Below, piece by piece: positions 1 through 64,000 of a stretch of DNA of 64,000 bases. The stretch's first letter is position 1; the number at the start of each line of letters is the position of its first letter. The stretch comes from Natronospira bacteriovora (GTDB lineage Bacteria; Pseudomonadota; Gammaproteobacteria; Natronospirales; Natronospiraceae). A program made the position numbers and the translations under genes. A model generated the notes under the pieces. The model had not been told where the DNA came from. It made no database searches and was given only the letters and a program-made list of their open reading frames with translations. The stretch covers positions 124,001 through 188,000 of the forward strand of contig NZ_JAVDDT010000006.1 in NCBI RefSeq assembly GCF_030848495.1, written 5' to 3'.

Positions 1-276
1 GAGCGCGATCACCTTGGTGATCACCGAGGCGCCGCCAATGGCCACTGCCGCCAGCTTGGTGCGGGTGCCGGAGCGCTTCACCGCTGCCCGCACCGCGTCC
101 CCGGTGGCGTCAATGTCCACGATCACCTTGTCGGAGATCGCGTTCTGAGGCATGGGCTCGGCCGCGTAGTGATCCACGCGGTATCCCGCCTTGGTCTGGC
201 TCAGCTCGATCACCTTCACCGAGGAGGTGGAGATGTCGAGGCCGAGCATCGGCTTTGATCGTCGCTTCGAGAACAC
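1..276 (-). CDS. pilM: Type IV pilus assembly protein PilM (N-terminal part, runs off the window)
   Basis: PilM is the actin-like cytoplasmic ATPase of the type IV pilus inner-membrane alignment complex (PilMNOP). Only the first 92 codons are here; the gene continues beyond base 1. The frame reads VFSKRRSKPMLGLDISTSSV and then an IELSQTKAGY-type segment. The GLDISTSSVKVIEL stretch is the nucleotide-binding start typical of PilM. I chose the GTG at 276 because AAAGGA lies just upstream and because PilM usually has a short basic leader before the LGLDI motif; an ATG at 249 is possible. It is divergent from mrcA, the arrangement known in Pseudomonas and relatives, and pilNOPQ would be expected beyond the window edge. 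Confidence 0.88.
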   Translation of the reverse strand, partial: MFSKRRSKPMLGLDISTSSVKVIELSQTKAGYRVDHYAAEPMPQNAISDKVIVDIDATGDAVRAAVKRSGTRTKLAAVAIGGASVITKVIAL

Positions 277-593
277 AGCGTTTTTCCTTTCTCAGACGGC
301 AACTTGGCGGCAGAATATGGCCCAAAACATTAAGACATGCATTGAACTATATATCATCATGCCGTCAAATCAAATGCGGCTTATTAGCGGGCGCAAGGGG
401 CGGGCGCGGCAACCACACCGCCCCGCGGGGAAGGACTTGCGAATGAGGGCCAGGGATATTGGGATTAATTTCATTAATTCTCAGTGACTTAGCCCGCGAA
501 ATGGGCACTTTTCGCCGGTCGGCGCTGTGCCCGAAGCCGCGACACACCTTATAATTGGACGATTGACGATTGGATAATCCCCCGGGGAATGGA
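277..593. promoter_or_regulatory. Divergent pilM/mrcA intergenic region with candidate promoters
   Basis: This 317-base AT-richer stretch separates the divergent pilM and mrcA starts and holds no convincing gene. On the minus strand a plausible sigma70 promoter for pilM is TTGATT (368-373) and TATAGT (346-351) with a 16-base spacer. On the plus strand a TATAAT (550-555) would suit mrcA, but I see no good -35 element. Both assignments are by eye. Confidence 0.35.
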
Positions 594-3056
594 ATGCAGC
601 GTTTTCTGAGAGTGCTCGGTTTCCTTCTGGCCACCGGCTTCACCCTGTTCGTGGTGGCGGTGGTCGTTGTGGTGGCGGCCTACCTTTACGTGGCGCCGGA
701 TCATCCGGACGTGGAGGTGCTGCGCGAAGTGGAGATGAAGGTGCCGATGCGGGTCTACAGCCGCGACGGTCGCCTGATGGCGGAGTTCGGTGAAGAGCGT
801 CGCCGCCCCCTGGCCTACGAGGAATTTCCCGAACGCCTGCGTGAAGCCTTCATCGCGGCAGAGGATGACCGTTTCTATCAGCACCCCGGGGTGGATTATC
901 AGGGCCTGATACGGGCCACGATCAACCTGATACGGACCCGGGAACGCACCCAGGGCGGTTCCACCATCACCATGCAGGTGGCACGCAATTTCTTCCTGAC
1001 CCGGGACCGGACCTACATCCGCAAGATCAGCGAAATCTTCCTGGCGCTCAAGATCGAGCGGGAGTTGAGCAAGGAAGAAATCCTCAGCCTCTATCTCAAC
1101 AAGATATTCCTGGGCCACCGTGCCTTCGGCGTGGCCGCGGCGGCCGAGGTCTATTACGGCAAGACGGTGGACGAGCTCAGCCTGGCGGAGATGGCCATGA
1201 TCGCCGGCCTGCCCCAGGCACCGTCCCGCGCCAATCCCCTGAGTAACCCGGAACGGGCCGTGCAACGCCGGGGTTATGTGCTCGGTCGCATGCTGGAACG
1301 GGGCATCATCAGCCAGGAAGAATATGCCGAGGCCGTCATGGCACCGGTGACGGCCAGCCACCATGGCGCCGTTGTCGAGGCCTCCGCGCCATTTGTCAGC
1401 GAAATGGTGCGCCAGCACATGCTGGATGCCTACGGTGAAGACGCCTATACCGAAGGCTTTCGCGTCTACACCACCATCGACCCTGAGCGGCAGGATGCCG
1501 CGACGGCCGCCCTGCGACGGGGCCTGATGGCCTACGATCGCCGTCACGGCTGGCGTGGGGCCGTGGGTCAGGTGGCCATGCCGGAAAACCCCGACGACGA
1601 TCGAGCCTGGGCATCCACGCTGGCCAGTTACTACCGCATCGGCGGCCTGGAACCCGTGGTGGTTGCGGCGGTGGACGAGGCCCATTTCGAGGCCGTCAAC
1701 CGCATGGGTGAACGCCTGACGGTGGACTTCGACACCATGGAATGGGCACGGCCCTTCATCAATCGGGCCCGGGTCGGTGATCCGCCGGAGAAGCCTGCCG
1801 ATGTGGTGATGATGGGCGATGTGGTGTTCCTCCAGAACCAGGGCGATCGCTGGGGCCTGGCCCAGGTGCCGGAAGTGGAGGGCACCGTGGTGGCACTGGA
1901 CCCGCAGGATGGCGCCATCATTGCCCTGGCCGGCGGCTTCGATTTCCGCCACAGCCAGTTCAACCGCGCGGTGCAGGCCCTGCGGCAACCGGGCTCGGCC
2001 TTCAAGCCATTCATCTACTCCGCGGCCCTGGAGAACGGCTTCACGGCTGCCACGCTGATCAACGACGCGCCCGTGGTGTTCGAGGATGCAGCCCTGGAAG
2101 ATGTCTGGCGCCCCACCAACTACACGGGCCGTTTCTTCGGCCCCACCCGCCTGAGAGAGGCACTGGTTCATTCACGCAACCTGGTGTCGGTGCGGGTTCT
2201 CCGCGACGTGGGTGTCTGGCCAACGGTGCGTCACCTTGAGCCCTTCGGCTTCGAGGATCACAGTCTGCCCCGTGATCTTTCCCTGGCCCTGGGATCCGGT
2301 GACCTGACCCCGCTGCAGCTCACGCAAGGCTATGCGGTGTTTGCCAATGGCGGTTACCGGGTTGATCCCTGGTTCATCGAGCGCATCGAAGACCGGCACG
2401 GCGAGGCCGTCTTCACGGCCCAGCCGGCCACCGTGTGTCCGGAATGTGAACAGCCCGAGCTGGCCAACGGCTACCTCACGGACATCACCGCGCCGAATGA
2501 CGAGAACGATGCGGTGACCACGGCCTGGCACCCGGATCTGTTCGATGACGAGCTTTCTCCCTCGCAGCCATTGCGCCCGGCCGAGCGCGTCATCAATCCC
2601 CAGAACGCCTATCTCATGGACAGCATGCTTCGCGACGTCATCCGCCATGGAACCGGTCGGCATGCCATGCGGACGCTGGGCCGACGTGATCTTGCGGGCA
2701 AGACGGGCACGGCCAATGAATACCGCGACGCCTGGTTCAGTGGCTACAACCCCGACCTGGTGGCCACGGCCTGGATCGGTTTCGACCGTTCCCAGTCCCT
2801 GGGGCCAAGGGAAGGCGGTGCCGGCGCGGCGCTGCCCATCTGGACGGATTTCATGGGCCAGGCACTGAGTGGAATGCCGGAGCGAACACTGGAACAGCCC
2901 GCGGGCATGGTCAGTGTCCGCATCTCCCGAGAGTCCGGGCTCGTGGTTGGCGCCGATCATCCCAATGGCATGTTCGAGCTGTTTCGGGAAGGTGAGCTGC
3001 CGGAACGGGAAGAACGCAGCGACCAGGAAGACAGCGCCGCGGATGATCTTTTCTGA
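594..3056 (+). CDS. mrcA: Penicillin-binding protein 1A, bifunctional transglycosylase/transpeptidase
   Basis: This class A PBP polymerises and cross-links peptidoglycan from lipid II in the periplasm. The chosen ATG gives 820 residues, preceded by a GGGGA-like site; an in-frame TTG eight codons upstream is less likely. One N-terminal transmembrane anchor (about residues 10-33) is followed by a GT51 domain with the EDDRFYQH motif (catalytic Glu about 90) and the QGGSTITMQ and NKIFLG motifs. The transpeptidase domain carries SAFK (Ser about 468, Lys about 471), SRN (about 527-529) and KTGT (about 703). An OB-like insertion between the domains fits PBP1A. It is divergent from pilM, as in pseudomonads, and ends at a strong terminator. 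Confidence 0.95.
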   Translation: MQRFLRVLGFLLATGFTLFVVAVVVVVAAYLYVAPDHPDVEVLREVEMKVPMRVYSRDGRLMAEFGEERRRPLAYEEFPERLREAFIAAEDDRFYQHPGVDYQGLIRATINLIRTRERTQGGSTITMQVARNFFLTRDRTYIRKISEIFLALKIERELSKEEILSLYLNKIFLGHRAFGVAAAAEVYYGKTVDELSLAEMAMIAGLPQAPSRANPLSNPERAVQRRGYVLGRMLERGIISQEEYAEAVMAPVTASHHGAVVEASAPFVSEMVRQHMLDAYGEDAYTEGFRVYTTIDPERQDAATAALRRGLMAYDRRHGWRGAVGQVAMPENPDDDRAWASTLASYYRIGGLEPVVVAAVDEAHFEAVNRMGERLTVDFDTMEWARPFINRARVGDPPEKPADVVMMGDVVFLQNQGDRWGLAQVPEVEGTVVALDPQDGAIIALAGGFDFRHSQFNRAVQALRQPGSAFKPFIYSAALENGFTAATLINDAPVVFEDAALEDVWRPTNYTGRFFGPTRLREALVHSRNLVSVRVLRDVGVWPTVRHLEPFGFEDHSLPRDLSLALGSGDLTPLQLTQGYAVFANGGYRVDPWFIERIEDRHGEAVFTAQPATVCPECEQPELANGYLTDITAPNDENDAVTTAWHPDLFDDELSPSQPLRPAERVINPQNAYLMDSMLRDVIRHGTGRHAMRTLGRRDLAGKTGTANEYRDAWFSGYNPDLVATAWIGFDRSQSLGPREGGAGAALPIWTDFMGQALSGMPERTLEQPAGMVSVRISRESGLVVGADHPNGMFELFREGELPEREERSDQEDSAADDLF

Positions 3057-3103
3057 AAGGCGGCCACCCTTGGTCATTCAATGACGGGCCATGCAATGAA
3101 CGC

Positions 3104-3146
3104 AGCCCCCTGCTTCCCAAGGAGGAACAGGGGGCTTGTTTTTTTT
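3104..3146 (+). terminator. Rho-independent terminator of mrcA
   Basis: A perfect 9-base stem (AGCCCCCTG with CAGGGGGCT) closes a loop of about 15 bases and is followed by TG and a run of eight T residues. It lies about 50 bases after the mrcA stop. Confidence 0.9.
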
Positions 3147-3274
3147 CGCATCAAGGGCGACCCTGTTTCCAGGGAATTCAGGGAAGCTCTGATCCATACC
3201 TCACCGCCTGCCGGTGCCGATACCGGCCGGCGCTGGGGCATCCCGCCAGGTCCATGCTGTCCCGGAGGAATGCC

Positions 3275-3895
3275 ATGGCCAGATCACTCAGCCCCAAACG
3301 CAGTGAGCAACTCCGCTCCCGTCTTGCCCAGGAAGCCGCCCGGATACTGGCCGAGGAAGGGGTCCGTGATTACCTCGTAGCGAAACGCAAGGCGGCCGAT
3401 CGCCTGGGCCTGGGTGGCTCGCAGCAACGGGGCCTGATCCCCAACAACGTCGAGATCGAATCGGCTCTCACGGAGTACCTTCGGCTGTTCCAGGGTGAAG
3501 AGCAGGAAGAGCACCTGCGGGAAATGCGGCAGGCGGCCGCCGAAGCAATGAAACTGCTCAAGCCCTTTTCACCCAGGCTGGTGGGTGGCGTACTTGACGG
3601 CAACGCTACCCTGCACAGTGATATCGGTATCCACGTCTTCGCCGACATGCCCGAAGCGGTCTACATGCATCTGATGGACAAAGGCATTCCGGTGGACATC
3701 GATGAACGCCGACTGCGCCGCGCCAATGGCAATCACGCCGATTATCCTGTCTACCGATTCATTGCCGGCGACGTGGGCATCGACATCACCGTCTTCGGCA
3801 TTCATGAGCGCGGTCACGCCCCCAAGAGCCCGGTGGATGGGAAACCCATGCGACGGGGGACACTGGCGGATCTGGAAGCGTTGCTGGCGACGTGA
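3275..3895 (+). CDS. Conserved gammaproteobacterial nucleotidyltransferase-like protein
   Basis: The protein has 206 residues and no signal peptide or membrane segment, so it is probably cytoplasmic. The start at 3275 is set by a clean GGAGG six bases upstream; an in-frame ATG seven codons earlier lacks such a site. The N-terminal third is helical and basic (EAARILAEEGVRDYLVAKRK). It is followed by a PNNVEIESAL segment and a C-terminal half with LVGGVLDGNATLHSDIGIH. This last stretch looks like a degenerate nucleotidyltransferase core (GG...G..SDI). I recall this family as a conserved hypothetical protein in Pseudomonas relatives, with no established function. It stands alone between a terminator and a repeat hairpin. 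Confidence 0.75.
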   Translation: MARSLSPKRSEQLRSRLAQEAARILAEEGVRDYLVAKRKAADRLGLGGSQQRGLIPNNVEIESALTEYLRLFQGEEQEEHLREMRQAAAEAMKLLKPFSPRLVGGVLDGNATLHSDIGIHVFADMPEAVYMHLMDKGIPVDIDERRLRRANGNHADYPVYRFIAGDVGIDITVFGIHERGHAPKSPVDGKPMRRGTLADLEALLAT

Positions 3896-3901
3896 GGTTT
3901 A

Positions 3902-3965
3902 GTCGTAGTCGTAGTCGTAATCGGCTTTTTCCAGCGCTGGAAAAGGCCGATTACGATTACGATTG
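3902..3965. repeat. Hexanucleotide-armed inverted repeat between convergent genes
   Basis: The left arm is built of GTAGTC units ending in GTAATCGGC, then TTTTTCCAGC. The right arm mirrors it as GCTGGAAAAGGCC and GATTAC units. The centre TTTTTCCAGCGCTGGAAAA is almost perfectly palindromic. It sits between the convergent nucleotidyltransferase-like gene and fadD and could serve as a bidirectional terminator. Related elements occur near 18.6-19.0 kb and 19.7-19.8 kb. Confidence 0.85.
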
Positions 3966-3978
3966 ATTGTTGCGGGCT

Positions 3979-5664
3979 TCAGCCCTCATTTGCATCCGGG
4001 TCATCCTCGCGCAGTTTGCGGCGGAGGATCTTGCCCACATTGGTCTTGGGCAGTTCTTCGGCGAAGGCCACTTTCTTGGGGACCTTGTAGCCGGTGAGCT
4101 GCTCGCGACAGTGCTCGATGATCTTCTCCTCGGTCAGGCTTTCGTCCTTTCTGACCACCCAGAGCTTGACCACTTCACCGGACTTCTCATCCGGGATGCC
4201 GATGGCTGCCACTTCCAGCACACCATCAATGCCCGAGGCGACCTCTTCGATTTCATTGGGGTAAACATTGAAGCCGGAGACGTTGATCATGTCCTTCTTG
4301 CGATCAACGATGTAGACGAAACCCTTTTCATCCATCTTCGCCACGTCACCGGTCTTGAAGAAGCCGTCCTCGGTGAAGGTCTTCTTCGTCTCCTCCGGCT
4401 GGTTCAGATACTCCTTCATCACCTGGGGCCCACGCACGGCCAACTCACCGGATTCACCCTGGGGCAGAACGTTGCCTTCATCGTCGAGAATGATGACCTC
4501 GGTATTGGGAATCGGCAGGCCGATACTGCCCGTGAAATCCTTGATATTGAGCGGGTTGATGGTCACCGCCGGTGACGTTTCGGTGAGACCGTAGGCCTCC
4601 AGCATGGGTGCGCCGGTTACTTCCTCCCAGCGTTCGGCTACCACCCGCTGCACCGCCATGCCGCCGCCAAGGGCCATCTTGAGCCTGCTGAAATCCACGG
4701 ACTTGAAATCCGGGTGATTGAGCAGGGCATTGAACAGGGTGTTCACACCGGTGATGGCCGTGAAGCCGGACTTGCGAATGGTCTTGATGAAGGTGGGGAT
4801 ATCCCGGGGATTGGTAATCAGGAGGTTCTTGCCACCGGTGCGCATGAACACCATGCAGTTCGCCGTCAGGGAAAAGATGTGATAAAGGGGTAGTGCCGTG
4901 ACCACGATCTCGCGGCCTTCCTCAATCTCATCACCCAGCCAGGCGGCTGCCTGCTGCATGTTGGCCACCATGTTTCCATGGGTGAGCACGGCCCCCTTGG
5001 CCAGGCCCGTGGTGCCTCCCGTGTACTGCAGGAAGGCCGTATCGTCCCGGCTCAGGGTGACATCTTCCAGTGTCTGCCACTTGCCTTCCGAAATTGCCCG
5101 CTCGAAGGTCTGTGCCGACGGGATGTCCCATTCCGGCACCATCTTCTTGATGTGCCTGACCACGAAATTGACGATCATGGACTTGGGAAAGCCCAGCATG
5201 TCACCCAGGCGGGTGGTCAGCACGGAGCGCACTTCCGTCTCGTCGATGACGCTCTGCAAGGTCTTGCAGAAGTTCTCCACGATGACGATGGCCTTGGCGC
5301 CGGAATCCTTCAGCTGGTGCTTGAGCTCGCGCTCGGTGTAAAGCGGATTGACGTTCACCACGGTCAGGCCAGCGCGCAGAATACCGAACAGGGCCACCGG
5401 GTATTGCAGGCAGTTGGGCATCATGATGGCAACCGGGTCGCCCTTCTGCAGGCCAAGTACCTTCTGCAGATAGGCCGCGAAGTAGCGGCTGCGCTGATCC
5501 AGTTCCGCATAGGTGATGACGGTGCCCATGTTCTCGAAAGCCGGGAGGTCCCGGTACTTTCTGACACTCTCTTCGAAGATTTCCTTGATCGACTGATAGG
5601 CCTCCACATCAGCCTCAGCCGGCACACCTTCGGGGTACTGATCAAGCCAGATTTTGTCCACCAC
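3979..5664 (-). CDS. fadD: Long-chain-fatty-acid--CoA ligase
   Basis: The enzyme activates fatty acids to acyl-CoA through an acyl-adenylate, the entry step of beta-oxidation. It has 561 residues, the normal FadD length. The ATP/AMP motif YTGGTTGLAKG is present, as are YGLTETSP and the fatty-acyl-CoA synthetase signature around TGDVAKMDEKGFVYIVDRKK with FNVYPNEIEE. The C-terminal lysine of the adenylation domain lies in TNVGKILRRKLR. The start is a GTG set by AGGAG about seven bases upstream. The gene is monocistronic and ends facing the hairpin repeat at 3902-3965. Confidence 0.95.
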   Translation of the reverse strand: MVDKIWLDQYPEGVPAEADVEAYQSIKEIFEESVRKYRDLPAFENMGTVITYAELDQRSRYFAAYLQKVLGLQKGDPVAIMMPNCLQYPVALFGILRAGLTVVNVNPLYTERELKHQLKDSGAKAIVIVENFCKTLQSVIDETEVRSVLTTRLGDMLGFPKSMIVNFVVRHIKKMVPEWDIPSAQTFERAISEGKWQTLEDVTLSRDDTAFLQYTGGTTGLAKGAVLTHGNMVANMQQAAAWLGDEIEEGREIVVTALPLYHIFSLTANCMVFMRTGGKNLLITNPRDIPTFIKTIRKSGFTAITGVNTLFNALLNHPDFKSVDFSRLKMALGGGMAVQRVVAERWEEVTGAPMLEAYGLTETSPAVTINPLNIKDFTGSIGLPIPNTEVIILDDEGNVLPQGESGELAVRGPQVMKEYLNQPEETKKTFTEDGFFKTGDVAKMDEKGFVYIVDRKKDMINVSGFNVYPNEIEEVASGIDGVLEVAAIGIPDEKSGEVVKLWVVRKDESLTEEKIIEHCREQLTGYKVPKKVAFAEELPKTNVGKILRRKLREDDPDANEG

Positions 5665-5878
5665 AGCGGTCTCCTAGCATTCAGACGCCGGACTCCCGGC
5701 ATCCGCCCGATCCGGGGGAGCGGGATGGGGATTTTTCACGGCCTCGGGCCGGAACCAGTGAGCCGATTGCGGGTTCCAGGCAGCGGGATACCGTCCAAGG
5801 CGTGATTGACCTGCCAACATATAGCATTGCGGCGAGGGGCCGGGCAAGGATTTGCCGGCCCCGGTGGGGGTGGGGCCT

Positions 5879-6811
5879 TCAAGTCCTGCGGCGGGAAGCG
5901 ATCGGCCGGGGCTTGTGGGCATCCAGGTGCTCGGCCAGCTTGCGCAGCCCGGCGTCAACGTCATCGCCCAGCATGATGGCACCCATGGCGCGGATTTCCT
6001 CGGCCACCTGGGCGGGGCCCACACCGCCAACGAAAACCGGCACCCTGGCGGCCGACACCACCTCGGGCAGGCGATCCTGCAGGGTTCGGGCGGAGGGCTT
6101 GACCGAGCCTGACAGCACGATGGCGTCGGCACGCGCCTGGGTCACGGCCTGGGGCAGTTCCTCCAGCGGCATGTTCGCCCCCAGCAGCACGATGTCGAAG
6201 CCACGGCTGCTGGCGGCCAGGGCCACCAGGAGCAGGCCGATCTCGTGATACTCATCCGGCAGACAGGCCATCAGAAGGCGGGCACCCCGCACCTGCTTGG
6301 GGCGATGATGGAAACGGGCACCCAGCTTGTTGCGAAGATAACAGCCAAAGAAATGCTCCTCGGCCACGCTGCCTTCCCCATTCTCCCATCGATCACCGAG
6401 ATCCCTGAGCAGGGGCACGATCATCTGGCGGGTCACCAGGCTGACCGGATAGAGCGCCAAAACCTCGTTGTAGGTTTCTTCCAGGCCAGACTCATCGAAG
6501 CGGGTGATGGCCAGCAGCATGCGCTTGCGGTAGACCTCCCAGTTGTCGTCGGGGCCCTGGGTATCGTCTTCGATTACCTCGTTCTCGAGGGCATTGCGCA
6601 CCTGGCCGATGGACATGCCCCGCTCCAGCAGGGTCAGCACGCGATGGATCATTTCGATGTCGTCGCGGCTGTATAGCCGGTGCCCCTTTGGTGTGCGCTT
6701 CGGCCGGATCAGCCCATAGCGTCGCTCCCAGGCCCGAAGGGTGACGGGATTGACCCCGGTGATCTGGGATACGGTGCGGATGGGAACCAATTCATTGCGG
6801 ACACTGACCAT
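5879..6811 (-). CDS. MerR-family regulator with cobalamin-binding domain (CarH/LitR-like photoreceptor)
   Basis: The protein has 310 residues. An N-terminal MerR winged helix (about 10-77, with VTLRAWERRYG and KGHRLYS) is followed by a four-helix cap and a Rossmann-type B12-binding domain (about 175-295). The cap carries the Wx9EH motif (Trp142, Glu152-His153) and the B12 domain carries ExHxxG (Glu187, His189, Gly192). Both are hallmarks of CarH/LitR regulators, which use adenosylcobalamin as a light sensor and repress DNA in the dark. In Thermus CarH the residue after the Trp is the upper axial His; here it is Glu143. The downstream HAD gene is divergent, and an operon of known LitR-regulon gene types follows. 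Autoregulation is suggested by ACA repeats 11 bp apart in its promoter. Confidence 0.9.
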   Translation of the reverse strand: MVSVRNELVPIRTVSQITGVNPVTLRAWERRYGLIRPKRTPKGHRLYSRDDIEMIHRVLTLLERGMSIGQVRNALENEVIEDDTQGPDDNWEVYRKRMLLAITRFDESGLEETYNEVLALYPVSLVTRQMIVPLLRDLGDRWENGEGSVAEEHFFGCYLRNKLGARFHHRPKQVRGARLLMACLPDEYHEIGLLLVALAASSRGFDIVLLGANMPLEELPQAVTQARADAIVLSGSVKPSARTLQDRLPEVVSAARVPVFVGGVGPAQVAEEIRAMGAIMLGDDVDAGLRKLAEHLDAHKPRPIASRRRT

Positions 6812-6872
6812 GGCGATTTCTGCCCCCTGGGGCCACCCTTGCGGCGGCTCTGGTGGAAAATTGCATCTTTAT

Positions 6873-6889
6873 TATACATTCCCGATACA
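6873..6889 (-). promoter_or_regulatory. Candidate CarH/LitR-type operator in the regulator's own promoter
   Basis: On the plus strand TATACA (6873-6878) and GATACA (6884-6889) place their ACA cores exactly 11 bases apart. CarH proteins are known to bind direct repeats of about 11 bp with a TnnACA-like core. On the minus strand the first repeat overlaps a TATAAT-type -10 box, about 60 bases before the regulator's start codon. The second repeat deviates at the T position. Confidence 0.5.
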
Positions 6890-6933
6890 TCGGGAGGTGC
6901 TTTCAGCTGACCTTTGATCCGGATTCCGGCCCT

Positions 6934-6964
6934 TTGAGGGATTCAGGCGGCCTTCATTTATAAT
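6934..6964 (+). promoter_or_regulatory. Candidate promoter of the HAD hydrolase gene
   Basis: A perfect TATAAT (6959-6964) precedes the HAD start by about 60 bases. The nearest -35-like hexamer, TTGAGG (6934-6939), leaves a 19-base spacer, the long spacing typical of promoters activated by MerR proteins. This is by eye only. Confidence 0.35.
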
Positions 6965-7026
6965 ACCGCCCCGCATTTCGCTCCCTGGGGCCGCCGGGCC
7001 CACAGGCAGCCCGTCAACGGATTGTC

Positions 7027-7710
7027 ATGTCACTCATACGCGCCATCACCTTCGATCTCGACGACACGCTCTGGCCGGTGGCGCCCGTCATTGATTCAGC
7101 GGACATGGCGGTTCACCGCTGGTTCCGAGAGAACGCCCCGGCCGTGGCACGGCGTTTCCATGTGGACGATCTGCGTCGGCTGCGCGTCGACACCGGTCTG
7201 GCTCACCCGGAGTTGGCCCACGATCTCAGCCGTCTGCGCCGGCTCTCCCTCCAGCGGGCCTGCCGGGAGGCCGGCGTGGACGAGGCTCTGGCCGAGCCGG
7301 CCTTCCAGGCCTTCTTCTCGCATCGTCAGCGAGTCACTCTGTTCCCGGGTGCGCGATCGACCCTTGAGTCCTTGTCCAGTCGCTACCCCCTGGCCGCCCT
7401 GAGCAACGGCAATGCGGACATCAGCCGGACCGGGCTGGACGGCGTCTTCCGTTTCTCCCTCTCCGCCATCGAGGTGGGGGCAGCGAAACCCGATCCACGC
7501 ATGTTCGAGGAAGCCGCGCGGCGTCTCGAGCTCCGTCCCGCAGAGATAATGCATGTGGGTGATGACCCGCTCAGGGATGTGGCCGGTGCTCTGGAGGCCG
7601 GGTGCCGGGCGGTTCTGCTTGACCGCAGCGGCCGCTACGCCCGCTTCGTCGAAGCGCCCGTGATCCGCTCGATCGAGGAGCTGCTCGACCAGCAGGCGCT
7701 GATGGAATGA
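7027..7710 (+). CDS. HAD-superfamily hydrolase (YigB-like phosphatase)
   Basis: A 227-residue cytoplasmic phosphatase of the HAD fold. Motif I is DLDDTLW near the N-terminus (nucleophile Asp), motif II is the SNGN segment, motif III the Lys of KPDP, and motif IV is HVGDDPLRDV. Length and motifs match the YigB group, which dephosphorylates FMN and small sugar phosphates; the substrate here is not determined by sequence. It is divergent from the MerR/B12 regulator and its stop codon directly abuts the remnant of the convergent operon. The gene itself looks intact, with a normal C-terminus. Confidence 0.85.
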   Translation: MSLIRAITFDLDDTLWPVAPVIDSADMAVHRWFRENAPAVARRFHVDDLRRLRVDTGLAHPELAHDLSRLRRLSLQRACREAGVDEALAEPAFQAFFSHRQRVTLFPGARSTLESLSSRYPLAALSNGNADISRTGLDGVFRFSLSAIEVGAAKPDPRMFEEAARRLELRPAEIMHVGDDPLRDVAGALEAGCRAVLLDRSGRYARFVEAPVIRSIEELLDQQALME

Positions 7711-7782
7711 TTCCTGTGCCGGCAGCGAGGTGGCGGTCAGGCCGGCGAACAGGGCAAGAATGATCGGGAATCGGGCGTTCAT
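7711..7782 (-). pseudogene. Remnant of a secreted-protein gene: intact RBS and signal peptide, body lost
   Basis: The MFS carrier gene overlaps an ATG at 7782 by four bases (ATGA), with GGGAGG six bases upstream. The next 24 codons encode a convincing signal peptide (MNARFPIILALFAG, cleavage near SLPA-QE). The frame then runs straight into the antisense of the HAD gene and stays open to base 7096. The signal peptide ends just where the HAD stop codon begins, so the mature part appears deleted. In related light-regulated operons the gene after cfa often encodes a small exported chalcone-isomerase-like or DUF3833 protein; which was lost here is a guess. If still translated, the product would be a 228-residue chimera. 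Confidence 0.6.
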
Positions 7783-9119
7783 GCGGCACCTCCCAGCTGA
7801 CGCTGATGTTCCGCGATGGTGGTCTGCAGGCGGGCCTGTCGCTGCTGATCGAGCGGGAACCGCCAGACCAGGGGAATGACGGCCAGCTTGGCGGCAACCG
7901 GGGCGGCGCCGTACAGCAGGGACAGGGTCAGCAGGCTACCCTGGGCGTTCTGTCCGCCGGATTCGAATCCGGCCAGGTCAAGAACGGGGAAGGCGATCCC
8001 CACGGCCAGTGCCCAGGCAAACTTGGTTGCCATGTTCCAGAGCCCGAAGTAGAGGCCGGCCCGTCCACCGCCACCCCGCGCACTGTCCTCATCCACCACG
8101 TCAGCCTGCATGGAGGCCGGAATGGCCTGATCCACGCCAAGACTGAAACCGGTGAGAATGGTAATCAGCAGGAACCAGTGGAAATCCCCCTCTCCGAGCA
8201 GCGGCACGAAGGCGAAGATGAGGGCGGCCCAGGCCATGGAGACGGCCCAGATACGGTGCTTGCCGAAACGTCGGGAGGCCCTGAGCCAAAAGGGCAATGC
8301 CACCACGGCCGAGAGGAAATAGACAATCAGCAGCAGACCAATCCGGTCGCCGGCACCGAGCACTTCCGTGGCAAAGAGAATGAAAAGGCTGGCCGGCAGG
8401 GCGTTGGCCATTCCGTTGACCAGATAGGCCAGCAACAACCGCCGGAAGGGACGATTTTCCGCGAGCAGGCGCAGGCCCTCCCCCCAGGGCACCAGCTTCC
8501 TCGCCGGGCGTGGCGGCTCCTGCACCCGCCACAACAGGATCAGCAATGCCAATGGCAGCAGCATCACCATGGCCGCCGCCAGGACCCGCAGGGCATCTCC
8601 CCGGGCCGCACCCATCTCTTCCATGGCCCCGGGGACGATGACCGCCGCCAGGGTACCCACCACCACGAAGCCCTCCCGGAAGACCGTGATGCGGGATCGC
8701 TGATGGTAGTCCCCCGACAGCTCGGCCCCCATGGCCACGTAGGGCAGCTGGATCATGGTCCAGCCCAGATAGGCCACCAGGGACCACAGCAGCAAATGGG
8801 ATGCGCCCGCCCCGGACGGGGGCACCATCAACAACCAGACACCCAGCATGAACAACGGTGCACCGGCCACCATCCAGGGCTTGCGGCGGCCCCAGCGGCT
8901 GCCGCGATAGTCGGTGAGACTGCCCACCAGTGGGTCGGTGACCACGTCCCAGATGCGCGCAATCAGCAGCACCAGCCCCACGACCCCGAGAGGGAGACCC
9001 AGTGACTCGTGATAGAAGGCCGGCAGGAAGATATACAGGGGCAGGCCAACCGCGGCCAGAGGCAGACCGGGCAAACCATAGGCCAGCAGACGGCCGCTGC
9101 CTGGACGATCAGTCTGCAT
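7779..9119 (-). CDS. MFS_2 (GPH-type) cation-coupled transporter
   Basis: A 446-residue membrane protein with about 12 hydrophobic segments. The N-terminal loop motif RIWDVVTDPLVGSLTDYRG and the following RWGRRKPW are diagnostic of the glycoside-pentoside-hexuronide/MFS_2 family, which symports small solutes or lipids with cations. The ATG at 9119 overlaps the cfa stop by 11 bases, indicating translational coupling; a longer upstream frame only shadows cfa. Carriers of this family accompany cfa/DUF1365 genes in light-regulated operons, so a lipid-related substrate is plausible but unproven. The four-base overlap with the remnant downstream shows that the operon once had another gene. Confidence 0.85.
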   Translation of the reverse strand: MQTDRPGSGRLLAYGLPGLPLAAVGLPLYIFLPAFYHESLGLPLGVVGLVLLIARIWDVVTDPLVGSLTDYRGSRWGRRKPWMVAGAPLFMLGVWLLMVPPSGAGASHLLLWSLVAYLGWTMIQLPYVAMGAELSGDYHQRSRITVFREGFVVVGTLAAVIVPGAMEEMGAARGDALRVLAAAMVMLLPLALLILLWRVQEPPRPARKLVPWGEGLRLLAENRPFRRLLLAYLVNGMANALPASLFILFATEVLGAGDRIGLLLIVYFLSAVVALPFWLRASRRFGKHRIWAVSMAWAALIFAFVPLLGEGDFHWFLLITILTGFSLGVDQAIPASMQADVVDEDSARGGGGRAGLYFGLWNMATKFAWALAVGIAFPVLDLAGFESGGQNAQGSLLTLSLLYGAAPVAAKLAVIPLVWRFPLDQQRQARLQTTIAEHQRQLGGAA

Positions 9120-10335
9120 CGTCGTGTCCGAGAACGGTCTGCAGGAGGTTGATGCGGCCGCTCTGGAAGCCGGCCTCGCAATAGGCCAGATAGTATTCCC
9201 ACATGCGCTGGAAGCGGGCATCGAACCCCTGTGCCCGAATGTCGGCTTCCACGGACCGGAAGCGGCGTGCCCAGGCGTTCAGGGTGCAGGCGTAGTCCAG
9301 GCCGTGGAACTCGCTTTTGAGCGCCTTGAGGCCGGCCCGCTGATACTGCTCGTCCAGGGCCGAGGGTGAGGGCAATACGCCGCCCGGAAAGATGTAGCGG
9401 CGGATGAAGTCGATGTCCCGTCGGTAGCGTTCGAAGTAGCGGTCATCAATGGTGATGACCTGGAGAACGGCGCGACCGCCCGGCCGCAGGCGTCGGCGCA
9501 GGGTGTCGAAATAGACCGGCCAGTAGGCCTCGCCCACGGCCTCGAACATTTCGATGGACACGATGTGATCGAATTGCTCTTCGATGTCGCGGTAGTCCTG
9601 GAAGCGAAAGGAAACCCGATCTTCCACGCCGGCGTCCCGTGCCCGTTGCCGTGCCAGGGCAAGCTGCTCACGGGACACGGTGACCCCCGTCACCCGACAG
9701 CCCAGGGTCTGGGCGGCACGAATGGCGAAGCCGCCCCAGCCGCAACCGATTTCCAGAATGTGATCGCCGGGCAGGGCCCCGGTCATGGCCAGCAGGTGAT
9801 CGTATTTGGCCAGCTGGGCCTGCTCCAGATCCTGCACGTCTTCCTCGAAGCGGGCAGAGGAGTAGGTCATGCTGGGATCGAGCCAGAGGCGGTAGAAGTC
9901 ATTGCCCAGGTCATAGTGATGGGCAATGTTGCGCTGACTGCCGATGCGGTTGTTGCGGCGCACGAAGCGCTGATGCAGCGCCTGCAACCAGCGCAGCAGG
10001 GCACGGCCCCGTTCCAGTGACTCGAAATGATCGAGGTTGCGATCCAGACAGGCCAGCAGACTGCCGAGGTCAGGTGTACTCCACTCACCCGCCATGTAGG
10101 CCTCGGCAAAGCCCAGGTCTCCCCGGGACAGCAGACGGCGAAACAGATGGCGATCGTTGATCTGCAACACCCCCGTCGGCCCCGATTCCGGCCCCGAAAA
10201 CAGGCGACCGCCCTGCCCGGGCAGATGAATTTCCAGGGCACCGTACTGGATGCGACGGGCGGCGCGAAACAGCAGCGTCTCGGCCAGACCGGGGCGGCCG
10301 GTGCGCTTCAGTGAGAGGGGTCGTTCTGCGGACAT
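9109..10335 (-). CDS. cfa: Cyclopropane-fatty-acid-phospholipid synthase family methyltransferase
   Basis: The protein transfers the methyl group of S-adenosylmethionine to double bonds of membrane phospholipid acyl chains, at the inner face of the membrane. It has 408 residues. The N-terminal lipid-binding part ends in NIAHHYDLGNDFY. The SAM motif is LEIGCGWGGFA, followed by GVTVSREQ and the SIEMFEAVG segment typical of CFA synthases. The C-terminal part has FIRRYIFPGG. The ATG at 10335 has AAGGAGG about 10 bases upstream and overlaps the DUF1365 gene by 28 bases. Its position in a FAD oxidoreductase/DUF1365/cfa series marks it as the light-regulon type of Cfa rather than a stationary-phase gene. 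Confidence 0.92.
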   Translation of the reverse strand: MSAERPLSLKRTGRPGLAETLLFRAARRIQYGALEIHLPGQGGRLFSGPESGPTGVLQINDRHLFRRLLSRGDLGFAEAYMAGEWSTPDLGSLLACLDRNLDHFESLERGRALLRWLQALHQRFVRRNNRIGSQRNIAHHYDLGNDFYRLWLDPSMTYSSARFEEDVQDLEQAQLAKYDHLLAMTGALPGDHILEIGCGWGGFAIRAAQTLGCRVTGVTVSREQLALARQRARDAGVEDRVSFRFQDYRDIEEQFDHIVSIEMFEAVGEAYWPVYFDTLRRRLRPGGRAVLQVITIDDRYFERYRRDIDFIRRYIFPGGVLPSPSALDEQYQRAGLKALKSEFHGLDYACTLNAWARRFRSVEADIRAQGFDARFQRMWEYYLAYCEAGFQSGRINLLQTVLGHDDAD

Positions 10336-11117
10336 GTGACCGTCGCCTCCTTCGTCGGGGGAGCAGGCTTGCGATGAAAGGGCACACCCCTCAGCCACAG
10401 CTTGAGGGCATGCCAGTGAATCAGGGTGATGATGCGGATGCCCAGGGGCGGCAGGCGCAGGGCCAGGCGAAGCAGCGTGCGGTCACTGAGTTCGCGACGC
10501 CGGCCCGACCAGGTGGCCAGCATGTGGGGCTGGCCGCCGTCCACCGGAGGGACGCCACCAAAGAACTCTTCCACCCGCACCAGCAGCTGCTCATCGGGCT
10601 CGCGCAGGCGAAAGCAGTAACGGGCATCGGGACCGATGAAGGGGGATACGTGGAAGGCCTTGTCCGCCCACCAGGCCCGTGGCCAGTTCACCTGACCGTC
10701 GCTTACGGGAATCAGGTAATGGTGTTTTTCACCGAAGGTATTGCGCACTTCGAGAATGACCGCCATGAGCTCGCCATCACGGCGATGGCAGTACCACGCG
10801 GAGAGGGGATTGAAACCGTAGCCCAGCACCCGGGGGAAACACAGGATGCGCATGGAACCGCCGTCCGGTACCAGGCCGGACTGGCGCAGCAGGCCTTCGG
10901 CCCACTGGCGCAGATCGCTACCGTCGCGGGGGCCGAAATCCCGGTCATGGAAGCTGACCAGATTGAAGCGGTTGCGGGAAAACAGGCGCAGACGGCCGGC
11001 GAGCTCGTCCAGCTCGTCGATGTCCAGCAGCAGACTGAAGACGCGATAGCGGAAACGATAGAACCGCGGCGTCTGCCGCCGATGCATCACCTGGCAATCG
11101 TAAGTGGCTGACCGCAT
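10308..11117 (-). CDS. DUF1365 protein
   Basis: A 269-residue soluble protein of the DUF1365 family. Recognisable segments are RRQTPRFYRFRYRVF at the start, the FSLLLDIDEL region, GYGFNPLSAWYC and EVRNTFGEKHHYL. The molecular function is unknown. It is almost always found between an FAD-dependent oxidoreductase and a Cfa-type methyltransferase, and is therefore thought to act in a membrane-lipid modification pathway. The ATG at 11117 overlaps the upstream stop codon region, and the 3' end overlaps cfa, so all genes here are tightly coupled. Confidence 0.9.
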   Translation of the reverse strand: MRSATYDCQVMHRRQTPRFYRFRYRVFSLLLDIDELDELAGRLRLFSRNRFNLVSFHDRDFGPRDGSDLRQWAEGLLRQSGLVPDGGSMRILCFPRVLGYGFNPLSAWYCHRRDGELMAVILEVRNTFGEKHHYLIPVSDGQVNWPRAWWADKAFHVSPFIGPDARYCFRLREPDEQLLVRVEEFFGGVPPVDGGQPHMLATWSGRRRELSDRTLLRLALRLPPLGIRIITLIHWHALKLWLRGVPFHRKPAPPTKEATVTCPQNDPSH

Positions 11118-11120
11118 CAA

Positions 11121-12473
11121 TCAGCCCTCCTCCATGAGCGCCTCAACGGCTGGCGCAGGGGGCGCCAGCCGCCGGCGGGAATCAGCGACCCCCTGCTGCC
11201 AGGGGGCGTGCACACCCATGGCATTACAGACGTTCACGGCCGAGCGCAGCCCGTCCTCGTGAAAACCATAGGCCGTCCATGCACCACAGAACCATAGTCC
11301 ACGTTGGCCCTGAATGGCAGGCAGATGTTCCTGGGCGCGCAGGGCCGACAGATCGAAAACCGGATGCTCATAATCCACGCAATGCCAGGTGACCGCGGGA
11401 TCGGGTCGCTGCGCCGGATTCAGAGTGACGAAATAGTTCCGCTCCGAGGCCAGCGGTTGCAGACGGTTCATCCAGTAGGACACCGCCACCCGGCTATCCT
11501 CCCGGGTTCTGCGATCCGCCAGGTAGTTCCAGGAGGCCCACACTCGGCGACGTCGTGGCATCAGGCGGGAATCGCTGTGCAACCAGGCACGGTTGGCCTG
11601 GAAGCGGAAGGCGGAGAGCACGCGGCGCTCCTGTTCGTCGGCATCCTCGAGCAGAGCCAGGGACTGATCCGCGTGGCTCGCCAGCACCACCTGCTCGTAT
11701 TCCGCCTCGTGGCCGTTGCTGTCCCGAACCAGGACGCCGGCGGGCGTGCGCCGAATGCCCTCCACGCCGATGCCGGCGATGGCGCGGTCACCCAGCGGCT
11801 CGATCAGACGCCGGACATACTCCCGGCCGCCCCCCGTGACCGTTCGCCACTGGGGCCGTTCGTTGACCTGAAGCAGGCCGTGGTTGCGGAAGAAGCGCAG
11901 GAAACTGATGGCCGGAAAATCCAGGATTCTGGCCATGGGCGCCGACCAGATCGCGGCCGCCATGGGCAGCAGATAGCGCTCACTCAGTTCCATTCCGAAA
12001 CCATGGTGATGGAGAAACTGGCCCAGTGTGAGGGCTTGCTCACCGCCACCCCGCTTCCCGGCCTGCTGATCGAGCCAGTCGATGGCTCGCTGATTGAATT
12101 TCAGGATGTCGGCCAGCATTCGCCAGTGGCTGGGGCGGAACAGGTTGGCGGGCTGGGCGAACAGCTTGAGCAAGTTGTCACCGGCGTACTCGATCTCACC
12201 CTCGCCCAGGGAGGCGGCGAAGGACATGTCGCTTTCCGCCGAGGCCACGCCGAGGTGACGGAACAGGGACGACAGATGCGGGTAATTGAGGTCATTGAAT
12301 ACGATGAAACCGGTATCCACCGGCACATGGCGATCGCCCTCGCGGACCGTCACCGTATTGGTGTGGCCCCCGAAACGAGTCGCGGATTCATACAGCACCA
12401 CCTCGTGCTCGGCCGACAACAACCAGGCCGCACCCAGACCGGAGATTCCCGAACCCACCACCGCAATACGCAT
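11121..12473 (-). CDS. FAD-dependent amine-oxidase-like oxidoreductase (NAD/FAD-binding protein)
   Basis: A 450-residue flavoprotein. The dinucleotide-binding motif VVGSGISGLGAAWLL lies at the extreme N-terminus, followed by an acidic/arginine ribose-contact segment (YESATRFGGHTNTV) that is typical of the amine oxidase/phytoene-desaturase fold. A C-terminal FAD motif occurs in GLWFCGAWTAYGFHEDGL. The start is the ATG preceded by GGGAAGG; the upstream extension of the frame covers the promoter. It heads the DUF1365/cfa/MFS operon. In light-regulated clusters this enzyme is presumed to desaturate or oxidise acyl or isoprenoid chains. The substrate is not known. Confidence 0.88.
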   Translation of the reverse strand: MRIAVVGSGISGLGAAWLLSAEHEVVLYESATRFGGHTNTVTVREGDRHVPVDTGFIVFNDLNYPHLSSLFRHLGVASAESDMSFAASLGEGEIEYAGDNLLKLFAQPANLFRPSHWRMLADILKFNQRAIDWLDQQAGKRGGGEQALTLGQFLHHHGFGMELSERYLLPMAAAIWSAPMARILDFPAISFLRFFRNHGLLQVNERPQWRTVTGGGREYVRRLIEPLGDRAIAGIGVEGIRRTPAGVLVRDSNGHEAEYEQVVLASHADQSLALLEDADEQERRVLSAFRFQANRAWLHSDSRLMPRRRRVWASWNYLADRRTREDSRVAVSYWMNRLQPLASERNYFVTLNPAQRPDPAVTWHCVDYEHPVFDLSALRAQEHLPAIQGQRGLWFCGAWTAYGFHEDGLRSAVNVCNAMGVHAPWQQGVADSRRRLAPPAPAVEALMEEG

Positions 12474-12519
12474 TCCGGACCTTCCCTTCGATAAAAATTG
12501 GCTGCCTGCTGGCAGTCCG

Positions 12520-12556
12520 TGTACAGGAAGTATAATCTTTGTATAGGTAAAGTCCA
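12520..12556 (-). promoter_or_regulatory. Candidate light-regulated promoter with phased TnnACA repeats
   Basis: On the minus strand TGGACT (12551-12556) and TATACT (12529-12534) form a promoter with a 16-base spacer. Three copies of a TnnAC(A/T) motif, TATACA, TTATACT-type and TGTACA, overlap it at spacings of 11 and 9 bases. The layout resembles CarH operators and matches the repeat pair in the regulator's own promoter. It would control the FAD oxidoreductase-DUF1365-cfa-MFS operon. Confidence 0.55.
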
Positions 12557-12619
12557 GAAAAGTTTTACGCCAGGCAGGGTGGAAGTGTGCAGGGGCCGAC
12601 AGCCGGGCACACTGGCACA

Positions 12620-12648
12620 CCGGCGGCTGACACGCCGTCAGCCGCCGG
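12620..12648. terminator. Perfect GC-rich hairpin between tesA and the FAD operon promoter
   Basis: A 12-base perfect stem (CCGGCGGCTGAC with GTCAGCCGCCGG) closes a five-base loop. It lies 25 bases after the tesA stop codon. No T run follows on either strand, so it is either a Rho-dependent or weak end signal for tesA or a transcript-stabilising hairpin. Confidence 0.5.
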
Positions 12649-12672
12649 TCGACAGAGGAGGAAGAAATGGGT

Positions 12673-13305
12673 TCAGTTGGTTTCGAGAAGGCCTTCGATG
12701 GCGGGCCAGAGATTGTCCAGGATCAGGGGCTGCGCTTCCGCCGTGGGGTGGATGCCGTCCGCCTGCATGAGGTTTTCCCGCTCGGCGACCCCTTCGAGAA
12801 TGCGGGGCACCAGGACCACGCCCGTGTCCGCGGCGACGGTCCGGTACATGTCGGCGAAGGCCTCGGTAAAGCGGCGACCGTAATTGGGCGGCATGCGCAC
12901 CCCCACCAGCAGCACCCGGGCCCCGGCGGCCTGGCTGGCGGCAATCATCTGGCGCAGGTTGGCGGCGGTTTCCTCCACCGGCAGCCCCCGCAGGCCGTCG
13001 TTGCCACCGAGCTGGATGATGACGAGGGAGGGCTCATGACGCTCGAGGGCGGCCGCAATGCGTGCGCGTCCGCTGCGGGTGGTGTCGCCGCTGATGGCGG
13101 CATTGACCACGCCACGGGATTCACCGCGCTCGTCCAGGCGGGCCTCCAGCAGATTGACCCAGCCCTGGGCACGGTCAAAGCCGTAATCGGCGCTGAGGCT
13201 GTCGCCAATCACCAGAATGGGCCCGGGACTGGTATCTTGCTCAGCCTGAACGCTGAGCGCACAAAGCAGCAGGAGCAGGCAGATGAATGAGGCAGCACGT
13301 AACAC
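12673..13305 (-). CDS. tesA: Multifunctional acyl-CoA thioesterase I / protease I / lysophospholipase L1
   Basis: A 210-residue periplasmic SGNH hydrolase that cleaves acyl thioesters, arylesters and lysophospholipids. An N-terminal signal peptide (LRAASFICLLLLLCALSVQA) precedes block I GDSLS (nucleophile Ser), block II with the Gly in AISGDTT, block III GGNDGL and block V DGIHP (catalytic Asp and His). The GTG start has GGAG a few bases upstream. Its 5' end overlaps that of ybbA by 23 bases on the opposite strand, an organisation also seen in Escherichia coli. Confidence 0.93.
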   Translation of the reverse strand: MLRAASFICLLLLLCALSVQAEQDTSPGPILVIGDSLSADYGFDRAQGWVNLLEARLDERGESRGVVNAAISGDTTRSGRARIAAALERHEPSLVIIQLGGNDGLRGLPVEETAANLRQMIAASQAAGARVLLVGVRMPPNYGRRFTEAFADMYRTVAADTGVVLVPRILEGVAERENLMQADGIHPTAEAQPLILDNLWPAIEGLLETN

Positions 13306-13978
13306 GGCGATACTCCGGGCGGATCATGTTTCCCGGGAGGTTAGCAGCCCGGGTGGAACACTGACCATTGTTGACGACATCAGCCTGGCCGTCGATGCGG
13401 GCGACAGCCTGGCCATCGTGGGCGCCTCCGGATCCGGCAAGAGCACCCTGCTCGGCCTGCTGGCGGGCCTCGATCTGCCCACCCGTGGCTCCATCCACAT
13501 CGGCGACGCCGAACTCACCACCCTCGACGAGGACGGCCGGGCCTCGGTGCGCGCACGCCAGGTGGGCTTCGTGTTCCAGGCCTTCCATCTCATCCCCGGC
13601 CTGACGGCACTGGAGAACGTGATGCTGCCGCTGGAACTGGGCAATCGCGGCCAGGCCCGGGAGCGCGCCCGCCGAGCCCTTGCGCGGGTCGGTCTCAGTG
13701 CCCGGGAAGCCCATTACCCGCGACAGCTCTCCGGCGGTGAGCAGCAACGGGTAGCCATCGCCCGCGCCTTCGCCACCGGCCCCGCCCTGCTGTTTGCAGA
13801 CGAGCCCACCGGCAATCTGGACAATCGAACCGGGGAAAAGATTCGCGATCTGCTGTTCAGCATGAATGAAGAGGACGGCACGACGCTGGTGCTGGTCACC
13901 CACGACGAACGCCTGGCCGAACGCTGCCATCGCCGTATTGCCCTGGACGATGGTCGCCTGCAGGAGGCGGCGGCGTGA
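13283..13978 (+). CDS. ybbA: ABC transporter ATP-binding protein YbbA
   Basis: A 231-residue ATPase subunit of the MacB/LolD class. Walker A is GASGSGKST, the signature is LSGGEQQR, Walker B is LLFADEPTGN and the switch His lies in LVTHDERLAE. It pairs with the FtsX-like permease encoded next, with a four-base overlap (GTGA). Such type VII systems move or extract lipophilic substrates at the inner membrane. Association with the divergent thioesterase tesA is conserved. The ATG has AGGAG seven bases upstream, inside the tesA coding region. Confidence 0.93.
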   Translation: MNEAARNTAILRADHVSREVSSPGGTLTIVDDISLAVDAGDSLAIVGASGSGKSTLLGLLAGLDLPTRGSIHIGDAELTTLDEDGRASVRARQVGFVFQAFHLIPGLTALENVMLPLELGNRGQARERARRALARVGLSAREAHYPRQLSGGEQQRVAIARAFATGPALLFADEPTGNLDNRTGEKIRDLLFSMNEEDGTTLVLVTHDERLAERCHRRIALDDGRLQEAAA

Positions 13979-16482
13979 GCGGGTCCGGAGACTTTCGCCC
14001 CGGCCTGGCCCTGCGCTGGCTCGCCCGGGAATGGCGGGCCGGTGAACTGCTGGTACTGGCCACCGCCCTGGTGATTGCCGTGACCGCCATCAGCGCGGTG
14101 GGTTTTTTCACCGACCGGGTCAGTGCCGCCATGGAACGTCGGGCCGCGGAAGTACTGGCGGCGGACAGTCTGCTGCGCTCCCGCGATCCGCTGCCGCCCC
14201 ATTTTCGCGAGGAAGCCGAACGGCGTGGACTGAACACCGCCGAGGTGGCCACCCTGCCCACGGTGGTGGCCAGCGATACCGGTACCCAGCTGGTGGATCT
14301 GCGTGCCGTGGAAGCGGCCTACCCCCTGCGCGGGGAGCTGCGCATCAGTGAACAGGCCTTCGGTCCCGGCCAGGTGACCCGGGATCGGGTCGAGCCCGGC
14401 ACGGTGTGGGCGGATGCCCGTCTGCTGGCCAGTCTGGATCTGTCACCGGGGGAGTCGCTGGAGATCGGTGAACGGACGTTCGAGGTGCGCCGCATACTCG
14501 CCGACCTGCCGGACCAGGGCATCGGCTTTGCCGATGTGGCACCGGCGGTGCTGATGGCAAAAAGCGATCTCGACAGCACCGGACTGCTGCGGCCCGGCAG
14601 CCGCATCAGCTGGCGCCTGCTGGTGGCGGGTGAACGGGGCCCGCTGCGTGAATGGCAGCACTGGGCAGGGGAACGCCTGGAAAGTGGCCAGCGCCTGCAG
14701 GATGTCTCGGAAAGCCGGCAGGAGATCGGTGCCGCCATTGATCGCGCCGAACGCTTCCTCGGACTGGCCGCCCTGGTGAGCGTCATGGTGGCGGCGGTGG
14801 CGGTCGCCCTGTCCGCACGGGAGTGGGCGCGTCGACGCCTGGATGCCGTCGCCATCATGAAAACCCTGGGCAGCCGGCAGGGACAGGTGCTGGGGCTGCT
14901 GCTGACCCAGATGCTGGTGCTGGGCCTGCTGGCCGCCACGGCCGGCGTGGTCCTGGGCTGGCTGGCCCAATGGGGCCTGGTGGCCACCCTGGGCAATCTC
15001 CTGGGCGAGTCACTGCCCGCCGCCGAACCGGGGGCCGCCGTGGCCATGGGCCTGGGCACGGCCCTGATCCTGATGCTGGGCTTTGCCCTGCCGCCCCTGA
15101 TGCGCCTGCGCCGCACCCCGCCCGCGCGTGTGCTGCGACGGGAGCTGGCACCACCGGCGCCCAGTGCCTGGCTGATCTATGGCACCGCCATCACCGCCAT
15201 TGCCGCACTGATCATGAGCCAGGCCCGCGATCCCATGCTGTCGGCCGCGGTGTTGATCGGGGGCGGCGCCACCCTGCTCCTGCTGATGGCCGGCGGCCTG
15301 GTGCTGATTGCCGGCCTGCGCCGTGTCGGCGGCCACATGGGCTCGGCCTGGCGCCAGGGCCTGGGCAATCTGGTCCGCTACCCTGGCCGCAGCCTGGCCA
15401 TGATGACCGCCTTCGGGCTGGGCCTGATGGTGCTGGCCCTGCTCACCACCGTGCGTGGCGATCTGCTGGACGGCTGGCGGGCCACGGTGCCGGATGACGC
15501 TCCCAATCATTTCCTGATCAACATTCAGCCGGACGAACGCGAGGGGGTGGCGGAGATCCTCGAGGACATCGGTGTCCCCTCCACCCGTTTCGATGCCCTG
15601 GTACGTGGCCGCCTGATCGCCATCAATGACCGGGATGCGGACGGCATCGACTTCCCCTCGGAGCGGGGCAGCCGCTTCGTGCAGCGGGACGCCAACCTGA
15701 GCTGGGCCAGCGAACCGCAGGCGGACAACCGGGTGGTAGCCGGCCAGTGGTGGAACGAGGAACAGCACGACCAGGCCCTGGTCTCGCTGGAAGAGGAGAT
15801 CGCCGAGGCCCTGGGCGTGGGCATCGGTGATCGCCTTCGCTACCGTATTGGTGGCGAGGAGATCGAGCTCACCGTCAGCAATCTGCGCAGCGTGCGCTGG
15901 GATTCCTTCAACACCAATTTCTTCGTGCTGGTGCCCCCGGACCTGCTGGACGAATTCTCCGCCACCTGGATTACCAGCGTGTACGTTCCTGCCGAGGCCC
16001 GCCCGGAACTGCGCCATCTGGTGCGGGCCTACCCCAGCGTGACGGTGATTGATGTGGACAGCATCCTGCAACAGGTGCGGGACATCATCGACCGGGCTTC
16101 CCTGGCGGTGGAATACGTTTTCCTGTTCACACTGCTGGCGGGCCTCACCGTGCTGTTTGCCGCGGTTCAGGCCTCGCGGGATCAGCGCCGTTTCGAGAGT
16201 GCCCTCGTGCGCGCCCTGGGTGGCCGCCGGCGCCATGTCCTGGCCACCGTGGCCACGGAATTCGGTGTTGCCGGGGCCCTCGCTGGCCTGCTGGCGGGTG
16301 TTGGCGCCAGCGTGGCGGGCTGGCAGCTGGCCGTGCGCGTGTTCGAGCTGGAATACCAGCCGGCCCTGACCCTGGTTCCCGGGAGCATGCTGGTGGGCAT
16401 GCTGCTGCTGATGTCGGCCGGCTGGGTGGCAACCCGGCGTGTGGTGACGCGCTCGCCCATGCTGGTGCTGCGGGAAGAATGA
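13975..16482 (+). CDS. ybbP: FtsX-like ABC permease YbbP
   Basis: An 835-residue inner-membrane permease. The first transmembrane helix (about 20-40) is followed by a large periplasmic domain. A bundle of hydrophobic segments at about 255-450 includes an FtsX core (ARRRLDAVAIMKTLGSRQ). A second periplasmic part and a C-terminal FtsX block (about 700-830, ASRDQRRFESALVRALGG) follow. This 10-helix double-FtsX layout is that of YbbP. The start GTG overlaps the ybbA stop, so the pair is translationally coupled. The substrate is unknown; proximity to tesA suggests lipids or acyl groups. Confidence 0.9.
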   Translation: MSGSGDFRPGLALRWLAREWRAGELLVLATALVIAVTAISAVGFFTDRVSAAMERRAAEVLAADSLLRSRDPLPPHFREEAERRGLNTAEVATLPTVVASDTGTQLVDLRAVEAAYPLRGELRISEQAFGPGQVTRDRVEPGTVWADARLLASLDLSPGESLEIGERTFEVRRILADLPDQGIGFADVAPAVLMAKSDLDSTGLLRPGSRISWRLLVAGERGPLREWQHWAGERLESGQRLQDVSESRQEIGAAIDRAERFLGLAALVSVMVAAVAVALSAREWARRRLDAVAIMKTLGSRQGQVLGLLLTQMLVLGLLAATAGVVLGWLAQWGLVATLGNLLGESLPAAEPGAAVAMGLGTALILMLGFALPPLMRLRRTPPARVLRRELAPPAPSAWLIYGTAITAIAALIMSQARDPMLSAAVLIGGGATLLLLMAGGLVLIAGLRRVGGHMGSAWRQGLGNLVRYPGRSLAMMTAFGLGLMVLALLTTVRGDLLDGWRATVPDDAPNHFLINIQPDEREGVAEILEDIGVPSTRFDALVRGRLIAINDRDADGIDFPSERGSRFVQRDANLSWASEPQADNRVVAGQWWNEEQHDQALVSLEEEIAEALGVGIGDRLRYRIGGEEIELTVSNLRSVRWDSFNTNFFVLVPPDLLDEFSATWITSVYVPAEARPELRHLVRAYPSVTVIDVDSILQQVRDIIDRASLAVEYVFLFTLLAGLTVLFAAVQASRDQRRFESALVRALGGRRRHVLATVATEFGVAGALAGLLAGVGASVAGWQLAVRVFELEYQPALTLVPGSMLVGMLLLMSAGWVATRRVVTRSPMLVLREE

Positions 16483-16617
16483 AGAACGGGGATAAAACCG
16501 CCGGCAAACTTGTCCACAATGTCATGAACCTGCGGTCCTTGCGTTCGCATCGCCTTGCGTGCCCGGGAAGCGCATTCCCTGCCCGTTCGCGAGGATGAAA
16601 CGGCTATACTGATGGAC

Positions 16618-17130
16618 ATGAGCATCAAGGGTGACCCTCTTTCCGCTGGCGTCGTGGTGATTCGAGAGACCACCGAGGGTCGCCGCTATCTGCTATTGCG
16701 GGCCTGGAACCACTGGGACTTTCCCAAGGGCAAGGTGGAGGACGGGGAAAGCCCCAAGCAGGCGGCCCTGCGTGAAGTGGAAGAAGAGACCACCATAACG
16801 GAGCTGGACTTCCACTGGGGCGAGCGTTTTCGCGAAACCGGGCCCTACAACCGCGGCAAGATCGCCCGCTATTACCTGGCCCGGACACGCACGCGGCAGG
16901 TGGAACTGCCGGTCAACCCTGAACTGGGGCGGCCGGAACATGCCGAGTACCGCTGGGTCACCCTGGAAGAAGCCTGGGAGCTGACCTCACCCCGGGTGAG
17001 GCAGATTCTGCGCTGGGTGGCTCGTGAGACGGGCGACCGCCTGCCCCGCTCGGCACGGCGCGGCCCGGGGCAGCGCACACGCCGCCGACGCCGACCGGAA
17101 GCCCAGACCGAAGGGGACGACCGGAACTGA
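16618..17130 (+). CDS. Nudix hydrolase (bis(5'-nucleosyl)-tetraphosphatase-like)
   Basis: A small cytoplasmic hydrolase of nucleoside diphosphates linked to another moiety. The Nudix box reads GKVEDGESPKQAALREVEEE and is then followed by TT where the consensus has xG; all catalytic Glu and Arg positions are present. The WDFPKGK segment before the box is typical of the Ap4A/diphosphoinositol-type subfamily. The start is uncertain: ATGs at 16612 and 16618 both lack a good ribosome site, and a TATACT at 16605-16610 would make the second one nearly leaderless. The C-terminus is an unusual arginine-rich tail of about 25 residues, perhaps nucleic-acid binding. Confidence 0.82.
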   Translation: MSIKGDPLSAGVVVIRETTEGRRYLLLRAWNHWDFPKGKVEDGESPKQAALREVEEETTITELDFHWGERFRETGPYNRGKIARYYLARTRTRQVELPVNPELGRPEHAEYRWVTLEEAWELTSPRVRQILRWVARETGDRLPRSARRGPGQRTRRRRRPEAQTEGDDRN

Positions 17131-17157
17131 CCGCCCGATCCTGAGCCAGGCTGCTCT

Positions 17158-18591
17158 TCAGCGCAGCTGCTTCGCCGCCGCCAGGGCGGCCGCGCGACTC
17201 TCCCGATAATCAACCACCGGCCGCGGATAATCCTTCCCCAGCCGGACACCCGCTGCCTGCAACAGTGACGCCTCCGCCTCATGGGGGGCGTGCAGTGCCT
17301 TGTCCGGAAGCCTGGCCAGCTCGGGCAGCCAGCGGCGGATATACGCCCCGTCGCCATCGAAACGCCGGGACTGGGTGAAGGGATTGAAGATACGGAAATA
17401 GGGCGCGGCATCGGCACCGCAGCCCGCCGACCACTGCCAGCCCATGGTGTTGTTGGCCAGATCCGCATCCACCAAGGTGTCCCAGAACCAGCGGGCACCC
17501 GCCAGCCAGGGGGCACGGATGTTCTTCACCAGCAGGGAAGCAGCGACCATCCTCACCCGATTGTGCATAAAGCCGCTGTGCCACAACTCCCGCATGCCGG
17601 CATCCACGATGGGATAACCGGTCTCGCCCCGCTGCCAGGCACGCAGCAGCGGCTGGTGATCCTCCCGCCAGGGGAAATCGGCCCAGCGCTCGTATAGCGG
17701 TGCCTCGGGCGTGTGCGGAAACTCGAACAGGACGTGATGGGCGAATTCTCGCCAGACCAGCTCGCGAAGCCAGGCTTCGCCACCCTGAGTCAGGGCCGCC
17801 TGGGCCGCCAGGCGTTCACTGACCCGTTGCCAGGCCTGAAAGGGGCTGAGTTCGCCGTGATGGAGATGGGGCGAGAGTCGCGAAATGCCATCCACGGCGG
17901 GCCGGTCGCGGTCTTCGTGATAGCTCGACAGGCCGCGATCCAGAAAACGGGTGAGTGCCGCCTCGGCACCGGCCTCTCCCGGCTGCCAGCAGGACGCCAG
18001 CCTGGGATACCAGCGAACGGCGGGCAACAACCCCAGGGCCTGGAGGGACTCGCTGCGGGGCCAATTCGTGGCCGGCCGCAGGGTTCCGGGTTTGCGTCGA
18101 GGTGAACGCGGCGAACCCCGCTTGCCGAAGGCCCGCCAGAAGGGCGTGAACACCCGATAGGGCTCACCCTTGCCAGTACGCATCGCCCAGGGCTCCACCA
18201 GCAGGGCCGCCTGAAAGCTGCGCGCCTCATGCCCCTCTGCCCGCAACCACTGTTTGATAGACCGGTCTCGTTCCACCAGGGCGGGTTCGTACAGACGATT
18301 CCAGTACACGCCCTCGGCACCCGTCTCCGCGAGCAGATCCGCCAGCACTTCTCGGGTGGAGCCACGGCGCAGAATGAGCCGGCTGCCGGATTCGGCAAGC
18401 CGGTCCGCCAGCGAGGCCAGGCTCTCGTGCTGCCACCAGCGCGCGGCCTCGCCCGGCGCCCATTGCCCCTCTTCCTCCGGAGCATGGATAAAGACCGGAA
18501 TCACCGTCTCCGCCACATCCACCGCGGCGCGCAGCGCGGGATTGTCGCTCAGGCGCAGATCGCGGCGAAACCAGAGGATGAGGGTTTTCAT
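17158..18591 (-). CDS. phrB: Deoxyribodipyrimidine photolyase (class I cryptochrome/photolyase family)
   Basis: A 477-residue DNA repair flavoprotein that splits cyclobutane pyrimidine dimers with blue light. The N-terminal Rossmann domain begins LILWFRRDLRLSDNPAL and binds the antenna chromophore. The C-terminal FAD domain has the GYPIVDAGMRELWHSGFMHNR and WDTLVDADLANNTMGWQW blocks, which hold the FAD-binding and DNA-contact residues. The length is normal. In many light-regulated clusters phr sits beside the CarH/LitR gene; here it is about 11 kb away and I see no TnnACA repeats in the first 60 bases upstream. Its 5' flank runs into the hexanucleotide repeat block. Confidence 0.95.
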   Translation of the reverse strand: MKTLILWFRRDLRLSDNPALRAAVDVAETVIPVFIHAPEEEGQWAPGEAARWWQHESLASLADRLAESGSRLILRRGSTREVLADLLAETGAEGVYWNRLYEPALVERDRSIKQWLRAEGHEARSFQAALLVEPWAMRTGKGEPYRVFTPFWRAFGKRGSPRSPRRKPGTLRPATNWPRSESLQALGLLPAVRWYPRLASCWQPGEAGAEAALTRFLDRGLSSYHEDRDRPAVDGISRLSPHLHHGELSPFQAWQRVSERLAAQAALTQGGEAWLRELVWREFAHHVLFEFPHTPEAPLYERWADFPWREDHQPLLRAWQRGETGYPIVDAGMRELWHSGFMHNRVRMVAASLLVKNIRAPWLAGARWFWDTLVDADLANNTMGWQWSAGCGADAAPYFRIFNPFTQSRRFDGDGAYIRRWLPELARLPDKALHAPHEAEASLLQAAGVRLGKDYPRPVVDYRESRAAALAAAKQLR

Positions 18592-18628
18592 GGGGACGAC
18601 GGAGCCTCAATTGTCGGGGCTTCTATCC

Positions 18629-19029
<401 letters not shown>

Positions 19030-19098
19030 GCATAACGGAGTTGCGTTTTGGTGGGTATAGTGGGGGGATGCAAGGCACTTTTAACCAAGGAGCCGATC

Positions 19099-19701
19099 AT
19101 GCGGAAAATCGGGAAAGTCTTTCTCACGGGGCTGGCGACCCTGCTGCCCGCTGTCGTGACCCTGTGGTTGGCGATCTGGCTGGTGGTGAGCGCGGAAAGC
19201 GGGCTGGGCAGCCTGGTTCGGCTGGTGCTGCCGGATGAATACTACATTCCCGGTACCGGCGTGGTACTGGCTGTCGGTCTTGTCTTCGGTGTCGGGCTGC
19301 TGACCCAGACCGCGCCCATACGGCGCCTGTTCGGTCTCGGCGGCGCCATCATGGATCGTATCCCTCTGGTGAAGACGGTCTATGGCGCCTTTCGTGACCT
19401 GGTCCAGTTCATCACCGGCGACAAGAAGGATCGTTTCAACAAGGTGGTGATGGTTCGCCCCACGAAGGATCCGGAGGTTGAACTGCTCGGCTTCGTCACC
19501 CGCGAGGATTTCAGCGGCCTGCCGGAAGGCATTGGCGGCGAGGACCGCATTGCCGTTTACATGCCCATGAGTTACCAGGTGGGTGGTTATACCCTGTTCA
19601 TTCCCCGCGACCGCATCCGCGCCGTGGATATTTCAATGGAGGACGCCATGCGCATGGCGTTGACGGCGGGAATGTCGGTGAAACGCGACGACATTGGTTG
19701 A
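19099..19701 (+). CDS. DUF502 inner-membrane protein
   Basis: A 200-residue protein of the DUF502 family. Two hydrophobic segments lie in the N-terminal third (GLATLLPAVVTLWLAIWLVV and the GVVLAVGLVFGVGLL region). The conserved IPLVKTVYGAFRDLVQF motif and a soluble C-terminal domain containing FVTREDF and YMPMSYQVGGYTLFIP follow. The function is not established, though the family is widespread in proteobacteria and in plants (LCV-like proteins). The ATG at 19099 has AAGGAG six bases upstream. The gene is bracketed by two hexanucleotide hairpin elements. Confidence 0.87.
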   Translation: MRKIGKVFLTGLATLLPAVVTLWLAIWLVVSAESGLGSLVRLVLPDEYYIPGTGVVLAVGLVFGVGLLTQTAPIRRLFGLGGAIMDRIPLVKTVYGAFRDLVQFITGDKKDRFNKVVMVRPTKDPEVELLGFVTREDFSGLPEGIGGEDRIAVYMPMSYQVGGYTLFIPRDRIRAVDISMEDAMRMALTAGMSVKRDDIG

Positions 19702-19732
19702 AGAACCTGCTGTTTGCGAGTGTTGTTTTTCT

Positions 19733-19824
19733 CGTAGTCGTAATCGTAGTCGTAGTCGTAATCGGCCTTTTCAGGCCCCGATAATGCCGATTACGATTAC
19801 GACTACGACTACGACTACGATTAG
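19733..19824. repeat. Hexanucleotide-armed inverted repeat after the DUF502 gene
   Basis: The left arm (19733-19765) consists of GTAGTC and GTAATC units ending in CGG. A loop of about 21 bases follows, then the right arm (19787-19824) of CCGATTAC, GATTAC and GACTAC units. The stem is over 30 bases and nearly perfect. It lies between convergent genes, like the element at 3902-3965, so a bidirectional terminator role is plausible. Confidence 0.88.
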
Positions 19825-19905
19825 GAAGAACACCGGCGTGCCAGACTGGTGGATTGTCATCGCGGATGAATCCGCTCCCACGGTGCCATTCCCGAGCCCC
19901 GGGTT

Positions 19906-19982
19906 TTGCTCCTTGCTCCTTGCTCCTTGCTCCTTGCTCCTTGCTCCTTGCTCCTTGCTCCTTGCTCCTTGCTCCTTGCTCC
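19906..19982. repeat. Heptanucleotide tandem repeat (TTGCTCC, 11 perfect copies)
   Basis: Eleven exact copies of TTGCTCC run head to tail, followed by a degenerate copy. It lies about 20 bases after the 3' end of the minus-strand dehydrogenase gene, in the 301-base gap that also holds the preceding hairpin. The seven-base period makes all frames open, but the resulting peptides are repeat artefacts. Confidence 0.95.
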
Positions 19983-20002
19983 TTAATCTTTGCTCCTGCC
20001 CT

Positions 20003-20965
20003 TCAAACCACCCGATTGCGCTTTTCCCCCTCCAGGAACGCGCGCACATTCATTGCCATTTCATCCAACGCTCGCTGGCGAGCTTCGACGGCGCCCCAGG
20101 CGATGTGGGGGGTAAGAATGAGGTTGGGGATGTCATCGGCGAGCAGGGGGTTGCCGTCCACCGGGGGTTCCTGGCTCAGCACATCCACGCCGGCACCGGC
20201 AATCTCGCCCTGGCGCAGGGCATCGGCCAGGGCCTGTTCATCCACCACGGCACCGCGGGCGGTGTTGATGAGCAAGGCGTGAGCCGGCATGCGCCGGAGC
20301 GCGTCCGCGTCAATCAGATTGCGGGTATGCTCGGTGAGCGGACAATGCAGGCTGAGGATATCGGACTGCTCAAGCACGGCCGCCAGGGGGAGCCGGCCTT
20401 CCCGCAACGGCCCCTCATGACCGGGGCGTTCGGCCACCAGCACTTCCATGCCGAAGGCTTCCGCCAGCCGCACGACGCCGCGCCCCAGTTCACCGTAACC
20501 GATGATGCCCAGGCTACGACCGGCCAGCTCATGAATGGGGTAATCCAGCATGGTGAAATGGGGGGAGCGTTCCCAGTCGCCTTCCCGCATGCGCTGACGA
20601 TAGGCATCCAGGTGCTGATTGAGGGCAAGAATCAGGGTGAACACATGCTGGGCCACCGAGCGGGTGCAATAGGCCGTGATATTGCAGACGGCAATCCCGC
20701 GCTCTTTCGCCGCTTCCACATCCACGTTGTCAAAGCCGGTTGCCGCAAGACAGATCAGCTTGAGCTTCGGGGCGCTGTCCATGACGGCAGCACTCACCTT
20801 CACCTTGTTGGTCAGCAGCACCTCGGCATCGGTCAGGCGCCCGGGGATCTCCTCCGGGGCACTGACCGGCCAGGTCACGAACGCATCAAGGACGGCGTCC
20901 AGCTCCGTGGTGTGAAGATCGCCCTCGTGGCAGACGGTATCGAAATCGAGAAAAACACCCTTCAA
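20003..20965 (-). CDS. D-2-hydroxyacid dehydrogenase (hydroxypyruvate/glycerate dehydrogenase-like)
   Basis: A 320-residue NAD(P)-dependent oxidoreductase that interconverts 2-oxo and D-2-hydroxy acids. The catalytic domain flanks a Rossmann fold with GIIGYGELGRGVVRLA. The catalytic Arg lies in NTARGAVVDE, the Glu in the DVLSQEPP segment and the His in TPHIAWGA. It most resembles glycerate dehydrogenase (HprA), but the substrate cannot be fixed from sequence. The start is a TTG with AAGGAG seven bases upstream; no better start is present. A heptanucleotide tandem repeat lies directly downstream. Confidence 0.88.
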   Translation of the reverse strand: MKGVFLDFDTVCHEGDLHTTELDAVLDAFVTWPVSAPEEIPGRLTDAEVLLTNKVKVSAAVMDSAPKLKLICLAATGFDNVDVEAAKERGIAVCNITAYCTRSVAQHVFTLILALNQHLDAYRQRMREGDWERSPHFTMLDYPIHELAGRSLGIIGYGELGRGVVRLAEAFGMEVLVAERPGHEGPLREGRLPLAAVLEQSDILSLHCPLTEHTRNLIDADALRRMPAHALLINTARGAVVDEQALADALRQGEIAGAGVDVLSQEPPVDGNPLLADDIPNLILTPHIAWGAVEARQRALDEMAMNVRAFLEGEKRNRVV

Positions 20966-20998
20966 GTGACTGCTCCTTGATCAATTCCTGTCAATGAA

Positions 20999-22078
20999 TC
21001 ATTCGGGGATGCGGGCCGTTGGTGGCGGGGCGTCCGGCTTGCAGAGCAGGAAACCCTGCACGTAATCAATACCCTGATCGGCCAGGTAATCCCATTCCGG
21101 CCTTGTCTCCACGCCCTCGGCCACGGTACGCACACCAAGATCCCTGGCCATCTCCGCCAGCTTGGAGAAGACTTTCTGCTTGTAGGGGTTGGCATCAATC
21201 TCCCGAATGAGTTCCCGATCGAACTTCACGTAGTCGGGCCGCAGTGAGGACAGCAGGTTGAGGGAGGCATAGCCGGCACCCAGATCATCCAGGGCGACAC
21301 CGAAACCGGCACGGCGATAGAAGTTCATGATGTCGAGCAGGTGCTTGCTGTCTTCCACCTGGTCGCTTTCAATGACTTCGAAGACCAGACGATCCGGCGC
21401 AATGCCGGCATCCTGGGTGGCGCGCACGGTGGTCTGAAGACAGAAGGCGGGATCGTAGATGGCCGTGGGATTGAAATTGATGAAGATGCGGGACGAAAGG
21501 CCATGTCTGACCGCGTCCCGGATCGCCGTCAGTCGGGCCGCCCTGTCGAGGTGAAAGAGCAGGTCGGCACGACGGGCGGCCGAGAAGATATCGAAGGGCG
21601 GGATCACCCTTCCCTGCTCATCCTGTCCGCGCAGCAGGCATTCGTGGGCATGCACCTCGTGAGGAGAGGCCATGGTGACGATGGGATGAAAATGGGCGAA
21701 GAGCCGATCCTGTTCCATCAGCTCCACCAGCCATCGGCTTTCTGCACGGCTGGTGAGTCGCTCCAGTGGTCCCGACTGCATGAGTCCGGCCATGGTCAGC
21801 TCCTCACCCTGATTGAGAAACAGGGCATTGGACTGAGCCCGTTCGGGCTCGCTCAGGCGATTGAGAAGGGCGGCGAGCAGCTTGTCCAGATGACCGTCGG
21901 ACAGTTCCACACCGACGATACCCGTCATCTCCTCGTGACAGGGCATGGACAGGGCGCGTGCGGCGTCGGTGATTTTCCTGCGGGTGTGGGGAACGGCCGG
22001 TGCGATGTGCAGGGTACCGGCTGACTGCGGGGGCATGGACACCACTTCGCAGCCCTGACAGCGATTCGGCTGTGACAT
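20999..22078 (-). CDS. Stand-alone EAL-domain protein (cyclic-di-GMP phosphodiesterase or sensor)
   Basis: A 359-residue cytoplasmic protein. The N-terminal 115 residues carry a CQGC pair and no known sensor domain. The EAL domain (about 115-350) has ECLLRG in place of the usual EALLR, INFNPTAIYDP, FEVIESD, ALDDLGAGYASL, VKFDRELI, TVAEGVET and DYVQGFLLCKP. The metal- and ligand-binding acidic residues appear intact, so hydrolysis of c-di-GMP is plausible. No GGDEF domain is attached. I chose the ATG with GGAGA about 10 bases upstream over a TTG three codons earlier. Two PilZ proteins encoded about 19 and 23 kb away could be read-outs of the same messenger. Confidence 0.85.
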   Translation of the reverse strand: MSQPNRCQGCEVVSMPPQSAGTLHIAPAVPHTRRKITDAARALSMPCHEEMTGIVGVELSDGHLDKLLAALLNRLSEPERAQSNALFLNQGEELTMAGLMQSGPLERLTSRAESRWLVELMEQDRLFAHFHPIVTMASPHEVHAHECLLRGQDEQGRVIPPFDIFSAARRADLLFHLDRAARLTAIRDAVRHGLSSRIFINFNPTAIYDPAFCLQTTVRATQDAGIAPDRLVFEVIESDQVEDSKHLLDIMNFYRRAGFGVALDDLGAGYASLNLLSSLRPDYVKFDRELIREIDANPYKQKVFSKLAEMARDLGVRTVAEGVETRPEWDYLADQGIDYVQGFLLCKPDAPPPTARIPE

Positions 22079-22228
22079 ACCTGGCAAGTCTCCTTGGGAA
22101 CCTCTGATCCCTTCGCGGTGAACGCGGGCCGCCAGCAGCGGGAAGGGAGCTGGGATCTCGTCAAGCAGGCACGGTCACGAACCGGGCGCTGCCTTCCATG
22201 TTGTCTTTCCACCCGGATGCAGGGGTGG

Positions 22229-22705
22229 TCAGCAGTCCACCTCACGCTGTTCCACGTCGAACTCCACCGGCCCGTCCACTCGCGGCAGGCTGATGAGCTG
22301 CCAGGGCTGGGTGAAGGCCTGGGTGGTCATGCAGTTGGGCCCCGGCGCCGTCATGCGAACATGGACACGAAAGCCCTCTCCCTCGCGTACCACTTCCTGG
22401 ACACGCACCTGATAGCCGCCGGTGCGTCGCTCTCCCATGAAAATGGCCAGCACCATCTCCGACTCCAGATCGACCGCCGGACGTTCACGACCATGGCGAA
22501 CCTCGGACCAAATCCGGTCCAGTGCCTGCTGATCCCGAACCACGGTCATGCGCTCGGCCTTTACATCACTGCTGTTGCCCTGGGCCAGCTGACTGAATTC
22601 AATATTGCCATTCACATTGTCCTCCTCGGTGGCGTTGTTGCCGGCACAAGCCGTCATCAACACCGTCATGCCAATCCAGGCGATCATGGTTACTGCACGC
22701 ATCAT
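22229..22705 (-). CDS. PrcB-domain lipoprotein
   Basis: A 158-residue predicted lipoprotein. The signal peptide ends in a lipobox LMTAC (lipidated Cys about 20). After an acidic linker, the C-terminal region (SEMVLAIFMGERRTGGYQVRV ... MTAPGPN) matches the PrcB C-terminal domain. This domain is named from a treponemal protease complex in which PrcB stabilises a partner protease; a chaperone or inhibitor role here is inference. Two ATGs in tandem follow an AGGGG site. Nearby genes give no functional partner, though secreted proteases are abundant in the window. Confidence 0.8.
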   Translation of the reverse strand: MMRAVTMIAWIGMTVLMTACAGNNATEEDNVNGNIEFSQLAQGNSSDVKAERMTVVRDQQALDRIWSEVRHGRERPAVDLESEMVLAIFMGERRTGGYQVRVQEVVREGEGFRVHVRMTAPGPNCMTTQAFTQPWQLISLPRVDGPVEFDVEQREVDC

Positions 22706-22777
22706 CCCGTCCCCTCTTGGTTCAACCGTCGTTTCATCAAACAATGGTCACAGCTTATCCCGTTCCGGTGCCGAGCG

Positions 22778-25492
22778 TCACCCGGTATTCTGCAGGCCCT
22801 GTGCAATGCCATTGACGGAGGCGATCAGGGCATTGAGCAAGGCGTCATCGCGACGATCACCGGCACGCCAACGTGACAGCAGATCCACCTGCAGAAGGCT
22901 CATGGGGTCCACATAGGGATTGCGCAGGCGAATGGCACGGGCCAGGACCGGATCGTCCGACAGCAGTTCATCTTCCCCCTTGACGGCCAGCAGTTGCTGC
23001 ACCGTGCTGTCATGGGCCTCGCGAATATGGTCGAAGATGGCCTGGTGAGAGTCATCCACCAGGCTCATGTAGCGGCTGGCGATGGCCATGTCGGACTTGG
23101 CCAGCACCATTTCCACATCCGACAGCAGGCCACGCAGGAAGGGCCACTCCCGGGCGGCCTCGGCCAGGGCCTCGCCACCGTATTTCTCCTCGGCCGCGCG
23201 AAGGCCGGCGCCCAGCCCGTACCAGCCCGGCAGCAAGGCCCGTGACTGGGTCCAGGCAAACACCCAGGGGATGGCGCGCAGATCCTCGATACCCTGGCCC
23301 TTGCGGCGACTGGCCGGTCTCGAACCCATGGACATGCGCTGGATGACATCGATGGGCGTGGCCTGGCGGAAGAATGCCTCGAAGCCTTCCCGCTCGTACA
23401 CCAGGCCCCTGAAGGCAGCACGACTGGCGTCGGCGATGGTTTCCATGATGGCGCACCAGCGCTCGCCGGGGACAGTGGCCTGGCCCGGCATGCTGGCACG
23501 CAGCACCGCGCCCACGCTCTGCTCCAGACTGCGCATGGCGATGGAGCGAAGACCGTATTTGGCGCTGATGACCTCGCCCTGTTCGGTCACCCGCAGGCGG
23601 CCACGCACGCTGCCCGCCGGGGCGGCCATGACGGCCTGGGGCACCTTGCCGCCGCCCCGGCTGGTGCTGCCGCCCCGGCCGTGAAAGATGCGCGGCTCCA
23701 CGCGGTGGCGTTCCGCCGCCGCCACGATCCGGGACTGGGCCTGCTGCACCGCCCAGCGGGAGGCGGCGATACCGGACTCCTTGTTGCTGTCGGAATAGCC
23801 CACCATCACTTCCTGGGCCTGACCCCGGGCGGCGATATGTCCGGCATAGACCGGATCCGCCAGCACTTCATCCAGGATCTCCGGGCCGCGCTGGAGATCC
23901 GGCACGGTTTCCAGCAGCGGCACGATATCCAGCGCAACCTGGCCCGCCTCGTCCGCCAGGCCGGCAATCCGGGCCAGCAGGAGCACGGCCAACAGGTCTT
24001 CGGGGCCCTGGGCCATGCTGATGATGTAGGTGCCGATGGCCGCATCCCCGAAGCGCCGGCGACATTCGGCGATGGCTTCGAACACGGCCAGGGTGCTGGC
24101 GAGCACGTCGGAATCACCCGCCGCCTCCGGCAGGCTGTCAGCGGCCAGCCATTCCCGCATGCGCCCGGCGCGCTCTTCCGGGGCCAGCTCGAGCCAGGCG
24201 GGATCGTTCAACCAGTCGGCAATGGCCTGACGGTGCACGGCGGAGTCCTGGCGGACGTCCAGGGCCGCCATGTGGAAACCGAAGGTGGCGGCACGCCGAT
24301 ACAGGCGACGGACCGAGAACAGGCCGGCATGCTCGCCCAGGTTCTCCCGCAGGCTGTCGGCCATGAGCACAATGTCATCGACGAAATCACCCGGGCGTTC
24401 ATAGGCCGCCGCCGCGTCATTCAGGGCGGCCTGCAGGCGGTGCTGCATGAAGCGGATCATCAGGCGATAGGGCATGTCGAGATGGCGGCGCGGCATATCC
24501 TCCAACGGCTCCGGCCAGGCCTGACGGTAGGCCTCCAGTCGCTGAAGCAGGGCGTCGCTGGCCGGCACGCGTGACAGGCCCTGGCTGAGACGGCGGTAGA
24601 GTTCGTTGAGCTCGCCCAGATAACTGCGAATGACCAGGCGCCGATGCTCGGCCAGGGTCTCGCGGATGGTGTCGGCATTGACGTTGGGGTTGCCGTCCAT
24701 GTCGCCACCCACCCAGGATCCGAAGCGAACCAGCGGCGGCAAACGCTCGGGCAGTTCCGCTTCCGGCCAGACGGCTCGCAGGGCCTCTTCCATGGCTTCA
24801 TAGAAGGGCGGAATGACCCGGTACAGCACGTCCGTGAAATAGAACAGCACATGCTCCATTTCATCGGCCACGCTCGGGCGCTGACTGGGATGCTCTTCCG
24901 TCTGCCAGGCCGCGGTGATTTCCATGCGAATGCGTTCCTTCGCCGCCCGGTCCTCCCGCGGGGTCAGATCCGGATCCATGCGGCTGACCAGCAGACGGGC
25001 CATGCGCTGCTGCTTTTCCAGCAGGGAACGGCGCATGGACTCGGTGGGATGCGCGGTGAACACCGGCACGAACTGTACCCGATCCAGGGCCTCGATCACG
25101 GCTTCCCGGCTGACGCCATCGGCATGCAGGCGCTCCAGGCTGTCGCGCAGGCTGTCAGGCTGGGGAATATCGTCCCGTTCATAGTCGCGACGACGACGGA
25201 TGCGATGGACGCGCTCGGCCAGGTTAACCGCCTGAAAATAGGTGGAAAAGGCCCGGATCAGGGCAGCGGCATTGTCCGCGGACAGGCCCTGCACGGATTC
25301 GGACAGCTGTTCGGCGGCGATGCGGTGCCCCTCCCGGCGGCGGATGGCATTGCGCCGGGCCTCTTCAACCCGCCGGTAGAGGTCGACGCCACCCTGCTCC
25401 CGCAGCATGGCACCGACCAGGGCACCCAGCTCGCTGACATCATCCCGCAGGGGCTGGTCCTTGGGGGCAAATTCGATATCCCTTCTTGGCAC
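22778..25492 (-). CDS. ppc: Phosphoenolpyruvate carboxylase
   Basis: The enzyme carboxylates phosphoenolpyruvate with bicarbonate to give oxaloacetate, replenishing the citric-acid cycle. It has 904 residues, slightly longer than the Escherichia coli enzyme. The first signature VFTAHPTESMRRSLL holds the catalytic His. The VGYSDSNKESG segment and the glycine-rich FHGRGGSTSRGGGK loop, with its catalytic Arg, are present, and the protein ends in the conserved QGLQNTG. The GTG start has GGGGAGG eight bases upstream. The gene stands alone between the PrcB lipoprotein gene and tspO. Confidence 0.96.
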   Translation of the reverse strand: MPRRDIEFAPKDQPLRDDVSELGALVGAMLREQGGVDLYRRVEEARRNAIRRREGHRIAAEQLSESVQGLSADNAAALIRAFSTYFQAVNLAERVHRIRRRRDYERDDIPQPDSLRDSLERLHADGVSREAVIEALDRVQFVPVFTAHPTESMRRSLLEKQQRMARLLVSRMDPDLTPREDRAAKERIRMEITAAWQTEEHPSQRPSVADEMEHVLFYFTDVLYRVIPPFYEAMEEALRAVWPEAELPERLPPLVRFGSWVGGDMDGNPNVNADTIRETLAEHRRLVIRSYLGELNELYRRLSQGLSRVPASDALLQRLEAYRQAWPEPLEDMPRRHLDMPYRLMIRFMQHRLQAALNDAAAAYERPGDFVDDIVLMADSLRENLGEHAGLFSVRRLYRRAATFGFHMAALDVRQDSAVHRQAIADWLNDPAWLELAPEERAGRMREWLAADSLPEAAGDSDVLASTLAVFEAIAECRRRFGDAAIGTYIISMAQGPEDLLAVLLLARIAGLADEAGQVALDIVPLLETVPDLQRGPEILDEVLADPVYAGHIAARGQAQEVMVGYSDSNKESGIAASRWAVQQAQSRIVAAAERHRVEPRIFHGRGGSTSRGGGKVPQAVMAAPAGSVRGRLRVTEQGEVISAKYGLRSIAMRSLEQSVGAVLRASMPGQATVPGERWCAIMETIADASRAAFRGLVYEREGFEAFFRQATPIDVIQRMSMGSRPASRRKGQGIEDLRAIPWVFAWTQSRALLPGWYGLGAGLRAAEEKYGGEALAEAAREWPFLRGLLSDVEMVLAKSDMAIASRYMSLVDDSHQAIFDHIREAHDSTVQQLLAVKGEDELLSDDPVLARAIRLRNPYVDPMSLLQVDLLSRWRAGDRRDDALLNALIASVNGIAQGLQNTG

Positions 25493-25541
25493 GTGGATTA
25501 CCTCCCCTCCGATGACTTGCGAAGCGGCGCGTGGGCCGGCT

Positions 25542-26009
25542 TCAATTCATCCACCACAGGGTGAAATTGAGCACGGAAGCGAAGGCGACCCACAGCCAGT
25601 AGGGCAGCAGCAGCCAGACGGACATGGGGTCCTCGCGCCGGAACAGCACCATGGTAAGGGTGATGGCGGCCAGCAGGATGAGAATGTGCAGAAAGGCCGC
25701 CCCCGGCATCTGCAGACCAAAGAAGATGGCCGACCACAGGGCATTGAGAACCAGCTGGAACAGAAAGACCGCAAGGGCGAGCCGGGCCGCCGACAACCCC
25801 CGGCGCCACCAGACCCGCCAGGCGGCCACGGCCATCATGGCGTACAGCAGGGTCCAGACCGGGCCGAAGACCCAGTCGGGCGGATTCCAGGCCGGCTTGT
25901 CGAGGGCGGCGTACCATTCCCCCGGCGGAAACAGGATGCCGAACAGGGAAGCCGAGAAGCAGATCATCAGCCAGGCGACCAAGCCGCCCAGCCCCTTCAT
26001 TGAGTTCAT
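25542..26009 (-). CDS. tspO: TspO/MBR family tryptophan-rich sensory protein
   Basis: A 155-residue five-helix membrane protein that binds porphyrins and tetrapyrroles and modulates oxygen, light or stress responses in several bacteria. Typical family features are the WYAALDKPAWNPPDWVFGPVW block in the first loop and second helix, the QLVLNALWSAIFFG helix, and Trp-rich ends (PYWLWVAFASVLNFTLWW). The ATG overlaps the FAH-gene stop by four bases and has GGAGG seven bases upstream. It is therefore the third gene of an ltaE-FAH-tspO operon. Its presence with a B12-dependent regulator and photolyase suggests tetrapyrrole or light physiology, but that link is inference. Confidence 0.92.
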   Translation of the reverse strand: MNSMKGLGGLVAWLMICFSASLFGILFPPGEWYAALDKPAWNPPDWVFGPVWTLLYAMMAVAAWRVWWRRGLSAARLALAVFLFQLVLNALWSAIFFGLQMPGAAFLHILILLAAITLTMVLFRREDPMSVWLLLPYWLWVAFASVLNFTLWWMN

Positions 26010-26643
26010 TGCATGGCCTCCATTCGCCACCGGGGTTCCTGTTCGGGTGCATTCAGCCCCCGCCACTTCATTTCTAGCACATCTCCGGGCGCCAGCGGGC
26101 CTACCCCCGCCGGTGTACCGGTGAGGACCACATCACCGGCACGCGGGCGCCAATAACGTGACAGGGCCGGCAGCAGGTCGGCAGGGCTGAACAGCATATC
26201 GACCAGCGTGCCCCGCTGACGGCATTCCCCATTGAGCCAGGTTTCCAGGCCGAGATCGGGCGGCAATTGCCCCGGCAGACCATGCCATTCATGAAAATCA
26301 CCCAGCAGGGCGCTGCCGTCGAAGGCCTTGGCCACGTCCCAGGGCAGGCGCTCTGCCTTGAGTCGGCTCTGTTCGTCGCGCAGGGTGAGATCCACGGCCA
26401 GGCCCAACCCGGCAATGGGCCGCTCCGTTTCACCGCTGAGCAACAGCGCCAGCTCACCCTCGAAATCCAGCCGCCCCAGGTGGAAGGGCAGCCTGGCCGT
26501 TCCCGGCGCCTGGCGGACGCTGCCCGGCTTGTGAAAGAAGACCGGCTGCGCGGGGCGCTCCGCCCCCATTTCACGGGCGTGGTCGGCATAGTTGCGGCCC
26601 ACGCAGAAGAGGCGGCTGGCGTCGGTAACCCGGATGGAGGCTG

Positions 26644-26647
<4 letters not shown>
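26006..26647 (-). CDS. Fumarylacetoacetate hydrolase family protein
   Basis: A 213-residue enzyme of the FAH fold, which cleaves or decarboxylates beta-diketo acids and includes acylpyruvases and oxaloacetate decarboxylases (YcgM/FAHD1 type). The N-terminal LFCVGRNYADHAREMG, the FFHKPGS segment, the metal-ligand FEGELALLL region and the C-terminal DVVLTGTPAGVGPLAPGD are characteristic. The expected length of about 215 residues fits the single-domain group. It overlaps ltaE and tspO by ATGA on both sides. Oxaloacetate metabolism next to ppc would make sense but is not shown. Confidence 0.87.
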
Positions 26648-27648
<1,001 letters not shown>

Positions 27649-27734
27649 TTTCAGGGGCTCCGTCAAACATGGCGGGAAAGTGCCAAACCATACCATCCAT
27701 CCGAAAACATCGCTGCAAGGAAGAAAAGGGCTCT

Positions 27735-27969
27735 TCGCGGAAAAGCGGGGAGGAAATTCGGGCGAGGTTGCCGGGGCGGGTCTTGGTGGCCCTGCCCAGA
27801 ACACGCCGTGAATACGTCCTTGTAGGCTCGAGGGAAACATCCCTGTTTCCCACGGTTCTGGTCAGGGCCACCAAGACCCTTTCCAGAGCGGTGATTCGGC
27901 GGGTTGGCGGGGGCGTGCCCGCCAACCCGCCGCCCCCAAAACCGCTCGTCCCTCCCCGCTTTTCCGCGA
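27735..27969. repeat. Nested multi-arm inverted repeat (MITE- or REP-like)
   Basis: This occupies most of the 383-base gap upstream of ltaE. The outer arms are 19 bases and perfect (27735-27753 with 27951-27969; TCGCGGAAAAGCGGGGAGG). Inside is a 25-base pair with one mismatch (27778-27802 with 27855-27879). It encloses a hairpin GGGAAACA/TGTTTCCC at 27832-27851. A separate hairpin with arms of about 12 bases (GCGGGTTGGCGG) lies at 27899-27929. There is no transposase. It could be a non-autonomous mobile element. Confidence 0.8.
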
Positions 27970-27975
27970 TGAACC

Positions 27976-28002
27976 AAAAAAAGGGGCACCCTTGGGTGCC
28001 CC
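27976..28002 (-). terminator. Rho-independent terminator of the Asp-rich lipoprotein gene
   Basis: Read on the minus strand, a perfect 9-base stem GGGGCACCC/GGGTGCCCC with a two-base loop is followed by seven T residues. It lies about 30 bases after the stop codon of the 931-residue lipoprotein gene. Confidence 0.9.
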
Positions 28003-28031
28003 TCTTCGTACAGCTCACGCCAAATAGCGGT

Positions 28032-30827
28032 TTACCAGTAAAGGGACAGGTCCTGATCGATACAGATCAGGCCCTGCCGAGTCTGCCCATCATAATAGTC
28101 GGCAGTTTGGCCTACCCAGTTGGAAACCACCATACAAACGACACCATCACTCCGTTCGGCGACATCAGCCACGGGGACAAGGTTGGCACCCGGGCCAGCA
28201 AGGAGCTCAAAATCCTCATTCACTGCACCCGAGTCCTTATCCACCAAAGCAATCCCGTCACGCTCCTGGCCATCCACTTCCAGGAAGTCGCCAGCGATGA
28301 ATACACCCAGCGAGGTGGCACCAAGACCGAACTGGGCATCTAGATCCGAAGACGGATTCCACGGCTGAAGTACACCATCGGTGTTGAAGGCTGCAAAACC
28401 GTCACGGGGGGTACTATTGGCGGTGTCGAAATTGCCGGCCACGTAAATTATGCCGTCGTGGTAGCTGATATGCCTCACTGATCCGTCGAGCTCCGGTGAC
28501 CAGGAGGTGACATTGCCATCGGCGTCGATGGCGGCGATATAATCGCGGGACTGCCCGTCCAGGGTGTCAAAATCACCACCCACATAGAGCACATCATCGG
28601 AGCCATCCATGGTCCCGATACTGCCACCCTCAGGATCAGGAAAGTCCGCCAGCACGTTGCCGCCGGCATCCAGGGCGACAAAACCATTGCGGTTGGTGCC
28701 ATTGACCTCGGCGAAACTGCCACCCATGACGATGGCATCGCCCAGGGCGTGTAGCCGCGTAACCCGGGGGTTGGGGAGGGAGCTGCCATCCTCCAGCTCC
28801 AGATCAGGCTGCCAACCCAGATCAAAGGCCCCGGTAAGCCGATCAAAACGGGCCACCCCATCGACTCGAATCCCTTCAGCCGTGCGCTCGCCCAGGCTAC
28901 CCACATAGATATAGTCATGAGTCTCCGCAAAGGCTGTGACCGTGGAACCCATGCCAGGCCCCCAGTCGCGAAACTCACCGGCCATATCCAGTGTGCCAAT
29001 GCCACGGGGATCCTGCAGATCCCAGACCGTGCCCGTGGTCGCGAAAAGCAGGCGGTCGTCCTCGACAATCACCCGGCTCGCACCCCGGGGCAGACGCAAC
29101 TCCGGCCCATCAAGCAGTGTTCCCTCCGGCGAGAAGAGAGCATAGTTTTTCTGCCGTTCGCCACCGATGTAGCGAAACAGCCCGGTAACCAGGATGTTGC
29201 CATCGATTTCCTGAATGTTAGACACCCCGACGGACCAGCCGAGGTTGCCATAGTTGGGCTGCGCCTCGGGCCAGTTCAGCTCATCACCGGTGTCGCGATC
29301 AAAAGCTTTCAGAGGCGTGGATAGGGATGGAAAGGGCGACTCCCCAAGATAGATGGCATCATCGGTGACGAGAAGAGCGCCGACCCAATTGAAGCCATGG
29401 TCAATCATCAGCGCCGACAAGTCACCATTTTCATCGATCCTGGCAAAACCATCCCTGGGCTCACCATCAACCTCGGTAAAATTGCCTGCCATGTAGACAG
29501 CACCATCCTCGGCAACCGTCATGTGGGAGATAGTCTCATCAGGATCGATCTGTGCGACCCAGCCCAGGAAGCTGCCGTCATCGGCGAAGCGGGCAACCCC
29601 TTCCTCCTCGTCGCCGGCAGTCATTTCCAGCGTCGTGACGGCGTAGATCTCGCCGTCGTGCATAGTCATCCGGTTAATGCTCGCATCATGGTCTAGCTCC
29701 CACGCCAGTACATCCCCTTGCCTGTTGAGCTTGGCGATCCCATCGACGTTGGCTCCGTTGATTGCGGTGAAACTACCGCGAACATAGAGCCGATCATCGT
29801 GAAACAGCAATTCGCTGACCATCCAACCATCTATATCTACTTGCCAATCACTGTCCAGGCGACCATCTTCGTCAACCCTGGCAAGCATCTGCCTTTCCTC
29901 TCCGTCGATGTAATCAAAGTCACCGGCGAGGAAATAGCCATCTTCACCATCGCTTACCATGGCACGAACCCGACCGCCCACCTTGGCAGTGGGCAGGGGC
30001 GTGTAGTGTTCCCGCTCCAGCGCCACAAAGCCCCCGCTCATGCGGGCACCAGCGGTCATTGACCCGCCGAAGAAGAGGTTGTCATCCTGATCAAACATCA
30101 CGGCCCGGGCCCACATATCGGTCACCGGCGCCATGGGGCGGCTGCCGAACACGGGCCCGAAGCCGGCACCGTCTTCCTCCAGGGCAAAGTAATAGCGCTG
30201 GTCGTTGTCCAGCTCTTCCACCCGGTAGGGGGGCTCGATGTCACTGGCGCTGCCACTGCCATCGTGGGCGGAATAGTTTTCCGGGTCCATGTCGGGGTCG
30301 GTGGACCACACCAGGCTGTAGCTGGCGCCACCCGCCGCATCCCAATCGACTTCGACTGCCTGATTGCGGGGCTCGGCCCAGGCATGGGCGACGGCTTCGG
30401 CGCTGCAGCTCACCTCGACGTCATCCACATCCTCGCCATCAATGACGCCACTGGCATTGTCGATCTGGCACTGCTGGCCATCCGGATGGCTGTCGACGGT
30501 GACCTCATAGCTGTCGCCATCGTCCAGGGTGGTTTCAAAGCTGAAGGCGCCATTGTCGCTCAGCGCCAGAAGATCATCGTCGTTGAGCAGCAGCTCCAGG
30601 GTGCCACCCGAAAGACCGCTGAGATTGCCGCCGACAGCGAAACCGTCGTCATCGTCGTCGTCATCACCATTGTCGTCGCCGTTGTCGTCATCGTCGCCGT
30701 TCTCCCCCGCATCGGAATCGTCGCTGCTGGACGAGCCCCCGCAGGCCGGCAGGATCACCGCCACGGCCAGTGACAAAATGAGCGCTGCGAGCAGACGCAG
30801 CAGATTCTCAGGATAGAGCTTTTCCAT
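28032..30827 (-). CDS. Large Asp-rich lipoprotein with delta-60/propeller-like repeats
   Basis: A 931-residue predicted surface or periplasmic lipoprotein. The signal peptide ends at the lipobox ILPAC (Cys about 29), followed by a Ser/Asp linker with almost uninterrupted aspartate (about 35-62). A small beta domain (about 65-145) and a fibronectin-like segment (about 147-225, YSLVWSTDPD, YRVEELDNDQRYYFAL) come next. The remaining 700 residues contain imperfect repeats of about 45-60 residues of the type VYMAGNFTEVDGEPRDGFARI and LYVGGDFDTLDGQSRDYIAAI, resembling delta-60 repeats that build beta-propellers. No enzyme motif is visible. The extreme acidity suits high-salt exposure. It is monocistronic with its own terminator. 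Confidence 0.75.
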   Translation of the reverse strand: MEKLYPENLLRLLAALILSLAVAVILPACGGSSSSDDSDAGENGDDDDNGDDNGDDDDDDDGFAVGGNLSGLSGGTLELLLNDDDLLALSDNGAFSFETTLDDGDSYEVTVDSHPDGQQCQIDNASGVIDGEDVDDVEVSCSAEAVAHAWAEPRNQAVEVDWDAAGGASYSLVWSTDPDMDPENYSAHDGSGSASDIEPPYRVEELDNDQRYYFALEEDGAGFGPVFGSRPMAPVTDMWARAVMFDQDDNLFFGGSMTAGARMSGGFVALEREHYTPLPTAKVGGRVRAMVSDGEDGYFLAGDFDYIDGEERQMLARVDEDGRLDSDWQVDIDGWMVSELLFHDDRLYVRGSFTAINGANVDGIAKLNRQGDVLAWELDHDASINRMTMHDGEIYAVTTLEMTAGDEEEGVARFADDGSFLGWVAQIDPDETISHMTVAEDGAVYMAGNFTEVDGEPRDGFARIDENGDLSALMIDHGFNWVGALLVTDDAIYLGESPFPSLSTPLKAFDRDTGDELNWPEAQPNYGNLGWSVGVSNIQEIDGNILVTGLFRYIGGERQKNYALFSPEGTLLDGPELRLPRGASRVIVEDDRLLFATTGTVWDLQDPRGIGTLDMAGEFRDWGPGMGSTVTAFAETHDYIYVGSLGERTAEGIRVDGVARFDRLTGAFDLGWQPDLELEDGSSLPNPRVTRLHALGDAIVMGGSFAEVNGTNRNGFVALDAGGNVLADFPDPEGGSIGTMDGSDDVLYVGGDFDTLDGQSRDYIAAIDADGNVTSWSPELDGSVRHISYHDGIIYVAGNFDTANSTPRDGFAAFNTDGVLQPWNPSSDLDAQFGLGATSLGVFIAGDFLEVDGQERDGIALVDKDSGAVNEDFELLAGPGANLVPVADVAERSDGVVCMVVSNWVGQTADYYDGQTRQGLICIDQDLSLYW

Positions 30828-30993
30828 GACCCGCTCCCCTTCGGAAGGTACAGAGTTTTTGGTTCTATCCAGCTTGGAACAGCCGGTCCAACGCTGCCAT
30901 CCCCCACGTGAGGCCCCCCGAGGCCCCAGATTTCGAGCCGAGCACGGGGAATGCTAGGCTCTGTGACGTTCGCACAGCCCGGGGAGCGAGAGC

Positions 30994-32379
30994 ATGGAGA
31001 CCATCGGCGAGGCCTTTCAGGCCCTGTCCGGCTTTCTTTGGGGGCCGCCGCTGATCATTCTGGTGGTGGGCGGGGGCCTGTACTTTCTGATCTACAGCCG
31101 CATGGGCCCCTACCGCTATTTCGGCCACGCCATCGCCATTCTGCGGGGCAAATATGATGATCCCGACGACCCCGGGGACATCACCCATGCCCAGGCCCTG
31201 TCGGCGGCACTCTCCGGGACCCTGGGGCTGGGCAATATCGCCGGGGTGGCGGTGGCCATCGGCATGGGCGGGCCAGGTGCGGTCTTCTGGATGTGGGTGA
31301 CCGCCGTGGTGGGCGTGGCGACCAAGTTCTTCACCTGCACCCTGTCGATCATGTACCGGGGCCGGGACAGCATCGGCCAGCTCCAGGGCGGGCCCATGTA
31401 CATCATCCGGGAAGGCCTGGGTGAACGCTGGCGCTGGCTGGCCGTCTTTTTCTGTGTCGTTGGCCTGTTCGGCACCCTGCCCATCGTGCAGATCAATCAG
31501 CTCACCCAGGTCGTGCGGGATGTGATCTTCGTGCCGGCGGAGCTGGTGGACCCTGACAATCACTTCACTTTCGATCTGATCTTCGGGCTGCTGATGGCCG
31601 GTATCGTGGCTGCGGTCATTTTTGGCGGCATCAAGCGTGTCGGTTATGTGGCCGCCCGCCTGGTGCCGAGCATGGTGGCGGTGTATCTGCTCATGACCGC
31701 CGGGGTGCTGGCCGCCCATGTGGCCGATCTGCCCGGCCACCTGCTGTTCATCGTTCGCGATGCCTTCACCGCCGAGTCCATCGGCGGCGGGGTCCTGGGC
31801 ATGATCACCATCGGGGTCATGCGCGGGGCCTTCTCCAACGAGGCCGGGATCGGCACCGAGGTGATGGCCCATGGGGCGGCAAAAACCAAGGAACCGGTGC
31901 GCGAAGGGCTGGTGGCGATGATGGGGCCGGTGATCGACACCCTGATCGTCTGCACCTGCACCGCCCTGGTGATCCTGGTCACCGGTGTCTGGCAGCAGGA
32001 GGATCTGGGCGGGGTGAGCATGACCGCCATGGCATTTGGCGATGTGCTACCCGGCGAGCTGGGGGCCTGGGTAATCGCTTTCGTGGTGCTGATCTTTGCC
32101 TCCAGCACCATGTTCACCTTCTGGTACTACGGCGCCAAGTGCCTGGGCTTTCTCATCGGCGCCGAACGCCAGCACTGGTACAAATATTTCTACACCCTGC
32201 TGATTGTGGTCGGCGCGGTGGTTTCCCTGGAGGCCGTCTTCGGCCTCATCGACAGCGCGTATGCCCTGATGGCCATCCCCACCATGACGGCAACGCTGAT
32301 GCTTTCACCGAAGGTGCTGGCCGCCGCACGACATTATTTTACACGCCTGAAAACCGAGGAAAGCGGCATGCGGCGTTAG
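30994..32379 (+). CDS. Sodium:alanine symporter family protein (AGCS)
   Basis: A 461-residue inner-membrane carrier importing alanine or glycine with sodium. The AGCS signature region is evident: ALSAALSGTLGLGNIAGVAVAI in the first third, GGPMYYI-like GGPMYIIREGL, and the FSNEAGIGTEVMAHGAAKT motif. About 11 hydrophobic segments can be counted. The ATG has GGGGAG seven bases upstream. It is convergent with the CHASE2-kinase gene, with only 16 bases between stop codons. Amino-acid import fits the proteolytic character of the region. Confidence 0.93.
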   Translation: METIGEAFQALSGFLWGPPLIILVVGGGLYFLIYSRMGPYRYFGHAIAILRGKYDDPDDPGDITHAQALSAALSGTLGLGNIAGVAVAIGMGGPGAVFWMWVTAVVGVATKFFTCTLSIMYRGRDSIGQLQGGPMYIIREGLGERWRWLAVFFCVVGLFGTLPIVQINQLTQVVRDVIFVPAELVDPDNHFTFDLIFGLLMAGIVAAVIFGGIKRVGYVAARLVPSMVAVYLLMTAGVLAAHVADLPGHLLFIVRDAFTAESIGGGVLGMITIGVMRGAFSNEAGIGTEVMAHGAAKTKEPVREGLVAMMGPVIDTLIVCTCTALVILVTGVWQQEDLGGVSMTAMAFGDVLPGELGAWVIAFVVLIFASSTMFTFWYYGAKCLGFLIGAERQHWYKYFYTLLIVVGAVVSLEAVFGLIDSAYALMAIPTMTATLMLSPKVLAAARHYFTRLKTEESGMRR

Positions 32380-32395
32380 CCGCCAGTGCAGGCCA

Positions 32396-34885
32396 TCAGG
32401 CTCTTCCACGGGATGCGGCAATGGGATTGTTGTTCTCGGCGTTACGCTTGGCCAGGGCGACCACCTGCTTGCGACACTGGCGGATGGCCTGAGCCATTTC
32501 CGAACCGCGCTGGAAACGGTCTTCCGGCTTCTTGGCCAGGGCCTTGTCCATGACCTGGCCCACACAGGGCGGCAAATCCAGGCGCAGATGGCCCACGTCA
32601 GGATGGCGGTCGTTGGCAATCTTGTACATCAGGGTCGCCAGTGGCTGGCCATCAAAGGGCAGCTCGCCCCGCAGCATCTGGAAAAACGTCACCCCAAGGG
32701 AAAAGAGATCCGAACGGCCATCCACCTTGCGGCCGAGCACCTGTTCCGGCGACATGTAGGACGGGGTGCCGAGAATGGTGCCGGTCTTCGTCTTGCTGGC
32801 ATCCGTGAGGCAGGCCACGCCGAAATCCGTGACCTTGATACGCCGGGTGCGGCGATCATAGATCATGTTGCCGGGCTTCACGTCACGATGAACCACATTG
32901 TGGCCATGGGCATAATCCAGGGCGTCCGCCACCTGAGCCACGATGTCGAACACCGTCGGCACCGGCAATAGCTTGCCGGGGCGGGTGTAACGCTGGAGGC
33001 TGCTGCCATCCAGATAGTCCATGGCGATGTAGGCGAGATCGGATTCCTCACCCACATCATAGATGGTGACGATGCTGGGGTGATTGAGGCGCCCGGCGGT
33101 TTCCGCTTCACGGAAGAACCGCGCGGTGACCTGCTCGAGTTGTTCGCCTTCGAATTCCTCGGAAAGCGCCACGGTCTTGACGGCCACCGTGCGGCCGATG
33201 CGCGGATCCCGGCCCAGATAGACCACCCCCATGGCACCCCGGCCTATCTCCTTTTCAATTTCGTAGCGGCCCAGCATGGGCTTCTGCATGCCGTCTTCGG
33301 TGAGCACCAGGCTGCGTACCGCACCACGACCGCTGCCAAGGGCCATCTTGCTTTCCAGTACGGCCAGCTTGCGGATGCGTGCATCCACATCGGCGAATCC
33401 GGGCGCTTCCCGGGCGATGTGCTTGAGCACGGACTGCGCCTTTGCGAACTGTCGCCGGCGTTCGAAGTCCAGCGCCAGGTCGTAGAGCTGATCCAGCAGG
33501 CGAGGGCCGGGCTGACAGCGCTTGAAGCGCTCGAAGGCGGCATCCAGCTTGCCCTGGGCCTGCCAGGCTTCACCCAGCTGCCGGTTGGCATCAGACAGCT
33601 CGGCAAGAAACACATGCCGCCGATCGGCAAGATACTGCTTCAAGCCCAGCAGGGCATGCCCGCCCAGCAGGGCCACTACGGGCATGGCCAGATCCAGTCG
33701 AATCATGCGCGCCATGGGCATGACCAGCTGGATGTTGAACAGCAACACCGCGAACAGCAGGGTAACGGCAATGGACGTGGCCAGGCTCAGTCGTGGCAGC
33801 AGATAGGCCAGATAGAGGCCCACCACCAGCAACAGGGCCCAGGGCAGCACAGCCAGCCATTCCGGTGCCGAATACAGGTCACCCCGGATCAGGGCGGTGC
33901 TGTGATGTGCGACGACCTCCACCGGACTCATGCGTTCGCCCAGGGGGGTCGGCAATGCATCCGCCCACTGTCCCGACGTGGTTCCGATCAGTACCGCGCG
34001 ACCGGCAAGATCCGCGTCGCTGACCCGCCCTTCCAGCAGGGCACCCATGGAGACGCGCCGGATGCCCAGGTCACGACTGTCACTGTAGAAGTGGGGCTGA
34101 AAGCGATAGGCGCTGTCCGTCGGCAGACGCACCCCCGGGCCCAGGGAAATCCCCGAGGGATCATTCACGCGAATGTCGCTGGTGGTGACACCCACCAGAT
34201 GGGCCGCCACATGCAGGGACAGGGCCGGAAGATAGCGACCATCGCTGCGAAGCAGCGCCGCCGGCTCCCGGATGGCGCGGCGATCAGCCGGTGGTGGCAG
34301 AAAGCCAACGCCGTTGACCTCATCGGCGAGACCGGGGAAAGCCGGCAGCAGACGCCCTTCCGGAATCGGCGGGGCAGCCGTCATGCGGCGCTGCAGCGTA
34401 CGCCCGAAGGACGGTTCGATGGAGGCGGGAATCATGCTGGCCTGCAGATAATCCGGCAGCCAACCCCCATCCAGGGCCTGTGCGCGAGCCTCCGGGGCCC
34501 AGCTCCGATAGGGCAGACCAAGCAACACCGGGCCGAGCCCATCCATGCGGGAGGCGAGCACGGCATCCGCCACCGGCCCGGCGAGACCCCAGTCCGAAGG
34601 CAATACCAGAGCGGTCACGGCCGCATCCGCTCGACGTACCCGCGACACCGTTTCACCCACCGCGGCCGCCAGACTGGTCCAGTCGGGATACTCGCCAAGG
34701 GCATCGTCATCAATCTCGACCAGGATCAGGCGATCACCGGCGGCCCGTTCAGGCGCCAGGCGCATGCCCCACTCGGAAATGGGACCGTCAACCGCCTTCC
34801 AGAGACCGCCAATACCGGCCAACGCCACCAACAGGGTGACAGTGAATCCGATGAAGCGATCCTTGTTGGCCCAGTTGAGTTTCAA
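32396..34885 (-). CDS. CHASE2-domain receptor serine/threonine protein kinase
   Basis: An 829-residue membrane receptor kinase. An N-terminal helix (about 12-30) precedes a large CHASE2 sensor domain outside the membrane (about 35-330). Three further hydrophobic segments (about 345-425) and a soluble helical linker follow. The C-terminal Hanks kinase (about 537-800) has GRGAMGVVYLG, the VAVK lysine, a helix-C Glu in FFREAETAGRL, HRDVKPGN, DFGV, GTPSYMSPEQ and GRSDLFSLGV, so all catalytic residues are present. The start appears to be TTG behind GGGGGG, because the next ATG lies beyond the first helix. It is divergent from a small barrel-like protein gene. The ligand is unknown. Confidence 0.9.
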   Translation of the reverse strand: MKLNWANKDRFIGFTVTLLVALAGIGGLWKAVDGPISEWGMRLAPERAAGDRLILVEIDDDALGEYPDWTSLAAAVGETVSRVRRADAAVTALVLPSDWGLAGPVADAVLASRMDGLGPVLLGLPYRSWAPEARAQALDGGWLPDYLQASMIPASIEPSFGRTLQRRMTAAPPIPEGRLLPAFPGLADEVNGVGFLPPPADRRAIREPAALLRSDGRYLPALSLHVAAHLVGVTTSDIRVNDPSGISLGPGVRLPTDSAYRFQPHFYSDSRDLGIRRVSMGALLEGRVSDADLAGRAVLIGTTSGQWADALPTPLGERMSPVEVVAHHSTALIRGDLYSAPEWLAVLPWALLLVVGLYLAYLLPRLSLATSIAVTLLFAVLLFNIQLVMPMARMIRLDLAMPVVALLGGHALLGLKQYLADRRHVFLAELSDANRQLGEAWQAQGKLDAAFERFKRCQPGPRLLDQLYDLALDFERRRQFAKAQSVLKHIAREAPGFADVDARIRKLAVLESKMALGSGRGAVRSLVLTEDGMQKPMLGRYEIEKEIGRGAMGVVYLGRDPRIGRTVAVKTVALSEEFEGEQLEQVTARFFREAETAGRLNHPSIVTIYDVGEESDLAYIAMDYLDGSSLQRYTRPGKLLPVPTVFDIVAQVADALDYAHGHNVVHRDVKPGNMIYDRRTRRIKVTDFGVACLTDASKTKTGTILGTPSYMSPEQVLGRKVDGRSDLFSLGVTFFQMLRGELPFDGQPLATLMYKIANDRHPDVGHLRLDLPPCVGQVMDKALAKKPEDRFQRGSEMAQAIRQCRKQVVALAKRNAENNNPIAASRGRA

Positions 34886-35062
34886 GCGCCCCCCTCGTTT
34901 CCGACCCGGAGCTTCCCGCAGAAGCCCGATCTTAACTGGTATATTAGCCTGCTGATCACGAAATGACCGAACCCGGAGCCAAAGGGTCCGGGCATTTTCG
35001 CGCCGGCCCGACTTCGGTTTAACGCCCGAACCGGGTCGGGGTTGACCCGCTCAGAGGCCCAT

Positions 35063-35764
35063 ATGAACACCCACTCTGCCACAAGGCGACGGAATATGCT
35101 CCTGTTGCTGCCCTGGCTGATTCTGGCCGGTGCCGTCGAGGCAAGCGGGCTTGACGGGCCGCGGGAAAGCGGCCTCAGTTACGAGGCCCGCCTGCAAAGC
35201 GAGCGCCTGCTACCCCTGGTGGAGGGTTCTCAACGCGACTTCAACCTGGAGTCCGCCAGTCTGCATCTTCGCGAGAGCGTGCGGGGCGGCCTCTACGGCG
35301 GCCTGCTGGGCGGTCTGCCTTCCCTGCGCTGGCGCTCGGAAGACAGCGAAGACACGGTCAGAGTGGGCGGCCATCTCTTTGGCCTGAGCCTGGGCGGCCG
35401 TCATCCGGCCCGCTCCCCGCTGGCGATGGTCTGGGAGGGCAGCTACATCTGGACGGAAGTGGGTGGGTCACTGGGCGACGGAGAACTGGATCTGAGCCTG
35501 CGGGAATCCTCGGCCCGCCTGGGGGTGGAATGGTGGCCGGGAACCATGGGCATGACATTGGGGGTGGCCCGGCAACGCGTCAGTGGCGAGGAGTTTCGTT
35601 CGGACGGCGACACGACACGCAGCCGCAGTCTTGGCTGGCGATCGGACGATCATGCCTTTCTGGAACTGGGGCTGGATGTGGGTGCCGGTGGCTGGATGAG
35701 CATTCGCTACCTGAATCGCGAGCCCCGCGGCACGACCCTGCTGATCTTCGGACAACAATTCTGA
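35063..35764 (+). CDS. Exported protein, possible small outer-membrane beta-barrel
   Basis: A 233-residue protein I do not recognise. A signal peptide (MLLLLPWLILAGAVEA after a short basic stretch) is followed by a region with alternating polar and hydrophobic residues, frequent glycine, and strands such as GGLYGGLLGGLPSLRW, LGVEWWPGTMGMTLGVARQ and WMSIRYLNREPRG. It ends in ...LLIFGQQF with a terminal Phe. These are features of outer-membrane barrels, including the C-terminal aromatic used by the BAM complex. I chose the ATG over a TTG seven codons earlier. It is divergent from the CHASE2 kinase gene and could be regulated with it. Confidence 0.6.
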   Translation: MNTHSATRRRNMLLLLPWLILAGAVEASGLDGPRESGLSYEARLQSERLLPLVEGSQRDFNLESASLHLRESVRGGLYGGLLGGLPSLRWRSEDSEDTVRVGGHLFGLSLGGRHPARSPLAMVWEGSYIWTEVGGSLGDGELDLSLRESSARLGVEWWPGTMGMTLGVARQRVSGEEFRSDGDTTRSRSLGWRSDDHAFLELGLDVGAGGWMSIRYLNREPRGTTLLIFGQQF

Positions 35765-35776
35765 ACGCCAGCCGTT

Positions 35777-36187
35777 TCAGTAGGGCGGCAGATGCTCGTT
35801 CAACCAGTCTTCGATCTGCTCGCGACTGAGCCGCCCACTGCGAACCGCCACCGTGCGACCACGGGCATCGAACAGCACCAAAGTGACGGCATCCACATCA
35901 TGGTTGTCGGCGAAGCGCTGGCCTCGGGGGGTATTCAGATCGGCCACCAAATAAAGCATGGCCTCGGGTTGACGCTGACGCACACCATCCAGTGCCTCCA
36001 TCAATTCCACGCTCTCGACGAAATTGTGGTCATGCACCAAAACCACCGCACGCTCACCGCCACCAATCTGGGTCAGATCGGTATCAAAACCCGGCGGCAG
36101 CATCCGCAGCAGTACCCAGGCCAGTGCAAGCAGGGCCAGGAGAACGATGAGCACCTGGATCATTTTCTTCATGCGCGACTGCGCCAT
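35777..36187 (-). CDS. Single-pass membrane protein with thioredoxin-like domain (hypothetical)
   Basis: A 136-residue protein with one N-terminal membrane helix (VLIVLLALLALAWVLLRML) and a periplasmic or cytoplasmic domain of about 105 residues. The pattern ERAVVLVHDHNFVES, MLYLVADLNTPRGQRFADN, VTLVLFDARGRTVAVRSGRLS is that of a thioredoxin-like fold. However, no CxxC is present, so a classical redox role is unlikely. AGGAG five bases upstream fixes the ATG at 36187. It is divergent from rlmM and convergent with the barrel-like protein gene, 12 bases away. Confidence 0.65.
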   Translation of the reverse strand: MAQSRMKKMIQVLIVLLALLALAWVLLRMLPPGFDTDLTQIGGGERAVVLVHDHNFVESVELMEALDGVRQRQPEAMLYLVADLNTPRGQRFADNHDVDAVTLVLFDARGRTVAVRSGRLSREQIEDWLNEHLPPY

Positions 36188-36272
36188 GTTCACTCCTCAT
36201 GGCCGATCGGGATGGATATCATCAGTTTGTCGAGACTCCAGAACAATGAAGTAAAGGCAAAGGAAACTCAAG

Positions 36273-37364
36273 ATGGGCTCAAAGCCTGACAAGGCTGCCG
36301 ACCTGCCTTCCTGTGACAGCTGGCTGGTGCATTGCCGTGCCGGCTACGAAGGCAACTGTGCAGCCGAACTCACTGAATACCTCCACTTGCGGGGCGTCCC
36401 CGCGGCCTACGCCATGGCCGCCAGGGGCGAGGCCTGGCTGCGCCTGGTCAATCCGATGCCGGAGAACGGCCCGGATCTGGCCACACTGGTGCCGGATGAT
36501 GCGATCTTCCCGAGACAGATCATTCCGCTCTGGCGCTGGCTGGAGGCGTTGCCAACCGCGGATCGCGTCACAGCAATCATTGAGGCACTGCCCGCCGGAC
36601 GGGATTTCAACGGACTCCAGATCAGTTACCCGGACAGCAATGAGGGCAAATCCCTTGGCCGCCTGATCAAACCCCTGTCGGTGGCGCTGCGTCAGGGAAT
36701 GAGGTCACGGGGCATCACACTTGAGCGGAACGGGGCGCCCTGCCTGCATCTGTTCTTTCCCGATGGCCGGCGGGTCAGCATCGGCCACACGAGGGATGAC
36801 CGCGAGCCGGTCGGTGGCGTCATGCGCCTGCGTATGCCCGGTGCCGCACCCAGCCGTTCCACCCTGAAGCTGGATGAAGCCTTCCGCCGCCTGATGGGGG
36901 AGGAAGAACGGGGATCCCTGCTCTCGCCCGGTCAGCGGGCAGTGGACCTGGGCGCTGCACCGGGCGGATGGACCTGGCAGATGGTTCGTCGGCACATTCA
37001 CGTGACCGCCGTTGATAACGGGCCGATGGCGCCGGAGCTGATGGAATCCGGCCTGGTGACCCATGTTCGGGCCGATGGCTTTACCTGGCGCCCGGAACGG
37101 GCGGTGGACTGGCTGCTTTGCGACATCGTGGACAAGCCGGCCCGGGTGGGCCAGCGCATGAGCCGGTGGCTGGTGGAAGGCTGGACGCGGCATGCGGTCT
37201 TCAATCTGAAACTGCCCATGAAACAGGCCTGGCCGACGGTACGTGACCTTCTGCGCCAGCTGCGGGAAGAGCTGGCGGAAAGCCGCCCCACGGTGGTCGT
37301 GCGAGCCCGCCACCTTTATCACGACCGGGAGGAAATTACCGTGATCGCCCTGGACAAGGGCTGA
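36273..37364 (+). CDS. rlmM: 23S rRNA (cytidine-2498-2'-O)-methyltransferase
   Basis: The enzyme methylates the ribose of C2498 in 23S rRNA with S-adenosylmethionine. It has 363 residues, as expected. An N-terminal THUMP-like part (CRAGYEGNCAAELTEYL) precedes the Rossmann-like methyltransferase domain with VDLGAAPGGWTWQMVRR. Conserved segments of RlmM include VDWLLCDIVDKPARV and NLKLPMKQAW, which carry the catalytic Asp and Lys. The stop codon lies inside the first unit of a 12-base tandem repeat, which puts three TGA codons in the same frame. Confidence 0.94.
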   Translation: MGSKPDKAADLPSCDSWLVHCRAGYEGNCAAELTEYLHLRGVPAAYAMAARGEAWLRLVNPMPENGPDLATLVPDDAIFPRQIIPLWRWLEALPTADRVTAIIEALPAGRDFNGLQISYPDSNEGKSLGRLIKPLSVALRQGMRSRGITLERNGAPCLHLFFPDGRRVSIGHTRDDREPVGGVMRLRMPGAAPSRSTLKLDEAFRRLMGEEERGSLLSPGQRAVDLGAAPGGWTWQMVRRHIHVTAVDNGPMAPELMESGLVTHVRADGFTWRPERAVDWLLCDIVDKPARVGQRMSRWLVEGWTRHAVFNLKLPMKQAWPTVRDLLRQLREELAESRPTVVVRARHLYHDREEITVIALDKG

Positions 37365-37394
37365 GTCGGGGGCTGAGTCGGGGGCTGAGTCGGG
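37361..37394. repeat. 12-bp tandem repeat containing the rlmM stop codon
   Basis: The unit CTGAGTCGGGGG occurs almost three times. Since 12 is a multiple of three, each unit repeats an in-frame TGA after the rlmM coding sequence (37362, 37374 and 37386). Confidence 0.9.
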
Positions 37395-37440
37395 CGGCAG
37401 AAAATCCTGCAGCTGCTACATTTGAAGTGAGGGCTGCGCT

Positions 37441-37464
37441 TTCCGGACACATTTCCGGACACAT
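37441..37464. repeat. Perfect 12-bp direct duplication upstream of the solute-binding protein gene
   Basis: TTCCGGACACAT is present twice in direct tandem, 44 bases before the ATG of the downstream lipoprotein. It may be a recent slippage event or a repeated regulator-binding half-site. Confidence 0.85.
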
Positions 37465-37507
37465 GGGGGCAGCTTCCTTTCGGGCCTTTTGCAAGGGGGA
37501 TAGCATC

Positions 37508-38338
37508 ATGAGCACTCGAACAACCCTGTCCTTTCTCTTTCTCGCATTACTGGCCGCGCTGACGGCAGGCTGTGCGGAGGAGGCCGAGCAGAAGGGAGAT
37601 TACGTGGAGGGTGCAGGGGATGCGCCGAAGACATTGGACTGTCAGCTGACGATGGGCTGGGACCCCTGGGAACCGTACCAGTACCTCACGCCCGCCGGGG
37701 ACGTGGCGGGCCTGGACGTGGAACTGATCAAGGCCGCCGCCCATCACGCCGGTTGCGCCATCGTCTTCGAACAGGGCGATTTCGTGTCCCTGCTTCAGCG
37801 GCTGCGCGAGGGTGATGTGGATTTCCTACCCGGAGCGACACTGACCGAGGCCCGCCAGCAGTTTGCCTATTTCAGTCAGCCCTATCGGGAAGAAACCTTT
37901 TCCCTGTGGGTGCGGGCCGAGGATCAGGAACTGTTTGCGGATGCCAGCCTGGCCAGTCTGCTGGAGAACCGTCGCCGAGTGGGTTACACGGAAGGCTTCA
38001 TTTACGGTGAAGAAGCCGAACGCCTGATGGCGGATCCACAATACGAAGCGTTGCTGGTAAGCGCCCGAATCGGCGACCTCAATCTGCTACGTCTCATTGA
38101 GCACGATATCGACGCCTTGATCGAAGATCCCTTCGTGGCGGCTTCCATTCAGCGTCGCCTGGGGCTCAGCGACCAGGTGGTCGCACTTGACCAGGTACTG
38201 GAAAGCGCAGAAGTCCGACTGATGTTCAGCCGTGAAAGCGTGGATGAGGAGACTGTCGAGCGCTTCAATGAAGGCCTTGAACGGGTCATTGAAGATGGCA
38301 CCCGGGATCGGGTCACGGCCCGCTATCGGCGGGATTGA
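37508..38338 (+). CDS. Extracellular solute-binding lipoprotein, family 3 (amino-acid type)
   Basis: A 276-residue periplasmic binding protein anchored by a lipobox (LTAGC, Cys about 22). The SBP_bac_3 fold is indicated by CQLTMGWDPWEPYQYL, the GLDVELIKAAA segment, VDFLPGATLTEARQQFAYFSQPY and GYTEGFIYGEEAERL. No permease or ATPase genes accompany it, so it may serve a distant transporter or act as a sensor. An AAGGGGG site precedes the ATG at 37508; a longer upstream frame runs through the 12-base duplication and is not used. It ends at a bidirectional terminator. Confidence 0.85.
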   Translation: MSTRTTLSFLFLALLAALTAGCAEEAEQKGDYVEGAGDAPKTLDCQLTMGWDPWEPYQYLTPAGDVAGLDVELIKAAAHHAGCAIVFEQGDFVSLLQRLREGDVDFLPGATLTEARQQFAYFSQPYREETFSLWVRAEDQELFADASLASLLENRRRVGYTEGFIYGEEAERLMADPQYEALLVSARIGDLNLLRLIEHDIDALIEDPFVAASIQRRLGLSDQVVALDQVLESAEVRLMFSRESVDEETVERFNEGLERVIEDGTRDRVTARYRRD

Positions 38339-38368
38339 AACGCAACGCTCGCTGCATGGCATGGACTG

Positions 38369-38405
38369 AAAAACCGCCGCCCTTCGGGGCGGCGGTTTCT
38401 TTTTT
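38369..38405. terminator. Bidirectional Rho-independent terminator
   Basis: The stem AAACCGCCGCCC/GGGCGGCGGTTT is perfect, with a TTCG tetraloop, and is followed by CTTTTTT on the plus strand and by a shorter T run on the minus strand. It separates the convergent solute-binding protein and M13 peptidase genes. Confidence 0.92.
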
Positions 38406-38428
38406 GCCGGCGTGACGGCAGACGCCGA

Positions 38429-40474
38429 TCACCAGATGTCGGCCCGCTCATCCTTGGGCAGATACATGGCGTCACCGGGCTGTACATCGAAGGCCTCATA
38501 GAATCCCGGAATATTGCGCAGCGTGGTGTTCACCCGGAATTCACCCGGCGAATGGGGACGGGTCTGCAGGTGCTGACGCAGAGCCTCTTCACGGAACAGA
38601 ATGCGCCAGATCTGTCCCCAGCCAAGGAAGAATCGCTGCTCGCCGGTGAAGCCTTCGATCACCGGTGCCTCCTGCCCTTCCAGGGACAGTTGATAGGCGC
38701 GCCAGGCCACCCGAAGGCCGCCGTGGTCGGCAATGTTCTCACCCAGGGTCGCCTGGCCATTGATGTTGAGGCCTTCTATCGGTTCCTCGGCACTGAACTG
38801 CTCAACCAGCACCTGGGCGCGGCGCTGGAATTCCGCTTCCGAGTCCTCCGACCACCAGTCCCGCAGGTTGCCGTCTCCATCCACGCGGCGACCGGAATCA
38901 TCAAAGCCATGACTGATTTCATGACCAATGACGGCCCCGATGGCCCCGTAATTGACAGCATCATCGGCATTCACATCAAAAAAGGGTGGCTGCAGGATGG
39001 CGGCCGGAAAGACGATCTCCGTCATGGACGGGGAATAGTAGGCGTTCACCGTCTGTGGCGTCATGAACCATTCATCACGATCCACTTCCTGGCCGAGGCG
39101 GTTCAGCATGCGCTGGTACTCGAAGGCCCGCGAACGCTTGTAATTGCCCACCAGCTCGCCGGCCCGAATCTCGAGGCCGTCGTAATCACGCCATGTGTCC
39201 GGATATCCGATCTTGGTATTGAAATTGGCCAGCTTGTCCAGCGCCTCGTCACGGGTCTCGGGGCTCATCCAGGGTGTATCCCGCAGCGTTTCCTCGAAGG
39301 CCACCATGAGATTGTCCACCAGCTCGGCCATGCGCGCACTGGCTTGATCATCGTAATGACGTTCCACGTAGAGCTTGCCCAGCTGGAATCCGAGGGTGCT
39401 GTTGAGACCGCTGATGGCTCGTTCCCAACGCGGACGCTGCTCTTCGGTTCCCTGAAGGACACGGCCACGGAAATCGAAGCTGGCGTCGGAGAAGTCACTG
39501 GACAGGAGGGAGGCGTAACTGCTCAGGGCCCGCCACTGGAAGTAATCCCGCCAGATATCGATATCGGTGTCCCGGATGATTTCCGCCACCGCCGTCAGGT
39601 AATCCGGCTGACGAACCACCACGCCTTCGGCGGCATCCACGCCAAGATCAGCGATGAAGGCGGACCAGTCAAAGGCGGGGGCCAGCTCGAGCAGATCGTC
39701 GAGGGACTTCAGATTATAGGTGGCAACCGGGTCCCGGTTCTGCACCCGGGTCCAGTGATGCTCGGCCAGGCGGGTTTCCAGACGCATGATGTTGGCGGCC
39801 GCGACCGCCGGTTCGTCGTGCCCGGCGAGAGCGAGCATTTCGGTGACATGGGCCACGTAGGCGTCGCGGATCTCGGCATTGCCATCATCAAAATAGTAAT
39901 CCCGGTCAGGGAGACCCAGGCCGGACTGATTCAGGTAGCTGATGTAGCGGTCCGAATTCTGTGCGTCCTGACGGACAAAGAAACTGAATGGATTCCCCAC
40001 ACCGCGGAAGGGCAGTTCGGCCATCAGTTCACGCAGCGCCTCATGGTCTTCAATGGCCGCAATATCGCCCAGCAACCCTTCGATGGGGGTCATGCCCAGG
40101 CTTTCCAGGCGCTCTTCGTCCATGTAGCTGCGATAGAAATCGCGGATCATCTGGGCGGCGGAGCCGTCCTCGACGTTCTCCTCCTCGGAGACTTCTTCCA
40201 CCAGCACGCGCAAATCTCGTTCGGCCTGCTCACTGAGCTGATCGAAAGCCCCGTAACGGGCACGATCCGAGGGGATTTCCGTCTCGGCCAGCCAGCGGCC
40301 GTTGACGAAGCGGAAGAAGTCATCCTGCGGTCGCACCGAGGGATCCATGTTGTCGAGATCCACGCCCAGACCGCGCTCGACCGTCTGCTCCCCTTCGCCA
40401 TCCCGCGAACCATCCTGGTCACAGGCCGCCAGCGGCAATGACACCGCCAGCAACACCATCAGGTGTCGTTTCAT
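38429..40474 (-). CDS. M13 family metallopeptidase (neprilysin/PepO-like) lipoprotein
   Basis: A 681-residue zinc endopeptidase that cleaves oligopeptides outside the cytoplasm. The signal peptide ends in a lipobox (PLAAC, Cys about 19), so it is membrane anchored. Family motifs are NAYYSPSMTEIVFPAAILQPPF, the zinc-binding VIGHEISHGFDDSGR (about residue 520) and the third ligand in LGENIADHGGL (about 580). The C-terminus ends in the conserved ADIW. The length and full motif set indicate an active enzyme. Strong Asp/Glu enrichment is in line with other exported proteins of the window. Confidence 0.94.
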   Translation of the reverse strand: MKRHLMVLLAVSLPLAACDQDGSRDGEGEQTVERGLGVDLDNMDPSVRPQDDFFRFVNGRWLAETEIPSDRARYGAFDQLSEQAERDLRVLVEEVSEEENVEDGSAAQMIRDFYRSYMDEERLESLGMTPIEGLLGDIAAIEDHEALRELMAELPFRGVGNPFSFFVRQDAQNSDRYISYLNQSGLGLPDRDYYFDDGNAEIRDAYVAHVTEMLALAGHDEPAVAAANIMRLETRLAEHHWTRVQNRDPVATYNLKSLDDLLELAPAFDWSAFIADLGVDAAEGVVVRQPDYLTAVAEIIRDTDIDIWRDYFQWRALSSYASLLSSDFSDASFDFRGRVLQGTEEQRPRWERAISGLNSTLGFQLGKLYVERHYDDQASARMAELVDNLMVAFEETLRDTPWMSPETRDEALDKLANFNTKIGYPDTWRDYDGLEIRAGELVGNYKRSRAFEYQRMLNRLGQEVDRDEWFMTPQTVNAYYSPSMTEIVFPAAILQPPFFDVNADDAVNYGAIGAVIGHEISHGFDDSGRRVDGDGNLRDWWSEDSEAEFQRRAQVLVEQFSAEEPIEGLNINGQATLGENIADHGGLRVAWRAYQLSLEGQEAPVIEGFTGEQRFFLGWGQIWRILFREEALRQHLQTRPHSPGEFRVNTTLRNIPGFYEAFDVQPGDAMYLPKDERADIW

Positions 40475-40671
40475 GAGTTCACCTCTTTGGCTTGTTTAAT
40501 GTCACAGCGCCCCCACGCCGTGACCATGATCAGCAACGGCAGGAACACAGATTGATGGAAATATCGGAAATCTCTGACCACCGACTGGGTATCGGGTTCA
40601 GAATGGACGATGGACGGACCCCGTCAGCTCATTACCCGCTCACTCCGGACACAGCCACCCTGGCCGCCCTT

Positions 40672-41082
40672 CTAGCTCAGCCAGTCGTCGATGAAACGTT
40701 CAAGGTCATCATAGGTGTAGTTCTCGAACCAGATGTAACGAAGGCCGATACGGAAACGGTCATCGTCATCCGGGCGGGCCGCCACCACGCGGCAACGGGC
40801 ATCCACATCCGAATAACGGCCGTCCTTCAGGGGCAGTTGCATCTGCACCCGCAGTTCCTCGCCCTGGAAACGACCTTCCAGCGCCGACTCCGGCAACAAT
40901 TTCGCGGCCGTCGCCATGTTGCACAGAATCTGCAGACCGGTCAGGGAGATGTCCAATGCCAGGGCCGGATGAGCGTGCCCCTGGGCATCCAGCACCTTGA
41001 CCGGATGCTGGGTATCAATGCGTTCAAAAACCCGACGATCGCTGTTGCCACCGTTCCGCGGGGTCTTTTCCAGTTCAGCCAT
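40672..41082 (-). CDS. PilZ-domain protein
   Basis: A 136-residue cytoplasmic protein made almost entirely of one PilZ domain. The c-di-GMP binding motifs are visible: RxxxR in RRVFER near residue 17 and DxSxxG in DISLTGLQI near 44. The barrel strands continue through LRVQMQLPL, VDARCRVVAARP and RIGLRYIWF, and an acidic C-terminal helix follows. Stand-alone PilZ proteins act as c-di-GMP receptors for motility, polysaccharide or pili. The target here is unknown. It is followed by about 200 bases without a clear gene before the M13 peptidase start. Confidence 0.88.
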   Translation of the reverse strand: MAELEKTPRNGGNSDRRVFERIDTQHPVKVLDAQGHAHPALALDISLTGLQILCNMATAAKLLPESALEGRFQGEELRVQMQLPLKDGRYSDVDARCRVVAARPDDDDRFRIGLRYIWFENYTYDDLERFIDDWLS

Positions 41083-41211
41083 CGCTGCCTCCCTCCAATG
41101 CCTTGCTGGCTACCGTGAACCGGCGGTCTCCCCCTGGTGACATGCCCGTGTTCACTGTCCTGCTCCCTCCATCATTCACGATTGCAGCGACGTCCGAACG
41201 ACACTGCCGCT

Positions 41212-41688
41212 TCAGATGGCACAACTCGACAGACCTTTCTTCTCCAGATAACGCTGATGATACTCTTCTGCCCGATAGAATGTGGAGGCGGCCGTGATTT
41301 CGGTCACGATGGGGCGCGGATACCGCCCCGAAGCGTCCAGCGCCGCCCGAGAGGCCTCGGCCTCCGCCTGCTGCTCCGGATCGTGGTAGAAGATCGCGGA
41401 GCGATACTGGGTCCCCACATCCGGCCCCTGCCGATTGAGGCTGGTGGGGTCGTGCATCTCCCAGAAGACCGCCAGCAGTTCCGGATAGCTCACCTTATCC
41501 GAATCATAGACTATCTGAACGACCTCCGCGTGTCCGGTGCGGCCGCTGCACACATCTTCATAGCTGGGATTCTGGTAATCTCCTCCCAGATAACCCACCT
41601 GGGTATCCAGTACGCCGTCGATTTCCCGGAATCGGGCCTCGACACCCCAGAAACATCCGGCACCAAAGGTTGCGGTTCTCTCTGCCAT
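41212..41688 (-). CDS. msrA: Peptide-methionine (S)-S-oxide reductase
   Basis: The enzyme repairs methionine-S-sulfoxide in proteins with thioredoxin as reductant. The chosen ATG gives 158 residues starting [16 protein letters not shown], with the catalytic Cys in [31 protein letters not shown] and [12 protein letters not shown] are family hallmarks. A Cys in the C-terminal GLSSCAI may be the resolving residue. GGGAG lies about nine bases upstream of the ATG. The frame is open 57 codons further, but that part is unrelated to MsrA. It is divergent from the Nramp-like carrier gene. Confidence 0.94.
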
Positions 41689-41889
41689 GCTTGCATTCTC
41701 CCGATGCGATTCGGTCAAGCGTGCCGAATCTTCGCAATAGACCATTTTCGTTTGCCGGCCGTTCCGCATTCCCACCACGCTGCGGGCAAAACATTGCCGC
41801 GAGCGCTTCCGGCAGGCATATTCGACGCCCTCGCGCCATGATGCGCTGACCTGAGCCAACGCTGACCGGAACCAACATGGGGGAGAAAG

Positions 41890-43170
41890 ATGGTGGAATC
41901 AAGCCGGGCGGGGCAATATGCTTTTCTGAAAACACTGGGGCCGGGCCTGATCATGGCCGGGGCGGCCGTCGGGGTCTCTCATCTGGTACAGGCCACCCGC
42001 GCCGGGGCTGAGTATGGCTATCTGCTGATCGGGCTGGTGCTGCTCACCTGCCTGCTCAAGTTTCCCTTCCTGGAATTCGGCCCACGCTATGCGGCGGCCA
42101 CCGGGGAAAGCCTGCTGGACGGTTATCGCCGCCTGGGACGCTGGGCGATCACTCTGTACGCCCTGATCACCTTTGGCACCATGTTCGTCATTCTCGCCAG
42201 CGTCACTCTGGTCACGGCCGGCCTGGCTGCCCGCATCTTCGGGCCGGGGCTTTCCACCACGGTCTGGGCGGCTCTGGTGCTGGCGGCCTGCGGGCTGATT
42301 CTCCTGCTTGGCCGCTTCCGCGGTCTGGATCTGAGCATGAAGCTGATCATGGCCGCCCTGGCCCTGATCACACTGGTGGCGGTCACCCTGGCCCTGGCCA
42401 GCCCCGCAGCTCAGGAGGCCGCCGTGGCTGCCCCCCCGCTGGCCAGTCTCTGGAATGCGGCCGCCATTGGCTTCCTGCTGGCACTGATGGGCTGGATGCC
42501 CATTCCACTGGATGTGGCCGCCTGGCACTCCATCTGGACTCTGGAACGGCGTCGGCAAAGTGGCCATCAGCCCAGCCTTTCACATGCCCTGCTGGATTTC
42601 CGGATCGGCTATATCGGCGCCACCCTGCTGGCCGTGGGCTTCCTGATTCTGGGCGCGGTGGTCATGTTCGGCAGCGGCAGCCGCTTCTCCGACAATGCCG
42701 TGCAGTTTTCCAGCCAGTTTGCCCAGCTCTACGGCAGTGTGCTCGGCGACTGGAGTGTGCCGGTGATTCTCGCGGCGGCACTGGTGGTCATGTTCAGCAC
42801 CACCCTGGCCGTGAGTGATGCCTACCCCCGAGTGCTCAGCGCCCTCAGTAGTTTTCTGAGGCCTTCACTGGTGATTCGCGCAGCTTCCCGTCGCCTGCTG
42901 TACCTGATCTTCTTCCTGGCGATGGGGGTGGGCGCACTGAGTCTGATCAGCCTCTTCGGGAAGCGGCTCACCACCCTGATCGACTTCGCCACGACCGTGT
43001 CCTTCCTCTCCGCCCCGGTGCTGGCGTGGCTGAACTATCGCCTGGTCTGCGGTGAACACATGCCCGTCCATGCACGGCCGGGCCGCGGACTGCGGCTGCT
43101 GAGCCTGCTCGGCATCGTTTTTCTGTGTGCTTTTTGCGCCGTCTGGCTGGGCTGGCGGCTCATGGCGTAA
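41890..43170 (+). CDS. Nramp-related divalent-metal transporter with altered metal site
   Basis: A 426-residue membrane protein with 11 or so hydrophobic segments and the Nramp start [12 protein letters not shown]. In canonical Nramp proteins the first helix carries DPGN and the sixth carries MPH, which bind manganese or iron. Here the aligned residues are GVSH (about 28-31), followed by [12 protein letters not shown], and [12 protein letters not shown] in the sixth helix. The Asp, Asn and His ligands are therefore missing while the Met-Pro remains. It belongs to a divergent Nramp clade whose substrate is unclear to me. GGGGGAG precedes the ATG. It is divergent from msrA. Confidence 0.8.
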
Positions 43171-43214
43171 GGCGGGAAGGGAAGGAACGGTATCGGGCAT
43201 GACCGGGACGCGGG

Positions 43215-43466
43215 TCAGGCACCGCCCAGGCGATCCAGCAGGCGGGCAAGACGTCGCAACGGTTCCAGCAGGGAAAAGGCATGCAGGGCAAGGCCGATGG
43301 CCCAGAGCAGAGCCAGCCAGAGCGAAGGCATGCGGTCACTCTGGATCAGCCAGTCCATCAACAGCACGGCCGGAACCGTGAGCAGAAACAGGCCCAGGTG
43401 GATATAGAAATCCCTTCGACCGCGTCGGCGGGCTTCTGCCTGCCTGTAGGGGTTATCCATGCTCAT
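43215..43466 (-). CDS. Small 2TM-domain membrane protein
   Basis: An 83-residue protein with a basic N-terminus (RQAEARRRGRRDFYIHL) and two hydrophobic helices (LGLFLLTVPAVLLMDWLI and LWLALLWAIGLALHAFSLL) separated by a short polar turn. This matches the 2TM domain family of unknown function. A basic leucine-rich tail ends the protein. The ribosome site is weak. Confidence 0.7.
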   Translation of the reverse strand: MSMDNPYRQAEARRRGRRDFYIHLGLFLLTVPAVLLMDWLIQSDRMPSLWLALLWAIGLALHAFSLLEPLRRLARLLDRLGGA

Positions 43467-43543
43467 ACGCCCGGCCGATCATTGAACAAGGGGAAGGACG
43501 CACCTGACATCGACTCGCGAGCCGATGCCAGGTTGCGGGATCG

Positions 43544-43798
43544 TCACTGGCCGCCACTCTCGATCAGGCCCAGTGCCTGATCCAACACGGCAATGGCCTG
43601 ATCGTGATCGCCGGCCTCATGATAGGCCTTGCCCTGATCACGAAGGGCCTCGATCTCTTCGACGGTCTGCTCATCCAGCCCCATTTCCTCCGCCATCGCC
43701 AGCGACTCATCGATCATGTCGACATAGGCGGGACAGGTATGTGCCCAGGCAAGCGTTGGCGCGAGAACGAGAACGAACATCAGGAGCAGCTTCTTCAT
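43544..43798 (-). CDS. Small exported helical protein (TPR-like)
   Basis: An 84-residue protein with a clear signal peptide (MKKLLLMFVLVLAPTLAWA) and a mature part of two to three helices: HTCPAYVDMIDESLAMA, EEIEALRDQGKAYHEAGDHDQAIAVLDQAL. The pattern Cys-Pro, Ile-Asp, Leu-Arg-x-x-Gly, His-x-x-Gly-x-His recurs in small periplasmic proteins of many proteobacteria, whose function is unknown. His and Cys positions could bind metal. GGAGG five bases upstream sets the start. It is divergent from uspE across a promoter with an FNR box. Confidence 0.75.
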   Translation of the reverse strand: MKKLLLMFVLVLAPTLAWAHTCPAYVDMIDESLAMAEEMGLDEQTVEEIEALRDQGKAYHEAGDHDQAIAVLDQALGLIESGGQ

Positions 43799-43915
43799 AT
43801 GAACCTCCGGTTGGTGCGTCGGACAAGACTCAGGGTGACATTCCGCTGCCATGGCGACAAGTCGCGCCCCGCCTTGACCCCGTCACCCTCCCGGCGTTGA
43901 CGCTCGGCGGGTACC

Positions 43916-43955
43916 TTGATACAGATCAATCGCTTTCGGTGATTAAGGCCTATTA
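43916..43955 (+). promoter_or_regulatory. FNR/Anr-dependent class II promoter of uspE
   Basis: TTGATACAGATCAA (43916-43929) is a perfect match to the FNR/Anr consensus TTGATN4ATCAA. A -10 hexamer TATTAT follows at 43950-43955. A transcription start about seven bases further on would put the box centre near -41.5, the class II activation position. The uspE ATG lies about 65 bases downstream. Confidence 0.8.
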
Positions 43956-44028
43956 TGGAACAGGAAAGCGGGGAATTCCCTGATTGCCCCCTTCGGCGTT
44001 TGCGCAGTCGCAACATTGGAGCAGAACA

Positions 44029-44973
44029 ATGGACATCAAGCATATCCTGGCCATCCTCGACCCGGAGCATGCCCCCAGGCAGGGCGCCTCACGGGCCGCC
44101 CGTCGTGCCGTGGACATCGCCGCCCGGACTGGTGCCAGGGTCACACTGGCCGTGTTCGAGGATCATCAGACCATCGTGGAATCCGGCGTACTGGGCGACG
44201 CCCTGACCCGGGAAGCCCTCGATCTCTGGCGGCAGGAAACCGAGTCCTGGCTGGGCCGCATGAAGGATGGCCTGGAGAGTGACGGCGAGGTGGCGCTGCA
44301 TGTGGGCGGCGGTCATCCACTGGCGGATCACGTGCTGAAGAGCATCGATGAAATGCAGGCTGATCTGGTCATCAAGGACTCCCACAGCGAGAGCTTCCTG
44401 TCCCGTGCCCTGTTCACGCCGCTGGACTGGCACCTGCTTCGCCGCTGTCCGGTACCGTTGATGCTGACCAAGTCGGACGGACGGGATGGCCTTGCCCGCG
44501 TGGCGGCCGCCGTCGACCCCTTCCATGAGCGGGGCAAGCCAGCAGAGCTGGATCAGGACATTCTCGCCACCGCGAAATCGGTGGCCGGATGGTTTGGCGC
44601 CGACGTGCATGCGGTGCACGCCTGCCAGACCCAGCCACTGGGCGCGGGATCGCCCATCGAGGGGCCATCGCTGCAGTTTGAAAAGGTGCGCGAGGAAATC
44701 AGCAAGCACCATACTCGCGCGCTCCGGGAGCTGAGCGAGGCAGCGGGCATCGACGCCGAACACAGCCATTTCATAGACGCGCCCGCCCGACGGGCCATTC
44801 CTGATTTCACCCGCGACAAGGAAGTGGATCTGCTGGTAATGGGGACGGTGACCCGCAAGGGGCTGACCCGTCTGATCATGGGCAGCACCGCGGAAGCCAT
44901 CCTCAATGATCTCGGCTGCGATGTGCTGGCAATCAAGCCCAGCGGCTTCGCCCAGGCCGTCAAGTCGTCTTGA
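44029..44973 (+). CDS. uspE: Universal stress protein E (tandem Usp domains)
   Basis: A 314-residue cytoplasmic protein of two Usp domains in tandem (about 1-150 and 155-305). The first starts MDIKHILAILDPEHA. The second ends with the Usp nucleotide-binding pattern in LLVMGTVTRKGLTRLIMGSTAEAIL. UspE proteins support survival under anoxia, oxidative stress and starvation and affect adhesion and motility. GGAG precedes the ATG at 44029. A perfect FNR/Anr box about 100 bases upstream predicts induction under low oxygen, as known for uspE in enterobacteria and usp genes in Pseudomonas. A strong terminator follows. Confidence 0.92.
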   Translation: MDIKHILAILDPEHAPRQGASRAARRAVDIAARTGARVTLAVFEDHQTIVESGVLGDALTREALDLWRQETESWLGRMKDGLESDGEVALHVGGGHPLADHVLKSIDEMQADLVIKDSHSESFLSRALFTPLDWHLLRRCPVPLMLTKSDGRDGLARVAAAVDPFHERGKPAELDQDILATAKSVAGWFGADVHAVHACQTQPLGAGSPIEGPSLQFEKVREEISKHHTRALRELSEAAGIDAEHSHFIDAPARRAIPDFTRDKEVDLLVMGTVTRKGLTRLIMGSTAEAILNDLGCDVLAIKPSGFAQAVKSS

Positions 44974-44998
44974 GAAGACGCGGTTTCAGCAACGCAAG

Positions 44999-45027
44999 AA
45001 GAGCGGCCACCGGGGCCGCTCTTTTTT
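44999..45027 (+). terminator. Rho-independent terminator of uspE
   Basis: AAGAGCGGCC pairs with GGCCGCTCTT around a short loop (ACCGG region) and is followed by TTTTT. It lies about 25 bases after the uspE stop. Confidence 0.9.
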
Positions 45028-45061
45028 GTAAAGCGATAAGGATTCCGTTGAAGGACAGGCC

Positions 45062-45439
45062 TCAGCTTGATGCCTGCCCGCGACGGTGACGAATCAATTC
45101 ACGCAATTCGGCCTGCACCGCAGCCGGATTGCCGGTATTCAGGGTCAGCATTCGCCGCAGATGAGACAGCCCCTCGCTGTCCAGTGCCGCCCAATAGCCA
45201 CCGACGGCGTCTTCATTGCACCAGGTGACCACCAGCTCACCCTGGAAACGTACCTCCGCGGAAAGCAGGACCCTCAACCTCATGCGGTCGCCGGCCTGCA
45301 GTCTGGGCGTTGGCCGCAGGCGGATGGCGGCACCCGCCAGTGACAGGTTCACCACCTGCCCCCTGGCGCCCACCGGGTCGCTTTCCAACACCGCCTCGGC
45401 GTCCGCAGGCATGCGTTGGAATTGTCGCTGCTCGCTCAC
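45062..45439 (-). CDS. PilZ-domain protein (second copy in window)
   Basis: A 125-residue PilZ protein. The RxxxR motif occurs as RQFQR at the N-terminus and NxSxxG as NLSLAGAAI near residue 37, followed by RMRLRVLLSAEVRFQGELVVTWC. A C-terminal helical segment follows. The GTG at 45439 is chosen because GGGAGG lies five bases upstream; an in-frame ATG eight codons earlier lacks a comparable site. It is not closely similar to the other PilZ protein encoded at about 41 kb. It likely reads c-di-GMP, target unknown. It is downstream of the HExxH lipoprotein gene, with about 35 bases between. Confidence 0.85.
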   Translation of the reverse strand: MSEQRQFQRMPADAEAVLESDPVGARGQVVNLSLAGAAIRLRPTPRLQAGDRMRLRVLLSAEVRFQGELVVTWCNEDAVGGYWAALDSEGLSHLRRMLTLNTGNPAAVQAELRELIRHRRGQASS

Positions 45440-45473
45440 TGGATCCTCCCTGTGCCTCGGCATGGCGTCCACC

Positions 45474-46754
45474 TCAGTGGGGATGGGCCTGTGGATGGTG
45501 ATGGAGGAGGTGATCCCGGTAATCACGCGGCAGTGCGTCCGGGGCCAAGGTGTCCGGGGCCAGGTTTTCATGCCAGGTCGCACCCGGAACCAGCGAAACG
45601 GGTGGGGGCAGGTCGTCCAGCCATTCGCTGAAATCGAATTCCGGCAGCATGACAGCCAGGATGCTTTCCGCCCGCGGCCGGATGGACGTTTCGGCAAGAC
45701 GATTGCGCTGCCCCCAGACAACGACCAGATCGTCATTGCTCATGCCGGACTCGGGTCGAGCCGTGATCGCCACGTCCATGGGCATGTCGAAGTGATACAG
45801 GCTCATGATGGCCTCGAACAGCATGGCCTGGTCTTCCCGCTGGGTGGTGTAGCTGTAGAAATGCGTGGCCCGATCATCAGCGAACAGGGGCGCCACATCC
45901 TCCGGCAACAGGGCCCGTTCTTCCGCATTGCTGTCCCAACCCAGGTAACGAACCCCGGCCAGTCGATGCATGGTCTGGGAGAGCAGCGGATACAGGCTGC
46001 TCAGGTGATCGGAAACCGTGGGCGCCGTCCAATAGGCGATGGGCAAGTCAGGGGGGATGGAAAGGCGGCCAGGCCGCAGGTAATCCACCGCATGCGCCAG
46101 CTCGTGATACATGAGCCTTGCCAGAGACAGGCGAATGTCGTCCAGCTCACGAGGATTCACCTCTTCGACACTGACAGGAATGAAATCGAAGGCATAGTCA
46201 TTGTCACGAACATAACGCCAGGGAAACACGAATTGCAGATCGGCACCGAAATCGCTGCGATAGTCGGGACTCAGATCGATCTGCTGACGCTGCTCGTGCG
46301 TCAGCCACAGATAGTTGGGATCGATGAAGATCGCACCGCGCCAGGCTGAATAATAGGCCGGCCGCACATCCGCCGAGATGGTGATGGCCGTCACGGAACG
46401 CAGCAGATGAAGCATGTCTTCCGGCATGCTCTCCAGAAAGGCTTCGAAGTGGGCACCCATCCAGTCATGACTCACCAGAACGCGCTGCATCACGGTGTCC
46501 ACATCCGGTACCTGCCCGTCCGGGTAACCCAGTGGTGGCAACCTTGAGGGAGTGCAGCTCTCAGCCGCGTCGCGGATCATCATGCACGGGCCAAGCACGT
46601 GGGCGTAAGGGCTGTCTTCCCGATAGGGGAGCGGGCGGCTGGATTCCAGCATCCGCGTGTAGCTGAGCTCGAAGGCCCGTGTACTGTGCTCGAAGCAGGC
46701 CGTCAGCAGCAGCGAGGCGCCGAGGATAAGGGCCGATGAAACGATACGTAACAC
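45474..46754 (-). CDS. HExxH zinc-protease-like lipoprotein of unknown family
   Basis: A 426-residue exported protein. The GTG start gives a signal peptide ending in a lipobox (LLLTAC, Cys about 20). Midway, LARLMYHELAHAVDYLR contains HELAH, the zinc-binding core of metallopeptidases of the gluzincin/metzincin type. A third ligand is not obvious. Other parts (SADVRPAYYSAWRGAIFIDP, WLTHEQRQQIDL, RATHFYSYTTQREDQAMLFEAIM) show no family I can name. The C-terminus is histidine-rich (HLLHHHPQAHPH), perhaps for metal capture. A promoter with a flanking 8-base inverted repeat lies upstream. Confidence 0.7.
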   Translation of the reverse strand: MLRIVSSALILGASLLLTACFEHSTRAFELSYTRMLESSRPLPYREDSPYAHVLGPCMMIRDAAESCTPSRLPPLGYPDGQVPDVDTVMQRVLVSHDWMGAHFEAFLESMPEDMLHLLRSVTAITISADVRPAYYSAWRGAIFIDPNYLWLTHEQRQQIDLSPDYRSDFGADLQFVFPWRYVRDNDYAFDFIPVSVEEVNPRELDDIRLSLARLMYHELAHAVDYLRPGRLSIPPDLPIAYWTAPTVSDHLSSLYPLLSQTMHRLAGVRYLGWDSNAEERALLPEDVAPLFADDRATHFYSYTTQREDQAMLFEAIMSLYHFDMPMDVAITARPESGMSNDDLVVVWGQRNRLAETSIRPRAESILAVMLPEFDFSEWLDDLPPPVSLVPGATWHENLAPDTLAPDALPRDYRDHLLHHHPQAHPH

Positions 46755-46762
46755 GGAGCATT

Positions 46763-46817
46763 GCACCTCGTTAAAGGAAGTCTTGCCACAAGTATAGTGC
46801 AGCGAGGTGCTCTGCAA
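46763..46817 (-). promoter_or_regulatory. Candidate promoter and inverted repeat of the HExxH lipoprotein gene
   Basis: On the minus strand TTGCAG (46812-46817) and TATACT (46791-46796) form a promoter with a 15-base spacer, about 37 bases before the start codon. GCACCTCG (46763-46770) and CGAGGTGC (46803-46810) are a perfect inverted repeat bracketing the -10 box, a possible operator. Confidence 0.45.
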
Positions 46818-46842
46818 CGGTTGTCGGAAACGATGAAGGCGG

Positions 46843-47757
46843 TCAGGGAAAAGGAACTTCCGGGCGTGAGCGAGCCGTGAGAATGCCCAGACAGCGCTGC
46901 AGGGCATCCTGGCAGGGTTCGGCGACCTTGAAATGCAACAGATCATCGGCGCGGGTGCGGCCCTGGTTGATGGCAATCACCGGGCGCCCCGCCTGATGGG
47001 CCTGTCGCACGATGCGATACCCGGACCAGACCACCAGCGACGACCCCACCACCAGTACGGCATCGCACTGATTCACCGCAGCGCGAACGGCTTCCACCCG
47101 CGGCGGCGGCACGTTTTCACCGAACATCACCACATCCGGCTTTAGGCGCCCGCCACACTCGGGACAGGGGGCGGGATGGAATGTGGCGTAGTCCCCGTCC
47201 GCCAGTTCGGCATCACCATCCGGATTGACTCGCCGAACCCGTGCCCGCCAGTCCGGGTTGAGTGCTTCCAGTGCCTGCTGATGCGCCTCACGGTGCCGAT
47301 AATGACCACAATCCTGGCAATGAACCCGGGACAGACGACCGTGCAGTGCGATGACATCGGCCGTTCCCGCACGTTCATGCAGTCCGTCCACATTCTGTGT
47401 CACCACCCCGGTGAGGTAAGCGAGGGCCTGCAGGCGCGCAAGGGCGAAATGAGCGGGATTGGGCTCGGCGGCGCGCATGCGCGGCCAACCAAGATAGCTG
47501 CGGGCCCAGTAACGGCGCCGGGCTTGTTCGCTGCCCATGAAATGCTGATATTGCATGGGCTGACTGTGTTGCCAGCGTCCCTCCCCATCCCGATAGGCGG
47601 GGATCCCCGAGGCCGCACTGATGCCGGCACCGCTCAGAACCAGTGTACGGCGGTGTTTCATCAGGAAATCCGCCAGATCCTCGGCCTCGCCCTCGGCAAC
47701 GCTGGCATCGGGCCAGCGTCTGAACTCGGGCAGACGCGTGGTGAATGGCTGTGCCAT
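46843..47757 (-). CDS. Sir2-family NAD-dependent protein deacylase (sirtuin)
   Basis: A 304-residue cytoplasmic deacylase that removes acyl groups from protein lysines using NAD. Motifs are LVLSGAGISAASGIPAYRD, TQNVDGLHERAG, the catalytic His in IALHGRLSRVHC, zinc Cys pairs CQDC and CPECGG, KPDVVMFGENVP and VVGSSLVVWSG. The spacing between the zinc pairs is longer than in CobB, which fits the class II (SIRT4-like) group of proteobacteria. AGGGGC precedes the ATG. Its promoter faces the EamA transporter gene on the other strand. Confidence 0.92.
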   Translation of the reverse strand: MAQPFTTRLPEFRRWPDASVAEGEAEDLADFLMKHRRTLVLSGAGISAASGIPAYRDGEGRWQHSQPMQYQHFMGSEQARRRYWARSYLGWPRMRAAEPNPAHFALARLQALAYLTGVVTQNVDGLHERAGTADVIALHGRLSRVHCQDCGHYRHREAHQQALEALNPDWRARVRRVNPDGDAELADGDYATFHPAPCPECGGRLKPDVVMFGENVPPPRVEAVRAAVNQCDAVLVVGSSLVVWSGYRIVRQAHQAGRPVIAINQGRTRADDLLHFKVAEPCQDALQRCLGILTARSRPEVPFP

Positions 47758-47907
47758 GGTTAACGCCCCTCGTGGGTGATTCGCCGCGTTGGCTCCTGAT
47801 CGGGGAACGGGATCCGGCCAATGTCCGCCTCCGCCTTGTATAGTGGCGAAAACCGTTCAGGAGGTTCCCGGCTGTGGGCCTCGGAATGCCAGGGACTTTG
47901 CGAAACG

Positions 47908-48813
47908 ATGATTGACCACAAGCACTCGGGCGCCCTGATGGTTCTGCTGGCGGCTGCCCTGTGGGGAACCGCCGGGGTGGCGGCACGCTGGATTTACGAG
48001 GCCGAATCCCTGTCCGCCCTGGAAATCGGATTCTGGCGCATGGCGCTGGCCGCGCCACTGCTGCTCATCCTTGCCACCCTCAATGGCCCTGTTCGCGGCC
48101 TTGGCCAGGGTCGCCCGCTCATTCTGCTGGTCAGCATGGGCCTGTGCCTGGCCGGCTTCCAGGCCGGCTATTTTTCCGCCATTGCCGCCATGGGTGTCGC
48201 CGTGGCCACCCTGGTGGCCATCTGCACCATCCCGATCCTGACCGCTCTACTGGCCTGGCCGATCTACGGTGAAGCGATCGGGCTGCGCGTGGCGTCGGCC
48301 TTGCTGGCGGCGGTGGTCGGCATGGTGCTGATCGTGAGCGGCAGCGACACGCCCACCCTGCCGGGGGCTGAGGGTCTGGCGGTGGGACTGCCGATGGCGC
48401 TCGCCGCCAGTCTGTGCTTTGCCTGTCTCACACTGGCCGGCCGGGCGCTACCAGGTAGGCTGGACCCCCTCTGGACCACTGCGGTGACGCTGACCCTGGC
48501 GGCCGTGGTTCTGGCGCTGCTGATCGGACCTGCCGCCATACGCTGGCCGGACAATATCGGATCCACCTGGGCGGCCATGGCATGGATTGCACTCATGCCC
48601 ACGGCTCTGGCCTATGTGCTGTTCTATCGCGGCCTGCCACGCGTCGCATCCGGGACAGCAGGACTGTTGATTCTGGCCGAACCGCTGACCGCCAACATCC
48701 TCGCCTGGCTGTTTCACGGTGAACGGCTGGGTACGCTGGGCTGGATGGGTGCGAGCCTGTTACTGGCCGCGATGGCACTGGCGGCGTGGCGCCGACCGGC
48801 CGTGCCGGGCTGA
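47908..48813 (+). CDS. EamA-family (DMT superfamily) transporter
   Basis: A 301-residue inner-membrane protein with 10 hydrophobic segments arranged as two EamA repeats (about 8-145 and 160-297). Typical residues are ALWGTAGVAARWI in the first helix and PLTANILAWLFHGERLGTLGWMG near the end. DMT carriers export or exchange metabolites such as amino acids; the substrate cannot be read from sequence. The ATG has no strong ribosome site, and the frame is open 29 codons upstream, so the start is tentative. Confidence 0.85.
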   Translation: MIDHKHSGALMVLLAAALWGTAGVAARWIYEAESLSALEIGFWRMALAAPLLLILATLNGPVRGLGQGRPLILLVSMGLCLAGFQAGYFSAIAAMGVAVATLVAICTIPILTALLAWPIYGEAIGLRVASALLAAVVGMVLIVSGSDTPTLPGAEGLAVGLPMALAASLCFACLTLAGRALPGRLDPLWTTAVTLTLAAVVLALLIGPAAIRWPDNIGSTWAAMAWIALMPTALAYVLFYRGLPRVASGTAGLLILAEPLTANILAWLFHGERLGTLGWMGASLLLAAMALAAWRRPAVPG

Positions 48814-48853
48814 ATGAAACGGGCACCGGGTGGAATCACCGTGCTGCGTGTGA

Positions 48854-49114
48854 TCAATCACCGAGGATTTCGGTTTCGGCCACGGATTCGCTCACGTGAT
48901 GCGCCTGGCGAACGGGCCAGACGACCAGCAGCAGGGACAGCCCGACACCACCAAGCACCAGCGAAACCTTCCCGGCCTGACTGAGGTGCGGCAGGAACAG
49001 CAGTGCCAGCACCGAGAGGCATACACCGGTAAGCATTAGGAAAAGGCCACGACTGAACATTCTGCAGGCATCACGATCCATGTGATGGCAATCATCGTTA
49101 TGCCTTTCTGACAT
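48854..49114 (-). CDS. Small membrane protein of unknown function
   Basis: An 86-residue protein I do not recognise. The N-terminus contains a His/Cys/Asp-rich stretch (HNDDCHHMDRDAC) that could bind metal. Two hydrophobic helices follow (LFLMLTGVCLSVLALLFLP and VSLVLGGVGLSLLLVVWPV), then an acidic tail. GGGAG five bases before the ATG supports translation. It lies between two transporter genes on the other strand. Confidence 0.65.
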   Translation of the reverse strand: MSERHNDDCHHMDRDACRMFSRGLFLMLTGVCLSVLALLFLPHLSQAGKVSLVLGGVGLSLLLVVWPVRQAHHVSESVAETEILGD

Positions 49115-49309
49115 GGTGACTCCCGTCAGCCGAATGCATCCGCCCCCCGACGAAACTGGTGGCCTATGATGCGCCAGCGGCGGGCATCAAGCAACTCCCT
49201 GATTTGCCTGACTGTTTTGGTTTTACATAAAAACATTCGCGCAAACCGCTCTTGCGTGAATCCACCCGCACGAGCGACCATCGCTTTCTTTCTGGATTGG
49301 AGACATGCT

Positions 49310-50038
49310 GTGGCCTTCCCCCTCTCCGGCAGCGAGTGGCTGTTGGCTTCCTTCATTGTGTTCGTCGGCGCCCTCATTCAAGGCAGTATCGGATTCGGGG
49401 TCGCCCTGCTGGGGGCGCCGCTACTGTTTCTGATTCACCCGCAACTGGTTCCGGCACCGGTAATCATCATCGGCATGAGCCTGCCCGCCCTGATCCTGGC
49501 CAGGGACTGGCGCGCCGTGGCGCCGCGCGACGTGGGCTGGGTACTGCCCGGAATGGCCGCGGGCAGCGGCCTCGCCGGTCTCCTGCTCGGGGTGATTTCG
49601 GAAGAGGCGCTCGGCCTGCTTTTCGGCAGCCTGGTGCTGATGGGCGTTGCCCTGAGCATCGGCATCCGACTGCCTCTACCGGGGCCCAGGCTGTTGCTGT
49701 CGGCCGGAACCGCTGCCGGCTTCATGGCCACCAGCACCTCGATCGGCGGACCACCCCTCGCACTGGCCTTCCAGACGGTGCACGGCCAGCGCCTGCGCGG
49801 GACGCTTTCCGCCTGCTTTCTGCCCGGTGGTGTCTTTTCCCTGCTGGCCCTGGCCTGGGCCGGCCGGTTCGGTTGGGTGGAAGTGTGGCTTGGCCTGAGT
49901 CTGTTCCCGGCGATCACTGCCGGTTTTCTGCTGTCGGGCCGCGTCAATCGGTTTCTGGATCAGGGCTGGCTGCGACCGGCACTGCTCACGGTTTCCGCGC
50001 TTGCTGCGGTGATGGCGATTGTTCGTGCTCTGCTTTGA
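49310..50038 (+). CDS. TauE/SafE family sulfite/anion exporter-like permease
   Basis: A 242-residue membrane protein with about 8 hydrophobic segments. The motif GALIQGSIGFGVALLGAPLL in the first helices and the repeat-related FMATSTSIGGPPLALAFQ in the second half are characteristic of the TauE/SafE/DUF81 family, which moves sulfite, sulfoacetate or other small anions. The GTG at 49310 has GGAG seven bases upstream; the preceding open 48 codons look non-coding. The 3' end overlaps the convergent amidotransferase gene by 53 bases. Confidence 0.85.
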   Translation: MAFPLSGSEWLLASFIVFVGALIQGSIGFGVALLGAPLLFLIHPQLVPAPVIIIGMSLPALILARDWRAVAPRDVGWVLPGMAAGSGLAGLLLGVISEEALGLLFGSLVLMGVALSIGIRLPLPGPRLLLSAGTAAGFMATSTSIGGPPLALAFQTVHGQRLRGTLSACFLPGGVFSLLALAWAGRFGWVEVWLGLSLFPAITAGFLLSGRVNRFLDQGWLRPALLTVSALAAVMAIVRALL

Positions 50039-50846
50039 GTGGCGGCGTGGTGGATTGGGGTGACGCCCCACGGTGGACGACTGGGTCCGTCCTGTCTCCG
50101 GAAACGGGCCACTCCGCCACGCTGGCGAGCCACTCCCGGAGCATGAATTCCGCACGCTGGTTCATCCAGTTCGCGCAGCGTCGGGTTTCCAGGCGCATGG
50201 ACTCAAGGGACTGGGTGGGATGCGCATCCAGCTCATGGATGTGGCTTGCCAGCCACAGGGGCATCTGTCGCGGCCCTACCTCCGGGTGGAACTGCAGGCC
50301 CAGGGCATTACCCAGGGACAAGGCCTGAACCGGACAGGCTTCAGTATACGCCAGCCGCTCAGGGGTCGCTGGCGCGGACACCCCGTCCACACCGGAAGGC
50401 AATTCGATGGCATCCCGATGCCAGTGCAGCACGGGGACGGACTCCAGATAACGCAGACAGGACGCCTGGCCTTGCGGAGTCAATTGAATCGGTGACCAGC
50501 CCAGTTCCCGGGCCCCGTCCCGGTGAACCTGTCCACCCAGGGCCAGGGCAATCAACTGGGCCCCGAGGCAGATACCCAGGGTGGGCCGATTCGCCTCGAG
50601 ACGGGCTTCAATCAGACGGCGCTGTTCACGAAGCCAGGGGAAACGCTGATCATCCAGCGCGCACATCGGCCCGCCCATGATCACCACGAGATCGGCCGCC
50701 AGTGCCGGCACGCCGGCCAGATCGTCTACCGGTGCGTCCATGCGGTCAATTCGGTAGCCCAGGTTGCGAAACAGGGGTTCCAGGGCACCCAGACCCTTGC
50801 CGGGAACCTGGCGAATGAGCAGCAACTGCGATTCAGCCCCGCTCAT
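49986..50846 (-). CDS. Class I glutamine amidotransferase domain protein
   Basis: A 286-residue GATase1-like protein. The nucleophile elbow LGICLGAQLIALALGG contains the Cys, and LQFHPEV carries the catalytic His with its following Glu. The early segment VVIMGGPMCALDD fits the oxyanion-hole region of the GuaA-type group. No synthetase domain is attached. Related stand-alone proteins hydrolyse gamma-glutamyl compounds or are uncharacterised. The last 35 residues are low-complexity and overlap the 3' end of the TauE-like gene. AGGAG lies nine bases before the ATG. Confidence 0.85.
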   Translation of the reverse strand: MSGAESQLLLIRQVPGKGLGALEPLFRNLGYRIDRMDAPVDDLAGVPALAADLVVIMGGPMCALDDQRFPWLREQRRLIEARLEANRPTLGICLGAQLIALALGGQVHRDGARELGWSPIQLTPQGQASCLRYLESVPVLHWHRDAIELPSGVDGVSAPATPERLAYTEACPVQALSLGNALGLQFHPEVGPRQMPLWLASHIHELDAHPTQSLESMRLETRRCANWMNQRAEFMLREWLASVAEWPVSGDRTDPVVHRGASPQSTTPPLKAEHEQSPSPQQARKP

Positions 50847-50918
50847 GAGCACCTTCTCCTTCCTGTCCATGAAAGTCGACCATCGTGCGCTCCCGGATTC
50901 CTGCGGCTGCAGCCTTCC

Positions 50919-51695
50919 TCATGCACGCAATCCCACGCCCCGCTTCAGCAGGAACAGTGCCGTGATGTATAGCACCACCAACAGCACGGCGATCAGCACA
51001 AAGGCCACATCCAGTCTCACGTCGGAAATGCCGTGAATACTGTATCGGAACAGGTTCACCATATACAGGATCGGATTGAACAGAGACAGCTCCCGCCAGA
51101 TACCGGGAAGCAGATCCACCGTATAAAAGACGCCACCAAGATAGGTGAGTGGGGTGAGAATGAAGGTCGGGATGATGGAAATATCGTCGAATTTCTTTGC
51201 GAAAACGGCATTGATCAGCCCGGCAAGGGAAAACGCCGCGGAGGTCATGAGCACCACGGCCAGCAAGATGAAGGGGTGCTGAATACTGAGCGGCGTGAAC
51301 AGCGAGGCGATGACCGCCACCAGAACCCCCACCAGCAGCCCCCGTCCCATGCCGCCGATGACATAGCCCGCGAGGATGAGTGAATTGGGCAGGGGCGAGA
51401 CCAGCATTTCTTCGATGTGGCGGGCAAATTTCGCTCCGAAGAATGACGACACCACATTGCCATAGCTGTTCTGGATGATCGCCATGATGATCAGCCCCGG
51501 GGCAATGTAGGCCATGAAATCGATTCCGCCCATCTCGCCCACGCGCCGCCCGATCAACTGGCCGAAGATCACGAAATAGAGACTCATGGTGATGGCCGGC
51601 GGCACCAGTGTCTGCACCCAGATACGGATGACCCTGCTCAGTTCCTTGTGCACGATGGTGTAAAGGCCGACCAGGTTGGCGCGTGTACGGCTCAT
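50919..51695 (-). CDS. yadH: ABC-2 type transporter permease YadH
   Basis: A 258-residue inner-membrane protein with six hydrophobic segments and the ABC-2 fold. VHKELSRVIRIWVQTLVPPAIT at the start, the FGAKFARHIEEMLVSPLPNS loop and TPLTYLGGVFYTVDLLP match YadH closely. It forms an exporter with the ATPase encoded just upstream, overlapping it by four bases. The substrate of the YadGH system is not established. Confidence 0.92.
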   Translation of the reverse strand: MSRTRANLVGLYTIVHKELSRVIRIWVQTLVPPAITMSLYFVIFGQLIGRRVGEMGGIDFMAYIAPGLIIMAIIQNSYGNVVSSFFGAKFARHIEEMLVSPLPNSLILAGYVIGGMGRGLLVGVLVAVIASLFTPLSIQHPFILLAVVLMTSAAFSLAGLINAVFAKKFDDISIIPTFILTPLTYLGGVFYTVDLLPGIWRELSLFNPILYMVNLFRYSIHGISDVRLDVAFVLIAVLLVVLYITALFLLKRGVGLRA

Positions 51696-52630
51696 TCGGC
51701 TACCTCCCGACGTCCATCACGATCCTCATTGACCATGCGCACGAACAGCTCCTCCAGTCGATTGACCTTGTTGCGCATGCTGGTGACCTGAATACCGGCC
51801 GCGCTCAACTGTTCAAACAGACCGTTGACGGCCTTGTCGCGGTGGATTTCCACTTCGAGACACTCAGGATCAACAGCCCGTAGATCGTACCCTTCCACCT
51901 CGGGCACTTCGGGCAAGGGACGATCCAGGTTGAGCAGAAAGGTTTCCGTGCTCAACTTGTGCAGCAGACGCCGGGTGCTGGCTTTCTCAATGATCTTGCC
52001 GTGATCGATGATGGCAATATTGCGGCAGAGGTTCTCGGCCTCTTCCAGGTAATGGGTGGTGAGAATGATGGTGGTACCACGGGCATTGATGTCTTCCAGG
52101 AATCGCCACATGGATCGGCGGATCTCGATATCCACACCGGCGGTGGGTTCATCCAGAATCAACAACCTGGGCTCATGCACCAGGGCCCTTGCAATCATCA
52201 GACGCCTTTTCATGCCACCGGACAGATTTCGCGAAGGCTGATCACGCTTCTCCCACAGATCAAGCTGACGCAAATAGGTCTCCGCTCGAGGCACGGCCTG
52301 GCGTCGCGGAATGCCATAGTAGCCCGCCTGGTTGACAACGATGTCGAACACCTTCTCGAACTGATTGAAGTTGGTTTCCTGGGGCACGACGCCGATGCAT
52401 GCCTTGGCGGCCTCCAGCTCACGATCCATGTCATGACCGAAAACCGAAATGCTTCCCGCTGTTTTGTTCACGAGAGAAGTCAGTATTCCGATGGCCGTCG
52501 TTTTCCCGGCACCATTCGGGCCGAGCAGCGCAAAGAAATCCCCTTCCGCAACGTCCAGATCAATACCTTGCAGCGCAACGGTGCCATTGGAGTATTGCTT
52601 GGATAGATTTCGGATGGATAAGGCGTGCAT
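51692..52630 (-). CDS. yadG: ABC transporter ATP-binding protein YadG
   Basis: A 312-residue ATPase. Walker A is GPNGAGKTT, the signature LSGGMKRR, Walker B LLILDEPTAGVD and the switch His lies in ILTTHYLEEAE. A C-terminal extension of about 90 residues is usual for drug- or polysaccharide-type ABC-2 exporters. It is first in a two-gene operon with yadH. The ribosome site before the ATG is weak. Confidence 0.93.
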   Translation of the reverse strand: MHALSIRNLSKQYSNGTVALQGIDLDVAEGDFFALLGPNGAGKTTAIGILTSLVNKTAGSISVFGHDMDRELEAAKACIGVVPQETNFNQFEKVFDIVVNQAGYYGIPRRQAVPRAETYLRQLDLWEKRDQPSRNLSGGMKRRLMIARALVHEPRLLILDEPTAGVDIEIRRSMWRFLEDINARGTTIILTTHYLEEAENLCRNIAIIDHGKIIEKASTRRLLHKLSTETFLLNLDRPLPEVPEVEGYDLRAVDPECLEVEIHRDKAVNGLFEQLSAAGIQVTSMRNKVNRLEELFVRMVNEDRDGRREVAE

Positions 52631-52727
52631 TCTGACTCACTATTGATTGATCAGAGGTTTCCGGACAACGCACACTTTAGCATGCCCTGAACAGCTTCCG
52701 GATTCGCGCTGCGGCAAGATGGCAAAC

Positions 52728-52755
52728 AAAAAAGCCGCACCCCGAAGGGTGCGGC
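52728..52755 (-). terminator. Terminator of the first S8 protease gene
   Basis: On the minus strand GCCGCACCC/GGGTGCGGC forms a perfect 9-base stem with a four-base loop, followed by TTTTTTG. The same stem and loop recur after the second protease gene. Confidence 0.92.
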
Positions 52756-52786
52756 CTGGAACAGACAGTGAACCAACTGCCTGGTA

Positions 52787-54763
52787 TTACGGTGTATCCA
52801 TGCAGAAGGTGTAGTCACCGGAGCCAGTCCAGATCTCCAGGCGCCACACATAGTAGCCACTGTTGCCACTGTAGCTGATTTCGGCGGCTTCGGTCCCGCT
52901 GTTGGGCAGGGACGAGGCCACGTCACTCCAGCTACGGCCATTCCAGCGCATGAGATAGAGGTCGAAGATGGCATCATTCGGCGAAATCAGAATGCCGTTG
53001 TGGACACCGGCCGTGGCGTAATAGTACGTACCATTGGGCTCATAGGTACTGGTGCCACGACCGCCGCTCAGGGCACCGTTGAACTCTTCGTAACCGGCCG
53101 GGCAAGCGGCCGGCTCACTGCCACCGTCGTCGCCGGAGCCATCGTGGTTGCCCACCAGACTGACACCGGAGAAGGACTCATAGGCACGAACCATCACGTA
53201 CCAGGTGCCGGCCTGCGGGTTGCTGAATTCGCAGGTTTCCTCATTGCCCCAACGGTAGGGGCGACAATCCCAGTCACTGGTGGTCGGCGGTGCACCAAAG
53301 CGCACATAAAGGTCTGCATCACCGGTGCCACCGCTGATCTGGAAGCTCAGGTTGCTGGCATTGGACGGAACCGACATGGTGAAGTGCAATTCCTGGCCAG
53401 TGCTGGCCGAGAGGTTGTTGACGGCCACGCCGTTCTGGAGCTCACCACCGGTGTCGCCACCATCATCGCCGCCGTCATCACCACCACCGTCGTCGCCACC
53501 GCCATCACCACTGGTGATGAGACTGTACAGCAACAGGTTGGGCGAGCCAGATCCGATACTGCTCAGACGGCCCTGTGTGGCGCCGTTCAGGATGGCATTC
53601 TCCACCTGACTGCGGCTGGCACCCGGGTTCTCTGCCAGATAAAGCGCCGCGACACCCGCCACATGCGGGGCAGCCATGGAAGTACCACTGATGGTGTTGG
53701 TGGCACTGTTGCTGGTATGCCAGGCGGCCGTGATGCTGGAGCCGGGTGCGAAGATATCCACGCAGCTGCCGAAGTTGGAGAAGTTCGAGCGACTATCGTT
53801 GCTGGTCGTGGAACCCACGGTGAATGCCTGAGACGCCCGTGCTGGCGAGACATTGCAGGCATTCTGGTTCTCGTTACCCGCTGCAACCACCATGGTGACG
53901 CCGGCATTGGCCGCGCCATTGACGGCATCATCCAGGGAGCTGGAGGCCCCACCACCCAGGCTCATGTTGGCAACAGCCGGTGCCTGGGCATTGGCAGCCA
54001 CCCAGTCGACACCGTCGATTACGCCTGACAGGGTACCGCTACCGTTGCAATCGAGAACACGGACGGCCCAGAGGGTAGCGTTCTTGGCGACGCCATACAC
54101 CTGGCCACCCACGGTACCCGCAACATGCGTACCATGACCGTTACAATCCCCTGTACCACGGCCGTCATTGATGGCGGTAAACCCTGACTGGACACGCCCA
54201 CCGAATTCGTTGTGGCTGGCCCGAATCCCGGTATCCAGGATGTAGGCGTTCACGCCACTGCCGGTGTTGTCATAAGTGTAGGTATCGTTCAGCGGAAGAT
54301 CACGCTGATCGATTCGATCGAGACCCCAGGTGGCCGGTGACTGGCTGTTCATCAGCTGGACGTGCCGGTCTGCCTCGATGTACGCGATCCGCGGGTCGTT
54401 GGCCAGCATGGCCAGAGCGCGCTCTTCGGCACCCTGCCCCTGGCCCATCAAGCTGTCATCCGCACTCAGGGTAAACCCGCGCACCGCGGTGCCATAGGTC
54501 GTACCCACACGGAAACCGCTTTGGCGGGCCACCTCGCGCGCAGTGGCCGCAATGGCGTGACCGCCAACCACATTGTCATTGAGAACCACAATGTAGCGGC
54601 CGGGAATGCGATCGGGATTATCCATTCCCTTGATGACAACAGAGCTGTCGATGCCGATGGCATTGGCCTGAAGACCGGACGCACCAGCCTGGGCCGCGCC
54701 AACCATGGCTGCCGACAAGAACAGGGCAGAGAGGCTGCCCCTGATCAAATGACGATGATTCAT
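52787..54763 (-). CDS. Secreted S8 (proteinase K-like) serine protease with PPC domain, copy 1
   Basis: A 658-residue extracellular subtilase. The domains are a signal peptide (about 1-26), an I9 inhibitor propeptide (about 50-125, with RYIVVLND) and the peptidase. Catalytic Asp lies in YILDTGI (about 174), His in GHGTHVAGT (about 209) and Ser in [12 protein letters not shown] (about 360). An Asp/Gly linker (about 418-440) leads to a PPC domain (about 445-545). A final domain of about 100 residues begins at [17 protein letters not shown] and ends CMDTP. GAGGGGG precedes the ATG, and a CRP-like site lies 82 bases upstream. It degrades extracellular protein. Confidence 0.94.
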
Positions 54764-54844
54764 AAATCCCCCTCAGGATTCTCTATACCCCGAAACCCCC
54801 GTGGTCCGGGAATCATAAATAAAGTCGATTTCATGACCATTCGG

Positions 54845-54860
54845 CGTGAACTGCGTCACA
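54845..54860 (-). promoter_or_regulatory. CRP/Vfr-like site upstream of S8 protease copy 1
   Basis: CGTGAACTGCGTCACA differs from the CRP consensus TGTGAN6TCACA at one position. A TATGAT -10-like hexamer (minus strand, 54812-54817) lies closer to the gene, putting the site about 45 bases upstream of the likely start of transcription. Apart from this and a terminator, the 324-base gap between the two protease genes shows nothing else. Confidence 0.55.
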
Positions 54861-55023
54861 TTTTTCGAAAGAAATGCGCCGAATTCAGGGAAGCTCGCAT
54901 TAGTTTTTAGGCCGGGCGTACCGCGAACGCCGACAGAAACGTTCGAGGCCCGATGACGCCGGGTCAGTGCTACGGAGCGACTCGCCTTTCCCCGAGGAGA
55001 TAAACGTGGCAAAGCAGTCACGC

Positions 55024-55054
55024 AAAAAAAAAGCCGCACCCCGAAGGGTGCGGC
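55024..55054 (-). terminator. Terminator of the second S8 protease gene
   Basis: Identical stem and loop to the terminator at 52728-52755 (GCCGCACCC/GGGTGCGGC), here followed on the minus strand by a run of nine T residues. The other side is also T-rich. Confidence 0.93.
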
Positions 55055-55087
55055 CTTTCTTTCTTTCGGCTTTACCCGGAGCCGATC

Positions 55088-57073
55088 TTACGGCGTATCC
55101 ATGCAGAAGGTGTAATCACCGGAGCCAGTCCAGATCTCCAGGCGCCACACATAGTAGCCACTGCTGCCGTCGTAGCTGATTTCAGCCACTTCGGTTCCAC
55201 TATTGGGCAGGGAAGAAGCCACATCGGTCCAGCTGCTGCCATTCCAGCGCTGCAGATAGAGATCGAAGATGGCGTCATCCGGGGACACCAGGATGCCGTT
55301 ATGGGTACCGGCGGCGCTGTAATAGTAAGTGCCATCCGGCTCGTAGGTGCTGGTACCGCGACCACCACTCAGGGCACCGGTGTACTCTTCATAGCCACTG
55401 GGGCAGGAAGTGGGATCAGAACCACCGTCATCACCACCACCATCGTCACTGGAACCGTCATGAGTGGCCGTCAGGGTCACGCCGGAGAAGGTTTCGTAGG
55501 CACGCACCATCACGTACCAGGTACCGGCCTGCGGGTTGTCGAACTCGCAGGTTTCCTCATTGCCCCAGCGATAGGGACGGCAGTCATAGTCACTGGTAGT
55601 GGGTTCAGAACCGAATTTCACATAGAGGTCGGCATCACCCGTGCCGCCGGTGATTTCCACCGTCAGCTCAGTGGCATTGGAGGGCACTTCAATGAAGAAA
55701 TGCAGCTCTTCGCCAGTGCTGGCAGAAAGATCGGTCACCGGCTCGCCATTGGTGAGCTGGCCTTCCTCACTGCCGTCACCATTGTCGCCATCGTCACCAC
55801 CGTCGTCGCCACCATCATCACCACCACCTTCGGTGATGAGCGTGTACAGCAGCTCATTGGGCGAACCGCTGCCGATGTTGCTCAGGCGGCCACTGGTGGC
55901 ACCGTTGAGCATGGCGGATTCCACCTGCGCCGGGCTGGCGCCCGGGTTTTCCTGCAGATAGAGCGCGGCGCCACCGGCCACATGGGGAGCGGCCATGGAA
56001 GTACCGCTGATGGTGTTGGTGGCGGTGTTGCTGGTGTGCCAGGCGGCCGTGATGCTGGAGCCCGGAGCAAAAATGTCGACGCAGCTACCCCAGTTGGAGA
56101 AGCTCGAGCGACTGTCGTTGTCGGCCGTTGAACCGACGGTGAACGCCTGGTCGGCGCGCGCCGGGGAATAGTTACAGGCATCGGCACCGTCGTTACCCGC
56201 GGCCACGACCATGGTCATCCCGGCATTGGCGCCATTGTTGACCGCGTCATCGAGGGCCTGGGAGGCACCGCCACCGAGACTCAGGTTGGCCACCGCCGGG
56301 CCATTCATCTGCTGGATTGACCAGTCGATGCCATCCAGGATGGCCTGGGTGGTGGTACCACCGGAACAGCCGAAGACACGCACGGCGTACAGGGTGGCTT
56401 CCTTGGCGACACCATAGGTGGTACCGGCCGCGGAACTGGCCACGTGGGTGCCATGACCGTTGCAGTCACCGTAACCGTCACTGTCGACGGTGTTCACACC
56501 ACCAGCCACGCGGCCACCGAAATCCTGGTGGGTATAGTTGATGCCGGTATCGATGATGAACACATCCACGCCGGCACCGGTGGCGTTGTAGTTGTATTCA
56601 CCGTCCAGGGGCAGATCGCGCTGGTCGACACGATCCAGGCCCCAGGTGGCGTTGGTCTGGGTATTCTGCAGCCAGATCTGACGGTCGGCTTCGATGTAGT
56701 CGACCCGGGGGTCCGATGCCAGGGCCTGCAGGTCGGCATTGGATGCCATCATGCGATCGCCGGTCTGCACCACGAAACCGCGCACGGCGGTGCTGAATTC
56801 ACGAGCGACACGCATGCCGACGCTATCGGCCATGGAGCGGGCGGTGTGGGCAACACTGTGGCCGGCCATGGCATCGTCCTTGAGAACGACGATGTAGCTG
56901 CCCGGCACGCGATCAGGATGATCAAGACCGTGAATCTTTCCAGCGGCATGATCAATGCCGATGCCGTGGGCGCCACCGAAATTCGGCTGCCCGCCATCAA
57001 TGCCCGAGGCCGCGACCGGACTGGCCGCCAGCGCAAGCGCAATGGAACTTCCCAACAAGAACTTCTTCATCAA
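55088..57073 (-). CDS. Secreted S8 (proteinase K-like) serine protease with PPC domain, copy 2
   Basis: A 661-residue paralogue of the protease encoded next downstream, with the same order: signal peptide (about 1-22), I9 propeptide (SYIVVLKDDA), peptidase, Asp/Gly linker, PPC domain and C-terminal domain ending CMDTP. Catalytic Asp lies in FIIDTGINYTHQDF (about 173), His in GHGTHVASS (about 208) and Ser in [12 protein letters not shown] (about 358). The last 100 residues are far more alike between the copies than the propeptides are. GGAGG-like bases precede the ATG. A perfect CRP/Vfr box lies about 240 bases upstream. Confidence 0.94.
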   Translation of the reverse strand: MMKKFLLGSSIALALAASPVAASGIDGGQPNFGGAHGIGIDHAAGKIHGLDHPDRVPGSYIVVLKDDAMAGHSVAHTARSMADSVGMRVAREFSTAVRGFVVQTGDRMMASNADLQALASDPRVDYIEADRQIWLQNTQTNATWGLDRVDQRDLPLDGEYNYNATGAGVDVFIIDTGINYTHQDFGGRVAGGVNTVDSDGYGDCNGHGTHVASSAAGTTYGVAKEATLYAVRVFGCSGGTTTQAILDGIDWSIQQMNGPAVANLSLGGGASQALDDAVNNGANAGMTMVVAAGNDGADACNYSPARADQAFTVGSTADNDSRSSFSNWGSCVDIFAPGSSITAAWHTSNTATNTISGTSMAAPHVAGGAALYLQENPGASPAQVESAMLNGATSGRLSNIGSGSPNELLYTLITEGGGDDGGDDGGDDGDNGDGSEEGQLTNGEPVTDLSASTGEELHFFIEVPSNATELTVEITGGTGDADLYVKFGSEPTTSDYDCRPYRWGNEETCEFDNPQAGTWYVMVRAYETFSGVTLTATHDGSSDDGGGDDGGSDPTSCPSGYEEYTGALSGGRGTSTYEPDGTYYYSAAGTHNGILVSPDDAIFDLYLQRWNGSSWTDVASSLPNSGTEVAEISYDGSSGYYVWRLEIWTGSGDYTFCMDTP

Positions 57074-57311
57074 AACCCTCCGGAAATTTTCCGTAAGACC
57101 GCAGCCGCAAAACGGTTCATGGGTGAATGGTCAGGTATCCGCGGATACCCGGATCTTTCTCCCTCATCGACTCCCACCTCCTGGGCTCCTGCCCTGGGGT
57201 GTGCGACTTCCCTGGAGCCGACGCGACCTGCTTTGGCCACGATTTCCCGGTGAAGGCAGGCCTTCCGTTCCGGGCGACGTATTCACCCTAGGCACTGAGG
57301 GGCTGTTTCGT

Positions 57312-57327
57312 TGTGATCTGGTTCACA
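57312..57327 (-). promoter_or_regulatory. Perfect CRP/Vfr consensus site upstream of S8 protease copy 2
   Basis: TGTGATCTGGTTCACA matches TGTGAN6TCACA at every defined base. On the minus strand a weak -10 candidate, TAGGGT (57285-57290), lies at the spacing of a class II CRP promoter. The rest of the 560-base gap (57074-57633) is AT-richer and shows no gene or repeat that I can support. Confidence 0.65.
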
Positions 57328-57633
57328 GTTTGGGACATCGCTCGGTGACGTTCCGCAACACTATCGACAAGCCAAGAGATCGATAAGATGCTGAATAAAA
57401 AGGGGGAAATCGGCCTTACGCTTTTCTGATGTTTTTTCACAACAAAAAGACCAGAGAATTCCACCCTCGTCGGGTCTTGTTTGAGCAGGAAAGGCGTGTA
57501 GGAAAATTCTGATAGTCGTGCAGGACAGGGCCGAGACCACCTTTCAATGGCTAGGCGGGCCTGAAAGTCGGAACTAGAATGGATCCACAACGGACATGAA
57601 ATGGAATCTGGCTCTGCCAGGAGGGCAAGCAGG

Positions 57634-57876
57634 ATGGATGCACGAGTCTACCGGGCCGAGTCCCACCGCAACCCGCAGGACTACTCCGAGGTGTCGGAGC
57701 TTCAGGTCCTGTCGGACATACAATACTTCCAGGATCAGCTGGCCGAGCTGCCGGTTGACGACGATCCCTACAATCGGGCCCGGCGCCACGTCTACGTCAC
57801 TCTGCTGCAACAGCGCCGCCGCCTGCTGGCGGCAACAAGGGCGGGCCGACCGGCGGACTGGCCCGAGTTCAACTAG
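57634..57876 (+). CDS. Small acidic/basic helical protein (hypothetical)
   Basis: An 80-residue protein I do not recognise. It is hydrophilic, without signal peptide or membrane helix. A central segment (SELQVLSDIQYFQDQLAEL) and a later one (HVYVTLLQQRRRLLAA) look like two amphipathic helices. AGGAGG nine bases before the ATG supports translation, and a hairpin with a short T-rich tail follows. The ATG at 57601 in the same frame lacks a ribosome site. Confidence 0.6.
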   Translation: MDARVYRAESHRNPQDYSEVSELQVLSDIQYFQDQLAELPVDDDPYNRARRHVYVTLLQQRRRLLAATRAGRPADWPEFN

Positions 57877-57904
57877 GACGAAAGCCCACAGCCCCGAAAA
57901 CCGT

Positions 57905-57933
57905 CGGCCCCTTACCAGGGGCCGATTCGTTTT
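57905..57933 (+). terminator. Hairpin terminator overlapping the convergent gene's stop codon
   Basis: CGGCCCC/GGGGCCG with a six-base loop, followed by ATTCGTTTT. It lies 30 bases after the small hypothetical gene and includes the stop codon of the convergent YdjM-like gene. Confidence 0.55.
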
Positions 57934-58940
57934 CGATACCACGCTCCATCCGGTCGCTGGCACATGGCGAATCGGAAGGGTGTGCGATCAAGACCCTCAA
58001 TCCGGAATCGCAGGTCGGTGAAGACGGCACAGCGGTCGCCATCGATCACCCGCTCGCCCCAGAAATAGGGCAGGCCCGCAAACTCTCGAAAACCCTCGAA
58101 TTCCGGCTGCTTCCAGGCCTGGAGGGTGAATTCCAGATCCTTGCCGAAACGCGGGTACCATTGCCATTCCAATGCCGATGGCGGCCGGAAGCTTTGCCAG
58201 TGTCGGCGGAGCACCCCGGCGTCTGCCTCCGGTCCCTGGCTGCGGCCTCGGAGAAATCCGAGGTGCGCCTCCAGGTGGCCGGTCTCCGTTTCAAGAATCA
58301 GGCGCCAGTGCAAGGGGCTGACTGGCTGGGGCATGGCATGGGCCGAGACCGGGGACTGCGGCCGCAGCGCCGCCTGCGACTCGGCCAGCTTGAGGGCGTG
58401 CAGTTTCATCACGCCCTGGAACAGCACCAGACTCACCGCCAGCCCCAGGCCGAGGCGAGCCGCCAGACGGCTGTCCCAGCGCCAGGCAAGCAAGACGCCG
58501 ACCAACAGGGTCAGGGTGATCCAGGGGTCGATGATGAAGGTGGATGGGAAGGCCAGGGGATACCAGACCAGCGGGGCAAAGAGGTGGGTGCCGTAGTTGG
58601 TGATGAAATCCCCGGCAATGTGAATGCCGATACCCAGCCCGATGATGAAGGCCGCCTCACGCCAGTCACGCCGCCCACGCCAGAAACGGGCGGCCAGCCA
58701 GCCGAGCAGCAGGGCCCAGAGGGGCAGCATGAGAATGGAATGGGTGACCCCGCGGTGAAAATTCAGGTAGGTCAGGTCATCGGCGAACAGGCGGATGACC
58801 CAGTCGATGTCCGGAAACAGGGCGGCGCCGCCACCAAGCAGCAGTCTTTCACGGACACTGAACCGACCCTCGGCCGGCTGAGCCGGGGCCGTTGCCCGGG
58901 CGATGGCAGCGCCACTGAGCGCGTGAGTGAACGGGTCCAT
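57912..58940 (-). CDS. YdjM-like membrane-bound metal-dependent hydrolase (DUF457)
   Basis: A 342-residue membrane protein. The start MDPFTHALSGAAIARA and the motifs FPDIDWVIRLF, FHRGVTHSILMLPL and HIAGDFITNYGTHLFAP are those of the LexA-regulated YdjM-type hydrolase family, whose His and Asp residues are thought to bind metal. Four or five hydrophobic helices occupy the first 190 residues; a soluble C-terminal domain of about 140 follows. The substrate is unknown. It is followed closely upstream by a TetR-like gene, 14 bases away, so the two may be cotranscribed. Confidence 0.86.
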   Translation of the reverse strand: MDPFTHALSGAAIARATAPAQPAEGRFSVRERLLLGGGAALFPDIDWVIRLFADDLTYLNFHRGVTHSILMLPLWALLLGWLAARFWRGRRDWREAAFIIGLGIGIHIAGDFITNYGTHLFAPLVWYPLAFPSTFIIDPWITLTLLVGVLLAWRWDSRLAARLGLGLAVSLVLFQGVMKLHALKLAESQAALRPQSPVSAHAMPQPVSPLHWRLILETETGHLEAHLGFLRGRSQGPEADAGVLRRHWQSFRPPSALEWQWYPRFGKDLEFTLQAWKQPEFEGFREFAGLPYFWGERVIDGDRCAVFTDLRFRIEGLDRTPFRFAMCQRPDGAWYRKRIGPW

Positions 58941-58954
58941 GCCTCAGTCTCGTT

Positions 58955-59557
58955 TCATTGTCCGGTGGATGGGGGCCGCCGGGGCCACCAGCGCCCCAGG
59001 GCAATGGCCTGGGCGAGCCGATCGCGACACCAGTCCCGGCTGCGCTGACTGCCGTGGCTGTCATCGCCGAGCCAGACCAGCAGGGTGGAGACGAAGACGG
59101 CGGTCAGGGCCGTCTCCTCGCTCGCCCGGCGCAGGAAGGTGGCGTCGCGGCCACACAGTTCACGCATCCACTGAACACTGCGACTGACCTGGAACAGAGT
59201 CGGGATCTGGATATGCAGGTGGCCCGGCTCCATGCGCACCTCCAGCATCTGGCGGAATGTCCGCCGGGCCGGCTGCAAGGCACCGAGCCAGGCCAGGACG
59301 CAGGCTTCGAACTGCTTGGGGAAATCCAGGGTCTGAAACGACTTGCCCCGGCAATCGGCCAGCAGGGTTTCATCGGCACGCTGCCAGAGCCAGTCCACCA
59401 GCTGTTCCTTCTCGGCCAACAGGGGCTGCAGATCCGCGAGGGTGACGCCGAGCTGCTCGGCCACGTCGAACAGGCGAACCGCCTCCCAGTGGCGATCCGC
59501 CGCCACTGCCAGGGCCGCATCCAGGATGCTGTCCCGACTGAGGGGCGCGGAGGCCAT
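58955..59557 (-). CDS. TetR/COQ9-like helix-turn-helix protein
   Basis: A 200-residue protein with an N-terminal TetR-type HTH (SRDSILDAALAVAADRHWEAVRLFDVAEQLGV, about 6-50). The rest is all-helical and Trp-rich, as in TetR ligand domains and the COQ9 lipid-binding family. A repressor role is possible, but the DNA-recognition helix is atypical (VTLADLQPLLAEKEQLVDWL). The ATG overlaps the DUF3775 gene stop by one base (TGATG), so they form one transcription unit, probably continuing into the YdjM-like gene. Confidence 0.72.
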   Translation of the reverse strand: MASAPLSRDSILDAALAVAADRHWEAVRLFDVAEQLGVTLADLQPLLAEKEQLVDWLWQRADETLLADCRGKSFQTLDFPKQFEACVLAWLGALQPARRTFRQMLEVRMEPGHLHIQIPTLFQVSRSVQWMRELCGRDATFLRRASEETALTAVFVSTLLVWLGDDSHGSQRSRDWCRDRLAQAIALGRWWPRRPPSTGQ

Positions 59558-59850
59558 CAGAGACGCCCCGATGCCTCCAGGATCTCCAAACCGCGGGTCA
59601 GGCTGTTGCCCAGTTCCGGATCTTCGGCGAACAGACCGGCGGTCTTTTCGTCCACCTTGAAACGGGCCTCGATCACCAGGGCCTCCCAGTGACGGGGTGA
59701 CTCATCATCCCGTGCCAGCCACAGCAGTGCCTTGAGCTCTGCCAGGGCATCCCTGGACAGATCCCTCAACGCCGCGGACAGACCATCCCTGTCGCCCGTG
59801 CCCTGGAGATCCACCAGCTGTCTAACCTGATTCAGGGTCAGCTTCTTCAT
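59557..59850 (-). CDS. DUF3775 family protein
   Basis: A 97-residue soluble helical protein. The pattern LTLNQVRQLVDL, DLSRDALAELKALLWLARDDE and HWEALVIEARF fits DUF3775, a small family of unknown function in proteobacteria. It is first in a likely operon with the TetR/COQ9-like gene. Confidence 0.75.
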   Translation of the reverse strand: MKKLTLNQVRQLVDLQGTGDRDGLSAALRDLSRDALAELKALLWLARDDESPRHWEALVIEARFKVDEKTAGLFAEDPELGNSLTRGLEILEASGRL

Positions 59851-59953
59851 TCCATGACCTCGCCGTTTTCATTGTCATACCGCCCGGGTCTGTGCCCGGC
59901 TGCCTCCCTCTCCCGCAAGAATAGACCAGCCGTGGCGATGTGACATCAGGGAG

Positions 59954-62104
59954 TCACTGATTCATCAGGTGGTCATCGAACCATTCGCGGATGTGATTCA
60001 GACGTTCGATGCGCTGGCTGGGCCGGCCACCGCGGCTCAGGCCATGACTGGCCTCCGGGAAGATGACCAGCCGTGCAGTCTTGCCCTGCATGCGCAGCTG
60101 GGCATAGAACTGCTGGGTCTGCTCCAGCGGCGTGCGCCAGTCTTCCTCGCTGTGAATAAGCAGCATGGGCGTATCGACCCGATCCACATGGGCCAGGGGG
60201 GAGCGCTGTATGTAATGCATGGGGTCTTCCCAGGGCGGGGCCGGGAACCAGCGTTCGACAAAGAACAGGTTCATGTCGGCGGTGCCGACGAAACTGTGCC
60301 AGTTCATGACCGACCGCTGGGCGGCGGCCGCCGCGAATCGGTCGGTCTGTGTGACCGTCCAGGCGGTCAGCAAGCCGCCGCCACTGCCGCCGGTCACACC
60401 CAGGCGATCGGCATCCACGTAGCCCTGCTCCAGCAACCAGTCCACGCCCGCCATGAGGTCCTTGTAGTCGTGACCGGGGTAGCGGTACTGAATGATGTTG
60501 CCAAAGTCCTGTCCGTAGCCGGAAGAACCCCGGGGATTGGTGATCAGAACCACATAACCGGCATCGGCCAGGGTCTGGAATTCGTGAAAGAAGGTGGTGC
60601 CGTACATGGCGTGGGGCCCACCGTGGATGTAGAGAATCGCCGGATAGCTTCGGCGGGGGTCGAAATCATCGGGGCGAATGACCCAGCCCTGGATATCCTT
60701 GCCGTCAAAGGACTCATACCAGACCTCTTCGTAAGGCGCGAAGCGGCGACCCTGCAACAGGGCATCGTTGAGCGCCGTCAGGCGGTCCCAGCGCTCACGT
60801 TCCGGCAGCGAATCGCTGCCCGCCAGGTAGAGGTCAAAGGGCTGCTCGGGATTGCCCCAGAGCAGGGCAATCCGTTCTCCCGCCAGACTGAAGGCCTGCA
60901 GGTCACCGGCCGGGTAGTCGGTGAGCAGATGCACGCCCCCCTCCCGCTCAGCCCGGGCGAGCTGGGTCTGGCCGTCCTTCGCCGTGGTGAACCACAGGCT
61001 TTCGCTGTCCGGTGCCCACTGGATGCGTCGGCCGGTTCCGGCCGGGCTGGCCATGTCGCCACTGGTGCCATCGGCAACGCTGCGGTCGTAATCACCGCTC
61101 AGTTTGCGTTCCTCGCCGCCTTCTAGCGGCATGACATAGAGCTCGCTCAGGCTGTAGCTGAGTCCCGGCTCCCGGTGCTCGTTGCCGGTAAAGGCCAGCC
61201 AGCGCCCGTCGGGGGAGACCATGGGTGTGCCCCGGTTGCGACGGCCTTCGGTCAGCTGCTCGACGTCTCCCGCCCCGGCATCGATGGTCAGGCGGTAGAT
61301 GTGACTTTCGCCAAATCGCCAGTCGGCATCCTCTTCCAGCAGGCCGGAAAAGAACAGGGCATCCCCATCCGCCGACCAGGCGGGGGTGCCGAAGTCCCAG
61401 TCGCCCTGGGTGATCCGGCGCGGGCTGGCCGGCCACTCCGCCTCCGGGTCCACATCCACCAGCCAGATGTGACGGCGCTCATCGGGAAGATAGTCCGAGC
61501 GGCCATCCGCCTGATAGCGAAGGCTTTCGATCACCACCGGGGCCGGTGCCCGCTCCATGGCGGCGTCGCTGTCCAGGCCGCGGGCTTCCCGCTCGGCCGC
61601 CCGACGCTGGCGCTCCTCTTCGCGCCGGGCCTCGCGCTCTTCGGCCGTCAGGGCCCGGGACAGGAAAGCAATGCGATCACCCTGCGGGGACCAGACCGGT
61701 GTTCCGGCACCCCCTTCCAGGGCCGTCAGCTGGCGCGCTTCACCACCTGACAGGTCGAGCAACCAGATCTGGTTGCCGTCCCGGCGCGAGGACAGAAAGG
61801 CAATCGACTGCCCATCCGGTGACCAGCGCGGGCTGCGGGCGCCGGCTTCGTGGGTGGTCAGGGCCCGGTGGCGGCCGGTGCTCAGATCCTTTATCCAGAG
61901 GTTGCTGCGATAGCGGTCGGCCGCCCGGTCCACTTCCGTTCGCACGTAGACCAGGCGCTCACCCTCCGGATCCAGCCGGGCGTCGCCCGCCCAGGTCCAG
62001 TGCCAGAGGCTTTCCGCTTCCAGTGGTCGCTGTTCATCAGGGGTGGCTGCGCAGGCGGGCAGGATGAAAAGCAGAATGCAGACGGTCAGGAAGGCACGTT
62101 GCAT
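59954..62104 (-). CDS. S9 family (prolyl oligopeptidase-type) serine peptidase, exported
   Basis: A 716-residue peptidase. The signal peptide ends at a probable lipobox (ILPAC, Cys about 18). A seven-blade beta-propeller domain follows (about 30-440), with repeats such as ARSPRWSPDGQSIAFLS and GTPVWSPQGDRIAFLS. The alpha/beta-hydrolase domain (about 450-716) has YIHGGPHAMYG, VLITNPRGSSGYGQ, the nucleophile in GVTGGSGGGLLTAW, the Asp in LLIHSEEDWRTPLEQ and the His in ASHGLSRGG. It cleaves short peptides, completing degradation by the S8 and M13 enzymes. GGAGAG precedes the ATG. Confidence 0.94.
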   Translation of the reverse strand: MQRAFLTVCILLFILPACAATPDEQRPLEAESLWHWTWAGDARLDPEGERLVYVRTEVDRAADRYRSNLWIKDLSTGRHRALTTHEAGARSPRWSPDGQSIAFLSSRRDGNQIWLLDLSGGEARQLTALEGGAGTPVWSPQGDRIAFLSRALTAEEREARREEERQRRAAEREARGLDSDAAMERAPAPVVIESLRYQADGRSDYLPDERRHIWLVDVDPEAEWPASPRRITQGDWDFGTPAWSADGDALFFSGLLEEDADWRFGESHIYRLTIDAGAGDVEQLTEGRRNRGTPMVSPDGRWLAFTGNEHREPGLSYSLSELYVMPLEGGEERKLSGDYDRSVADGTSGDMASPAGTGRRIQWAPDSESLWFTTAKDGQTQLARAEREGGVHLLTDYPAGDLQAFSLAGERIALLWGNPEQPFDLYLAGSDSLPERERWDRLTALNDALLQGRRFAPYEEVWYESFDGKDIQGWVIRPDDFDPRRSYPAILYIHGGPHAMYGTTFFHEFQTLADAGYVVLITNPRGSSGYGQDFGNIIQYRYPGHDYKDLMAGVDWLLEQGYVDADRLGVTGGSGGGLLTAWTVTQTDRFAAAAAQRSVMNWHSFVGTADMNLFFVERWFPAPPWEDPMHYIQRSPLAHVDRVDTPMLLIHSEEDWRTPLEQTQQFYAQLRMQGKTARLVIFPEASHGLSRGGRPSQRIERLNHIREWFDDHLMNQ

Positions 62105-62127
62105 GATCTCTCCAGGTCAGGTCTGAA

Positions 62128-62637
62128 TCAGAGGTCGCTCAGGTCCACGGCACGGGTATCCCTGCGCCGATAGCCCCTGGGGCGAATGGCGACCGTGTTG
62201 GTGATTTCGGTACAGCAGACCCCGTCCTCGCGGTAGAAACCGTATCGAAATCGGGGCGTGGCCCTGCCCCTGGCGGAAAGCTCGCGGGCAATGGCGGCTT
62301 CCTGTTCGGTCGTCATTTCGAAGCGAAGTTCCAGATGGGTGCTGCCGGGGTGATGAAATTCGATGGTCATGGCCCGGGTCCAGACGGAGTAGCCGCGAAA
62401 AACGCGGGCACAGGCCAGGGCAGCAATGGGGTCGGCCAGGGAGGCCTGCCAGCCACCGAACATGATGCCCCCGGGGTTGCGGGAAAAGGTGTTGAGGGGG
62501 AGACGGATGCGCATGCGACGCCAGTCATCCTCCATCTCCAGCACCTTGATGCGCATCATGAAGAAAGGCGGATACAGTTCCAGCTTGCGGGGCTCGCTGA
62601 GAAATCGCAGACCGGCAATGAATCGGAGCAGACGCAT
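62128..62637 (-). CDS. DUF4442 hotdog-fold protein (thioesterase-like)
   Basis: A 169-residue protein of the DUF4442 family. The segments YPPFFMMRIKVLEMEDDWRRMRIRLPL and FSRNPGGIMFGGWQASLADPIAALAC are typical of the hotdog fold, where the Asp after the GG turn is the usual catalytic position of PaaI-like thioesterases. The substrate is unknown. It lies just upstream of the S9 peptidase gene on the same strand, with 23 bases between, and could be cotranscribed with it. The ribosome site (GGGTGA) is weak. Confidence 0.8.
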   Translation of the reverse strand: MRLLRFIAGLRFLSEPRKLELYPPFFMMRIKVLEMEDDWRRMRIRLPLNTFSRNPGGIMFGGWQASLADPIAALACARVFRGYSVWTRAMTIEFHHPGSTHLELRFEMTTEQEAAIARELSARGRATPRFRYGFYREDGVCCTEITNTVAIRPRGYRRRDTRAVDLSDL

Positions 62638-62729
62638 GTGCTTTCACCCGGGTGGCAATGCGGCGTGTATCCTACCACTCTCACTCCGGGGCAGCGGGCC
62701 CTGGCGTGAACGGCAACAGGACGTCAGGC

Positions 62730-63212
62730 ATGCTGAAGCATTACGATGGGCGCCGCTGGCTGGAACGCTATGGGCAGAGCCGCCGTCAGCCCGGCAACCG
62801 GCGCATGCACGCCATCGGGCTCCCCCTGGCAGCGCTGGGTCTGTTGATGCTGCTCGCCTCCCTGCCCGTCACGACGCAACTGCCGCCGGAACTGCAACAG
62901 CTGAGCCCGGCCATGCTCGGCCTGATGACGCTGGTGGCCTACGGCTTTCTGATTGCGCCGCTACTGGCCGCCCTGATGGCGCCCCTCAGCCTTGCCGCCA
63001 TGCTGCTGGTAACGTGGCTGGGGCAGGAAGGGCTGGCACTGGAATGGAGTGGTGCCGGTCTGCTGCTGGCCGGCTGGCTGCTGCTGTGGCGGGGGCATCG
63101 CCAGGAAGGGCCGGCCAGGCGACCGGCGGCTTACCTCAATGACCTTCCGCTTGGTCTCTACTGGCTGCTGGATCGTGCCGTGCACGGCCTGCTGCGAAAA
63201 TGGGCTTCCTGA
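62730..63212 (+). CDS. DUF962/Mpo1-like membrane protein
   Basis: A 160-residue protein with the family start WLERYGQSRRQPGNRRMHAIGLPL. The Asn-Arg and His of this motif are conserved in Mpo1, an iron-dependent dioxygenase of 2-hydroxy fatty acids in yeast. Three to four hydrophobic helices follow. The first motif His is replaced (YGQSRRQPGNR, where YxxxHxxxxNR is usual), so activity is uncertain. The ATG at 62730 is preceded by AGGA; upstream codons look non-coding. Confidence 0.75.
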   Translation: MLKHYDGRRWLERYGQSRRQPGNRRMHAIGLPLAALGLLMLLASLPVTTQLPPELQQLSPAMLGLMTLVAYGFLIAPLLAALMAPLSLAAMLLVTWLGQEGLALEWSGAGLLLAGWLLLWRGHRQEGPARRPAAYLNDLPLGLYWLLDRAVHGLLRKWAS

Positions 63213-63248
63213 ACCGAAGGCGAGCACCCGCCCGCCTCACTGCCCGCT

Positions 63249-64000
63249 TCAGTCCTGCCCGGCGGGGGGTTCGCACACGGCGGCTGCCACGGCATCCGCC
63301 ACTGCGGCATGAACCTGCGGATCCAGACTGTCCGGCACCAGCTCGTCTTCCGGCGCCAAATCGGACAGGCAGCGGGCCGCGGCGAACAGCATATCGTCGG
63401 TGAAACCCGTGGCGTTGGCCTGCAGGGCACCCTTGAACAGGCCGGGGAAGCCCAGGGCATTGTTGATGCCCTTGCCATCGGCGGCGTAGGCCGCACCCCG
63501 AGCCAGGGCCACATTGGGCTCGATCTCGGCATCCGGATTGGACAGGGCAAACACGATCTGGCCTTCCCGCACCCACTCCGGACGAACCAGGCCACGTACA
63601 CCGGTGCAGGCAATCACCACGTCACATTGCTGCATCAGATCCGGCAGTTCGGCGCGGCGGCCACCCATGGACTCCAGCCGCTGCAATGCTTCTTCATTGA
63701 GATCCGTTCCCACCACCTGCTGCACGCCGTAGGCCTGAAGCAGGCGTGCGATACCGATGCCGGCCGAACCAAGGCCGATCTGCCCCACAACGCTCTCGGT
63801 GAGCTCGCGGCCCACCCGCTTGGCCGCACTCATCAGAGCGGCGAGGGTAACCACGGCCGTGCCGTGCTGATCATCGTGCAACACCGGCTTGGTCAGGCGC
63901 TGGCGCAGGGCCTGCTCGATCTCGAAACAGGCCGGGGCGGCAATGTCCTCCAGCTGGATGGCGCCGAAGGATGGCGCCAGGGCGGTGATGATGTCCACCA
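63249..64000 (-). CDS. Malic enzyme, NAD(P)-dependent (C-terminal part, runs off the window)
   Basis: About 250 C-terminal residues of a malic enzyme, which decarboxylates malate to pyruvate. The frame is open to the window end, and the first visible residues lack a ribosome site, so the true start is outside. PSFGAIQLEDIAAP, the catalytic-lysine-side metal motif in PVLHDDQHGTAVV, the Rossmann GLGSAGIGIARLL and the FALSNPDAEIEP and GKGINNALGFPGLFKGAL segments are diagnostic of the bacterial type. It ends without a phosphotransacetylase-like domain, so it is the short form rather than MaeB. With ppc it could balance C3/C4 flux. Confidence 0.92.
   Translation of the reverse strand, partial: VDIITALAPSFGAIQLEDIAAPACFEIEQALRQRLTKPVLHDDQHGTAVVTLAALMSAAKRVGRELTESVVGQIGLGSAGIGIARLLQAYGVQQVVGTDLNEEALQRLESMGGRRAELPDLMQQCDVVIACTGVRGLVRPEWVREGQIVFALSNPDAEIEPNVALARGAAYAADGKGINNALGFPGLFKGALQANATGFTDDMLFAAARCLSDLAPEDELVPDSLDPQVHAAVADAVAAAVCEPPAGQD

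Follow-up and report, generated by a model that had tools for sequence, protein, structure and literature searches.

A ribosome-binding site and signal peptide at the tail of a furan-fatty-acid-type operon in Natronospira bacteriovora: a probable deletion remnant whose frame is fortuitously open antisense to a HAD hydrolase gene

The furan fatty acid genes of Rhodobacter sphaeroides, UfaM, UfaD, and UfaO (PMC7380195), are among the closest described counterparts of a minus-strand operon located in a 64,000-nucleotide stretch of the Natronospira bacteriovora genome (contig NZ_JAVDDT010000006.1, positions 124,001 to 188,000), referred to here as the window. The SAM methylase (UfaM) and DUF1365 (UfaO) families are represented in both systems, the likeness being one at family level; a term search of PMC7380195 gave no occurrence of "MFS". 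In the window, the operon comprises an FAD-dependent amine-oxidase-like gene (11121–12470; Pfam Amino_oxidase), a DUF1365 gene of the UfaO family (10308–11120; Pfam DUF1365; PMC7380195), a CFA-like SAM methyltransferase gene (9109–10398; Pfam CMAS), and an intact MFS_2 (GPH-type) transporter gene (7779–9119; Pfam MFS_2, profile positions 2–426 of 427), the last surviving gene of the operon. By analogy, the operon may make lipids of the furan fatty acid type. On the plus strand, it is faced by an intact, YigB-like HAD-family hydrolase gene (7027–7710), which matches Pfam Hydrolase over profile positions 1–191 of 191 and is represented in relatives by orthologues in the corresponding location; the best NCBIfam relative of the protein is the YigB model, with a score below that model's cut-off. 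A second known phenomenon to which the locus can be compared is that of the antisense shadow ORFs of GC-rich genomes, which owe the same in-register openness to the rarity of TTA, CTA, and TCA codons. Unlike those, the antisense frame described here is entered from a genuine start site that was probably inherited.

Two further genes are found near the operon: a MerR regulator with B12-binding domains (5879–6811; Pfam), an architecture that we take to be of the light-sensor type, and a putative photolyase-like gene (17158–18591). Their presence suggests light regulation. Beyond the photolyase-like gene lie two perfect hexanucleotide arrays, TGTCGT repeated 11.8 times (18734–18804) and ACGACA repeated 10.7 times (18966–19029), each the reverse complement of the other and about 160 bp apart, together with weaker 6-nt arrays (18883–18915, 19732–19764, and 19788–19820) and a 7-nt TTGCTCC array of 13 copies (19906–19997).

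Directly after the MFS gene, a minus-strand reading frame of 228 codons (7782–7096) begins with an ATG (7782–7780) that interlocks with the TGA of the MFS gene (7781–7779) as ATGA. This start/stop overlap (7779–7782, minus strand), which indicates coupling to the MFS gene, is common to a congeneric genome (G001) and to several gammaproteobacterial MFS-DUF3833 junctions. The Shine-Dalgarno sequence GGGAGGTG (7787–7794, minus strand) resides within the 3′-terminal part of the MFS gene, its GGAGG lying 6 nt 5′ of the ATG, and forms a duplex with the anti-Shine-Dalgarno sequence of −11.5 kcal/mol; of the window's 2217 ATGs, only 0.45% attain this value. Codons 1–24 (MNARFPIILALFAGLTATSLPAQE; 7711–7782, minus strand), that is, the start codon and the signal-peptide codons, span exactly the interval that separates the MFS stop (7779) from the HAD stop codon (7708–7710). 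The antisense continuation of the frame occupies 7096–7710 (minus strand): codon 25 overlaps the HAD stop codon, and the last 203 codons run antisense to the HAD gene and in register with it. An earlier note on this DNA had described a strong ribosome site and a signal peptide, coupled by ATGA to the MFS gene, with a frame that continues antisense through the intact HAD gene; both elements are present in the sequence as claimed, the antisense part being open for 203 codons.

The start site and signal peptide might be regarded as a chance product of non-coding DNA, and the shortness of the region as well as the lack of any homologue found would be in keeping with such an origin. We nevertheless consider it unlikely. 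When the occurrence of a GGAGG or AGGAG site was combined with a simple signal-peptide rule over the 5815 start codons of the window, 97 had a Shine-Dalgarno sequence, 48 a signal-peptide-like N-terminus, and 6 had both. The start at 7782 is one of these six; the roughly 5800 other start codons yield only five such sites, all of which, not individually checked, head ORFs of 84–660 codons. The ribosome site and signal peptide exceed chance. Further arguments against a non-coding origin are the gene-like GC content by codon position in the first ~25 codons (0.60/0.52/0.76), the Shine-Dalgarno sequence and ATGA common to G001, and the occurrence of an exported protein at that place in relatives.

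Relatives do possess a longer gene in the corresponding syntenic position, the loss of which the earlier note had supposed: in them, a DUF3833 lipoprotein gene follows the MFS gene. In a genome of the same order (G006), the locus reads TesA, FAD oxidoreductase, DUF1365, CFA, MFS, and DUF3833, followed by convergent HAD and by MerR-B12; in one of the same class (G020), MFS is followed by DUF3833 and Chalcone_3. In five surveyed gammaproteobacterial loci, the MFS gene and the DUF3833 gene have exactly 4 nt (ATGA) in common, and the surveyed DUF3833 N-termini are lipoprotein signals with a cysteine. The junction survey was drawn by DUF3833, so that the rates of MFS-DUF3833 adjacency are biased; the distant MFS relatives surveyed mostly occur in other gene contexts and are uninformative here. 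Closer to N. bacteriovora, the MFS gene of G001 (72% match to that of the window) overlaps the HAD gene by 8 nt, with no gene in between. Its end still reads GGGAGG...ATGA, with a duplex of −11.3 kcal/mol, although antisense HAD alone follows. The window and G001 thus each have a strong Shine-Dalgarno sequence plus ATGA at the MFS stop, and each site ranks within the top 0.6% of ATGs. The fact that these strong signals have been kept in two Natronospira species with no full gene behind them fits a coupled ancestral gene that was lost in both. In another congeneric genome (G002) and one of the same family (G003), MFS is absent and CFA directly precedes HAD. A search for MFS in further genomes of the order added none to the three already found. 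As MFS is kept in only one close relative, a longer ancestral gene within the genus is something that we infer rather than see. DUF3833 was found in none of the four genomes of the family that were searched, this search giving a single sub-threshold match (E 0.35), nor in a further search of the N. bacteriovora genome. Neither was the signal peptide of the remnant found in G001, G002, or G003; searches with the remnant DNA against its own genome and with the peptide against the family genomes returned only the query itself, besides short chance matches. Set against window 7027–13305, the relatives also display a stepwise erosion of the operon tail, with DUF3833 missing from the family, then MFS as well (G002 and G003), then the whole cassette, which is absent from a further genome of the order (G008).

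It therefore seems quite likely that the start site is what a deletion has left of a coupled gene, which encoded an exported protein and stood last in a furan-fatty-acid-type operon, and that the frame thereafter is open by accident. The ancestral operon would have run from amine oxidase through DUF1365, CFA methyltransferase, and MFS to this coupled gene. Nearly the whole of the last gene would then have gone in a 3′ deletion that reached as far as the 3′ terminus of convergent HAD. Its ribosome site and start codon would have been spared, together with ~24 codons of the signal peptide, whose frame now continues into HAD antisense. G001 would have kept no codons of the lost gene, the window species 24. 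The product of the remnant, if translated, would presumably be exported but useless.

The lost gene was most likely that of the DUF3833 lipoprotein (PF12915), which is favoured by its position alone, since the remnant carries no lipobox cysteine. DUF3833 genes share with the remnant the place directly after MFS, the ATGA overlap in several species, a hydrophobic export signal, and, in G006, the convergent HAD gene. Whereas start-site position and overlap agree, the remnant consists of 24 codons with no DUF3833 domain and a signal peptide too short to establish homology; the 228-residue product gives no Pfam match to PF12915, and its N-terminus lacks the cysteine present in the surveyed DUF3833 N-termini. 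If the gene was DUF3833, the deletion would have cut just before the lipobox, and the ..LFAG of the remnant could have preceded the cysteine. Titles and abstracts of the literature searched contained nothing on DUF3833 function. As a variant of the same deletion, the lost gene may, less probably, have coded for another exported protein such as Chalcone_3, whose type I signal peptide would then be what remains. In support of this assumption, the remnant resembles a type I signal (..SLPA/QE) and has no cysteine, and Chalcone_3 genes, themselves with type I-like signals, follow DUF3833 in many relatives, often with −4 overlaps. However, this variant requires a prior loss of DUF3833, Chalcone_3-type genes persist elsewhere in the genomes of N. 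bacteriovora and G001 (C2:80678 and C20:47106), and the remnant has no sequence match in the family genomes. In each of these two genomes, the off-operon Chalcone_3-type gene is located beside a similar membrane-protein ORF.

The openness of the antisense stretch is accounted for by codon usage. Its register with HAD means that no codons other than TTA, CTA, and TCA can give rise to stops, and it is open because these codons are rare in the genome: in twelve neighbouring genes, TTA accounts for 1 and CTA for 4 of 622 leucine codons, and TCA for 16 of 256 serine codons. When the HAD codons were resampled synonymously, an opening of 203 codons or more, counted from the 3′ end, was retained in 35% of trials (P = 0.35), and the longest in-register antisense runs in neighbouring genes extend from 108 to 534 codons. 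An opening of 203 codons is no more than expected by chance. In the orthologous HAD genes, stops interrupt the antisense frame at codon 56 (G001), codons 74 and 114 (G002), and codon 74 (G003), while the frame of the G008 orthologue is open throughout. The third codon positions of HAD, which serve as first positions in the antisense frame, are only 41–46% identical to those of relatives, as compared with 66–75% for positions 1 and 2.

These data bear on the opposite reading, in which the cell makes and uses an overprinted, exported protein of 228 residues, with the signal peptide serving to export the antisense-encoded chain. The strong Shine-Dalgarno sequence, ATGA coupling, signal peptide, and open frame would all suit such a protein. 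So would the result that a scan of 6800–8000 detected no operon-strand terminator between MFS and HAD, so that read-through transcription is possible. The scan detected no promoter either, and one terminator-like site within HAD occurs at chance rate. Moreover, the antisense amino-acid identity to G002 slightly exceeds a resampling null (0.357 vs 0.295; 1% of resamplings as high). The excess is absent, however, for G003, where 45% of resamplings match the observed identity, and weak for G001 (10%), and it is not taken as selection since the null ignores common ancestry. The openness expected from codon usage and the stops in all three closest relatives further argue against a protein, as does the lack of homologues, the 228-residue product (P0001) having no match in Pfam, NCBIfam, or PDB sequences. 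Its AF2 model is unstructured (mean pLDDT 33), which is weak evidence because the model was built from a single sequence with no alignment. Beyond the open frame, nothing was found in favour of an overprinted protein, and we regard its existence as highly improbable. More doubtful still is the idea that the deletion, by placing a ribosome site and an export signal before stop-free antisense, gave rise to a brand-new exported protein that is now made and on trial by selection. The earlier note had left the choice between a truncated gene and a recently formed overprinted secreted protein; the former is strengthened by the DUF3833 genes of relatives and the ribosome site and ATGA of G001, while the latter is not supported, in view of the expected openness, the relatives' stops, the missing database matches, and the low pLDDT.

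The preferred reading, a deletion remnant with a fortuitously open continuation, carries a caution for genome annotation, namely that a long antisense ORF in a GC-rich genome need not be a gene, even if a genuine ribosome site and a signal peptide lie at its start. A deletion can nonetheless, in principle, provide random antisense sequence with an export signal. For the operon itself, the locus would represent the erosion of an operon tail in small, in which the coupling signals outlive the gene that they once served.
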